Origin: Patescibacteria group bacterium
GTDB taxonomy: Bacteria; Patescibacteriota; Patescibacteriia; Patescibacteriales; BS150m-G62
Length of the DNA: 41,647 nucleotides
Direction: 5' to 3'
NCBI GenBank assembly: GCA_016784175.1
Contig: JADHVC010000007.1
Location: forward strand, 1-41,647
A program made the translations under genes and the position numbers. Shown here piece by piece: positions 1 through 41,647 of this stretch; position 1 is the first letter of the stretch; each line of letters opens with the position of its first letter. The notes under the pieces were generated by a model, which ran no database searches, was not told the DNA's origin, and saw only the letters and a program-made list of their open reading frames with translations.

Positions 1-160
1 TGAGCGCATATGGAATATGTAGTAATTTTTAGCACAATTTAACTTAAAAAATTTTATGTTTGAGTGAAGCGAGTTTAAAATTTTTGTTAAATTGTGCGTA
101 AAAAATTGCCCAATATTCCATCCTAAGCGAAAAAGTGATTCAGGTGTAGTGAGCACTTAC
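1..160. repeat. Long palindromic repeat, copy 1 (left edge cut by window)
   Basis: This is the inverted counterpart of the element at 28158-28346. The core (about 1-137) is nearly identical to the reverse complement of that copy, with a handful of differences. The core is itself an imperfect hairpin: TGGAATAT at 10-17 pairs with ATATTCCA near 113-121, and GCACAATTTAAC pairs with GTTAAATTGTGC. The right outer arm (138-160) resembles but does not match the arm of copy 2. The left outer arm would lie before base 1. No coding potential is seen. A non-autonomous mobile repeat or REP-like element is the likeliest nature. Confidence 0.75.
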
Positions 161-313
161 TAAATTTTTAAGAAAAAATACCTCAGTTTCTTGAGGTATT
201 TTGTATTTAGACGGACTCTTTCCATACTTGTGATATAGAGGCATATGAAAGGGAAAACAATTGATCCAAAAATGAGTATTATTTCGCTTGTTGATAAGTA
301 TTTATTCAAAAAA

Positions 314-322
314 TGTTATACT
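314..322 (+). promoter_or_regulatory. Extended -10 promoter of acs
   Basis: TG-T-TATACT at 314-322 fits an extended -10 element. No well-spaced -35 is visible; TTGATA at 291-296 is 20 bp away. It would give a leader of about 24 nt, with no SD before the ATG at 353. The same TGnTATAnT form precedes 2397, 18564, 30178, 34052 and 36395. Confidence 0.5.
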
Positions 323-352
323 GTAAGAATATTTACTTATACAAAATAATTT

Positions 353-2305
353 ATGATTAATAAAATAATTAAGCCTGATTTTAAATCTACATTAAAAGAA
401 GATCGAGTTTTTCATCCATCAAAAAAGTTTAGTGCGAATGCTCATATTAAAAACATGGCTGAATATACTAAGCTTTATAATGAAAGTATAAAGAAGCCGG
501 AAGTTTTTTGGGCTCGCGAGGCAGAGAATTTAGAATGGTTCAAGAAATGGGATAATGTTTTAGAATGGAAACAGCCATTTGCTAAATGGTTTTCTGGTGG
601 AAAAATTAATTGCTCCTATAATTGTTTAGACAGGCATTTGTCTGATAAAGGAACTCAGTCAGCAATCATTTGGGATGGAGAAAATGGAGACAAGCGAAAT
701 ATAACATACAACGAATTGCATGAAGAGGTGTGTAAGCTTGCTAATGTCTTAAAAGGATTTAAGGTTAAAAAGGGTGATCGTGTCGTAATATATTTGCCGA
801 TGATTCCTGAAGTTGCCATTGCAATGCTAGCATGTACTCGGATTGGGGCTATTCATTCGGTCGTTTTTGGTGGGTATTCGTCTGAGGCACTTAAAGTGCG
901 AATTAATGATGCGCGCGCAAAGGTTGTTATTACTGTGGATGGAGGATACAGAAAAGGAAATAAAACAAGAATGAAAGACGCAGTCGATGAGGCCTTGTCG
1001 GGTGTTAAGTTTGTGAAGAACGTTATTGTTGTAAAGCGTAATGGTATTAAAGTGCAGATGAAAAAAGATAGAGATTTTTTATATGGAGATTTAATGAAAA
1101 AGGCTAGTAGCGTGTGTCAGCCCGCTAAAATGAACGCAGAGGACCCGTTGTTTGTTCTTTATACTAGTGGTACAACTGGAATCCCAAAGGGCGTAGTGCA
1201 TACTCATGGTGGATATTTAACTCAAGTTGCGATGAGTGCAAAATATATTTTTGATTTACATCCTAATGACAAGTTTTGGTGTACAGCTGATGTTGGTTGG
1301 ATAACCGGCCATTCCTATGTAGTTTATGGTCCACTTTTAAATGGTGTTACAACTATAGTGACAGAAGGTTTGCCAACTCATCCTACTCCAGAGAGGCCTT
1401 GGAAATTGATTGATAAACACAAGATAACTCAATTTTATACTGCACCAACTGCAATAAGAATGTTTATGAAGATTGGTCGTGCGTGGCCTGCTCGCCATAA
1501 ATTAAAAAGTCTAAAGGTTATTGGCACTGTTGGTGAACCAATCAATCCAGAGGCTTGGACTTGGTATTACAATAATATTGGAAAAAGAAGGTGTCCTGTA
1601 GTTGATACTTGGTGGCAAACAGAAACGGGTTCAATTCTTGTTACTTCATTGCCTGGCGCTACTCCTACCAAGCCTGGTTCTGCTACTCTTCCATTTTTTG
1701 GTGTTGATGTTGCCGTTGTTGATATGAAAGGCAAAAAAACAAAAGTAAATGAAGGTGGCTATCTTGTAATTAATAAACCATGGCCATCTATGCTTCGAAC
1801 TGTTTATAAGAATGACGAACGTTATAAAAAAACTTATTGGAATGAAATTAAAGGTGTATATTTTTCTGGTGATGGAGCGCGTCGCGATAAAGATGGATAT
1901 ATTTGGATAATGGGTCGTACAGATGACATTATTAAAGTGGCTGGTCATAGATTGGGGACGATGGAGATAGAGAGTGCTTTGGTCTCGCATAAGGCAGTAG
2001 CAGAGGCAGCAGTTGTTGGCAAGCAAGATGAAATTAAAGGTGAGGCTATTGTTGCCTTTGTATCTTTAAATTTAAAATTTACTGAATCAGAAAAATTAAT
2101 AAACGAATTAGGTGCGCATGTGGTTAAGTGTATTGGCCCAATTGCTAGGCCGTCTCAAATTATTGTTGTTGATGATTTGCCAAAGACAAGGAGTGGTAAA
2201 ATAATTAGAAGGATTTTAAAGAGTATAGCAGAAGGCAATGAAATAAAAGGTGATACCTCTACTATAGCCAATGCAGATATTTTAGAAAAATTAAAAAAAT
2301 TATAG
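353..2305 (+). CDS. acs: Acetyl-CoA synthetase, AMP-forming
   Basis: Converts acetate, ATP and CoA to acetyl-CoA, AMP and PPi in the cytosol through an acetyl-adenylate. The 650 residues match the usual length of the Acs family (about 650). The adenylate-forming signature [11 protein letters not shown] begins at Tyr270, the WWQTETG motif lies around 419-426, and the C-terminal domain ends with [10 protein letters not shown], whose Lys616 corresponds to the catalytic lysine that is reversibly acetylated in other Acs proteins. The ATG at 353 has no SD, like most core genes here. It stands alone behind its own promoter; the next gene is 91 bp downstream and has a separate promoter. In a CPR-type organism this gives either entry of scavenged acetate or, in reverse, substrate-level ATP gain. 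Family identity is very secure; the direction of flux is not known. Confidence 0.96.
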
Positions 2306-2345
2306 TTATGCACATAACCTAAAATTATCTTTAAGGTGATTATTA

Positions 2346-2354
2346 TGTTATAGT
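2346..2354 (+). promoter_or_regulatory. Extended -10 promoter of the 59-residue peptide
   Basis: TG-T-TATAGT at 2346-2354 repeats the extended -10 form seen before acs. No -35 element stands out. It predicts a leader of about 35 nt before the ATG at 2397. Confidence 0.45.
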
Positions 2355-2396
2355 ATAGACATTATATAAATAGCTTAATTATTAAAAAATTTTATT

Positions 2397-2576
2397 ATGT
2401 CAAAGGGAATGAATTATATCGCCGGTGCTTTAATTGGTATCGCAGTTGGTGAAATTTACGGACTTTATATATTAGGTCCTATGATGGAAAGTTTAGAGGC
2501 TTCTTTAGCTATCGGTCTTGCGATTGGCATAGGACTTGGCAATGCTATCGGTACTTACATGAAAGAAAGGCGTTAA
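2397..2576 (+). CDS. Small two-helix membrane protein, glycine-rich
   Basis: A 59-residue protein that is not in obvious families. After a short polar start (MSKGMNY) come two hydrophobic segments, about residues 7-28 and 36-53, separated by a short loop with Gly-Pro-Met-Met-Glu. Both are rich in Gly and Ala at spacings typical of tightly packed helix hairpins (glycine zipper). The C-terminus is basic (MKERR), which would favour its staying in the cytoplasm. It has its own extended -10 promoter, and an intrinsic terminator follows 26 bp after the stop, so it appears to be a monocistronic unit rather than chance open sequence. There is no SD. Function is unknown; a membrane-stress or holin-like peptide is possible, but nothing in the sequence shows it. 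Confidence 0.7.
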   Translation: MSKGMNYIAGALIGIAVGEIYGLYILGPMMESLEASLAIGLAIGIGLGNAIGTYMKERR

Positions 2577-2602
2577 GTTTTTAAGTAAAGAATTTTTTAA
2601 AA

Positions 2603-2629
2603 AAGAGCCTTTACGAGGGTTCTTTTTTT
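2603..2629 (+). terminator. Intrinsic terminator after the small membrane protein
   Basis: AAGAGCC pairs with GGTTCTT (one G-U pair) around a short loop and is followed by a run of seven T. It ends just before the kinase gene starts at 2641. Confidence 0.75.
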
Positions 2630-2640
2630 ACAATCAAAGA

Positions 2641-4314
2641 ATGGAAAATAGATTTCTTAATAAATTAACTTTATTATTATTTTTAGGATATTTTGTTATT
2701 GTTGGTATAATTTTAGGGTTTTCATATTCGTATTATGCGCAGGTTTATGAAAATGAATTCTCTTTTTATAAAACTAAAAATGAGCAACAAGTAAATGCTG
2801 TCAAAAAAAGAATTATTACAACGATTGACTCTATCGTTATGGAAGTCTTAACAACCAGAGACTATAGTGTGTTGAGGGAATACATTGAGAGCCCAAGTGA
2901 GCAATCGGAGGAAAATTTAGCCAATGAGTTTTTGTCTATCGTAAAATATAGGAAAAAGTATGATCAAATTGGATTTATTGGAATCGATGGTTACGAAAAA
3001 GTAAGAATTAATTATAACCTAGGCAGTCCAGAAGTTGTTAAGAAAAACCTATTGCAAAATAAGAGTGATAGTTATTATTTTCAGGATATGATTAGTTTGG
3101 AAAAAGATGACATCTATATTTCTAAATTTGATTTGAATTCTGAGTTTGGCCGAATTGAATTCCCTCGTAAGCCAGTGATCAGAATAGGAGTACCCGTTTA
3201 TTTTAATGATAAAATTGCAGGCGTTTTGATTTTTAATTACTTAGCTGAGGAATTGTTGTACTCACTCCATGATGGTGGCTTGGGTGATAGTATAAGTTAT
3301 CTATATAATAGCGATGGGTACTTACTGAAGGGATTGGATCCTGATGGTGAGTGGGGTTTTATGTTTGAGGATAGGCAAGAAAATACCCTTAGAGTACAAA
3401 ATCCATCACTATGGACTGATATCAATAGCGTAAAGAATGGGTTTGTAGAAAATGAAAATGGGTTATATGTCATTTCAACAATTAATCCTGAAGAAAATAT
3501 TGTAAATAAAGAGGTTTGTGCTTGTGGTTTTTGGAAGTTAGTAACCTTTACTCCAAATAGTGTTTTAAGGTTAGAATCAAGCCAAGCGCTGTATTACTTA
3601 GTTATAATAAATGTGTCGATTATTCTAGCATTTTTAGCTATTCTTTGGATGCTGGCAAGATTTATTTTTTATAAGCAAGTCTCTGAGGGAAAAATATTGG
3701 AATTGAATGATACTTTAAAAGTAATTAATAAAATTTTGAGACATGATTTAGCAAATGCATTTACGTCAGTTTCTTTAACTTTAGATATTCATGAAAGATC
3801 GCTAAAAAATAAAGAGTTTGTAAGTTCAGTTCGTGAAATTATTGCAGGTGGTAAAAATATAATTCATCACATGAAAGAGTTGGAGGGTATGGTGAGTTTA
3901 GGTGAGTCATTAAAATTTAAAAGCCTTGATGAGATATTAGAGCGTATTATTAAGAAATATAAAATAATAATTGAGCTAAGAGGAAGTGCAAGCGCTCATT
4001 GCGACGATGCGATTGAAACGGTTTTTGAAAATATAATATCAAATGCTCTAAGACACGGAAGAACAAGAAAGATTCAAATTACTTTAAAAAAAATGAAGGA
4101 TAATGTAAGAATTGAGTTTGCTGATTTTGGCAAAGGCGTTCCAAGTGAGATAGAGAAGAGTATTTTTAATGAAGGGTTTAAATACGGAAAATACGCTAAT
4201 ACCGGTTTAGGTTTGTATATCGTTAAAAAGACTATAAGTAGATATGGCGGAGAGGTGTATGTAAAAAAGAATAAACCAAAGGGTGCAATTTTTGTAGTAA
4301 AGATGCCTCAATAG
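2641..4314 (+). CDS. Membrane sensor histidine kinase, orphan
   Basis: 557 residues. A transmembrane helix at about 9-30 and a second at about 319-345 bracket an extracytoplasmic domain of roughly 285 residues, of the size and layout of Cache-type sensors. The cytoplasmic part has the H-box RHDLANAF (about residue 367), an N-box ENIISNALRHG, and G-boxes FGKGVP and TGLGLYIVKK, all intact for ATP binding and autophosphorylation. There is no response regulator beside it; the only receiver-like gene in the window is at 34718 and is degenerate. The start ATG lies 12 bp after the upstream terminator stem, without an SD and with no clear promoter between, so a very short leader is implied. The extracellular ligand cannot be read from the sequence. 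Confidence 0.9.
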   Translation: MENRFLNKLTLLLFLGYFVIVGIILGFSYSYYAQVYENEFSFYKTKNEQQVNAVKKRIITTIDSIVMEVLTTRDYSVLREYIESPSEQSEENLANEFLSIVKYRKKYDQIGFIGIDGYEKVRINYNLGSPEVVKKNLLQNKSDSYYFQDMISLEKDDIYISKFDLNSEFGRIEFPRKPVIRIGVPVYFNDKIAGVLIFNYLAEELLYSLHDGGLGDSISYLYNSDGYLLKGLDPDGEWGFMFEDRQENTLRVQNPSLWTDINSVKNGFVENENGLYVISTINPEENIVNKEVCACGFWKLVTFTPNSVLRLESSQALYYLVIINVSIILAFLAILWMLARFIFYKQVSEGKILELNDTLKVINKILRHDLANAFTSVSLTLDIHERSLKNKEFVSSVREIIAGGKNIIHHMKELEGMVSLGESLKFKSLDEILERIIKKYKIIIELRGSASAHCDDAIETVFENIISNALRHGRTRKIQITLKKMKDNVRIEFADFGKGVPSEIEKSIFNEGFKYGKYANTGLGLYIVKKTISRYGGEVYVKKNKPKGAIFVVKMPQ

Positions 4315-4411
4315 TCATGAGAGTTTAGCATCGAAGATTCCAATATATAAGTGAACTTGTTGAAAAATTGGACTATTAATAACAGCTGTCTATATAAAGC
4401 TATTATTAAAT

Positions 4412-4447
4412 AAAAAAAAAGACCCTATTTGTTATTCGCGAGGTCTA
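4412..4447 (-). terminator. Intrinsic terminator on the minus strand
   Basis: Read on the minus strand, AGACC ... GGTCT forms a stem followed by nine T. It overlaps the stop codon of the broken minus-strand gene 4445-4855, which supports that gene having been expressed. Confidence 0.55.
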
Positions 4448-4855
4448 GGTGCGACTTGATTTAATTGAAATTATTGCAGTTTTTTTTGTTCCCCGGTGAC
4501 CCACGAACTGGAGTAGTTCAACGTTATTTTGATTGACATGTAGCCAATACTTTTTAAAACATTTAGGGCATTCAATAACTATAGCTCCCACTGATTGGGA
4601 GTCTTTTCTTTGGGGTGAAGAATTGTTAGGAATAACAAGGTCGGTATCAGGTGAATTTATCAATATCTTTGTTTTATTATAGGTATTATCACAGATGAAG
4701 AGCACGCATCCTTTTTATTGCGCTGAGGCATAATTAATGCTTGAAGCCACCTTTTACAATAATCTTCAGCAGGCAAAGGTAGCGATCGGGGAAAAACTTC
4801 ATTAATTATAGCACCAAGAATCACATGGTTCACATAAAAATCTACCCCTGGGTTA
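4445..4855 (-). pseudogene. Frameshifted gene with a possible Cys-pair motif, cut by the IS
   Basis: Two minus-strand frames join into one plausible protein. The upstream part (about 4855-4690) reads NPGVDFYVNHVILGAIINEV and on to CKRWLQALIMPQRNKK; a shift near 4700 leads into an 86-residue frame ending at 4445. That part contains IECPKC, a CxxC pair of the kind found in zinc ribbons, but no second pair is visible. Reading backwards across the IS insertion point, the frame stays open into 5983 and beyond, starting perhaps at a TTG near 6010, so the IS appears to have landed about ten codons into this gene. A minus-strand terminator follows directly. I do not recognise the family. Both the IS insertion and the frameshift argue that it is dead. 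Confidence 0.45.
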
Positions 4856-4881
4856 TACTCAATTCATAACCTAATTCAGAT
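4854..4881. repeat. Left terminal inverted repeat of the IS630-type element
   Basis: TATACTCAATTCATAACC and on to CTAATTCAGA. It matches the reverse complement of 5955-5982 at most positions. The outermost TA is the likely target duplication. Confidence 0.75.
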
Positions 4882-5980
4882 TATATTACCTCAAATTTTA
4901 GGGTTAATAGTTTTTCTAGCTCAGGTCGATAATCTTCTATATTTTTAAAAAATTCATGAATTGCTTTTTTAAATTTTGAATATGTTTCATAGTATCTATT
5001 TTGTCTCAGCTTCTTTTTTAAAAATTTCCACAATCTTTCAATTAAATTTAAATTTGGCGAATAAGTTGGCAAGAACTTCAATTTGATATTAAGCTGTTCC
5101 GCTTTTACATAAACCTCTTTATTCTTCGAATATCTCGCATTATCCAGAAAAATATAAATTGTATTTGAACCTGGATAGTCCTCTCTGATTAATTCCAAAA
5201 ATCTCATTATCACTTCTTTATCACAATTATCTTCAGTGATAAAATTTGATGGCTTGTAGCTTGTTGCATTAATCGCACCTATAATATTAATTCTTTTTCT
5301 ACCACTATTTGAAAATATTACTTTTGTTCAATCTATTCCTTTTTTCTGCCAAGCATAGCCATTAACTGTATTGTAAATTTGATGAGTAGGATCAAGGAAA
5401 AGCACCTCTCCATTATTGTCTTTTGCTTTTTTTATTGTTTCTAGAATTTGCTCAGCAAATTCTATTTGCGTTTCTGGGTCTTGTGCCCCACAAGGCACTA
5501 AACGCGTTTTTTTACAAGACAAATTGAATTTTTTTTGCAACATTCATAAGTCCATGTTTTACCAATTTTAATATCATAATTCTTTTTTATTAAAGCTTGC
5601 AATTCAGCTAATGTGCTAATCATATTATCTTTTACATCTTTTTTTATATCTTCAATATATGGATCAATTTTACTTGACCTTCGGTCAAAATCAATTAGTA
5701 TACAAAACTCATCCAAGCCTTTTTCTTGATACTCCCTAGACCAATTAGTTATTGTATCGCTACAAACACCAACAATATCAGCAATTTCAGTATTTGTTTT
5801 TTTCTTATATTTTAAGTATAAAAACTGTAATCTTCGAAATATTTTTTTATCTTTAACTTTTTTCTTTCTATTATTAATTTCTTGAAATTCCTCTTCTGAA
5901 ATATTTATTTTAAGCATGGGGATATAGTTAAGATTAATACATTAATTATATCATTTCTGAATTAGATTGTGAACCTAGTA
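4856..5980 (-). mobile_element. IS630/Tc1-type insertion sequence, about 1.1 kb
   Basis: One transposase gene on the minus strand fills the element. Imperfect 28-bp terminal inverted repeats sit at both ends, and each end is flanked by TA, the target dinucleotide duplicated by this family. The boundaries were chosen from the point where the two repeats stop matching. The element interrupts a minus-strand reading frame (see 4445-4855). The transposase carries an in-frame TGA, so this copy may be inactive. Confidence 0.8.
4881..5917 (-). pseudogene. IS630-family transposase, interrupted
   Basis: The minus-strand frame starts at 5917 with an N-terminal helix-turn-helix region (NTEIADIVGVCSDTITNWS). 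The rest supplies the DDE catalytic core: LFLDPTHQIYN (first Asp), IFLDNARYSKN (second Asp) and LPTYSPNLNLIERLWKFL (Glu). The coding sequence is broken twice. A frameshift near 5500-5545 separates the DNA-binding part from the middle part, and an in-frame TGA at 5326-5328 separates GID from TKVIFSNSGRKRINIIGAIN. Programmed frameshifting is used by some IS families, so the first break could be functional. The TGA is at a position where Trp (TGG) would be one base away. Family assignment is firm; activity is doubtful. Confidence 0.85.
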
Positions 5981-5982
5981 TA
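5955..5982. repeat. Right terminal inverted repeat of the IS630-type element
   Basis: Ends GTGAACCTAGTATA; the reverse complement reads TATACTAGGTTCACAATC, parallel to the left repeat at 4854-4881. Confidence 0.75.
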
Positions 5983-6055
5983 ATCGTGCTATACTCTAGT
6001 ATCAATTGAGTAGATATTGTTCTGTTAATTTACGCAGTGGCAAATCTCTTAATTG

Positions 6056-6253
6056 ATGTTCTTTAACAAGATGAGAGAAATAACTTATTCTTTTACCGCT
6101 TAAGGTGAGTAGCGCCTTGGGTATCAAAATTCTTGGTATTCAGCGCGCTACTCACGGTGAGTGTATGGTGCGTGGGATACGCACTAAAGTATACCATATC
6201 TGCGGAAAGTCCAGCTCCGGACAAATCCAATTCCACGGGTAAAGGAGGAAGTC
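6056..6253 (+). promoter_or_regulatory. Long structured leader of the 6254 gene
   Basis: It begins with ATGTTCTTTAACAA (6056-6069), a box shared with the leaders of the genes at 19490, 20318 and 28426. Then come two or three stem-loops. GTGAGTAGCGC pairs perfectly with GCGCTACTCAC over a loop of about 28 nt. GTGCGT pairs with ACGCAC, extended by TATGGT with ACCATA. A short GTCC/GGAC stem precedes the SD AAAGGAGG, which sits 7 nt before the ATG. I recognise no known riboswitch class. The compactness and the GC-rich stems in otherwise AT-rich DNA suggest a folded regulatory RNA. Confidence 0.5.
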
Positions 6254-6700
6254 ATGTTAGAATTCTGGAAAGATGGAAAGAAGGTTGAAGTTACGGCGAT
6301 CTACGGCAAGGGCCGAGTCGGCCAAGTGGTCATCCTTGACCAAGTGAGTTACGGGGACAACCCTGATCTTACGAAATATCCGCTCGCTAAGTACCCCCAA
6401 CCCTACGCCTTCACTATCGTGGAAAAGGTGGAAGGGAAAGATGGATACTACGTTGTCCTGGACGACGAGGATAATCGTCTCGTATTGCGTAATGAGTACC
6501 CTGGCGCGAGTGGGTCCTATCTCTACGACGCTAACGAGTGGATCTCTTGGGAAAGGATGTACAAACAGGAAAAGTTGGCTCGCAAGGAACGAAAGATTCA
6601 GCAGCTAGAGGATCACGTCGCTCGTCTGAAGGACACACTTGTTAATCTAGGATTTCTAATCGTCTCAGAAGAGGTTGTCAAGAAACTAGGCATTGCCTAA
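6254..6700 (+). CDS. Unknown protein with C-terminal coiled coil, foreign-looking
   Basis: 148 residues of unrecognised family. The first ~95 residues are mixed beta-type sequence, starting LEFWKDGKKVEVTAIYGKG and rich in Gly, Tyr and Asp. Residues ~100-128 (ERMYKQEKLARKERKIQQLE and following) form a likely coiled coil, and a short hydrophobic tail follows. No signal peptide or membrane segment is seen. Base composition is clearly higher in GC than the neighbours (stretches such as CTCGCTAAGTACCCCCAACC), and the gene has a perfect SD, a long folded leader and a strong terminator of its own. Together these mark it as an acquired, self-contained cassette, lying between an IS630 element and an IS110 remnant. 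A regulatory or RNA-binding role is possible but unproven. Confidence 0.75.
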   Translation: MLEFWKDGKKVEVTAIYGKGRVGQVVILDQVSYGDNPDLTKYPLAKYPQPYAFTIVEKVEGKDGYYVVLDDEDNRLVLRNEYPGASGSYLYDANEWISWERMYKQEKLARKERKIQQLEDHVARLKDTLVNLGFLIVSEEVVKKLGIA

Positions 6701-6720
6701 CACTCTCATCTTACACCCTT

Positions 6721-6767
6721 AACCCCTTTGGATATTTCGTCATTGACGAAATACGAAGGGGTTTTTT
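6721..6767 (+). terminator. Strong intrinsic terminator of the 6254 cassette
   Basis: AACCCCTT pairs with AAGGGGTT, and an inner ATTTCGTC/GACGAAAT stem continues the hairpin. Six T follow. It is the strongest terminator in the window. Confidence 0.9.
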
Positions 6768-7094
6768 CTTATCTAAAAAATAGTTTTCTGTAGCGTAGCG
6801 GAAGAAAACACCTTATTCCACTCTATAAAATAAAAAGAAAATCTTATTTTGTCTTCCTTATTTCAAAAAAGAAGGCCAGAAGGAAACAATTCTAAATAGC
6901 GAGAAAAAAAATTTCGCCTAACTGATTATTATACAACCTTCTTAACCTAATTATAACAATGTTGGTATATTATGCAAACTTTAGTTATAATTTGGTTATG
7001 GAAAATTTTATTAATATTTAAAGAATATTATAATCACAAAATTACAGTTCAATAATAAATCTTATTTACTTTATATTAGCATTGCATCACATTC
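6768..7094. other. Intergenic stretch, no gene seen
   Basis: AT-rich sequence between the 6254 cassette and the IS110 remnant. One short stem (GTTTTCT ... AGAAAAC, 6783-6808) around a CG-containing loop is visible. No convincing coding sequence, tRNA or promoter was found. Confidence 0.5.
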
Positions 7095-7583
7095 TTAAAT
7101 GCAAAAGGAATAAAAGATAAAAGGTATGGCAATTGAAGAGTTTTTAATGGCAGCAGAAAAATTTTGAATATTCCCAATTTCAGATAAAATTACAGCTCCG
7201 GTTGTTTTTCCAATTCCTGGAATTTCAAAAATTGGTGTTTTAATAGTATCAACAATTTCATCAATTTTTTGCTCCAAAAAATCAACTTGTTTTTGAAAAA
7301 ATTTCAATCGTTCAATTAAGATTTCAAGCTCAATTTTAAAGCCTTCGCGACCGAATGTAATGCCAATTGAATTCTGAGAAGCTGAATGAAGTTTTTCAAT
7401 TTTACCTTTACTAATTCCACGACGACTCACTTTTTTTACAACATCCATTAAGTCGTCTACTGAGACGTTTGAAAATTCTTCAGGAGTCGAAAATTGAGTC
7501 ATTAATTCAAGTACAGATTTACCAAATTGATTAGAAAAAATTGCTCCAAATTCAGGGAAAATTCGATCGACCACCGCAATCAT
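7095..7583 (-). pseudogene. IS110-family transposase fragment
   Basis: 162 residues from the second half of an IS110 (Transposase_20-type) transposase. The predicted coiled-coil stretch (about residues 70-110) leads to IFEIPGIGKTTGAVILSEIG, the helix-hairpin-helix-like motif typical of the family's C-terminal domain. The N-terminal DEDD catalytic domain is absent, and the protein diverges from the family after the GNIQNF segment, ending in unrelated hydrophobic residues. The upstream frame closes at once with a stop codon. This is therefore an internal remnant, not a working transposase. Its 5' edge lies close to the parA promoter, so an old insertion/deletion probably set the present parA upstream region. 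Confidence 0.75.
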
Positions 7584-7603
7584 GTATATAGTTATTACGG
7601 TAT

Positions 7604-7632
7604 TTGTCAGTTATGAAATAATGAACTATAAT
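7604..7632 (+). promoter_or_regulatory. parA promoter
   Basis: TTGTCA (7604-7609) and TATAAT (7627-7632) with a 17-bp spacer, a near-consensus housekeeping promoter. Transcription would begin near 7639, only a few bases before the ATG at 7644, so the mRNA would be leaderless or nearly so. Confidence 0.75.
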
Positions 7633-7643
7633 ATAATAAAACG

Positions 7644-8414
7644 ATGGGAAAAATTATATCAATAGTCAACCAGAAGGGTGGAGTGGGTAAAACTACAACA
7701 GCCATTAACTTGAGTGCATATTTAGCTGAGCTAGGTAAGCATGTTTTGCTAGTGGATTTGGACCCGCAAGGGAACGCGACTTCTGGTATTGGCATTGAAT
7801 ATAATGGTTTGGATTATGGAATATATGATGTTCTTATTGAAAAAAAACAGATAAGTGAGTGTTTGAAAAGAACAAGCGAAGATAACCTTCATATTTTTCC
7901 ATCGACCCAATCTTTGGCTGGAGCTGGGATAGAGATGGTAAATATTACAAATCGTGAATATCGCTTAGAAAAAATACTGCAATCACTTAAAGATGAATAT
8001 GATTATATTATTGTAGATGCACCACCTTCGCTTGGTTTACTTACGATAAATGTTCTTGTTGCAGCAGATGAAGTTTTGATTCCTGTGCAAAGTGAATATT
8101 TTGCTTTGGAGGGCGTGGGTCAATTGTTAGAAACTGTTGGTTTAATCCAGGCTAACCTTAAGGAAAATTTAGGGATAATGGGAGCAGTAATCACTATGTA
8201 CGATGGTCGCAACAAGCTTTCGAATTCCGTTATGAAGGAGTTATATCAATTTTTTCCCAATAGAGTATTTAAATCAGTTATCCCTAGGACAGTGCGTTTG
8301 GCAGAGGCTCCGAGTTATGGTCAGTCGATTTTAAGATATGACCCAAGCGGAAAGGGTGCAAAGGCTTATGAAAGATTAGCTCGTGAAGTAATAGGGCTTG
8401 AAAATAATTTTTAA
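7644..8414 (+). CDS. parA: Chromosome partitioning ATPase ParA/Soj
   Basis: 256 residues, the usual size for chromosomal ParA. The deviant Walker A motif QKGGVGKTTTAINL lies at about residues 10-23 with both lysines that mark ParA/MinD-type ATPases; Walker A' (LLVDLDPQGNATSG) and Walker B (YIIVDAPPSLGLL) follow. ATP-driven dimers bind the nucleoid non-specifically and move ParB-bound origins. There is no N-terminal DNA-binding extension, as expected for the chromosomal class. parB follows after 54 bp, separated by a small stem-loop, so the two are probably one transcript. The gene has a strong promoter and almost no leader. The identification is secure. Confidence 0.96.
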   Translation: MGKIISIVNQKGGVGKTTTAINLSAYLAELGKHVLLVDLDPQGNATSGIGIEYNGLDYGIYDVLIEKKQISECLKRTSEDNLHIFPSTQSLAGAGIEMVNITNREYRLEKILQSLKDEYDYIIVDAPPSLGLLTINVLVAADEVLIPVQSEYFALEGVGQLLETVGLIQANLKENLGIMGAVITMYDGRNKLSNSVMKELYQFFPNRVFKSVIPRTVRLAEAPSYGQSILRYDPSGKGAKAYERLAREVIGLENNF

Positions 8415-8424
8415 TAGAGCTTGG

Positions 8425-8452
8425 TTATTTGGATTAACAAAACGCCAAATAA
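8425..8452 (+). other. Stem-loop in the parA-parB gap
   Basis: TTATTTGG (8425-8432) pairs perfectly with CCAAATAA (8445-8452) over a 12-nt loop. There is no T-run after it, so it is more likely an mRNA-stability or attenuation hairpin, or a protein-binding inverted repeat, than a terminator. It does not resemble the parS consensus. Confidence 0.45.
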
Positions 8453-8468
8453 ATAAGTTAATTGAAAT

Positions 8469-9347
8469 ATGGCAGGATTAGGCAGAGGGCTAGGCTCTCT
8501 AATACCAAATAAAGTAAATAAAATTGAAATTAATCCCAGCGGTGAAACGGTGGTAAGTGTTACTAGTGAAGACGATTTAACTCGAATTCTAAGGCTTAAT
8601 CCTAATGCGATAAAAGTTAATCCTTATCAACCTCGTAAAAGATTCAAGCAACAACAGCTAGATGATTTGATGGACTCAATCCAACAGCATGGTATCATAC
8701 AGCCCCTAGTAGTGACTGAGAATGAAAGTGGAGTTTACGAATTGATTGCCGGTGAGCGTAGACTTAGAGCTTCGCAAAATTTGGGTCTTGAGTTTGTTCC
8801 AGTTGTTGTGAGAGATGCAAATAGTCAGCAAAAATTAGAGTTAGCTTTAGTTGAAAATATTCAAAGAGAGAACTTAAATCCTATCGAAACAGCACTTGCA
8901 TATAGAAAACTTTTAGACGAATTTAATATTAATCAAGAAGAGCTAGCAAGGCGCGTTGGAAAGTCTCGACCAACGGTTACAAATACACTAAGGTTGATTA
9001 ATTTGCCAAGTGGTATTCAGGATGGTTTAATTGAGGGTTCTATTACCGAAGGGCATGCAAGGTTGATTGTTGGCTTGGATACGGAAGAAAAACAAATGCA
9101 ACTTTATGATCAAATTATCAATAATAAATTGACAGTTGAGGCAACGGGTAACGAGACAAGACGAATGGGTGGTACAAAAGATGCAAGAGTTAAAATTAAC
9201 TATGAAGATAAAGGGAAAGAGTTAATATTGCGAGATTTTTTTAATACAAAAGTGGATATAATGCGCAAATCAAAAGGTGGTGGTAGAATTGCGATAGAAT
9301 TTTATTCTGATGAAGAATTAGACAATGTGATTGCGAAGATAAGTTAA
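8469..9347 (+). CDS. parB: Chromosome partitioning protein ParB
   Basis: 292 residues. The N-terminus has MAGLGRGLGSLIPN, the typical ParA-contacting tail of chromosomal ParB. The CTP-binding ParB/Srx domain follows, with NPYQPRKRF and the signature GERRLRAS. Next come ENIQRENLNPIETA and a helix-turn-helix (NQEELARRVGKSRPTVTNTL) that would bind parS. A C-terminal dimerisation segment ends the protein. No canonical parS (TGTTTCACGTGAAACA) was noticed near the operon, so its site may be elsewhere or diverged. There is no SD before the ATG. The identity is secure. Confidence 0.95.
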   Translation: MAGLGRGLGSLIPNKVNKIEINPSGETVVSVTSEDDLTRILRLNPNAIKVNPYQPRKRFKQQQLDDLMDSIQQHGIIQPLVVTENESGVYELIAGERRLRASQNLGLEFVPVVVRDANSQQKLELALVENIQRENLNPIETALAYRKLLDEFNINQEELARRVGKSRPTVTNTLRLINLPSGIQDGLIEGSITEGHARLIVGLDTEEKQMQLYDQIINNKLTVEATGNETRRMGGTKDARVKINYEDKGKELILRDFFNTKVDIMRKSKGGGRIAIEFYSDEELDNVIAKIS

Positions 9348-9377
9348 GGGCGTAGTTCAATATCGATCTTTGCAATA

Positions 9378-10967
9378 ATGAACAAATTTTTAAATATTAA
9401 ATCGAAGGCAAAGGTCTTTTTTATCGCTTGTGTTTTTTTTGTTGTTGGAATATTGGTTGCATCTTTTTTGCCGAGAAATATTGCTAATAACGAATTTAAT
9501 TGGTTTGCACTATTTACCTTATGCACCGCATTAATCCAACTCTTCTTTAAAAAGCGAGCTATTCGAAATGTTTTTATTTGGTTTGCATTTTTGTTTTTTG
9601 CAATATTCCGCTACTCGATAGGTATTCACGATGTTGGTCTTGGGCAAATAAAACATTATAATGAGAAAAATGTCACGATTCATGGAAGGGTTGAAGTTGA
9701 GATAATTGCTGGACCAAAAAATCAAAGTTTCAAAATTAGTAGCCAAAAGGTAAGGATCGAGAGCAAAAATAATTTTACTAATTGGGCTAATATATCAGGC
9801 GATGTTTTAGTGTCCGCGGACCTCTACCCAGTAATAAAATATGGTGATGAGCTTGAAGTAAGATGTAAGTTAAAAGCACCAGAGGGTTTGAATGACTTTG
9901 CTTATGATCGTTTTTTAGCTAAGTCAAATATTTATTCGATATGCAATTATCCCAAAATAAAAATAATAAGCAGGCAGAATGGGCGTATATTGTATTCTTG
10001 GATCTATGATATAAAAAGTAGAGTTAAAGATATTATTAACAATAACCTTGGTGACCCAGAGGCTGGTCTTCTTAGGGCGATTATCTTGGGTGATAAAAAA
10101 GGGATAACGAGTGAGCTGCGTGATAGTTTTTCAAAGTCTGGAATAAGTCATGTTGTGGCAATTTCTGGAATGCATATTAGTATAATATCAGCATTACTAA
10201 TGGGCGTGCTGATTTTTTTTGGCGCAAAAAGACAAGTTGCTTTTGTGGTGTCGAGTATATTTTTGTCAGTATATATTATTTTAATTGGTGCACCACCTTC
10301 AGCTATTCGCGCGGGTGTAATGGGTTTTTTGGTATTACTAGCTTTAAATATTGGAAGGTTAAATAAAATATATTATTCATTGGCTTTTTCGGCAGTATTA
10401 CTGTTGCTTATAAACCCAAGATTGCTAAGAGATGACATTGGGTTTCAACTATCATTTTTAGCGGTTACTGGGATAATTGTATTTTATCCAATAATTAACA
10501 ATTGGTTCGAGATAATAATCGCTAGGTTAAGCACAAAGTATTTTTACAGTAAATGTATAAAGGGTTTTCTTATTATGGTGGGGAAGATAATAAATGTCAC
10601 AATGAGCGCGCAGATATTTGTCTTGCCAATAATAATCTATAATTTCAAAGTTTTGTCTATAGTTGCTCCAATGACAAATGTTATGGTGCTATGGTGCTTG
10701 CCAATACTAATGATATTAGCTATTGTGGCGGTTATTGTAAGTTTAATTTTGCCAATACTAGGTATAATATTATTCATTGTTATAAACCTATTTCTAAAAT
10801 ATATTATTTTAATTTCAGCACTATTAATAAAATTGCCTTTTGCTTATTTATTATTTGATAATATAGAAGCATATTGGATTTTTGTTTATTATTTTATTTG
10901 TATTTGCGGTTTAATATCGAGTCATTATTTTTATTTGTTTGGTAAATGTGTTAAATTAAAAGTGTAG
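9378..10967 (+). CDS. comEC: ComEC/Rec2-type DNA uptake channel, membrane part
   Basis: 529 residues with many membrane helices. Order: two N-terminal helices, an OB-like soluble stretch (DUF4131-type, residues ~75-200, with VRIESKN and FAYDRFL), then the Competence domain beginning at AGLLRAIILGDKKGI, with SGISHVVAISGMHISIISAL and later DIGFQLSFLAVTGIIVF. These motifs are diagnostic of ComEC, which carries single-stranded DNA across the inner membrane during natural transformation. The usual C-terminal metallo-beta-lactamase domain is missing here; a separate gene at 14476 supplies a matching domain. The gene lies 30 bp after parB and 24 bp before the 718-residue gene, on the same strand, suggesting one operon. 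Confidence 0.93.
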   Translation: MNKFLNIKSKAKVFFIACVFFVVGILVASFLPRNIANNEFNWFALFTLCTALIQLFFKKRAIRNVFIWFAFLFFAIFRYSIGIHDVGLGQIKHYNEKNVTIHGRVEVEIIAGPKNQSFKISSQKVRIESKNNFTNWANISGDVLVSADLYPVIKYGDELEVRCKLKAPEGLNDFAYDRFLAKSNIYSICNYPKIKIISRQNGRILYSWIYDIKSRVKDIINNNLGDPEAGLLRAIILGDKKGITSELRDSFSKSGISHVVAISGMHISIISALLMGVLIFFGAKRQVAFVVSSIFLSVYIILIGAPPSAIRAGVMGFLVLLALNIGRLNKIYYSLAFSAVLLLLINPRLLRDDIGFQLSFLAVTGIIVFYPIINNWFEIIIARLSTKYFYSKCIKGFLIMVGKIINVTMSAQIFVLPIIIYNFKVLSIVAPMTNVMVLWCLPILMILAIVAVIVSLILPILGIILFIVINLFLKYIILISALLIKLPFAYLLFDNIEAYWIFVYYFICICGLISSHYFYLFGKCVKLKV

Positions 10968-10991
10968 TTGTAATAATTAAATAAAACTTAT

Positions 10992-13148
10992 ATGACAATT
11001 CTAGATAGTTTACCGTTAGCAAGCCAAGAAAAAAAACCGGTTGCACAAAATACAACGGAACAACAACCAACAAAACCAGAAGCAAAAGAAAGAGAATATA
11101 CCGAAGAGGAGAAAAAGAAGATAGAGCGTTTAGAAAGAGATGAAAATGTTCTTAATATTATGAATAAGCTAGATAGTAGTATTGAGCTTGAACTGCAAGA
11201 GCGTATTGATGCAGCAGCAATGATCAATAATATTAATAATGCTAATATTTACAACAATTTAAATACTGGTGATAAGGTTGCTACTTTTATGGTGCCAAGT
11301 GGTGGTATACTTTCTATCAAAAATATGAATGATAATATTTTTGGTATGCAAAAGACGAACGCTGTTATAGGAAAAAGAAGAGCCTTAATGGCTACATTAT
11401 TGGAAAAAGCCAATATTCAGTTATTAGAACAAGATTTTAAAACAGCAACTTGCAAGGTTGATACAGGATCAGTTGATAAAAAAGGTATAAAGACTAAGAA
11501 AAGTGCTGAAGAAGAACGAGTAGTAATGGAAACTATTTGCCAGAAAGTAAATGTAGAAATGAGTGAGTATTTGCTTGGAATGATCAACCAAGAGCTAGAA
11601 TTAGAAGATCCAAAAAGCGAGAAAATAAAGATGCTTGAAGCATTCAAAGAAGCCATTACAAGAGAGGGCTTTAGGGTTACATATGGAATAACAGAGATAG
11701 GCACAGCTAATGATCCGACAGACGAGGAGGATATGTCACACATTGAGTTAAGCTTAGCTATAACAACTCAAACAGCATTGATGGCAAGAAGAGAAAAGGA
11801 ACAGTATGGAAAAGTCTTTAACGAAGAAGATATAAAAAGCGAGCTAAAAGAAATTGGCGAGTTGCGTAATGAAATAATATCTAAGCTTGGCGGTAATAGA
11901 TTTAATATTGGTGACGATAAAAGCTCGGTGCAAGAAAAGTTACAAAAAAAATTAGAAGGCGCACAATTATTATATGACCAAAATGGTGTTGGGCATAAAA
12001 TCTTTACAGTTACGGAAGACGGATTGCTAGAAATGAATACTGATGTGATGCGTGCTGTTAGAAAAGACAAATTTAAATTAAGAGATAAAGACAAGGAATC
12101 ATTCGGCCCTGTTTTAAATGATATTGCCCAATACATAAGGCGAGTAAATGTTTTCGATATCATGAAGCCCTTTACTCATAATGAAATTAGTGGGGACAAA
12201 AAAATACGCGACAGTGAAATGTCTTTTCGGGGCAGAATGCAAGAGCAAAAGACGATTGCAGATAAAATATTAAATAAAGAAGAGTTAACACAAGGCGAAG
12301 CAAAAAGAGCTGTCGAGCTATTAGGGCGTGCTCCAAAGAATGAGTTTTGTACCTCGGAGGCCATATTTAATGCTGAATCTTTAAAGATAAACAAATGTAC
12401 AGATATATCGTTAGATAGATTGGACTTAGGGGTAGATTTGCTTAAGGAATTTGAGAAATTGCAGCAGGAGGTTGTAAATGAAACAAAAGGCTTAGAGGAT
12501 GCTTCGACAATTGCAGGTGACAAGGTTACTGCAAGTATGCGTGATATGCGAGAGGTCGCTTTTAAGGAATTTAAGCAGCTATTGCCAAAAGAAGCGTTTT
12601 TAACTCTAGTAGGAGGAGACGAATTGACTATTGCAATAAATAATGATAATGTAACAGAGAAAGAAATAGAAACGCTCCTTTTTAACTTGCAAGAAAAAAC
12701 AAATTCTAGGATAGTCAAGACAATTATTACCGATACAATGCGAGATTCTACCGGACACAGCGCAGAGCAACGAAAGCTGGATCATCTGGAAGCAATAAAG
12801 CGCGCAGAAAAAGGTGCCGAAATTGCAAAGGTTATTGAGGAGAATAAGAGGTTGTTGGGTTTTAAATTGGAACGAACTGATTTCTTTAGAGAAGTGAATG
12901 CAATGGAAAACCATGGTTTTAAAGAGGAAGTTTTCAGTGCCCTGGATCTTTCGTCATTTGTAGTGGAGGAAGATGAAGGCAAAAAATTTACTGTTAAAAG
13001 TAAAAATAGTCAAGGTTCAATCCGCGAAAGAGGAATAGAAAAAATACTAGAATTACTAAGTCGTGCAACAGAATATATCGTAAATGCCGATAATATTGGT
13101 ATGTCTTCGGAAAAATTACTAGAAACGATAGTTCATATGCGCAATTAA
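10992..13148 (+). CDS. Large cytosolic protein with degenerate GGDEF-like domain
   Basis: 718 residues, no signal peptide or membrane helix, charged throughout. Residues ~20-60 are rich in Glu/Lys and probably coiled. The recognisable part lies near the C-terminus: a stretch starting LDRLDLGVDLLKEF, then AGDKVTASM, and finally LTLVGGDELTIAINN with Gly541-Gly542-Asp543-Glu544-Leu545. This order parallels the diguanylate cyclase (GGDEF) fold: a metal Asp followed by FK, then GD, then GG(D/E)EF. The Phe of the motif is Leu and the RxxD inhibitory site is absent. Whether it makes a cyclic dinucleotide or only binds nucleotide is unknown. The rest of the protein is unrecognised. It follows comEC by 24 bp and precedes the two tandem paralogues. 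Confidence 0.8.
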   Translation: MTILDSLPLASQEKKPVAQNTTEQQPTKPEAKEREYTEEEKKKIERLERDENVLNIMNKLDSSIELELQERIDAAAMINNINNANIYNNLNTGDKVATFMVPSGGILSIKNMNDNIFGMQKTNAVIGKRRALMATLLEKANIQLLEQDFKTATCKVDTGSVDKKGIKTKKSAEEERVVMETICQKVNVEMSEYLLGMINQELELEDPKSEKIKMLEAFKEAITREGFRVTYGITEIGTANDPTDEEDMSHIELSLAITTQTALMARREKEQYGKVFNEEDIKSELKEIGELRNEIISKLGGNRFNIGDDKSSVQEKLQKKLEGAQLLYDQNGVGHKIFTVTEDGLLEMNTDVMRAVRKDKFKLRDKDKESFGPVLNDIAQYIRRVNVFDIMKPFTHNEISGDKKIRDSEMSFRGRMQEQKTIADKILNKEELTQGEAKRAVELLGRAPKNEFCTSEAIFNAESLKINKCTDISLDRLDLGVDLLKEFEKLQQEVVNETKGLEDASTIAGDKVTASMRDMREVAFKEFKQLLPKEAFLTLVGGDELTIAINNDNVTEKEIETLLFNLQEKTNSRIVKTIITDTMRDSTGHSAEQRKLDHLEAIKRAEKGAEIAKVIEENKRLLGFKLERTDFFREVNAMENHGFKEEVFSALDLSSFVVEEDEGKKFTVKSKNSQGSIRERGIEKILELLSRATEYIVNADNIGMSSEKLLETIVHMRN

Positions 13149-13223
13149 CACATTAGTGAATAAATAACTTTGGTTTAATTTTGTAACCAAAGTTATGTGC
13201 TCATTAAAAAAAAGGAGGTTAAT
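13145..13223 (+). promoter_or_regulatory. Leader hairpin, first copy, with SD
   Basis: A 79-bp leader repeated almost exactly at 13798-13876. ATAACTTTGGTT (13164-13175) pairs perfectly with AACCAAAGTTAT (13185-13196). The SD AAAGGAGG follows at 13210-13218 and decides the ATG at 13224 over the GTG-type start 27 bp earlier. Confidence 0.65.
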
Positions 13224-13733
13224 ATGCCAAGAGTTAAAACAGAAGAAGAAAAACAGAAAAAAGGTTGGAGAGAACTTCATCATATAGAGATGTTATATTA
13301 TATCGCAGAAAAAATGGATTTAAGAAAGGATATAACCGCTGCTGGCATAAGAAGAGCTGTTAACTCACTATCTTATGGATATCTTTGTAGGGTGACTAGC
13401 GAATTTACTAGTTGGGAGGATGATGAAGAATGGATACGGTTTCATCTAACACCAAGCTCTGTTCCTAGCTTAAATAAGCGTGTGTATAGGATTGATATAT
13501 GTAGAATTGCACTTTTTCGTCTAGGTCTAGATGATAAAGTTAAAGACCTACAAATGGTAGCAGAAGAGCTGTGTAAAGATAACCGAAGAGCCTATGACCA
13601 GCGTTTAAATTATGGTAAAAAGTTAACAAGCTTTAACAAGGATAGATTATGGCTTCGCGAAAGAGTTCGAAAGTTCTTTGAAACACCAAAATATAAGGCG
13701 TATCTAATTGATGCTCCTAAACATGAAATATAA
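13224..13733 (+). CDS. Unknown protein, first of a tandem pair
   Basis: 169 residues, soluble, rich in Arg, Lys and Tyr. I do not recognise the family. Visible landmarks are an N-terminal charged stretch, LHHIEMLYYIAEKMDLRKDI, a central DDEEWIRFHLTPSSVPSLN, LNKRVYRIDICRIALF, and a C-terminal RKFFETPKYKAYLIDAPKHEI, which is identical in the second copy. Helical content appears high and the protein is basic, so nucleic-acid binding is possible. The start was set by the strong SD at 13210-13218. The gene has its own hairpin leader and terminator and so forms a cassette. It lies, with its sister, between the comEC operon and the ComEC-type beta-lactamase gene. Confidence 0.75.
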   Translation: MPRVKTEEEKQKKGWRELHHIEMLYYIAEKMDLRKDITAAGIRRAVNSLSYGYLCRVTSEFTSWEDDEEWIRFHLTPSSVPSLNKRVYRIDICRIALFRLGLDDKVKDLQMVAEELCKDNRRAYDQRLNYGKKLTSFNKDRLWLRERVRKFFETPKYKAYLIDAPKHEI

Positions 13734-13761
13734 TCGCCAACAGTATTGTTGGCGATTTTTC
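13734..13761 (+). terminator. Intrinsic terminator of the first paralogue
   Basis: CGCCAACA pairs with TGTTGGCG over a 4-nt loop, followed by ATTTTTCT. It starts directly at the stop codon. Confidence 0.85.
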
Positions 13762-13797
13762 TAAAAAAATCAGAGAAAGACTAAAGCTCAATTACGG

Positions 13798-13876
13798 TTA
13801 ACACATTAGTGAACAAATAACTTTGGTTTAATTTTTTAACCAAAGTCATGTGCTCATTAAAAAAAAGGAGGTTAAT
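13798..13876 (+). promoter_or_regulatory. Leader hairpin, second copy, with SD
   Basis: It has the same length and nearly the same sequence as 13145-13223. The stem ATAACTTTGGTT (13817-13828) pairs with AACCAAAGTCAT (13838-13849) with one mismatch. The loop varies while both stem arms and the SD are kept, which favours a functional RNA or operator rather than recent duplication alone. Confidence 0.65.
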
Positions 13877-14392
13877 ATGTCCGATCAATCAAATCAGCCA
13901 CAAAAAGTAGAAGAGAGAGAAGACTGTATACAAACTGATCCAAAGAGCTGGTTACATTATATTGCAAAAAAAAATAATTTACGGCAAGATATTGCGCAGC
14001 CCGGTATAAATAAAGCGGTAGATTCACTTTTAACAGGATTCATTGCTATGTTAAAAAGAGAGTTTAAAACACTTGAAGAAATTGAAGAATGGATCATGTT
14101 TCATCTAGCTCCGCACCCCCTTCCTACATTAAAACAGCGTGTTTATAGGATTGATATATATAGAAAAGTACTTGGTAAAGAAAATTTGATCGACAGACTT
14201 GCTGACCCACAAGCGGTAGCAGAGCAACTATGCAAAGATAATAGAAATGCATACGACAAGCGTTTAAACTATGGTAGAAAGTTAACAAATTTTGATAAGG
14301 ATTGGATATGGCTTCGAAAAAGAGTACGAAAGTTCTTTGAAACACCAAAATATAAGGCGTATCTAATCGATGCTCCTAAACATGAAATATAA
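13877..14392 (+). CDS. Unknown protein, second of a tandem pair
   Basis: 171 residues, paralogue of the 13224 product. Shared landmarks in order: WLHYIAKKNNLRQDI, AVDSLLTGF, EEWIMFHLAPHPLPTLKQRVY, AEQLCKDNRNAYDKRLNYGRK and the identical C-terminal stretch starting RKFFETPK. The N-termini differ completely (MSDQSNQPQKVEERED here), so the variable part is at the start and the conserved part at the end. Start chosen from the SD AAAGGAGG. The N-terminal divergence with conserved core and leader suggests an older duplication in which the two copies took different partners or targets. Function unknown. Confidence 0.75.
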   Translation: MSDQSNQPQKVEEREDCIQTDPKSWLHYIAKKNNLRQDIAQPGINKAVDSLLTGFIAMLKREFKTLEEIEEWIMFHLAPHPLPTLKQRVYRIDIYRKVLGKENLIDRLADPQAVAEQLCKDNRNAYDKRLNYGRKLTNFDKDWIWLRKRVRKFFETPKYKAYLIDAPKHEI

Positions 14393-14393
14393 T

Positions 14394-14424
14394 CGCCAAC
14401 AGTAGTATTTGTTGGCTTTTTATT
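14394..14424 (+). terminator. Intrinsic terminator of the second paralogue
   Basis: GCCAAC pairs with GTTGGC over a 10-nt loop, then TTTTTATTTTAT. Confidence 0.75.
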
Positions 14425-14475
14425 TTATATTATAGAGTGTGGTAGTATTTATTAATGTTTATTAATGAATTTTGA

Positions 14476-15345
14476 ATGACTTTATTGCGAACGAAAAAGA
14501 TAAGAAAGCGCCTACTAATAACTGCAATTCTGGTTGTTAATACTGCTTTGATATATTATTGGTTGTTTGTTAATTTAAATGCTAATCTAAGTGTTTCTTT
14601 TTTAAATATCGGTCAGGGAGATGCAATATTGATCCAGACTCCCGGCGAACAAAACATATTAATAGATTCTGGGGATGGTGTAAAAATAATCGAAGAGTTG
14701 AGTACTAAGTTGGATTGGTTTGATAGGCAAATCGATCTTTTTATTTTGACTCACCCGCATAACGATCATATTGGTGGAGCTATTGAAGTTATTAAGCGCT
14801 ATAAGGTTAAAGAGATAATGTATACTAATGTTTCGTATGACTCGCCATTGTATCTAGCTCTGCTTAGCATAATAAAGGAAAAAAATATAAAAACTTTGGT
14901 TATTGACGCACCGATAAATATTAACTTTGGTAATAATTGTGCTTTGAGTATTATTTATCCTTTTGAGGATATTAGTGCGAAAGAATTTGAAAATATTAAC
15001 AATAGCTCGGTTGTTTCTAGGCTTGATTGTGAGAATAAAAAGTTTTTGCTTGCGGGTGATGTTGAGTTAGAAATTGAGGAGATATTAGTCGAAGCAGAAA
15101 TGGATCTAAAAGCGGATGTTTACAAAGCTAGCCATCATGGATCGGATACTTCTAATGGTCAAGCTTTTTTAGATTTAGTCCAGCCGGAAATTACTATTAT
15201 TCAAGTTGGTGCAGATAATACTTTTGGTCACCCGAGCTTACGAACTTTAAACCGTTTAGAGCGAATCGGTTCGAAGGTATATCGAAATGATCTAGATGGG
15301 ACGATTGAGCTATATATTAACAATGGGGAATTATTGTATAGATAG
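14476..15345 (+). CDS. Membrane-anchored metallo-beta-lactamase of ComEC type
   Basis: 289 residues. One membrane helix (about residues 12-33) anchors an extracytoplasmic metallo-beta-lactamase fold. FLNIGQGDAILIQTP is the typical start of ComEC C-terminal domains, and THPHNDHIGG is the zinc-binding HxHxDH motif; LLAGDVE and KASHHGSDTSN supply further metal ligands. In many bacteria this domain is fused to the ComEC channel and is thought to degrade one strand of incoming DNA. Here the channel gene (9378) lacks it, and this gene could complete the machine as a separate polypeptide. The two are separated by 3.5 kb of other genes. No SD precedes the ATG. Confidence 0.88.
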   Translation: MTLLRTKKIRKRLLITAILVVNTALIYYWLFVNLNANLSVSFLNIGQGDAILIQTPGEQNILIDSGDGVKIIEELSTKLDWFDRQIDLFILTHPHNDHIGGAIEVIKRYKVKEIMYTNVSYDSPLYLALLSIIKEKNIKTLVIDAPININFGNNCALSIIYPFEDISAKEFENINNSSVVSRLDCENKKFLLAGDVELEIEEILVEAEMDLKADVYKASHHGSDTSNGQAFLDLVQPEITIIQVGADNTFGHPSLRTLNRLERIGSKVYRNDLDGTIELYINNGELLYR

Positions 15346-15433
15346 TAAATTTGTACAATGAGTATATAAATGTTAAGTTTAAATAAGATTAGGTATAAAT
15401 GATAATTTATATTATTAATATTCTTATAATTAT

Positions 15434-16933
15434 ATGTACAATCAAGATGAAAAATTTAATGAAAAAGGATCAACTAATTGGTTAAGAATTTTGCATATAG
15501 TTTCTTTGATTTTATTTAGTGTTTTTCTTGTGGCAGGAATTGCTTATTTGTCTCTTGGGATTAAAACAAGGATTATTCAAGAAAAGAAAGTGGCAGTTAC
15601 GGAGGGTTCAAGTTTTGCTGACAATGAAGAGGAATCAGATAATGAATATATTGACTTGGAAGAAAATAGCGATAGTATTGCTGGTGATGAAGAAGTTCTT
15701 ACGATGATTTATCCGCAAGAAAATGATAATCCACAAATCAAAGAGTCAAGATATGTTATTACTGGGGTTGCAGCTGATGGTGTTGATGCAATTAGAGTTG
15801 AATACCAGCATGCAAAATCTGGTTTGAGTGACGATTACTATCTTACAAATTTTAATAAAGGAGATGAGACTTGGGAGTATGTGGCAGATGTTAAATATAG
15901 AAATTTAAATTTTGGAGAGAATAGTTATAGAATTACCGCCTATGCTGATAATGTAGTATTGGGTACCAAGGAGTTTATTATTTATTTTGATGCTAAGGAG
16001 CATGTTTTATCGCAAGAGGTTTCGGTTAAGTGGTCAGAAGATTTAACATTGATAGATTCTGATGAAAAACCCGGTGTTAGTAATTATTTAGTCGGTGAGG
16101 TTAGTTCTGGCGAGTATAATGGTCTTCGTCTTCTTTTGAACGCAACTGCTGGAATGGGTGGTTATGAATTTGATTATTATGTAGTTAAAGATGGAATAAA
16201 AATATTTTTTAAGGATAGTAATATCGTAATTTCTGATTTAGCTAATTTACCAGAAGAATTGGTTGTGCCTAACACTAGCTATGTTCTAGAGAAGGGTTAC
16301 TCTCCAACTAGATTATTTTCCGATTTCCAGATCGTTAAAACACTCTTTAATCATGAAAGTCTCGGTAATTTTTATTTGGCTTATCCTATTGATATATATG
16401 AAGAGTTAGAAGCAAGGAAGGGCCAGCCTGCTGGTGTTAAGGTTAGAGGGTCTGCTACTTATAATTGTGTAATTGTTGAGTTAAAAGATCATACGGTACA
16501 AGTATATAATCTTCCGGTTAATTTTGTTGATGATAAAAGAATACCAAATATTACTTTTATAGATGGAGAGACAAATACTGCTGTTTATTCTTATACAAAG
16601 ATTGTTGGCTGTGGTTCTTATTGTGAGCCACTTGCAGTTGTAAGTGAAGAAAATCTACAGCCTGAGACGAATTTGAAAATTGCAGGTAAGACTAGTACCG
16701 GTGAAATAATTTATGAATATATTAATACTGATAATAGCGCATTGCTAGACTTATATAACGATGAATTTACTTTGGCATACTACAATAATGGTAAGTTAAG
16801 TAATAATAAATATACTTATGAGGAGTTTATTGGTATGCACCCATTGTTGTATTGGAAAGATGTTTTTGGTAGGTGGATTGAGTTTAAGCATTATGAATTT
16901 GGTGCAATGGCGGAAATGTGTAAGCCAGTTTAA
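15434..16933 (+). CDS. Membrane-anchored surface protein with Ig-like domain
   Basis: 499 residues. A single transmembrane segment lies at about residues 17-38 and is followed by an acidic linker (DNEEESDNEYIDLEENSDS), so most of the protein faces outward. Residues ~100-190 (YVITGVAADGVDAIRVEY, TAYADNVVLGTKEF) read like a bacterial Ig-like fold. The remaining ~300 residues are beta-rich and unrecognised. Cys residues occur as GCGSYCEP near residue 395 and one near the C-terminus. A TATAAT lies immediately before the start, suggesting either a leaderless transcript from an earlier promoter or chance AT-richness. No enzymatic motif is visible; a structural cell-surface role is most likely. Confidence 0.75.
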   Translation: MYNQDEKFNEKGSTNWLRILHIVSLILFSVFLVAGIAYLSLGIKTRIIQEKKVAVTEGSSFADNEEESDNEYIDLEENSDSIAGDEEVLTMIYPQENDNPQIKESRYVITGVAADGVDAIRVEYQHAKSGLSDDYYLTNFNKGDETWEYVADVKYRNLNFGENSYRITAYADNVVLGTKEFIIYFDAKEHVLSQEVSVKWSEDLTLIDSDEKPGVSNYLVGEVSSGEYNGLRLLLNATAGMGGYEFDYYVVKDGIKIFFKDSNIVISDLANLPEELVVPNTSYVLEKGYSPTRLFSDFQIVKTLFNHESLGNFYLAYPIDIYEELEARKGQPAGVKVRGSATYNCVIVELKDHTVQVYNLPVNFVDDKRIPNITFIDGETNTAVYSYTKIVGCGSYCEPLAVVSEENLQPETNLKIAGKTSTGEIIYEYINTDNSALLDLYNDEFTLAYYNNGKLSNNKYTYEEFIGMHPLLYWKDVFGRWIEFKHYEFGAMAEMCKPV

Positions 16934-17030
16934 AAGAATATTGGGTCGACCGTTTGTCAGAATCTCCTTATTATTTAATAACATTTATTAACCAAGATTT
17001 GTTTAATGAGGTTACGCAAATTGAGTCATT

Positions 17031-18275
17031 ATGAATATCTTTTATATTATCTTATTGTTTATTTTTGCCATACCGACAAGCAGTATTGTTTTGCCCCAAG
17101 ATTTTAAAGAAGTAATGGACAATACTGTTATTCATGATACAGGCACCACTACAAGCGAAGATGTGGCCGTTATTAAGTCAGATTCCGATATAAAAGGATC
17201 TCACTTTAATTTGGTAGAAAATCTTAATGCAGCCGAAATTTTAAATAGTCCAGAATACGACGATGTGACAAGTTATTTCTTTGCCTATTACACTGAAGGG
17301 AAAAGCGACACTTTAATGAAAGCCGCATTACTTGAATCTGAATTGAATGTTGTGCCGGAACCAGAGCCTTTAAAGTTTTTATTTTTTGGCGATATAATGC
17401 TCGATCGCTATGTTAAAACGATTATTGAAAGAAATCGCGTTGACTATATTTTTAGTGACTTGAAGGCGGTAAATTTTTTTGATAATCGTGATTTGATTAG
17501 CGCAAATTTAGAAGGGGCGGTAACAAATGGAGGTGAGCATTACAAGCCAATACATTCTAATGACTTTGCTTTTTCACCGGAAGTAATTGATAGCATTAAG
17601 GACTATGGTTTTAATTTTTTTAGCATTTCGAATAATCATTTAAGTGATCAGGGTGATATTGGAATAAAAGAGACAGAGACCAATTTGAGTGCTTTGGGAA
17701 TTAATTACTCTGGATGTAGGGACGGGCTAGTTGATGAATGTAGTGTAAGGATAGTTGAAATTAATGGCAAGAAAATCGGTATGTTGGGGTTGAGTATGGT
17801 TTATTCAAAATTAGACTTAGATAAGCTAAGCGATACGGTGAATAATTTAGCGAAAGAAACAGATTTAATATTTGCAAATGTTCATTGGGGTATTGAGTAT
17901 GTGCATCAGTTTAATCAACAACAACAAATATTTGCACATAAATTGATTGACTTGGGCGTAGATATTATAGTCGGACATCATCCGCATGTTGTGCAAGGTA
18001 TGGAAATGTACAAAAATAAGCCAATATTTTATTCTTTGGGAAATTTTGTTTTTGACCAATATTTTTCGCAGGCCACTCAAACCGGTTTGGCGTTAGGTAT
18101 GGAATTGAAAGATGATAATTTAAGTATTCTATTTCACCCTTTTAAGTCAAACATTACCAAGCCTATCCTTTTAACTGACGACGATAAAAGTAATTTTCTT
18201 GCTCAATATATTCAGTGGTCTACATTAAACCCCGAGCAAATTGATCAAGTTAAAGATGGGGGAATTAAATTGTAA
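17031..18275 (+). CDS. CapA-type metallophosphatase family protein, exported
   Basis: 414 residues. An N-terminal hydrophobic segment (residues ~2-17) acts as a signal peptide or anchor. After a ~95-residue spacer the CapA (PGA_cap) fold begins at LKFLFFGDIMLDRYV, with NLEGAVTNGG, FFSISNNHLSDQG, NVHWGIEYVHQ and IIVGHHPHVVQGMEMY, and ends with YSLGNFVFDQY. These are the conserved metal-site motifs of the calcineurin-like CapA family. In Bacillus, CapA takes part in poly-gamma-glutamate export; in other bacteria the substrate is often unknown. There are no capB or capC genes nearby, so a poly-glutamate capsule should not be assumed. It has no SD. Confidence 0.88.
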   Translation: MNIFYIILLFIFAIPTSSIVLPQDFKEVMDNTVIHDTGTTTSEDVAVIKSDSDIKGSHFNLVENLNAAEILNSPEYDDVTSYFFAYYTEGKSDTLMKAALLESELNVVPEPEPLKFLFFGDIMLDRYVKTIIERNRVDYIFSDLKAVNFFDNRDLISANLEGAVTNGGEHYKPIHSNDFAFSPEVIDSIKDYGFNFFSISNNHLSDQGDIGIKETETNLSALGINYSGCRDGLVDECSVRIVEINGKKIGMLGLSMVYSKLDLDKLSDTVNNLAKETDLIFANVHWGIEYVHQFNQQQQIFAHKLIDLGVDIIVGHHPHVVQGMEMYKNKPIFYSLGNFVFDQYFSQATQTGLALGMELKDDNLSILFHPFKSNITKPILLTDDDKSNFLAQYIQWSTLNPEQIDQVKDGGIKL

Positions 18276-18447
18276 AAATAATAAACTATAAACAATTAAA
18301 ATATCGGCTTTTTTTATTATTGCATACTTTATTACAAATATATTTAAGTTGTGTAAGAATAACACTAACTAGGGGGATAATATTAAATTTTTTTTTGCTA
18401 ATATTACATAAAATTTGAAAGAAATTGAAAGTAATTGGTTAAAACTC

Positions 18448-18475
18448 TTGACAAACTCATTTTGTATGATAAGAT
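18448..18475 (+). promoter_or_regulatory. Promoter of the Nudix-type regulator
   Basis: TTGACA (18448-18453), a 16-bp spacer and TAAGAT (18470-18475), with an extended TG at 18467-18468. The predicted start of transcription, near 18482, lies inside the adjacent inverted repeat at 18479-18499. Confidence 0.65.
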
Positions 18476-18478
18476 AGT

Positions 18479-18499
18479 GTTAGATTAACAATAACTAAC
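18479..18499. promoter_or_regulatory. Candidate NrtR-type operator
   Basis: GTTAG (18479-18483) and CTAAC (18495-18499) form the ends of a 21-bp inverted repeat; inside it GTTAGATTAAC is itself a GT-N7-AC palindrome, the core described for NrtR sites. On the minus strand it reads GTTAGTTATTGTTAATC, similar to GTTAGTTATTTTAATTA at 25396 and GTTAGTTGTTTAC at 19414. Its overlap with the transcription start fits autorepression. Confidence 0.5.
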
Positions 18500-18563
18500 G
18501 AATTATAAAATTATAAATTTAGAATCCGTGTTATTGTACAATCAAGAGAATTAAATAAATATA

Positions 18564-19241
18564 ATGAAAAATACAACAAAACAATTTAAACATACAATAG
18601 TAGCAATAGATGTCGCTATAGTTACAATAGAAGGTAACGAACTTCAAGTCGCGTTAATACAGCTTAAAAATGAGCCATTTAAAAACTATTGGGCATTGCC
18701 GGGTGGAATGGTTGGGTCAGAAGAGTCCATCAAAGATGCAGTTTCAAGACATATAAAAATGAAGGCCGGCATAAGCAAGATCCACTTAGAACAACTTTAT
18801 ACTTTTGGTGAGGTGGATCGTGACCCTAGAGGGCGTATTGTCTCGGTTGGGTATTTGGCTCTTTCGCCAGTGGAGAAGTTGAAATTAAAAGCTAGCGAGG
18901 AATATTCAAACATTAAATTGTTTAAAGTTAATGCAATACCATCAAAAATAGCCTACGACCATAAAGAGATAATTAAAGTAGCTATTACAAGATTAAGGTC
19001 AAAGGTGGTTTATACGAACATAGTACGATATTTGATGCCAGATGAATTCACATTAACCGATTTGCAAAGAATTTATGAGGTAATATTGGGGAGGGAGTTT
19101 GATAAGCGGAATTTTAGGAAAAAGATGATGGTAATAAAAATGATCACAGATACTAAAAGAAAAACCAGTGGAGGAGCGCATCGACCAGCAAGCCTGTATA
19201 GGTTTTCTGGAAAAGGAGATTATAAAATAGATTTTATATGA
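18564..19241 (+). CDS. nrtR: NrtR-like Nudix-family transcriptional regulator of NAD genes
   Basis: 225 residues: a Nudix domain (about 10-135) followed by a winged helix-turn-helix-like C-terminal domain (about 150-215: FTLTDLQRIYEVILGREFDKRNFRKKMM). This two-domain layout is that of NrtR, which senses ADP-ribose or related NAD metabolites and represses NAD biosynthesis and salvage genes. The Nudix box is degenerate. Where enzymes have REx2EE, this protein has GGMVGSEESIKDAVSRHIKMKAGI, so the metal-binding glutamates are mostly lost and hydrolysis is unlikely; loss of catalysis is common among regulators of this type. It lies just upstream of pncA, nadE-nadD and pncB, and an inverted repeat overlaps its own transcription start. 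Like the core genes, it has no SD. Alternative: a Nudix hydrolase of unknown substrate with a helical tail. Confidence 0.82.
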   Translation: MKNTTKQFKHTIVAIDVAIVTIEGNELQVALIQLKNEPFKNYWALPGGMVGSEESIKDAVSRHIKMKAGISKIHLEQLYTFGEVDRDPRGRIVSVGYLALSPVEKLKLKASEEYSNIKLFKVNAIPSKIAYDHKEIIKVAITRLRSKVVYTNIVRYLMPDEFTLTDLQRIYEVILGREFDKRNFRKKMMVIKMITDTKRKTSGGAHRPASLYRFSGKGDYKIDFI

Positions 19242-19404
19242 AGTTTGAAAATTAGAACTACTTTAGCGCATATTCTATTATAAGATGATACAAAATATGC
19301 GCCAGAGTAATATATAAAAAATTTTATATTTAGTTATTGTAAAAAATACACTATAATTGAAATATTTAAACTAAATTTAATGGTAAGCAATTAATTATTC
19401 TTGG

Positions 19405-19489
19405 TAGTTAGTAGTTAGTTGTTTACTGCTAAATGAGTAGCATGTTCTTTGAATTATACAAAAACAGCAAATTCGTAAAGGAGTTTACC
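19405..19489 (+). promoter_or_regulatory. pncA control region: GTTAGTT motif, ATGTTCTTT box, SD
   Basis: GTTAGTTGTTTAC (19414-19426) resembles the candidate operator before the Nudix regulator; a second GTTAGTA lies just upstream. ATGTTCTTTGAA (19442-19453) is the box shared with 6056, 20272 and 28352. The SD AAAGGAG is centred about 8 nt before the ATG at 19490 and decides that start over an upstream in-frame ATG at 19433. Confidence 0.5.
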
Positions 19490-20155
19490 ATGAATATCCG
19501 AGTGAACGGAAAAGAATATTTGATCGAGCAAGTTGCCAGTTTCGATGTAGATCCACAAAATGGGTTTACTCCTCTTTGCCCGGAAGAATTGCCAGTGCCG
19601 GAAGGTGACAAAATCGTACCGGAGCTTAACGCACAAGCAAAGTTCGCTGGCGTACGAGTAGCCAGTCGAGATGCACATTCCACTAATGCAGAATGGGTAG
19701 CGACAACCGAGAGACCACAGTTTACGCCAATCGTTGGAAAGCCAAATCTTGACTTGCATTGGAACTTGCACTGTAAATTTGGAACATTCGGTTTTGAGTT
19801 TATTTCCGGTCTACCTTCGGCACTAGAGTATAACTTTGTTGCAACCAAAGGTATGGAAGTAGATTCTCATCCTTATGGCGGTTGTTACCAAGACTTATGC
19901 AAGAGCATCTCGACTGGAGTGATCGAGTTTCTAAAAGCAAAAGGTGTTCAAGTTGTGATTGTCGGTGGTCTTGCTACTGACTATTGTCTTCTTGAGACGG
20001 TGCTTGAACTGATTGCGGCTGGGTTTGTGGTTGTGGTTAACCTTGGTGCTTGTCGTGGGGTTGCACCAGAATCGACTAAAAAAGCAGTCGAAAAGATGCG
20101 TCAAGTAGGGGTACTATTCATCGAAAGTGCCCAGGAGCTTGCCAGCGCAGTCTAA
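19490..20155 (+). CDS. pncA: Nicotinamidase (isochorismatase fold)
   Basis: Hydrolyses nicotinamide to nicotinate and ammonia, the first step of the Preiss-Handler salvage route. 221 residues from the SD-supported ATG. The catalytic Asp is in FDVDPQNGF (about residue 19), metal ligands are in SRDAHSTN, and the nucleophilic Cys is in GGLATDYCLLET (about 167); the intervening ATKGMEVDSHPYGG carries the lysine region. The cysteine-hydrolase triad Asp-Lys-Cys is thus complete. The gene follows the NrtR-like regulator on the same strand with its own control region and ends in a terminator hairpin. Its product would feed the nicotinate phosphoribosyltransferase at 28426. Codon use is somewhat more GC-rich than the core genes. 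Confidence 0.93.
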   Translation: MNIRVNGKEYLIEQVASFDVDPQNGFTPLCPEELPVPEGDKIVPELNAQAKFAGVRVASRDAHSTNAEWVATTERPQFTPIVGKPNLDLHWNLHCKFGTFGFEFISGLPSALEYNFVATKGMEVDSHPYGGCYQDLCKSISTGVIEFLKAKGVQVVIVGGLATDYCLLETVLELIAAGFVVVVNLGACRGVAPESTKKAVEKMRQVGVLFIESAQELASAV

Positions 20156-20173
20156 ATTGTTCTTTTAAACTAT

Positions 20174-20217
20174 GGCGGAAATATATGTATCAATCATTAA
20201 TATATTTCCGCCCCTTT
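20174..20217 (+). terminator. Terminator-like hairpin after pncA
   Basis: GGCGGAAATATAT (20174-20186) pairs perfectly with ATATATTTCCGCC (20200-20212); CCTTTCT follows, a weak U-tract. A counterpart GGCGGAG/CTCCGCC hairpin follows nadE-nadD at 28088. Confidence 0.7.
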
Positions 20218-20218
20218 C

Positions 20219-20284
20219 TAGAGTATCTGATTACTATCGGATTCTCTAAGAAGGAAGTATTAGCCTTAGATATGTTCTTTACAA
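20219..20284 (+). promoter_or_regulatory. Second hairpin plus ATGTTCTTTACAA box before the J-domain gene
   Basis: TAGAGTATC (20219-20227) and GATTCTCTA (20240-20248) form an inverted repeat. It is matched by TAGAGAATT/AATTTTCTA at 28117-28146 and TTAGAGAATATC/GATATTCTCTAA at 25330. CTAAGAAgGAA follows in both long copies. Then TTAGAT and ATGTTCTTTACAA (20272-20284). The arms change together between copies, so the paired structure is kept. It may be a protein-binding operator or an RNA hairpin. Confidence 0.5.
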
Positions 20285-20317
20285 CAAAGGGTTCAATCCC
20301 GGAATAGGAGACAAAAA

Positions 20318-21418
20318 ATGAATATCCAGGAGCTTCAAATTGTTCACGATAAAGTTGTTCAAGCTGAATTTCCAGAAGATATTTTTGGTAGCAATAGCTC
20401 ACATTTTAAAGTTAACTTTCGGCATATGGCAAAAATTGTTCATCCAGATTTATATAGTGGTGCGAAAGATAGTGTTAAAGCTATGGCGCACATTACATCC
20501 TCTAAATTGAACGATCTATATGAGCGAGCTAAGAAAGTAGATGTTGATGGTACTTATGGATTGCGTAAATCACAAGTTGAGGAAGAAAAAGAAGAATTTA
20601 ATTTTGTGGTTACAATCAAAAAGCAAATGTATCATTTAAAAGAGGTTTTATTGGAAGATGACTTTTTCACTATTTATGGTGGATACTATCTTAAGGAAGA
20701 TGGTGAGAGACAAGAGATCATTGTTAAAATAGCGAATACTGAAAGTGAAAACGACTTTATTGAAAATGACTTACGTATCTCAAAGATTCTGCAAGAACCT
20801 GACGATGAATATGATTTTGGAAAACATTTGCCTGTTCTACTTGGTCGATTTAAGACTTCTGATAATCAATTAGCTTCGATCTGGCAGAAAATTGATGGGT
20901 ATGATTTGTTTGAAGTTCGTGAGAAATATCCTAAAGGAGTGCCTCAAGAGCATGTAGTTTGGATGTTAAATAGAATCTTGACGGTACTTGGATTCGCGCA
21001 TGAGAAAGGAATTGTTCATGGCAATATCGATCCATCTCGAATATTCATTCGACCTCGTGATCATAATGGTTGGCTTTGCGATTGGAGTTGTGCTGTTAAT
21101 CTACCAAAGAAAACAGGCGAACAATTCAAGGTTTGGAATAAAGATTACAGTGCTCCAGAAGTAAAAGATAAGGCATCACCTCTACCTAGTGCAGATATGT
21201 ATTCGCTTGGAAAGACGATGATGTATTTGCTGGGTGGTGATGTTTTGACTAATGAAATGCCTAGTTGCGTTGACATTCGATTGCAACGGCTTATTCGGTA
21301 TTTTGTTCTAGGTTCCCCTTATGGGCGAGCTTCTGACGCTTGGCAAACTCGCCACCATTTAAGGGAAATAAGGCGTGAAGTTTTTGGACCTGATCGCTTT
21401 CGAGAATTTCGTATGTGA
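20318..21418 (+). CDS. J-domain protein fused to a pseudokinase
   Basis: 366 residues. The N-terminus is J-domain-like: FRHMAKIVHPDLYSG contains the HPD tripeptide (residues 42-44) that stimulates Hsp70 ATPases. Residues ~105-350 form a protein-kinase fold: IIVKIAN keeps the ATP-binding lysine, DNDLRIS-like helix C is present as ENDLRISKIL, CDWS stands for DFG (Asp255), SAPEV is the APE motif, and SADMYSLGKTMMYLL is subdomain IX. The catalytic loop HRDxKxxN is HGNIDPSRIF (His234-Gly-Asn236), so the catalytic Asp is Asn and a pseudokinase is predicted. The gene sits between pncA and the MIDAS/YfaP-like gene, with an SD and the ATGTTCTTTACAA leader. J-domain/kinase fusions suggest recruitment of Hsp70 to a signalling complex; its exact role is unknown. 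Confidence 0.82.
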   Translation: MNIQELQIVHDKVVQAEFPEDIFGSNSSHFKVNFRHMAKIVHPDLYSGAKDSVKAMAHITSSKLNDLYERAKKVDVDGTYGLRKSQVEEEKEEFNFVVTIKKQMYHLKEVLLEDDFFTIYGGYYLKEDGERQEIIVKIANTESENDFIENDLRISKILQEPDDEYDFGKHLPVLLGRFKTSDNQLASIWQKIDGYDLFEVREKYPKGVPQEHVVWMLNRILTVLGFAHEKGIVHGNIDPSRIFIRPRDHNGWLCDWSCAVNLPKKTGEQFKVWNKDYSAPEVKDKASPLPSADMYSLGKTMMYLLGGDVLTNEMPSCVDIRLQRLIRYFVLGSPYGRASDAWQTRHHLREIRREVFGPDRFREFRM

Positions 21419-21486
21419 TCGGCAAAAAGAATCAAACCAACCAACAAACCAACAAATCAAACAACAACTAATGAAGGAGAATGACC
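21419..21486 (+). promoter_or_regulatory. CAA/ACC-rich unstructured leader
   Basis: AATCAAACCAACCAACAAACC and similar repeats almost without G for ~45 nt, ending in an AAGGAG SD. A related CAAAACAACCAACCAATTG stretch precedes pncB (28390-28408). Such leaders stay unpaired and can enhance translation. The SD favours the ATG at 21487 over the one at 21481, which would be only about two bases away. Confidence 0.45.
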
Positions 21487-22956
21487 ATGGGCGGACCCAA
21501 TTCTTATGACATTAATGAAGGAAGACGATCACGAAGGAGTAACCAAGGAGCTTTCAATTTTGAGCAGCAATCTAGATCAAGTATTGAGAGTGGAGCACAA
21601 AGGCGTGAAGTACATCCAGAGCTTAATCCAAAAGGTAAAGTTAGGGTGTGCGAACAAGAAACACCCATTGTGACTGCTATGGATTTTACTCAGTCTCGTG
21701 GGCGCGATGCTGAAATTGTGTATAATCGGATCCCAGAGTTCTTTAATGTCTGTCAGATGAGAGGATATGTAAGGAATTTTGCCGTCAGTTTTTGCGGTTT
21801 TGGCGATGCGACAGCCGGTGACCGTGCACCACTTCAGGTGGGACAATTTGAAACCGATAATAAGCTTGATGTAGAGTTAGCAAAGATGTGGATCGAGCAA
21901 GGGGGTGGAGGTACTGGAGAAGAATCAGCCGAGTTGGTTGCATATTATTATGCTTATCGGACTGAACTTCGAGGACTTCGCCCAGGCAAGAAAGGTTATT
22001 TCTTTTTCATTACCGATGAAGGTTTTTATCCAAAGGTTTCGGCCAGTCAAGTTAAAGATCTTTTGGGAGTGGATATGCCAGCAGATATTGATTTTGAGCA
22101 AGTTTTCAAGGATCTTCAAAAAAAGTTCAATGTTTATCTTATTTTTCCAAGAAAGACATGGGAAGAGCGTAAGGATGACATTGATGCAGAAATCCGTAAG
22201 CGTGTTACAGAGGCTGGTGGACAATATAATAATGTCGACATTCGAGCATCACTTTTATGGAACGACAGAAATGACCTTGACTTGCATGTGGTTACGCCAC
22301 ATAACGAGCGAATTTATTATGGTCATAAACGATCGCGCTGTGGGGGTTGTCTTGATGTTGATAGAAACGTTCGCGGTGAGACGACGAAGCCCGTTGAGAA
22401 TATTAGATGGAAAAATGGAAAAGCACTAAAAGGTAAATATCAAGTGATTGTGCAAAATTATGCGTTTCATGAAGCGTCGCGCACACCAATTGATTTTCGG
22501 GTTGAGCTTGAGGTAAATGGTAGAGTTCAAAGCTTCAAAGGAGTTGCTTCGCCAAATGGTGAGACAGGTTACAGCAGTGATATTTTGGTTGCTGAGTTTG
22601 ATTATGATCCAAACCAAAGAGTCTATAACCCAGATAAATACGCAGCCTACAAGGATGGTGTGGTTATTGGAAAATGGGCGAAAGTTATTCCTCCGCAAAA
22701 TATTCTGAAGATCGATGATCCTCAGTCTATCATCGAGGTTATGATGGGTGTGCTTGCACTGGCAAGCGACGATGTCGATTTGGATGATGTTCGAGTTGAT
22801 ATGGCTGGACTTGGGTTAAGCGCACTTCAGCAAAAGGGAGCATTGAAGGCCTTGGAAGGTTTGGCTGAGTCTCGGGCGGTTGCAAAGGCTGTGACTGCTG
22901 GAAATTTGCCAACAAAAAAAATACAGCGCAAGCCAAGTGGGGTTGTTAAATTGTAA
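21487..22956 (+). CDS. MIDAS (VWA-like) protein with YfaP/DUF2135-like domain
   Basis: 489 residues; the start at 21487 was chosen by SD spacing. After a disordered, Arg/Ser/Gln-rich N-terminus comes a von Willebrand A-like domain (about 60-245): TAMDFTQS carries a DxTxS metal-ion-dependent adhesion site (Asp66), and FFFITDEGFYPK supplies a later strand. Residues ~253-370 resemble the YfaP/DUF2135 fold: LLWNDRNDLDLHVVTPHNE, RCGGCLDVDRN, VENIRWKNG and GKYQVIVQNYAF. In stress-response systems of the Ter type, VWA and such beta-sandwich proteins occur beside kinases and metabolite enzymes. A helical tail (DDVDLDDVRVDMAGLGLSAL) ends the protein. No signal peptide is seen, so a cytosolic scaffold or sensor is likely. 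Confidence 0.8.
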   Translation: MGGPNSYDINEGRRSRRSNQGAFNFEQQSRSSIESGAQRREVHPELNPKGKVRVCEQETPIVTAMDFTQSRGRDAEIVYNRIPEFFNVCQMRGYVRNFAVSFCGFGDATAGDRAPLQVGQFETDNKLDVELAKMWIEQGGGGTGEESAELVAYYYAYRTELRGLRPGKKGYFFFITDEGFYPKVSASQVKDLLGVDMPADIDFEQVFKDLQKKFNVYLIFPRKTWEERKDDIDAEIRKRVTEAGGQYNNVDIRASLLWNDRNDLDLHVVTPHNERIYYGHKRSRCGGCLDVDRNVRGETTKPVENIRWKNGKALKGKYQVIVQNYAFHEASRTPIDFRVELEVNGRVQSFKGVASPNGETGYSSDILVAEFDYDPNQRVYNPDKYAAYKDGVVIGKWAKVIPPQNILKIDDPQSIIEVMMGVLALASDDVDLDDVRVDMAGLGLSALQQKGALKALEGLAESRAVAKAVTAGNLPTKKIQRKPSGVVKL

Positions 22957-22969
22957 GGATTCATTAACG

Positions 22970-23002
22970 GGGGCTTGGCTTTTAGCAAAAAGTCGAGTCC
23001 CC
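22970..23002 (+). other. Stem-loop between the MIDAS gene and the PK-like gene
   Basis: GGGGCTTGGCTTTT pairs with AAAAGTCGAGTCCCC (one bulge and G-U pairs) around a four-base loop. An A-rich run, not T, follows, so it may slow rather than end transcription and could set the ratio between the two genes. Confidence 0.6.
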
Positions 23003-23032
23003 AAACAAAAAAAACAAAAAAAGTAGAATAAA

Positions 23033-23926
23033 ATGCTGATTGTAACCTTACCCGCAGCTCATCAAGAAGAATTGATGCTTGATATCATTAGTCATCCTTT
23101 GGTTGACGCAGTGAGGTATAATATTGGCACTTGTTCTGCTTTTTCACCAAAGTTAACATTAAAAAAAATTCTTTGGTTAACACAAAGATACAATAAAAAG
23201 CTTTGGATTGATTTGAAAGGTAGGCAATTGCGGATCGCTAAATGGGCCGTTCCACAATACGGAAGAATATTTTTAAATCATAAAATTAAATTAACTTGTC
23301 CGGCTAAAATATTTTTTCGGGGGGGTGATTGGTCTTTTGTTAAAGTAGTTCGGAGAAACGAGATCTTTGTTGATCCACTACCAAGACACGCTTTAGGTGA
23401 AGGCCAAGCAATTAATATTGCTGGAGACGATCTGGAAATTGAAGGGAATTTAACCGAGGATGATAGAGAATATTTGCAAGAAGCTCGCGCGCTTGGAATA
23501 AACAATTTTATGCTAAGTTTCGTGGAGCGCGAAGAAGATTTATTGGATGTTTGGACAATTCACCCAGAAGCTCAGTTGGTGGCCAAAATTGAATCTCAAA
23601 AGGGGATGATATTCGTCGAAAACGATTATCGTAAATATACCGGACGAGTCAATTTAATGGCAGCTCGCGACGACCTATATATTAATATTGGTCCAAAAGA
23701 AATCCTCGGTGCTTTAAAGAAAATTGTTGAGAGTGATGCAGATGCTATTGTTGCCTCGAGAATTCTTTGTTCACTAGAGCAGGATTGGGTTGTGTCTTTG
23801 GCAGATCTAGCCGATGTTATGTTAATGAAGCAGTTTGGATATCGGCAATTTATGTTTTCTGATGGTCTTAGTCAAAGGAAGTTCAAAGAGTCTATTGCTG
23901 TGTGGGGTGAGATCGAAAGGAGATAA
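23033..23926 (+). CDS. Reduced pyruvate-kinase-like TIM barrel protein
   Basis: 297 residues, far shorter than pyruvate kinase (about 470). Only the catalytic barrel, with a shrunken B domain, is present; the allosteric C-terminal domain is missing. Landmarks in PK order: RYNIGT (where PK has RxNFSHG), IDLKGRQLRI (PK: DTKGPEIR), EGQAINIAGDDLEIEGNLTE followed by DREYLQEARALGINNFMLSF (PK: the PaLTEkD...SFVR region), AKIESQKGM (PK: KIEN.EG) and MAARDDLYI (PK: MVARGDLG). The KIE lysine and metal-ligand acidic residues are kept, but the substrate-side RxNFSHG is lost, so it may enolise or phosphorylate another small molecule. It has no strong SD. The adenylosuccinate-synthetase-like gene starts 2 bp after its stop, so the two are translationally coupled. 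Confidence 0.8.
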   Translation: MLIVTLPAAHQEELMLDIISHPLVDAVRYNIGTCSAFSPKLTLKKILWLTQRYNKKLWIDLKGRQLRIAKWAVPQYGRIFLNHKIKLTCPAKIFFRGGDWSFVKVVRRNEIFVDPLPRHALGEGQAINIAGDDLEIEGNLTEDDREYLQEARALGINNFMLSFVEREEDLLDVWTIHPEAQLVAKIESQKGMIFVENDYRKYTGRVNLMAARDDLYINIGPKEILGALKKIVESDADAIVASRILCSLEQDWVVSLADLADVMLMKQFGYRQFMFSDGLSQRKFKESIAVWGEIERR

Positions 23927-23928
23927 CA

Positions 23929-25320
23929 ATGAAAAACGCACATATTGTCATTGGCTTAGGTTATGGCGATGAAGGTAAGGGGACAATTACGGAGTATCTT
24001 ACACGAAGAGAAAAAGCTGGATTGGTGGTGAGGTTTAACGGTGGATCACAAGCTGCACACCATGTAGTTACTGATGAGACCACACATTGCTTTGCTCAAT
24101 TTGGTTCTGGAACTTTTATTTCAGGTGTTCAGACCTACTTGTCAGAATATATGTTAGTTGACCCACGAACTCTACATGGTGAAGCATTAGTTCTAGCTGA
24201 AAAAGGCGTGAGTGATGCTTTAGCTCGACTGAGTATTAACTCGAAGTGTTTGGTTATTACGCCATTTCATAAAACAATGAATAGAGTGCGTGAGTTTATG
24301 CGAGGTGAGTCAAAACATGGAAGTTGTGGGATGGGAGTTGGAGAAACGGTACGCGATGGCGAGATTTTAGGCCAAAATGCTTTAATGATGGGTGACTTAA
24401 GAGATGCCTATATTATTCGAAAAAAGTTGGACGAACTTAGAAAAATCAAAGTTAAAGAAGCTAAAGAGTTTTTGGAGGACAATGAAGATAATCAAACTTT
24501 GCAAGCATTAGTCCAAGAATTAAGCCAACCTGGTTTAGTAACCTTGTTAGTAGAGGAATATTATCTTTTCGTAAAGGAAAATGCCTTAAACATTGTTGAT
24601 AAACACGAATTTGAAAGACATGAACGAGTAGTATTTGAAGGAGCACAGGGTGTTTTGCTCGATAGTGAACATGGTTTTTGGCCATATATCACAAAGACTA
24701 AAGCAACTTTTAGGAATGCTTGTCAGCTTATTGAAAAAAATCGTGATACTAAGACAAAGAAAATCGGTGTAATCCGTGCCTATCATACTCGTCATGGAGC
24801 AGGACCACTTATTACTGAAGATTCTTTCTTGGCAGATGTAGTTCCAGAGATGCACAATGGGAAAAATGTTTGGCAAGATAGCTTTAGGGTTGGCTGGTTT
24901 GACTTGGTGGCTACTCGGTATTCGTTAAAAAATGTGGAAGATATTGATGAAGTTGCCTTAACAAACCTTGATCGTCTTAATGGAATTGGTAATGTAAAAG
25001 TTTGTGTTGCATATAGTTATGAAGGAGACAAAACAGTCGCTTTGGACAAATATTTTGTGTATAGAATTCAAGATGATAAAGTGATTATCGAGGATATAAA
25101 AGTTCTGCCCATGCCAAACTTGGCTCATCAGAGTCAACTAGCTTGTCTCCTGTTAGAATGCAGGCCAATGTTCGTTTCATTTGGAAGTATAGAAGGTGAT
25201 CTTAAAGACCCTCTAACTTACAAAGAATATGTGCAATGGCTTCAAAAAGAGTTGAAAATCAAAATCTCAATTTTATCGATGGGTCAAAAATACCAAGATA
25301 AAGCTGAAGTGGTTCTTTAA
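23929..25320 (+). CDS. Adenylosuccinate-synthetase-like enzyme (divergent PurA)
   Basis: 463 residues with the PurA fold. GLGYGDEGKGT keeps the catalytic Asp and phosphate loop, GGSQAAHH keeps the catalytic His, and FEGAQGVLLDSEHGFWPY and GAGPLITE match substrate loops. Several specificity regions are changed: GTTGRGIGP reads HGSCGMGVGET, the aspartate-loop TTGRRRRTGW reads WQDSFRVGW, the guanine-binding TKLD is TNLD, and the terminal STGPDR is SMGQKY. True PurA conserves these, so a different nucleotide or amino-acid substrate is likely. It has a good SD (AAAGGAG) and is coupled to the PK-like gene. A plain purine-synthesis role is unlikely, since no other pur gene is nearby. Alternatives: PurZ-like enzyme acting on another nucleotide, or ligase making a nucleotide-like metabolite. 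Confidence 0.85.
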   Translation: MKNAHIVIGLGYGDEGKGTITEYLTRREKAGLVVRFNGGSQAAHHVVTDETTHCFAQFGSGTFISGVQTYLSEYMLVDPRTLHGEALVLAEKGVSDALARLSINSKCLVITPFHKTMNRVREFMRGESKHGSCGMGVGETVRDGEILGQNALMMGDLRDAYIIRKKLDELRKIKVKEAKEFLEDNEDNQTLQALVQELSQPGLVTLLVEEYYLFVKENALNIVDKHEFERHERVVFEGAQGVLLDSEHGFWPYITKTKATFRNACQLIEKNRDTKTKKIGVIRAYHTRHGAGPLITEDSFLADVVPEMHNGKNVWQDSFRVGWFDLVATRYSLKNVEDIDEVALTNLDRLNGIGNVKVCVAYSYEGDKTVALDKYFVYRIQDDKVIIEDIKVLPMPNLAHQSQLACLLLECRPMFVSFGSIEGDLKDPLTYKEYVQWLQKELKIKISILSMGQKYQDKAEVVL

Positions 25321-25329
25321 ATTTGACAA

Positions 25330-25376
25330 TTAGAGAATATCTTACTAAAATACACAAGATATTCTCTAACTTTATT
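25330..25376 (+). terminator. Intrinsic terminator after the PurA-like gene
   Basis: TTAGAGAATATCTT (25330-25343) pairs perfectly with AAGATATTCTCTAA (25356-25369), followed by CTTTATTT. The TAGAGAAT arm recurs in hairpins at 20219 and 28117. Confidence 0.75.
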
Positions 25377-25395
25377 TAATATGTTGTAGGTAATT

Positions 25396-25415
25396 GTTAG
25401 TTATTTTAATTAATA
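25396..25415. promoter_or_regulatory. Candidate NrtR-type site before nadE-nadD
   Basis: GTTAGTTATTTTAATTAATA shares its first ten bases with the minus strand of the repeat at 18479-18499. It lies about 70-90 bp before the start codon, in a position suited to repression or activation of a promoter that I could not fix. Confidence 0.35.
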
Positions 25416-25485
25416 GTTATTTGCTACTTATTAAAAAGATATGTAGCTTGATCTTTTCAATTTAATCACAAAAATGGAGAAAAGC

Positions 25486-28059
25486 ATGGACACTAAATCG
25501 ATTTTTTTAAATGGTCTTAAGATTGCGATGTGTCAGATGAAAATTGTTCCAGGGCGTCCTGATAGTAATGGACTGTACATAATTGATGAAATAAAAAAGG
25601 CAGCAGTCAATGGGGTTGATGTAATTATTTTTCCAGAAATGGCTGTACCAGGTTATTTTATTGGCGACAAGTGGGAAGATGTAGCGTTTATTCACGATTG
25701 CGAATACTACAACAAGGCAATTGTGCGAGCAACAAGTAGTAGTATTACTGCCATTTGGGGTTCTGTGTATGTTCCTAGAAATGAGCTTGGTCAACCAGAG
25801 ACTGGCGAAGATGGACGCTTGCAAAGATGGAATGCAGGTTTTATTGCTCAGGGTGGCCAATTATTAAGTAACGGTATCTTGCCAGTTGCAGTAAAGGCGT
25901 TAATGCCTGAATATCGTTTTTTTGATGATGATCGTCATTTTTATTCGGCGAGAAAAATTGCTGACGAGCATGGCGTATTATTGAGTCAGTTATTAAAACC
26001 TTTTCCTGTGCTAATAAAGGATCAGTATATTTTTCTTGGAGTTATGCTTTGTGAGGATATGTGGCACATCGATTACCTTCATAATCCAGGTCGGTATTTA
26101 GTGGGCAATGGCGCAGCTATATTAATTAACCTTTCTTGGTCGCCGTGGGGATGGCAGAAAAATCGAAAGCGACATCAAGTTGTGCGTGATTTGCTTGCTA
26201 TTTGTAAGGTGCCTATGATCTATGTGAGTGGTGTTGGCGTGCAGAACAACGGTAGGAATATTATTACTTGCGACGGAAGCTCATGTGCTTACAATCAAGA
26301 CGGAAAAATTATCTTTGAAGCTTTGCCGTATGGCTCTGGGACAAGTGTGATGGATATTGTAAGCGAATTTAGTGCAGTCGAGAATGTTACGACACTAGAC
26401 AATGCTTTGCATTTTAGACAAAGCGCAAAAGCACGGCTTGAACGGTTAGTGGTCACTAGCACGAGTTCAATAGAAGACACTGTGCAATTGTATGCCGCAC
26501 TTTGGAATGCGATTAAATATATGTACGATAACTTACCACCTCGTATGAGAAAAGTGGTAGTCGGACTTTCGGGTGGTATTGATTCGGCAGTTGTACTGGC
26601 TTTAATGACACAAGTATTCGGTAGGGAAAATTGTATCGCCGTAAATATGCCATCGGGTTATAATAGTCAACTTACAAAAGACATTGCGCGTAAAATCGCT
26701 GATTCTTTAGGGGTTGAATATTTAATCCGTCCGATTGATGAGGTTGTTGACATGGTTGCTAAGATAAGTGAGATAGAACCAGATACAATAGAATATGAAA
26801 ATATTCAATCGGTTGTTCGGATGCAATTTCTTAAAGCCATTGCGGCTAAAAGAGGGGCTGTTTTTCCCAATAATGGCAATAAAGTCGAAGCGGCCTTTGG
26901 CTATTTTACGCTTTATGGTGATTCTGCTGGATTTATGGCACCAATTGGCGACCTAGTCAAAGGGGAGGTTCGCCAAGTGGCAGACTTTCTAAATAAAGTA
27001 ATTTTCGACTGTGAGGTTATTCCGAAAGTTTGCATAGATATGCCCCCAACAGCCGAGTTGGCTAGAGAACAAATTGACCCGTTTTGTTACGGAACACTTA
27101 CTAAAAGAGGCTATCACGATGAAATGGTGCGAGCTTTTGTAGAGTTTCGCAAAAATCCAGAGTGGTTTCTTAAATGTTATGTTCAAGGAGTACTTGAATC
27201 CGAACTTAAACTTGAAGCTGGCACGTTGCAAAGGCTATTTCCAAACGGAATGATCGATTTTATCGCTGATCTTGAAAAACACTGGGAAGCTTTCCATAAT
27301 AGCTTTCATAAACGAAATCAGATGCCTCCAATTCCGGTTGTGTCTAAACGAGCCTTTGGGTTCGATTTAAGAGAATCTATGCTGGGGGTGCATTTCACTA
27401 CTAAATATAGGGACATGCGAGTTTCATACCATACTCCTCGCGACACATCTGTAAAAGAACAGAATAGCGTAGTGATTTATGGCTTGAGTGCTAATCCACC
27501 TGGGCTTCATCATACCAAGATTATCAAAGGGCTTTTGAAGTATACACAAAAAGTGGTAGTTATCCCTTGTGGTGGGCGTCCAGATAAAGTGTCTGTCAAT
27601 GAAATTGAAAATAGTCACAGAAAAAAAATGGTGAATATGGCTTTTGGGGGTATTCCAGGAGTCAGCCTCGATTTCTCTGACCTTGAAGGAGAATCGTTTA
27701 CGCCGACAATTGACTTGGGCGTGCGCTATCAAGCACAATATCCAGATGCAAATATCTTCTACGCCATTGGTCCAGATATTATTCGAGGTGGGGCCGTTGG
27801 TCAGTCTGAAATTCATCGTGCATGGAAAGAAGGTAAGAAAGTTTGGAATGACTTACATTTTATAGTTGTTGTTTTTTCCTGTGATGAACTTTTAAAAGAA
27901 GATCTTCCACCAAAAGCAGAGGTATTAAAGATAGAATATTTGACTGGCCGAAGTTCGATTATTCGTCAAAGAGTGGCTGAGCGGAAAAGTTGGTATCATC
28001 TAGTATGTCACGAGGTAGGTCAATACATCCGAGAGAACAATCTTTATCAAAAAGAATAA
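25486..28059 (+). CDS. nadE: Glutamine-dependent NAD synthetase fused to NaMN adenylyltransferase
   Basis: 857 residues from the SD-supported ATG at 25486. Three domains: (1) nitrilase-type glutaminase, residues ~10-290, with catalytic Glu in IIFPEMAVPG, Lys in AVKALMPEYRFFDDDRHF and Cys in VMLCEDMW; (2) NAD synthetase, ~330-620, with the ATP-binding GLSGGIDSAVV loop; (3) NadD-type nucleotidyltransferase, ~655-857, starting YGLSANPPGLHH (the GxFxPxHxxH-type motif) and ending with TGRSSIIRQRV (the ISSTxIR-type motif). One chain could therefore turn NaMN into NaAD and then into NAD with glutamine-derived ammonia. NadE alone is usually ~540-680 residues, so the extra C-terminal enzyme is a true fusion. 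It lies between the PurA-like gene and pncB. Confidence 0.93.
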   Translation: MDTKSIFLNGLKIAMCQMKIVPGRPDSNGLYIIDEIKKAAVNGVDVIIFPEMAVPGYFIGDKWEDVAFIHDCEYYNKAIVRATSSSITAIWGSVYVPRNELGQPETGEDGRLQRWNAGFIAQGGQLLSNGILPVAVKALMPEYRFFDDDRHFYSARKIADEHGVLLSQLLKPFPVLIKDQYIFLGVMLCEDMWHIDYLHNPGRYLVGNGAAILINLSWSPWGWQKNRKRHQVVRDLLAICKVPMIYVSGVGVQNNGRNIITCDGSSCAYNQDGKIIFEALPYGSGTSVMDIVSEFSAVENVTTLDNALHFRQSAKARLERLVVTSTSSIEDTVQLYAALWNAIKYMYDNLPPRMRKVVVGLSGGIDSAVVLALMTQVFGRENCIAVNMPSGYNSQLTKDIARKIADSLGVEYLIRPIDEVVDMVAKISEIEPDTIEYENIQSVVRMQFLKAIAAKRGAVFPNNGNKVEAAFGYFTLYGDSAGFMAPIGDLVKGEVRQVADFLNKVIFDCEVIPKVCIDMPPTAELAREQIDPFCYGTLTKRGYHDEMVRAFVEFRKNPEWFLKCYVQGVLESELKLEAGTLQRLFPNGMIDFIADLEKHWEAFHNSFHKRNQMPPIPVVSKRAFGFDLRESMLGVHFTTKYRDMRVSYHTPRDTSVKEQNSVVIYGLSANPPGLHHTKIIKGLLKYTQKVVVIPCGGRPDKVSVNEIENSHRKKMVNMAFGGIPGVSLDFSDLEGESFTPTIDLGVRYQAQYPDANIFYAIGPDIIRGGAVGQSEIHRAWKEGKKVWNDLHFIVVVFSCDELLKEDLPPKAEVLKIEYLTGRSSIIRQRVAERKSWYHLVCHEVGQYIRENNLYQKE

Positions 28060-28087
28060 ACATTCTTGTGAGTTAAAATAAAATTTT

Positions 28088-28115
28088 GGCGGAGTGAATT
28101 TTCCTCCGCCCTTTT
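28088..28115 (+). terminator. Terminator after nadE-nadD
   Basis: GGCGGAG (28088-28094) pairs with CTCCGCC (28104-28110), then CTTTTCT. Same position and outer stem as the pncA terminator, with a different inner sequence. Confidence 0.7.
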
Positions 28116-28116
28116 C

Positions 28117-28364
28117 TAGAGAATTTAAAGCAATTTGAATTTTCTAAGAAAGAAATGGTAACTACTCACTATATCTGCATCACTTTTTCGCTTAGGATGG
28201 AATATTGGGTAATTTTTTACGCACAATTTAACAAAAATTTTAAACTCGCTTCACTCAAACATAAAATTTTTTAAGTTAAATTCTGCGAAAAATTACTACA
28301 TATTCCATATGCGCTCAAAAATAATGCAGATATAGTGAGTAGTTACTAGAAATGTTCTTTACAA
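28117..28364 (+). promoter_or_regulatory. pncB control region, split by a palindromic repeat
   Basis: TAGAGAATT (28117-28125) pairs with AATTTTCTA (28138-28146), then CTAAGAAAGAAATG, parallel to the arrangement before the J-domain gene. The 189-bp palindromic element then intervenes, and the series resumes with AAATGTTCTTTACAA (box 28352-28364). The element therefore looks inserted into a pre-existing shared control region. This stretch of 366 bp between genes (28060-28425) holds these items and no coding sequence. Confidence 0.5.
28158..28346. repeat. Long palindromic repeat, copy 2 (complete)
   Basis: The outer arms at 28158-28180 and 28324-28346 are perfect 23-bp inverted repeats (the left one begins GTAACTACTCACTATATC). 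Inside, TGGAATATTGGG... pairs with ...ATATTCCA and GCACAATTTAAC with GTTAAATTCTGCG imperfectly, so the whole 189 bp can fold into one long hairpin. The core is the inverse of 1-137. It has no coding capacity. It lies in the leader region of pncB, upstream of the box and the SD. Confidence 0.8.
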
Positions 28365-28425
28365 TATATAACTCTGTTTGCATAAATTTGCAAAACAACC
28401 AACCAATTGAACATGGGAGAATGCT

Positions 28426-29763
28426 ATGAAAGCTTTTGAGCCAAAAGATATCTTTGCACCAGCTTCGGATCTGCCAATCGTCACAGGTTTTCTTGACATG
28501 GATTTTTATAAATTTACCATGGGGCAGTTTATTTTTATGGACCCTAAATTGCGAGATGTCGAAGTGACCTTTGGATTAACAATTCGCACTAAAGATGTGA
28601 GGCTTGCTAAGATTATCGATATTAATGAGTTGAAAGAGCATCTTGATAGCGCACGTAAATTGAGTATGAAGCCAGCTGAATTAGCTTTTCTTCGTGGGAT
28701 TCCTATGACAACAAGACGGACTATGTTTTTCGAAGAATATATTACGTTTTTGTCTGGTCTTAATTTGCCTGACTATAATCTTGAATATGAAGGGGACGAC
28801 ATATATTTGTCGTTTTCTGGACCGTAGAGCAAAGTGACTTATTGGGAAATTATTGCAATGGAAATTATCTCCGAGCTTTATTATTGGAGTTTAGTAAAGC
28901 GTGCAATGAGGCAAGGCGAAATGAGCCAAGGTGACTTTACTGCAATGTATTTCGTTATGCAGTCAAGAGCTTATGAGTTTATTCGTGCGTTTAAAGATGC
29001 ACCTAGCGTGACCTTTGTTGAGTTTGCAACTCGTAGGCGCAATTCTTTTCGGTGGCAGAGATTCATTAACGATCTCTTACAAAAGCATTTGCCACAGCAG
29101 TTTCTCGGAGCATCGAATGTTTTAATCGCTATGAAGAATGGAAGCGCCAACCCAATTGGTACAAATGCCCATGAACTGCGAATGGTTTATGCTAATATTA
29201 CGCCTAACGACAACGATGATGAAATCCGTGAGTCGCAATATCAGGTTGATCGTGATTGGATGAAGATGTACCCAGAGCTTGGAATTTTGTTACCAGATAC
29301 CTTTGGTTCAACCCAGTATTTTGCTGGTGCAGAAAGGGATATTGCACAAAATTGCACAGGATCACGCTTTGACTCAAAAGAGCCAGTGGAAGCCGGTAAA
29401 GAATTTGCCAATTGGCTTGAAGGTCACGGTGTAGATCCAAAAGAGAAGTTAGCTTTGCCATCAGACGGGCTTACTGCTGAAACCGCTATTCATGCTTGCA
29501 CTTCACTTTCTTCCAAGTTTAAAAAGGCTAGTGCCTGTATTGGTACTAACCTTGGGAACAATTGTAGTAATGTATGGCCGTTAGTAGATGACCCTGGCTT
29601 TAAACCATTCTCTATGGTGATCAAAGCTACAGAAGCTAATGGTCGTTCTGCAGTAAAGCTATCCGATAACCCAAATAAAGCTATGGGTAGTCCAGAAAGA
29701 GTTGAACGGTTTAAAAAAATTTTTGGTGTAAGGAATATTCGCGAACAAGAAGTGCTTGTCTAA
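28426..29763 (+). CDS. pncB: Nicotinate phosphoribosyltransferase, interrupted by an in-frame TAG
   Basis: Converts nicotinate and PRPP (with ATP) to NaMN. The reading frame of 446 codons shows the PncB family throughout: LDMDFYKFTMGQFIF, VEFATRRRNSF, IGTNAHELRM, DTFGSTQYF and a C-terminal SDGL region. The only break is TAG at 28825-28827 (codon 134) between FSGP and SKVTYWEI. The family usually has GPW at this point, so TGG to TAG (one base) is the likely change. Downstream sequence has kept its conserved residues, which argues for a recent nonsense change, a sequencing error, or readthrough. A GGGAG SD lies 6 nt before the ATG. It is the step between PncA and the NadE-NadD fusion. Confidence 0.88.
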
Positions 29764-29777
29764 AAATAAACTTAATG

Positions 29778-29816
29778 GTGGGAGATAATAACTTCCGCCA
29801 TAATTAATTTTCCCAC
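29778..29816 (+). other. Stem-loop after pncB
   Basis: GTGGGA (29778-29783) pairs with TCCCAC (29811-29816) over a long loop that also contains TTCCGCC. No T-run follows, so it is a weak terminator at best. Confidence 0.35.
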
Positions 29817-29836
29817 TAACAATAAGGAAAACGACA

Positions 29837-30022
29837 ATGAAAAGTCAACAAAAAGAATGATTACTTTATTTTATTGATGGCCACCACAGCGAGACTAAAA
29901 ATGCCATCAAAGTAATTATTCAACCATCCGAAATTGTAGTAAGAATTGCTTTTTTAAAAGGCCAAGACTTTCCTTCTCGTAGGTCAAAGTTGGCTCAATC
30001 GATCGAGCGTGGCGAACATTAA
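29837..30022 (+). pseudogene. Small unknown gene with an in-frame TGA
   Basis: Sixty-one codons from ATG to TAA, with one TGA at codon 8 (29858-29860), between MKSQQKE and LLYFIDGHHS. The SD-like AAGGAAAA lies before the ATG. The rest reads YFIDGHHSETKNAIKVIIQP and ends with SIERGEH. I do not recognise it. If the TGA was once TGG, the protein would read KEWLLYF. An intrinsic terminator follows, which supports a real transcription unit. A shorter start after the TGA is not evident, so it is probably broken, or misread. Confidence 0.4.
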
Positions 30023-30045
30023 AAAATTATTGAATAACAAAATTC

Positions 30046-30077
30046 AAACCCCACTGGTAAAGCGGTGGGTTTTTTTA
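30046..30077 (+). terminator. Intrinsic terminator closing the NAD region
   Basis: AAACCCCAC pairs with GGTGGGTTT over a short loop, followed by a seven-T run. It marks the boundary with the core-type gap gene. Confidence 0.8.
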
Positions 30078-30109
30078 TAAAAAAAATGAGTTTCATTGTT
30101 GTGGACAAC

Positions 30110-30144
30110 TAACTCCGAAGTTAATTATTTATTTGTGATATAAT
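30110..30144 (+). promoter_or_regulatory. gap promoter with upstream inverted repeat
   Basis: TG-A-TATAAT at 30136-30144 is an extended -10. TAACT-CCGA-AGTTA (30110-30123) is an inverted repeat at the -35 side and overlaps CAACTAAC (minus strand GTTAGTTG), like the motif of the NAD genes. Whether the NrtR-like protein binds here is conjecture. Confidence 0.5.
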
Positions 30145-30177
30145 TAATTTATATTTTTAATTCAGAAGATTATTTTT

Positions 30178-31206
30178 ATGAATGTTGCTATTAATGGTTT
30201 TGGTAGGATTGGACGAGCTACCTTTAAACTATTGCTTGAAAAAAAGAATATCAATATTGTTGCAATTAATGATTTAAACCCAATAGAAACGCTTGCTTAT
30301 TTATTGCGGTACGATAGTGTTTACGGTATTTATAATAAAAGTATTCGCTTTAATGGCTCTAGTATTATTGTCGATGGTAAACATATTAAGGTAATAGCGA
30401 AAAGAGAACCAGCTGAATTGCCATGGGCTGACTTAAAAGTTGATGTTGTAATAGAGTCAACTGGAATTTTTAGAACTCATGCACTTGCCATGAAACATAT
30501 TCAGGCTGGAGCAAAGAAAGTAGTTATTACGGCACCTCCAAAAGTGTGCGACTGTGGAGTAAAAAATTGTGTTGTTAAAATTATTGTACCCGGCGTTAAT
30601 GAAAAGAATATCAAAAAAAGCGATCAAATAATTTCTATGGCTTCGTGTACTACTAATTGCTTAGCTCCTATCACTTCGGTTATAGAAAAATCTTTCGGAA
30701 TCAGAAAGGCTATTATGACGACTATCCATTCCTATACGGCTGATCAGAATTTAGTAGATGGAGCTAATAAAGACTTGCGACGTGGCCGAGCAGCAGCACT
30801 AAATATGGTGCCAACAACAACCGGAGCTGCTATTGCTACTTGCGAAGTTATCCCAGAATTGGCTGGTAAGTTTGATGGATTAGCGATTCGAGTGCCAACT
30901 CCCACAGTGTCAATTTGTGATGTTGTATATCTATTAAAAAATAAAACAACCAAGGATAATGTTAATAGTGTTTTAGAAAAATCTTCAAAAAATATCTCTT
31001 TAAGAGGTATTTTAAAAGTTACAAAAGACCCCTTAGTCTCTTGTGATTATGCTGGTAACGATGCAAGCGCGACTGTCGATTTAAGTTTAACCAATGTAGT
31101 TGATGGAGATTTAGTGAAAATTATAGCTTGGTATGATAACGAATGGGGTTATTCTGCGAGATTAGCTGGTACTTGTGAATTTATTAAAAAGAAAAAATTA
31201 TTATAA
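30178..31206 (+). CDS. gap: Glyceraldehyde-3-phosphate dehydrogenase, type I
   Basis: Oxidises glyceraldehyde-3-phosphate to 1,3-bisphosphoglycerate with NAD. 342 residues, normal length. The Rossmann start is INGFGRIGRATF; the catalytic Cys157 lies in SMASCTTNCLAP; NTTTGAAxA appears as PTTTGAAIAT; the C-terminal WYDNEWGYSARL is intact. An odd cysteine cluster, Cys124-x-Cys126-x4-Cys131 (sequence VCDCGVKNC), replaces the usual PAKGD-type loop between the NAD-binding strand and the VNE motif. It could bind a metal or form a redox switch. It has no SD, a short leader and an extended -10 promoter, in contrast to the NAD salvage genes just upstream. Enzyme identity is secure. Confidence 0.95.
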   Translation: MNVAINGFGRIGRATFKLLLEKKNINIVAINDLNPIETLAYLLRYDSVYGIYNKSIRFNGSSIIVDGKHIKVIAKREPAELPWADLKVDVVIESTGIFRTHALAMKHIQAGAKKVVITAPPKVCDCGVKNCVVKIIVPGVNEKNIKKSDQIISMASCTTNCLAPITSVIEKSFGIRKAIMTTIHSYTADQNLVDGANKDLRRGRAAALNMVPTTTGAAIATCEVIPELAGKFDGLAIRVPTPTVSICDVVYLLKNKTTKDNVNSVLEKSSKNISLRGILKVTKDPLVSCDYAGNDASATVDLSLTNVVDGDLVKIIAWYDNEWGYSARLAGTCEFIKKKKLL

Positions 31207-31266
31207 TTATATAGCAAATTGCATCAAATATTTTTTATAATATTATGTTATTTGTTATTCATATCT

Positions 31267-31782
31267 ATGCCAAAAGTAACAAAAACTACTACAAAAGAAA
31301 AAATACCACAAGAATTCAATGATCAAGATTACGATGTATTACTCGATGATGAGTCTTGGGGTAATAGTGCTGTTACAATAATTGCAACAATTATACTTAC
31401 GATGGCAACTATAAGTGGTATCGGCTATTGGGCTCATTTGGGGGTAATCGATAAACAAGCTGAGCAATTAGAAAATAATTTTTTGCAATTAGAAAAGCGA
31501 TTGACAGCAGAGATTCGAATCGATAACTCTGGTTCTCTTCAGTTGTCAAATTTAGAGCAGGAGCTTGCAACAGTAGAAGGGCAATTACAAGTGGCTAATG
31601 CATCTCTGGCCATAGTTAATGAAGAAAATACTAAATTAACAGCAGACCTAGAAGCAAAAATGGCTGAGCTTGAATTACAAAAGAGTAGTTTTGAGGAGCA
31701 AATGAAGGTGCTTAATGAGAAAATAACGAATGTAGAAGCTCAAACTTCTAATTTAAATTCAAGGATAGAAGTAACAAACTAA
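31267..31782 (+). CDS. Membrane protein with long coiled coil
   Basis: 171 residues. A Lys/Thr-rich N-terminus and acidic stretch (YDVLLDDESWG) are followed by one membrane helix (about 36-58) and then a continuous heptad-patterned coiled coil to the C-terminus (QAEQLENNFLQLEKRL, LEQELATVEGQLQVANASL and similar). The orientation suggests a bitopic protein with the coil outside or in a periplasm-like space. Start at 31267 was preferred over an upstream TTG because TATAAT (31236-31241) would otherwise lie inside the gene. Function unknown; a spacer, tether or division-associated scaffold is conceivable. Confidence 0.7.
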   Translation: MPKVTKTTTKEKIPQEFNDQDYDVLLDDESWGNSAVTIIATIILTMATISGIGYWAHLGVIDKQAEQLENNFLQLEKRLTAEIRIDNSGSLQLSNLEQELATVEGQLQVANASLAIVNEENTKLTADLEAKMAELELQKSSFEEQMKVLNEKITNVEAQTSNLNSRIEVTN

Positions 31783-31833
31783 CTACTTATTTAGTAGCAT
31801 CAAAATTATTATTTGTATCTAGGTGTTTGTTTT

Positions 31834-32985
31834 ATGATACGATCAAGTAGGCCAATTAATATTAATATTTCTACCTTCACGATTTTAAAGATATTGATCG
31901 TGGGGGTTTTGATATATTTCTTATATTTAATTAAGGATATTTTGGCTATTTTATTTGTGTCTTTAATTATTGCTAGTGCGGTTGATCCTCTAGTTGATTA
32001 TTTCCAGAAAAGATATATTGGTCGAGGTGTGAGTATAATATTAATCTATCTTATTGCTTTCTTTACTGTTTTTATTGTTGTGACATCGATTGCCCCGCCT
32101 ATTACAAAAGAAGTTAATAAGTTGCTTGCTAATTCGCCGGAATATATAAGTCGAGTTGTAAGTGAATACCAAGTTGTAAATGACTATATGGCTAAGCATG
32201 GCGTGCTAGATAACCTGAAGCAAAGTTTAGGGTCTATGAGCAGTGGTGTTCAAACAGCAGCTAGCGGGGTATTCTCGACTGTAGGAAGTATATTTGGTGG
32301 AATATTTTCTTTTACATTAATTTTGGTTATCACTTTTTACATGGTTGTCGAAGAGAATGCTATTAAGAAGTTGATTTGGCAAGTGACTCCGAGGCAATAT
32401 CAAGACTACATAATGGGTTTAATTAATAGAATGCAGCGCAAAATAGGACTTTGGTTGCGTGGGCAATTTATTTTAAGTTTTTCTATTTTTTTGCTTACTT
32501 ATATTGGTTTATCTGCTCCTTCTTTTTTGAGTTTTGTGATGCCTGGGTATTTTGCGGCTTTTACAATGGAGTATGCTTTAGTGCTTGCAATTATCGCTGG
32601 TATAGCAGAATTCGTGCCATATATGGGGCCTATGATTGCCGCAGTCCCAGCTGTATTCTTGGCCTTTGCTCAGTCTCCGACGTTAGCAGTCATGGTGATT
32701 ATTTTGTACGCTGTGATTCAATGGGTAGAAAATAATATCCTAGTCCCTAAGATAATGCAAAAGGCTGTTGGATTAAATCCGATCGTGAGTATCTCTGTTT
32801 TGATGATTGGGTTTAAAATTGGTGGAGTAGTTGGAGCTATGCTTGCAATTCCCGTCGCAACTGCAACACAAGAAATGATACTCGATATTTTTGAATATAA
32901 AGAAAAAGGTTTTATTGGTAATGGCGGTGAATTAATGCAAAGTAAAAAAGGTATTATGAGTCGTTTAAAAAGGCTAAAAGTATAA
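31834..32985 (+). CDS. AI-2E/PerM family membrane permease
   Basis: 383 residues from the ATG at 31834; an in-frame TTG 21 bp earlier is a less likely start. About seven to eight membrane helices. Family landmarks: FVSLIIASAVDPLVDYFQKR early, a middle soluble segment (EYQVVNDYMAKHGVLDNLKQ), LWLRGQFILSF, IAEFVPYMGPMIAAVPA and WVENNILVPKIMQKAVGLNP. The family (formerly DUF20) includes an E. coli exporter of autoinducer-2 and Na/H antiporters, so the substrate should not be assumed. The basic C-terminus (SKKGIMSRLKRLKV) lies in the cytoplasm. Confidence 0.9.
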   Translation: MIRSSRPININISTFTILKILIVGVLIYFLYLIKDILAILFVSLIIASAVDPLVDYFQKRYIGRGVSIILIYLIAFFTVFIVVTSIAPPITKEVNKLLANSPEYISRVVSEYQVVNDYMAKHGVLDNLKQSLGSMSSGVQTAASGVFSTVGSIFGGIFSFTLILVITFYMVVEENAIKKLIWQVTPRQYQDYIMGLINRMQRKIGLWLRGQFILSFSIFLLTYIGLSAPSFLSFVMPGYFAAFTMEYALVLAIIAGIAEFVPYMGPMIAAVPAVFLAFAQSPTLAVMVIILYAVIQWVENNILVPKIMQKAVGLNPIVSISVLMIGFKIGGVVGAMLAIPVATATQEMILDIFEYKEKGFIGNGGELMQSKKGIMSRLKRLKV

Positions 32986-33021
32986 GATATAATAACGCAA
33001 AATGAGGAAAGTTATAAAATA

Positions 33022-34044
33022 TTATAAGCTTATAATTAGCCAATCTCCATCTTCTTGTTTTTCTAGTACAACGCTATAGTCAATATTATAGCCTCCAAGT
33101 CCAAAGTATATTTCGGTTGAATATATTTTTTTATTGTCATCTTGTTTTTCAAATTTTAGTGCACTAAAAATATTGGAAAAAGCAAGTATCCCATCATCGT
33201 CAAGAAAGTCCATAGTATAGTCTATGGCTTTTTTTAGTTCGGGTGAAAAGTATTGGCTAACACTTTTTTTATCTGTTCTCCTGATAGCTGATGCTGTATT
33301 GTGTAGAACTTTTATTGCAGTATTGTTAGTTTGATTATTTGGCTGCAGATCAGTATTTTGCATGCCAAGCCTCTCTCTTTTTTCCTTTATGGTTTCTATG
33401 GTTTTTTCGCTTGGTTGGAGTTCTTCTGCTGGTAAGTTAATTGTGTCAGAAATAATTTTATCTAAGTCATTATTTCTAACTCCTAGTCCTAACTTTTGCA
33501 TAATTTTAAATGCATCAGTTGGCTTGCCGAGGTAATAGCGCTTAGCGTCAGCTGGGTTAATGTACCAAGCTTGTCCGTTTTTTTGAGTTTGAAGAAATAT
33601 TCTTCCAGCGTTAACTTGACTAAAGTTAGTATCAATATTGTACTTATCTTTATTGTTTGGGCTATAGTTATTATTTACTTCATCGCCATCTATATATCCG
33701 TCACCATCAGAGTCAATTTCTTGCGGGTTTGTTTCAATTGCTTGCTCAAGGTCATCAGAAAGTCCGTCACCATCACTATCGAGTCCATCGATTAAGCCAA
33801 TTGGAATTCTTTCAAGATCATAGTTGGTTATTCCGATACCAAAGTATTTCATTATGTTATAAGCATCAGCTGGTCGACCAAGGTAATATTTTTTTAAATT
33901 GCTTGGATGAACAAACCAAGCCTCGCCTTTATTCTCAACCTGCAAAAGAATCCTGCCAGTTAGATGTTCAATTAAAGATTGACTGGCGAGACTAGTATTT
34001 GGAAATAATACAAGCAGTGCTATAATAAAAATATATTTATTCAT
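33022..34044 (-). CDS. Exported protein with paired CPR-type repeats and calcium-binding segment
   Basis: 340 residues. The signal peptide MNKYIFIIALLVLFPNTSLA is followed by the first repeat (GRILLQVENKGEAWFVHPSN with KKYYLGRPADAYNIM), then a thrombospondin-type-3-like, Asp-rich calcium segment (DSDGDGLSDDLEQ, DSDGDGYIDGDEV), then the second repeat (GRIFLQTQKNGQAWYINPAD with KRYYLGKPTDAFKIM). A ~140-residue C-terminal domain has no name I can give. The repeats with their YYLG core are, in my knowledge, common on exported CPR proteins. The gene is divergent from 34052; only 7 bp separate the two start codons, so each promoter lies inside the other gene. Confidence 0.8.
   Translation of the reverse strand: MNKYIFIIALLVLFPNTSLASQSLIEHLTGRILLQVENKGEAWFVHPSNLKKYYLGRPADAYNIMKYFGIGITNYDLERIPIGLIDGLDSDGDGLSDDLEQAIETNPQEIDSDGDGYIDGDEVNNNYSPNNKDKYNIDTNFSQVNAGRIFLQTQKNGQAWYINPADAKRYYLGKPTDAFKIMQKLGLGVRNNDLDKIISDTINLPAEELQPSEKTIETIKEKRERLGMQNTDLQPNNQTNNTAIKVLHNTASAIRRTDKKSVSQYFSPELKKAIDYTMDFLDDDGILAFSNIFSALKFEKQDDNKKIYSTEIYFGLGGYNIDYSVVLEKQEDGDWLIISL
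33999..34026 (+). promoter_or_regulatory. Promoter of the 34052 gene, inside the divergent gene
   Basis: TTGGAA (33999-34004), a 16-bp spacer, then TATAAT (34021-34026) with an extended TG at 34018-34019. It overlaps the signal-peptide codons of the minus-strand gene. Confidence 0.55.
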
Positions 34045-34051
34045 TATATTT

Positions 34052-34477
34052 ATGACTACAAAAAAAATTATATTTTATACACTCATTGTAGCATTTTTGT
34101 CGCCAATAGTATATTTTGGTGCACCGATCGTCGCGCAAAAGTATACTTGGTATAATGTTGCACAGGCTGCCTCTCTTTTTCCTTGGCAGGATGGTGGTGT
34201 TATAACAGTTGTGTATCCACCATGTGTACTTGACACTCCAGCAAATGCACCAACTACCTGTGCTATCTCTTGCCCATTAGTAACAACGGCTTATGCAAGT
34301 GATTGTGTTAAGTATACGCAAATAGATGTAAAGGGGCAAAAAGGAACAATGTTTTTAGCTGTTCCTCTTGGTTTTGTATATAGAGGTGGTGGTACTGTAC
34401 CTGCTCCTGGTATGCAGTTTATTGCAGCGGGTATTTCAAATATTCTTCCAAAAGTAATTGGCATACCTGGACCTTGA
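34052..34477 (+). CDS. Small exported protein
   Basis: 141 residues. A hydrophobic N-terminal segment (TLIVAFLSPIVYFGAPIVAQ) works as a signal peptide or anchor. The mature part has several Cys (PPCVLDTP, TTCAISCP, SDCVKY) that could form disulfides and a Gly/Pro-rich C-terminus (VYRGGGTVPAPGM, VIGIPGP). The stop is TGA at 34475-34477; the same frame then stays open for 25 more codons (PSVNELPSFGAPSVKEARTG...) to a TAA at 34553-34555, so the true end may be later if TGA is a mutation or is read through. No catalytic motif is visible. It shares an unusually tight divergent start with 33022-34044. Confidence 0.7.
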   Translation: MTTKKIIFYTLIVAFLSPIVYFGAPIVAQKYTWYNVAQAASLFPWQDGGVITVVYPPCVLDTPANAPTTCAISCPLVTTAYASDCVKYTQIDVKGQKGTMFLAVPLGFVYRGGGTVPAPGMQFIAAGISNILPKVIGIPGP

Positions 34478-34717
34478 CCATCCGTAAATGAATTGCCAAG
34501 CTTTGGCGCACCTTCCGTTAAAGAAGCGCGTACGGGGGGATATATCAGGAATTAAAAAGAGTAGTATTTTTGTCTGTAATTTTGGCTATTGATTTAATTG
34601 TGAGTAAATGCTATTTTAATTAATAATTTGAAAATGTAGCACCTAAGTCAAAATAATTCATTATCTTGATCTATGTGCTTAATATATTGCCCTTTTATAA
34701 AATAGGAGAAAAATCCA
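34478..34717. other. Intergenic stretch with GC-rich palindrome
   Basis: 34478-34555 is the possible readthrough extension of the preceding gene. It includes GCCAAGCTTTGGC (palindrome) and a GC-rich GCGCGTACGGGGGG patch that stand out from the AT-rich surroundings. The remainder is AT-rich and ends in a TAGGAG SD for the gene at 34718. No other gene is seen. Confidence 0.4.
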
Positions 34718-35131
34718 GTGAATAACGAAAAAGAAACAGCCTTGTTGGTTTCGCTTGATTCAATAAATTTATGTATTTTACGGGATGTTGTCAGTGGACT
34801 TGGTTATGTTGCATCTCGTACTAAAGATATTAAATCTGCCAAATTATTAATAGAAAAGCAGCACTTTAGATTATTTATTCTGGATGTTAGTAGTATTGAT
34901 CAATTATCAGAATATCTAAGTTTGGTCAATTTTATAAAAGATTGTAAGTTTAATTGCTTAATTATTATTTTGCTGAATCGCTTAAATAGTGAAAAGTATT
35001 CATGGATATGCGGAGAAGGTGTTAATGAAATTGTGACAAAACCTATTACTTCGGCTGCTTTCACTGATAAAATTGGTTGTCTAAAGATTGGGCAATCTAT
35101 CGGGGCAAAAACATCTTTTTTGCTACAATGA
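34718..35131 (+). CDS. Receiver-domain-like protein, degenerate
   Basis: 137 residues, about the size of one response-regulator receiver domain. ALLVSLDSINLCILRDVVSG is the first strand and helix; the expected acidic pair is reduced to one Asp. LFILDVSSID carries the candidate phospho-Asp, and EIVTKPIT carries the conserved Lys-Pro. No output domain follows, so it would act as a stand-alone receiver or decoy. The start is GTG with a TAGGAG SD about 10 nt upstream. The orphan histidine kinase at 2641 is a conceivable but unlinked partner. The loss of an acidic pocket residue makes phosphorylation uncertain. Confidence 0.65.
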   Translation: MNNEKETALLVSLDSINLCILRDVVSGLGYVASRTKDIKSAKLLIEKQHFRLFILDVSSIDQLSEYLSLVNFIKDCKFNCLIIILLNRLNSEKYSWICGEGVNEIVTKPITSAAFTDKIGCLKIGQSIGAKTSFLLQ

Positions 35132-35358
35132 CGATGTCAAATCATTAGTGAAAGAAAATACTCAAGCTCGATATCCATATCGGGCTTTATTTTTTATTCG
35201 GGAATTTCTGGATAAAGTGAGAACAGCGTTTTGGCAGAAGATTGTGTTTATGCAGTCAGCCGTTGCATAGTACTGCACCCATTTTAATAACTGCTCTCTT
35301 GTTAGATTGTGTAGGTTTTTTTTGCTTTAAATGGTATATATGATATTATTTTAATAAT

Positions 35359-36222
35359 ATGATGAATGAGAATAATTTAGAATTAGATTTGTTGGCTGAG
35401 ACATCTGAAATTTGCGCAGCTAGTGGTATTAATCCTGCACGATCGCGTGGGCAGAATTTTTTGATAAACAAGAAGGTATATGAAGATATTTTAGTTACGG
35501 CAGATTTAACAAATGATAATGTTGTGTTAGAGGTTGGTCCCGGATTGGGTTTTTTAACAAGTGCTTTAGCAAGAAAAGTTAAAAAAGTTATCGCGGTTGA
35601 ATTGGATGATAAGTTGGCTAGTATTTTGAGGTTTAATTTAGCAAAAAGTGGGATTAAAAATGTAAGCGTTGTGAATGAGAATATACTTAATTTTGATATT
35701 ACAAGATCTATCTATAGTGAATTGAAGGCTGGTTATGATATTGTTGCAAACTTGCCATATAATATTTCGTCAATTTTTTTGAGGAAATTTTTAAGCATAC
35801 AAGATAAGCCTAGATCTATGGTTCTAATGTTGCAAAAAGAGGTAGCCGAGCGTATATGTGCTAGTTCTCCGGAAATGAGTATTTTGGCTGTTTCTGTGCA
35901 GTATTTTGCTAAGCCAGAGATTATTGGGTATGTTCCAAGGGAAGATTTTTGGCCAGCACCTGTAGTGGATTCTGCGATTGTAAAAATTATTATTGATAAT
36001 GGTGGAGTGCAAAGAACAGGCGAGGAAGAAAAAGCATTTTTTAGATTGGTAAAAATTGGTTTTGCTCAGAAGCGTAAAATGTTAAGAAATAATTTGGCTA
36101 ATGGGTTTCATGTTAGTCACGATGAAGCTGGAGAGTGGATAGAAAAAGCTGGGTTAAATTCTAAAGTTAGGGCTCAAGAGTTAAGGCTAGAGGACTGGAG
36201 AAAGTTGTTGTTGTCACAATAG
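35359..36222 (+). CDS. rsmA: 16S rRNA dimethyladenosine transferase (KsgA/RsmA)
   Basis: 287 residues. It dimethylates the two adjacent adenines of the 16S rRNA helix 45 loop using SAM. RSRGQNFLINKKVYEDI is the N-terminal signature; VLEVGPGLGFLTSAL is the SAM-binding motif I; VVNENILNFD is near motif III; NLPYNISS is the catalytic motif IV. The C-terminal helical domain is complete (FAQKRKMLRNNL). The start is ATG at 35359 or 35362, without an SD. The gene ends in a GAAA-loop terminator. Identity is secure. Confidence 0.95.
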   Translation: MMNENNLELDLLAETSEICAASGINPARSRGQNFLINKKVYEDILVTADLTNDNVVLEVGPGLGFLTSALARKVKKVIAVELDDKLASILRFNLAKSGIKNVSVVNENILNFDITRSIYSELKAGYDIVANLPYNISSIFLRKFLSIQDKPRSMVLMLQKEVAERICASSPEMSILAVSVQYFAKPEIIGYVPREDFWPAPVVDSAIVKIIIDNGGVQRTGEEEKAFFRLVKIGFAQKRKMLRNNLANGFHVSHDEAGEWIEKAGLNSKVRAQELRLEDWRKLLLSQ

Positions 36223-36266
36223 TTAGTTGAAAAATAGTATTATTAATAAAAGTGGCTTTAAAGTAG

Positions 36267-36297
36267 TATCGTTAGTGGAAACATTAGCGATATTTTT
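36267..36297 (+). terminator. Intrinsic terminator of rsmA
   Basis: TATCGTTAGTG pairs with CATTAGCGATA (two G-U type pairs) around a GAAA tetraloop, followed by TTTTTAT. Confidence 0.85.
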
Positions 36298-36346
36298 ATG
36301 GAGTCTATTTGCTGTTAATAAGATGCCTTAAATAATGTTTTTTTTA

Positions 36347-36355
36347 TGCTATAAT
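36347..36355 (+). promoter_or_regulatory. Extended -10 promoter of the giant surface protein
   Basis: TG-C-TATAAT at 36347-36355, about 40 bp before the ATG at 36395. No -35 is obvious, as for the other extended -10 promoters here. Confidence 0.55.
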
Positions 36356-36394
36356 TATGAAGAATGGGTTTATAAATTAAGATTATTTTAATTA

Positions 36395-39300
36395 ATGAAT
36401 AATAAATTTAAAGAATTATACATTGCGCTCTTATTTATTTTTGTCTCCAGTTTTTTATTTTATGCCTCTGGCTTTATTTCTGTAAAAATTAAAGATTTTT
36501 ATGCTTTTGCAAGTACGGTTACATGGCCATTTACGACCGCTGGTAACTACACATATGACAACACTAAAATTAATGTTTCTGGAGGTTTTGCTAATTTAAT
36601 TGCTAAAGACCAAACCGATGACGATAATGATGCGACGGGCGGTTTTGCGGCCGGTAGTCATTCGGATACAGAGTGGGATGCTGGAAGTTCTTGGTTAGAA
36701 TTAGATGCTGCCGGATTAACAGCTGGTTCTGGTAATTATACTTCGCGTATCATGGATGCTGGAGGGGATGTGACTTGGACAACAATTGACTGGAGAACAG
36801 CTTTGCCGAATTATAAGGAATTGCCAAATACTGGTGCAATTGAAACGGCATATTCATCTGGGAATGCGGATATGAGTGGTAATATTTTATTGATGCACAT
36901 GAATGAGGCGGCAGGTGCTATTATCGATTCCTCTGGGAATGTCAATAATGGTGTTAATAATGGTGCGACTTATGGAGCATCTGGAATGTTTTTTGAAGCG
37001 CTTAATTTTGATGGTGTTGATGATAATGTGAGTGTAGCTGATGCAAATAGTTTAGACGTTTCTACTGAATTTACTGCTGAGGCTTGGGTGAAATTTAATT
37101 CAGTATTTGATAATACAGCAACTTCAAACATGGGGTTATTGGATAAAGTTGATTATCAGTTATTTTTTGATAAGACTGATGGTAAGCTTAAGTTTAATTT
37201 AGATAGTGCAACGAGTACTTGGAGTTTGGTATTAAATGGAACAAACAATAAAGTAACTGACATGGCTGTATATAATAATATATTGTATGCAACCATGGGA
37301 AGTTCTGTAGCGGGAGGGAATAATATTTATGCATTTGATGGGGTTAGTTGGACTTTAAGTTATGATGGAGTTGGAACTCCAACTTCTTTTATTACTTTGG
37401 CGGTTTATAACGGTAAGTTGTATGCAGGGCAGGGTGGAGTCGCGGGTGCTGCAGATGTTTATGTGTTTGACGGTACTACTTGGTCGCTTAGTTTAGATGG
37501 ACCAGGTACAAATTTAAGTGATTTAGAAGTATATAATGGTAAACTTTATGCTGCTCATGGGAGCTCTGGAACATATGGTGATGTTTATGAGTTTGATGGC
37601 ACCTCTTGGTCTATGTCTTATGATGGACCAAGTCTTGGAATTTTTTCTTTGGCTGTATATAATGGTAAGCTTTATGCTGGGCGAGGTAATGGTGCGGCTG
37701 GAAATGACGATTTAATGGAGTTTGATGGTACGACATGGAGCGTTGCGTATAACGGGTGGACTTCTTTGAATGTTATGGCATTAAAGGTATTTGATGGTAA
37801 ACTATATGCTGGCTTGGGGACTGCAAACGGAGTTGGCGATATCTGGGTTTATGATGGCGCTACATGGAGTATCAGTTATGATGGGGCTGGCAAGGCAGTT
37901 CTTGCTTTAGAGGTATTTAACAACAAGCTTTATGCTGGGATTTATGGTAATGCCGGTGCCGGAGATGTTCTGCTTTTTAATGGGACTACTTGGGATGTAG
38001 CTTATGATGGCGCCCAAGAATCAATTGAGGCGCTTGCTGTTTTTCGTGGAAGGTTGTATGCTGGCCAAGGAAATGGTGTTGGTGATGCAGATGCTTTTCG
38101 TTTTGGAAATACAGTTAGTGCTTCTCCTGCTTCTTGGGATACTGACTGGCATCATATTGCAGCGACTTATACTGGACTTAGAATGAATATATATATAGAT
38201 GGTGTGTGGAATGCGACGACTGTAGATACCAGCTTTTTAATAGCTTCGAGCTCTAATCCATTATTAATAGGTCAAACATATGATACTTCGGCTTTTGATG
38301 GTGGAATAAATGAGTTTTTTGGAGGAAGCATTGATGAGTTTGCTATATACAACAGAGCGCTTAGCTATACTGAAATAAAAGATCATTATAAGCGTGGAGC
38401 GGTTAGATTAAAATATCAAGTTAGGTCTTGCGATGATGCAGTTTGTGCTGGTGAATCATTTATTGGACCAGATGGAACGGCTGGAACTTTTTATTCAGAA
38501 TTAGCTAATCCTGCAATCGGTTTACCTTCTTTGGCTCTTACAAATGTCGGCAATAATAGGTATTTTCAATATAAGGCTTTTTTTGAGACAGATAATCCTA
38601 CTTACTGGCCAGCTTTAAGAAACATTACAATTGGTCCAACCCATTATGATGCCGGTATTCCTACTATAGTTAATACTACCGGGCAAACATATGACACTTT
38701 GACTGGATTTGCTGAAACTTTAGGCGGTGCTAATGTTGGAACTATTAATTATCAATTGTCTAATGACGGTGCTAGTTGGTATTTTTGGAATGGTTCGAAT
38801 TGGGTAATTTAGAGTGGTTCTGGATATCCTACTCAGACGGTAGATGTTGCTACGGTGAATACTAATATTGGTCAGTTTGTAGCAGATGTTGGAACTGGTG
38901 ATTTTTATATTAAGTCATTCTTGGTATCTAATTTAGGAACAGAGCAGGTAGAAATTGACCAAATTGATGTTGACTATACTGTTCCGGCGATAGTTTGTAC
39001 TTCTTGGACATATACAGCGTGGGGTGCATGTGGTGGTGGGGTACAAACAAGAACTATAGTAACATCTAGTCCGCTCGGGTGTGCCGGTGGGGTACCTACT
39101 TTAAGCCAAGCATGTACTCCTGCACTTTGGCCATTTACTACTGCTGGTAATTATACATATGATATTACAAAAATAGATGTAACTGGTGGAGTTGCAACAT
39201 TATTAACTAAGGACCAAGTTGATGATGATAATGATGCGACAGGAGGTTTTGGTGCTGGCGTTCATTCTAGTACTCAGTGGGATGGTGTAAATTCTTGGGT

Positions 39301-41647
39301 AGAGCTTACTGCTGGAGGAATAGCGGGTGGAACGGGTGATTTTACATCAAGAATTCTGGACGCTGGCGGAAGTGTTGCCTGGACAACAATCAATTGGGCA
39401 AGATCAGATACGCCAACTTTCACTTATAATAGAGTATATCCAGCTGCTCCTAATGGACCATATCGGGTTCATGCAATGGACATTGATGGAGATGGAGATA
39501 TTGATTTTGCGACTGCTTCTTATATAGATGATACATTAGCGTGGTATGAAAATGATGGTGCTGGCGGTTTTACTCAGCGTATATTGACCGCTGCTCTAAA
39601 TGGTGCAAGAGGGCATGATATTGTAGATCTTGATGGTGATGGTGATTATGATATAATCGGTGCTTCACAAATTGACGGAATCGTTAATTGGTATGAAAAT
39701 GATGGAGCTGAAGTATTTACGGAAAAGTTAGTTGCTAATACCCCCCAACAACCTTTTGATTTGCACGCTATTGATGTTGATGGTGATACTGATATTGACA
39801 TTGTTGTAGCAGAATACATAGGAGATGTTATAACATGGTATGAAAATGATGGAGCAGAAAATTTTACTGAGCGCACAATAGCAGCGACTGCCAATGGAGC
39901 AAATTATGTTTATGCTATGGATGTTGATGGTGATGGTGATATCGATTTTATGAGTTCCTCTAGAAATGACGATTTGTTTGCTTGGTACGAGAATGATGGA
40001 GTGCAAAATTTTACTCAACGAGTAATTGATAATTCTGCGAATGAAGCGAGATTTATCTATGGCTCTGATATTGATCAAGATGGTGATGTAGATATTATAG
40101 GTGGTTATAATTTTGCCGCACCTAACTTTGCATGGTATGAAAATGATGGTGCAGAAGTCTTTACTCAAAGGTTAATTACAAGCACTATGAACTCAGTTGC
40201 TTCAGCGTATCCAGTAGACTTTGATAATGATGGTGACATTGACCTTATTGCCTTAGGTAAAAGTTCGACCGATCTAATGTTAATGCAAAATGATGGGTCA
40301 GAAAATTTCACTGAAATTTCGCTTGGCGGTGGTTTGAATAGTGGTAATGATGGTGTGCCAGTTGATATTGACGGTGACGGTGATTTAGATGTTTTAGTTG
40401 CTAATTATACGGGGGATGACATTATTTGGTATAATGCAGTTCCTAATATCGAGGTAAAATTACAGGCGAGATCTTGTGATGATGCAATTTGTGCTGGTGA
40501 AAACTTTATTGGACCGGACGGGACAGCTGGAACATATTATACAACTACTGGTGAAGCATTAAATGCTGTCAATAATCAGTATTTTCAGTATAAAGCATAT
40601 TTAATAAGTAATGATAATATAAATACTCCAGAGCTTCAAAGTGTTACAATTGATCCTGCTCATTTTGATGCGGGGAATCCGACAATCATTAATGCCACTG
40701 GCCAAGCATATGATACTTTAATTAGTTTCACTGAAGTTTTGGGCGGAGGAAATGTTGGAACAGTTAATTATCAGATTTCTAATGATGGCGTTAGTTGGTA
40801 TTATTGGAATGGGTCTAATTGGATAGTAGAAACTGGCTCTGGTTATCCTACTCAAACAACTGCGCAAGCAACAGTTAATACTAATTTTGCACAATTCGGG
40901 ACAGATGTTGGAAATGGAGATTTTTATTTTAAGGCATTTTTGGCTTCAAATCTGGGTATTGAGCAAGTGGAGATTGATGAAATTGATATTGATTATACAT
41001 CTCCGGTTGCAGCTTGTACTTCTTTTAACTATACAGCTTGGGCAGGTTGCGATGGAACAACAGAAACAAGAACGGTTATTTCGTCAGTACCTGCAGTTTG
41101 TACTGGTGGTGTTGCTCAAGTTTTGAGCCAAGCTTGTACATTACCAGCCCCAGCCCCTGCTCCAGGTGGAGGCGGTAGTACTCCTGTTTGGATACTCCAA
41201 GAGGAAGCAGATCGAGCAAAAGAGGCTGCAGAAGCCGCTGCAGCAGAGCCAATTGTAGTCGATGAAGTAGCCGTGACCGAGGACGTTATATTAGTTGCTG
41301 ATGTTGTTGCAGGAGTTCCAGAAGCTAAAGAAGAAAATGCTGTAGTTGTGGCCGAAGTTATTCCTACTGTTGTCTCGGAAGTTGCAGAAGTGGTGCAACC
41401 AGAAATACCAAAAGAACCTGTTGCGGTAAAGAAAGAAGAAAAACCAACACAAACAGAGAAATACCCAGTAGTTAAAATGGAGTCAATAATCAAAACGCCT
41501 GAAATTATTGCCTCTTCCGTTCAAAAAGAGATAAAACAAGAGCTAGCTAGGATTGTTACGAAAACTATTAAAGAAGATGTTAGTGATAAGATTAAGTTGG
41601 CTGGTTTTGTTGAGCCAAAAGAAACTATCGAGGATATATTAGTTAAG
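36395..41647 (+). CDS. Giant exported multi-domain surface protein, with an in-frame TAG, running off the window
   Basis: The frame opens at 36395 and is open to the last base except for one TAG at 38810-38812 (codon 806); 945 open codons follow it. Order: signal/anchor segment (LYIALLFIFVSSFLFYASG); a WPFTTAGNYTYD module; a LamG jelly-roll (ILLMHMNEAAGA ... WHHIAATYTGLRMNIYIDG) with a seven-blade propeller of NGKLYAG/FDGTTW repeats inserted in it; a VRLKYQVRSCDD module; a TSP1-like CTSWTYTAWGAC module; a second WPFTTAGNYTYD module; seven FG-GAP/VCBS repeats (DIDGDGDIDF ... WYENDGAENFT); second copies of the other modules; then a Pro-Ala-Pro/Gly linker and an acidic Val/Glu/Ala-rich tail. In the duplicated module the codon matching the TAG is GAA (Glu), so GAG to TAG is the likely change. 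A cell-surface adhesion role is inferred. Confidence 0.85.
36524..36815 (+). repeat. Surface protein module A, first copy
   Basis: WPFTTAGNYTYDNTKINVSG through DWRTALPNY. It recurs at about 39128-39413 with WPFTTAGNYTYDITKIDVTG and closely similar spacing (DDDNDATGGF shared). Reading: ancient in-gene duplication. Confidence 0.75.
37213..38112 (+). repeat. Seven-fold propeller repeat inside the LamG domain
   Basis: Seven units of about 40 residues with the pattern LAVYNGKLYAG ... VYVFDGTTWSLSYDG. The first strand (TSTWSLVLNG) precedes unit 1 and the last unit lacks its closing strand, the arrangement expected of a ring closed by a 'velcro' strand. The LamG strands resume after it at TDWHHIAATYTG. 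Confidence 0.75.
39467..40449 (+). repeat. Seven FG-GAP/VCBS-type repeats
   Basis: Seven units of about 47 residues centred on DxDGDGDxD calcium-type loops followed by AWYENDG and FTQR. Integrin-like propellers also have seven such blades. The unit at 40060 has DQDGDVD, and the sixth and seventh are more divergent. Confidence 0.8.
40453..41138 (+). repeat. Second copies of surface modules B and C
   Basis: VKLQARSCDDAICAGENFIG through DEIDIDYT repeats 38402-38995, and CTSFNYTAWAGC through LSQAC repeats 38998-39119. The repeat pair allows the TAG at 38810 to be aligned with a Glu codon (GAA) in this copy. Confidence 0.75.

Follow-up and report, generated by a model that had tools for sequence, protein, structure and literature searches.

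The closest description we found of a gene set like the one reported here is that of the ARG-centred ADP-ribose conflict systems (Iyer et al. 2022, PMC9503650, section 3.8), which, in the parts of that article consulted, combine an NrtR-like Nudix transcription factor and a vWA chaperone with a core and swappable modules. Our locus resembles them in these traits and in the ADP-ribosylglycohydrolase (ARH) found at some of its relatives. It differs in that ARH is optional rather than the core, which here consists of a PurA paralog (PURAL) and a vWA protein, and the portion of the article searched mentions no PurA-like, PK-like or J-pseudokinase protein. A phage NAD reconstitution pathway (Osterman et al. 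2024, in the passage citing it in PMC12028318) offers a second comparison: one viral contig (L192) carries NadV and NadM within a single run of genes (NrtR-vWA-NadM-NadV-PURAL-kinase), though neither vWA nor PURAL nor the kinase is known to belong to those pathways. Ter-dependent systems (see also PMC7824862) join a TerY vWA-kinase-phosphatase triad to PRTase and HAD enzymes; they share with our locus a vWA protein, a kinase-like protein and nucleotide-acting enzymes, but the enzyme set here is another one. The PurZ (aminoadenine) pathway likewise contains a PurA-derived, phage-borne enzyme re-specialised for another purine. MoxR AAA+/vWA pairs combine a vWA protein with an ATPase or a neighbour that recruits chaperones, as does a variant of the present system; that AAA+ is of the PF00004 type, however, and a J-pseudokinase usually stands in its place.

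Individual components have been recorded in phages. Three protein families of Bixzunavirus, PHROG 1211, 2971 and 3043, correspond to three proteins of the present set and form a gene run in these phages, but each has its own label (2-aminooxy adenylosuccinate synthetase, unknown and kinase, respectively), and the announcement of a C1 phage (PMC9476963) lists a PurA-like gene and a kinase and nothing more of the set. A search of the open-access literature, with subscription journals outside its scope, found no description of an association between PURAL and vWA or of the system.

The window, a stretch of 41,647 nucleotides of contig JADHVC010000007.1 from a Patescibacteria group bacterium (genome 1.21 Mb, 91% complete), contains the open reading frames of four such genes between positions 20318 and 25320, all on the forward strand (Table 1). 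The first-pass annotation had described four co-oriented genes of these folds with the last two 2 bp apart, and both the reading frames and our alignments bear this out. Comparison with other genomes indicates that JKIN-vWA-PKL-PURAL is a single instance of a gene system that is widespread and, it appears, undescribed. We regard it as very probable that the system is real and conserved and that its enzymes are re-specialised.

Table 1 Features of the four-gene locus and its NAD-related surroundings in the window.
Feature	Position	Strand	Basis or detail
NrtR-type regulator (Nudix + NrtR_WHD)	18564..19241	+	PF21906, 8e-26
Nicotinamidase-like PncA	19433..20155	+	PRK11609, 6e-18
Operon leader	20174..20286	+	GC hairpin closing pncA (20174-20212), second hairpin, then TTAGATATGTTCTTTACAA
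JKIN (J-domain/pseudokinase)	20318..21418	+	ORF, family alignment; HPD residues 42-44, kinase-like ~110-312
vWA (MIDAS) protein, YfaP-like insert	21481..22956	+	Family alignments, AF2/Foldseek, phage YfaP-region matches
PKL (truncated pyruvate-kinase paralog)	23033..23926	+	PF00224, alignments, AF2/Foldseek
PURAL (PurA paralog)	23929..25320	+	PF00709, active-site table, tree, PHROG 1211
Perfect 14-bp inverted repeat	25330..25369	+	Directly after PURAL
NAD synthetase with glutaminase domain fused to NadD	25474..28059	+	Family match
Nicotinate phosphoribosyltransferase (NAPRT)	28426..29763	+	Family assignment; one in-frame TAG at 28825-28827

The four genes are separated by gaps of 62, 76 and 2 bp, and with hairpins on both sides, one at the end of pncA and one formed by the inverted repeat, they look like one transcription unit. 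The repeat is the likely 3' end of this unit, and we treat the four genes as a predicted operon. Its leader element TTAGATATGTTCTTTACAA is common to the leader of NAPRT, and a 20-mer from it occurs twice in the window (before the operon and before NAPRT), against 0.13 occurrences expected. Rfam recognised no RNA family between positions 18200 and 30200.

Among CPR bacteria the set recurs with its order intact. A vWA protein search of 381 genomes of the class returned full-length relatives in five genomes besides that of the window, and JKIN-vWA-PKL-PURAL follow one another in all five. Shorter vWA relatives sit in related cassettes. Of 34 CPR loci compared by profile, 21 have PURAL and 18 have PKL (10 have the two together), and five have a CoaD-CoaE-like enzyme; one locus at a contig edge (L043) had none of the three. 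In sister loci an active J-kinase or kinase and the vWA accompany either PKL alone or the CoaD-CoaE-like enzyme. The vWA match is patchy, with hits in 23 of the 381 genomes of the class sample and 10 of the 380 of a phylum sample. The first-pass annotation would have been refuted had the four families never co-occurred elsewhere, and they do. Chance proximity of the genes is rejected, their order being kept across orders and phyla.

Outside CPR the system reaches actinomycetes, plasmids and phages (about 200 phage records plus plasmids). A protein search of phages and plasmids placed the kinase-vWA-PURAL set in Bixzunavirus mycobacteriophages (189 Mycobacterium records) and on plasmids of Rhodococcus, Tsukamurella, Variovorax, Rhizobium and Agrobacterium, and the vWA-PURAL pair in Rhizobium and Vibrio phages. 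Scanning with the vWA alignment retrieved at least 570 relatives from genome contigs, of which we analysed the best 80, all actinomycetes and so closely related that counts among them are not independent, and 125 from viral contigs, of which 80 were analysed. vWA and PURAL occur together in 157 of these 160 loci, including 78 of the 80 viral contigs, and a JKIN-like gene was recognised by profile in 99; the J-protein escaped the profile in 26 of the 80 actinomycete loci. Single-protein scans of contigs (one PURAL protein against genome contigs, the window vWA against viral contigs) returned nothing, because such scans reach close relatives only; profile and whole-genome searches succeeded. A 17-row vWA alignment contained no stretch conserved enough for scanning.

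These comparisons show a core of vWA and PURAL, usually with a J-domain pseudokinase, to which PKL is an added enzyme. PKL was seen beside PURAL only in CPR. The two enzymes had been proposed to form one pathway, but PKL stands without PURAL at 8 CPR loci and on two phage contigs (J-kinase-vWA-PKL in a 485-kb phage and in a viral contig), and PURAL stands without PKL at 11 CPR loci and at every PURAL-bearing actinomycete and viral locus retrieved. Since they are so often apart, the data do not support a pathway that always needs both enzymes.

The surroundings of the set point to NAD. In the window an NrtR-type regulator, PncA, the NadE-NadD fusion and NAPRT lie around the four genes, which confirms an NAD-salvage setting. 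An NrtR-like gene accompanies 75 of the 80 actinomycete loci analysed (the best 80 of at least 570), where the alignment covers a degenerate Nudix box and the winged helix, as well as the Agrobacterium plasmid locus (2e-15) and five CPR loci. NadE/NadD-type genes lie near five of the six CPR four-gene loci. ARH was found near three CPR loci, one actinomycete locus and one phage locus; no open reading frame of the window joined the ARH cluster. Among the 80 viral loci analysed, NadV or NadM lies within 6 kb in four, and most phage loci have no NAD gene within that distance. The gene run of L192, and in the window the leader common to the operon and NAPRT, add to the connection. Judged from gene neighbourhoods, the recurring link to NAD is strong, and the suggestion that NAD supply is tied to the system held up well. 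Some NrtR relatives control sugar pathways, and that ADP-ribose is the ligand in this branch is our assumption.

This setting also bears on a possible role in phage-host conflict, in which bacterial copies would counter NAD depletion or ADP-ribosylation in the course of infection and phage copies would serve as a counter-defence by restoring damaged NAD or deaminated purine nucleotides. The many phage records, the plasmids and the patchy occurrence in CPR (10/380) are consistent with such a role, as are the interleaving of NadV and NadM in L192 and the ARH and NrtR partners, which resemble those of the ARG-centred systems predicted in the consulted parts of PMC9503650. However, PADLOC gave no match for the cassette vWA or PKL and none of note for PURAL, and large chromosomal contigs from many species of one genus carry many of the actinomycete copies. 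We consider this role rather unlikely. It concerns physiology, and it is compatible with the explanation we prefer below.

The first gene, JKIN, was annotated as a J-domain protein with a kinase whose catalytic Asp had become Asn, and this description agrees with our alignment: its N-terminal helical domain carries the HPD motif (residues 42-44), and in the kinase-like region HGN (N236) replaces HRD and DWS replaces DFG. The window protein has no DnaJ Pfam match; its phage relative L066 matches both DnaJ (1e-14) and Pkinase (7e-29). HPD is present in all 54 recognised actinomycete and 38 of the 45 recognised viral JKIN proteins among the loci analysed. The predicted state of the kinase tracks the module in which it sits. 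PURAL-linked kinases have lost catalytic residues, their alignable loops reading HGN, HGA, HTA, HCN and similar (the exception, CPR locus L039, keeps HGD and has lost the Asp of DFG), and PKL-only and CoaDE-linked kinases keep both HxD and DFG.

The second gene product is predicted to have a vWA (MIDAS) fold. Its AF2 model (pLDDT 77) is matched by Foldseek to the integrin beta I domain with a probability of 1.00; the domain spans approximately residues 55-225 with the MIDAS D68xT70xS72, and a YfaP-like beta-sandwich insert occupies approximately residues 233-375, the region matched by phage proteins. The MIDAS/YfaP-like identity first given to this protein is therefore upheld, by the modelled fold for the one part and by the phage matches for the other. 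The window protein has no Pfam or NCBIfam match, and the family as a whole, with the DxTxS MIDAS and motifs of its own, has no Pfam match.

A chaperone-recruiting arm formed by these two proteins, as the first-pass annotation had suggested, is plausible because HPD is conserved and because, at five CPR loci, the position of the J-kinase is taken by an AAA+ ATPase (PF00004). MoxR-vWA pairs switch on other enzymes, and by this model the whole system could serve maturation, with PURAL, PKL and the CoaD-CoaE-like enzyme as clients, perhaps near-normal in function, and the vWA with the J-(pseudo)kinase or AAA+ as their dedicated activator. The vWA fold, the interchange of J-kinase and AAA+ ATPase upstream of the same vWA, and the sharing of the vWA/kinase partner by three unrelated enzyme families all agree with this. 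Yet the PURAL-linked kinases are pseudokinases while the others are intact, and the IMP and aspartate sites are lost across the PURAL family, which argues against a normal enzyme; we think this model unlikely.

PURAL itself matches PF00709 (E=1.4e-75) and scores far below the NCBIfam PurA equivalog cut-off (218.9 bits against 402). In a tree built from 52 PURAL sequences and 10 of canonical PurA, PURAL is monophyletic with a split supported at 100/100, so it stands apart from housekeeping PurA, and canonical PurA is present alongside it in several CPR genomes. Against the PurZ model NF038379 it scores 53.4 bits, with a cut-off of 300; the comparison with PurZ that had been called for therefore sets the two apart, and identity with PurZ is ruled out, PURAL being nearer PurA. 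The residues mapped onto E. coli PurA (numbering of that enzyme; we take their functional roles from general knowledge) separate into two groups. The GDEGKG P-loop is kept, as are D13, K16, H41, Q224, T239 and D333 in nearly all rows. Contacts to the IMP 5'-phosphate are replaced (N38 by Q, T128-T129 by S-C in most sequences, R143 lost or variable), V273 is H in the family, and the aspartate loop TTGRxRR (T300, T301, R303, R305) is absent, with a segment containing WQ in its place family-wide; R303 and R305 are missing from the window protein. PurA-like proteins here had been said to lack both the aspartate loop and the GPDR motif. The first loss stands; of the second, PDR is gone and the G is still there, as is a C-terminal S. 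Since the substitutions are consistent across the family, they suggest a new substrate pair, and simple gene decay is rejected.

By these residues PURAL is a re-specialised enzyme, predicted to retain its GTP and base-activation sites and to have replaced those for the IMP phosphate and aspartate. Together with known PurA chemistry, the pattern points to GTP-dependent activation of a 6-oxopurine, with IMP and free aspartate not bound in the usual way. The same pattern could accommodate a protein- or RNA-modifying ligase, in which an amine of a macromolecule, presented by the vWA/J arm, would fill the aspartate site and receive the purine nucleotide. Replacement of the aspartate loop family-wide with base-activation residues kept would fit such a ligase, as would partners of peptide-binding and chaperone type; we nevertheless rate it as distinctly improbable.

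In the window's own genome, PURAL and PKL are the only PurA and PK matches, and a PurB-like gene scores below its family cut-off (262 against 326 bits), so that AMP synthesis by PURAL is just conceivable there. This is the evidence for a housekeeping role, in which a reduced genome would simply use PURAL and PKL in place of adenylosuccinate synthetase and pyruvate kinase. However, other genomes encode the canonical enzymes beside the paralogs, PURAL forms a distinct clade, substrate-binding residues are replaced and the scores fall far under the equivalog cut-offs, and such a role seems to us very improbable.

PKL, at 297 aa, matches PF00224 (E=2e-11) but reaches 62 bits where the pyruvate kinase family cut-off is 432. 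Its AF2 model (pLDDT 94) retrieves pyruvate kinases in Foldseek with E-values down to 8e-18, and canonical PK is encoded alongside it in other genomes. Residues conserved in PKL are R28, N30, D60, K62, R67, K185, E187, D214, S242 and R243 (window numbering); in PykF numbering, R32, N34, D66, K220, E222 and D246 are kept. PKL thereby retains the PEP/Mg core, whose residues R32, K220, E222 and D246 are invariant in the alignment. A conserved S stands at the position of PykF T278, and S36 and T67 are not conserved. The reported loss of the C-terminal domain is real, while that of the RxNFSHG motif holds only in part: its Arg and Asn are kept and invariant, and only the Ser is lost.

The most likely explanation of these data is an NAD/ADP-ribose-responsive system that makes a modified purine nucleotide and has a J/vWA chaperone arm, its chemistry being inferred. 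In the fuller mechanism we envisage, NrtR would repress the operon until rising ADP-ribose, a sign of NAD being consumed, released it. PURAL would then spend GTP on phosphorylating a purine nucleotide, one different from IMP, at its 6-oxo group. Displacement of this phosphate by an amine that is not free aspartate would give an N6-substituted adenine nucleotide; alternatively, PURAL might restore adenine on a deaminated NAD-like nucleotide. For PKL we envisage a PEP-dependent step, phosphoryl or enolpyruvate, that would act on this pool or a related one. The vWA protein, binding peptides with the help of its metal, would join the J-pseudokinase in keeping hold of the enzyme or its target and bringing in Hsp70, with the pseudokinase acting as a nucleotide-sensing scaffold rather than a kinase. 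We put this combination of NrtR release, purine chemistry, PKL step and Hsp70 arm forward tentatively, at slightly less than an even chance. Somewhat more doubtful, in our estimation, is that it amounts to a new NAD/ADP-ribose-triggered pathway, common to CPR, actinomycetes and phages, whose PurA-derived ligase would make a novel N6-substituted purine nucleotide, or place a purine on protein, under control of an Hsp70-recruiting J-pseudokinase and a vWA.

The system joins chaperone recruitment, a vWA protein, PurA- and PK-derived enzymes and NAD sensing in one gene set of bacteria and phages, whose parts are at present named one by one, and to some extent misleadingly, as adenylosuccinate synthetase, kinase or hypothetical protein. 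From the PURAL signature we predict that a well-known type of enzyme has acquired a new substrate, and the system gives access to the NAD biology of CPR bacteria and to the contest between phages and their hosts over NAD. Its presence in about 190 sequenced M. smegmatis phages and in cultured Nocardia, Rhodococcus and Gordonia makes these predictions directly testable.

The analogy with Ter-type stress systems drawn by the first-pass annotation proved weak, a general resemblance only. Membership in the Ter systems is rejected: among the nine window proteins scanned none matched TerB, TerC, TerD or TelA, and neighbours at other loci were scanned in part. A PRTase_3 and an HAD enzyme were seen near a single phage locus, that of a Rhizobium phage.

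Kinase and vWA (MIDAS) genes related to those of the window's four-gene set adjoin a gene for a CoaD-CoaE-like enzyme in loci L038 (G000:C8), L045, L054, L061 and L062, which include a second locus of the window's own genome. In L037 and L051, a metallophosphoesterase-like gene is followed by kinase, vWA and PKL (truncated pyruvate-kinase paralog) genes and then by a small radical-SAM protein. Two CPR genomes (G164 and G140) each carry two cassettes of unlike type, one with PURAL (the PurA paralog) and one with PKL only.

A second linked trio, found in four loci (see table), comprises an unknown protein, a vWA-like one that carries DNSGS, and a third protein, which contains a kinase domain in its L035 copy (Pkinase, 1e-25). 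Sequence related to the unknown protein was present in ten CPR loci.

Among phages, one of 485 kb has, close to its J-kinase-vWA-PKL genes, an ORF resembling ADP-ribosylglycohydrolase and a gene that by eye is Thg1-like. In Rhizobium phage RHph_Y65, HAD, PRTase_3 and Nudix genes lie upstream of vWA-PURAL. The vWA match falls into two pieces in some Bixzunavirus (mycobacteriophage) records (e.g., JN699627, MF919513 and NC_054722); in NC_054722, the split spans a gene annotated as an HNH endonuclease.

In the window, the nicotinate phosphoribosyltransferase (NAPRT) gene is broken by a single in-frame TAG, with both resulting ORFs in one frame, which may reflect a pseudogene, an assembly error or recoding. 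The NAPRT copy of the leader shared with the four-gene operon is split by a short, MITE-like element whose terminal inverted repeats (TAACTACTCACTATATCTGCAT) are 22 bp long and perfect.

Coordinates of the features described in the text
Feature	Sequence	Positions
Second linked trio	L034	3547-8094
Second linked trio	L035	14014-18677
Second linked trio	L036	2514-6999
Second linked trio	L046	1753-6867
485-kb phage locus	L066	10418-14313
RHph_Y65 locus	L070	2762-5098
Short element	Window	28159-28345
NAPRT	Window	28426-29763
In-frame TAG	Window	28825-28827
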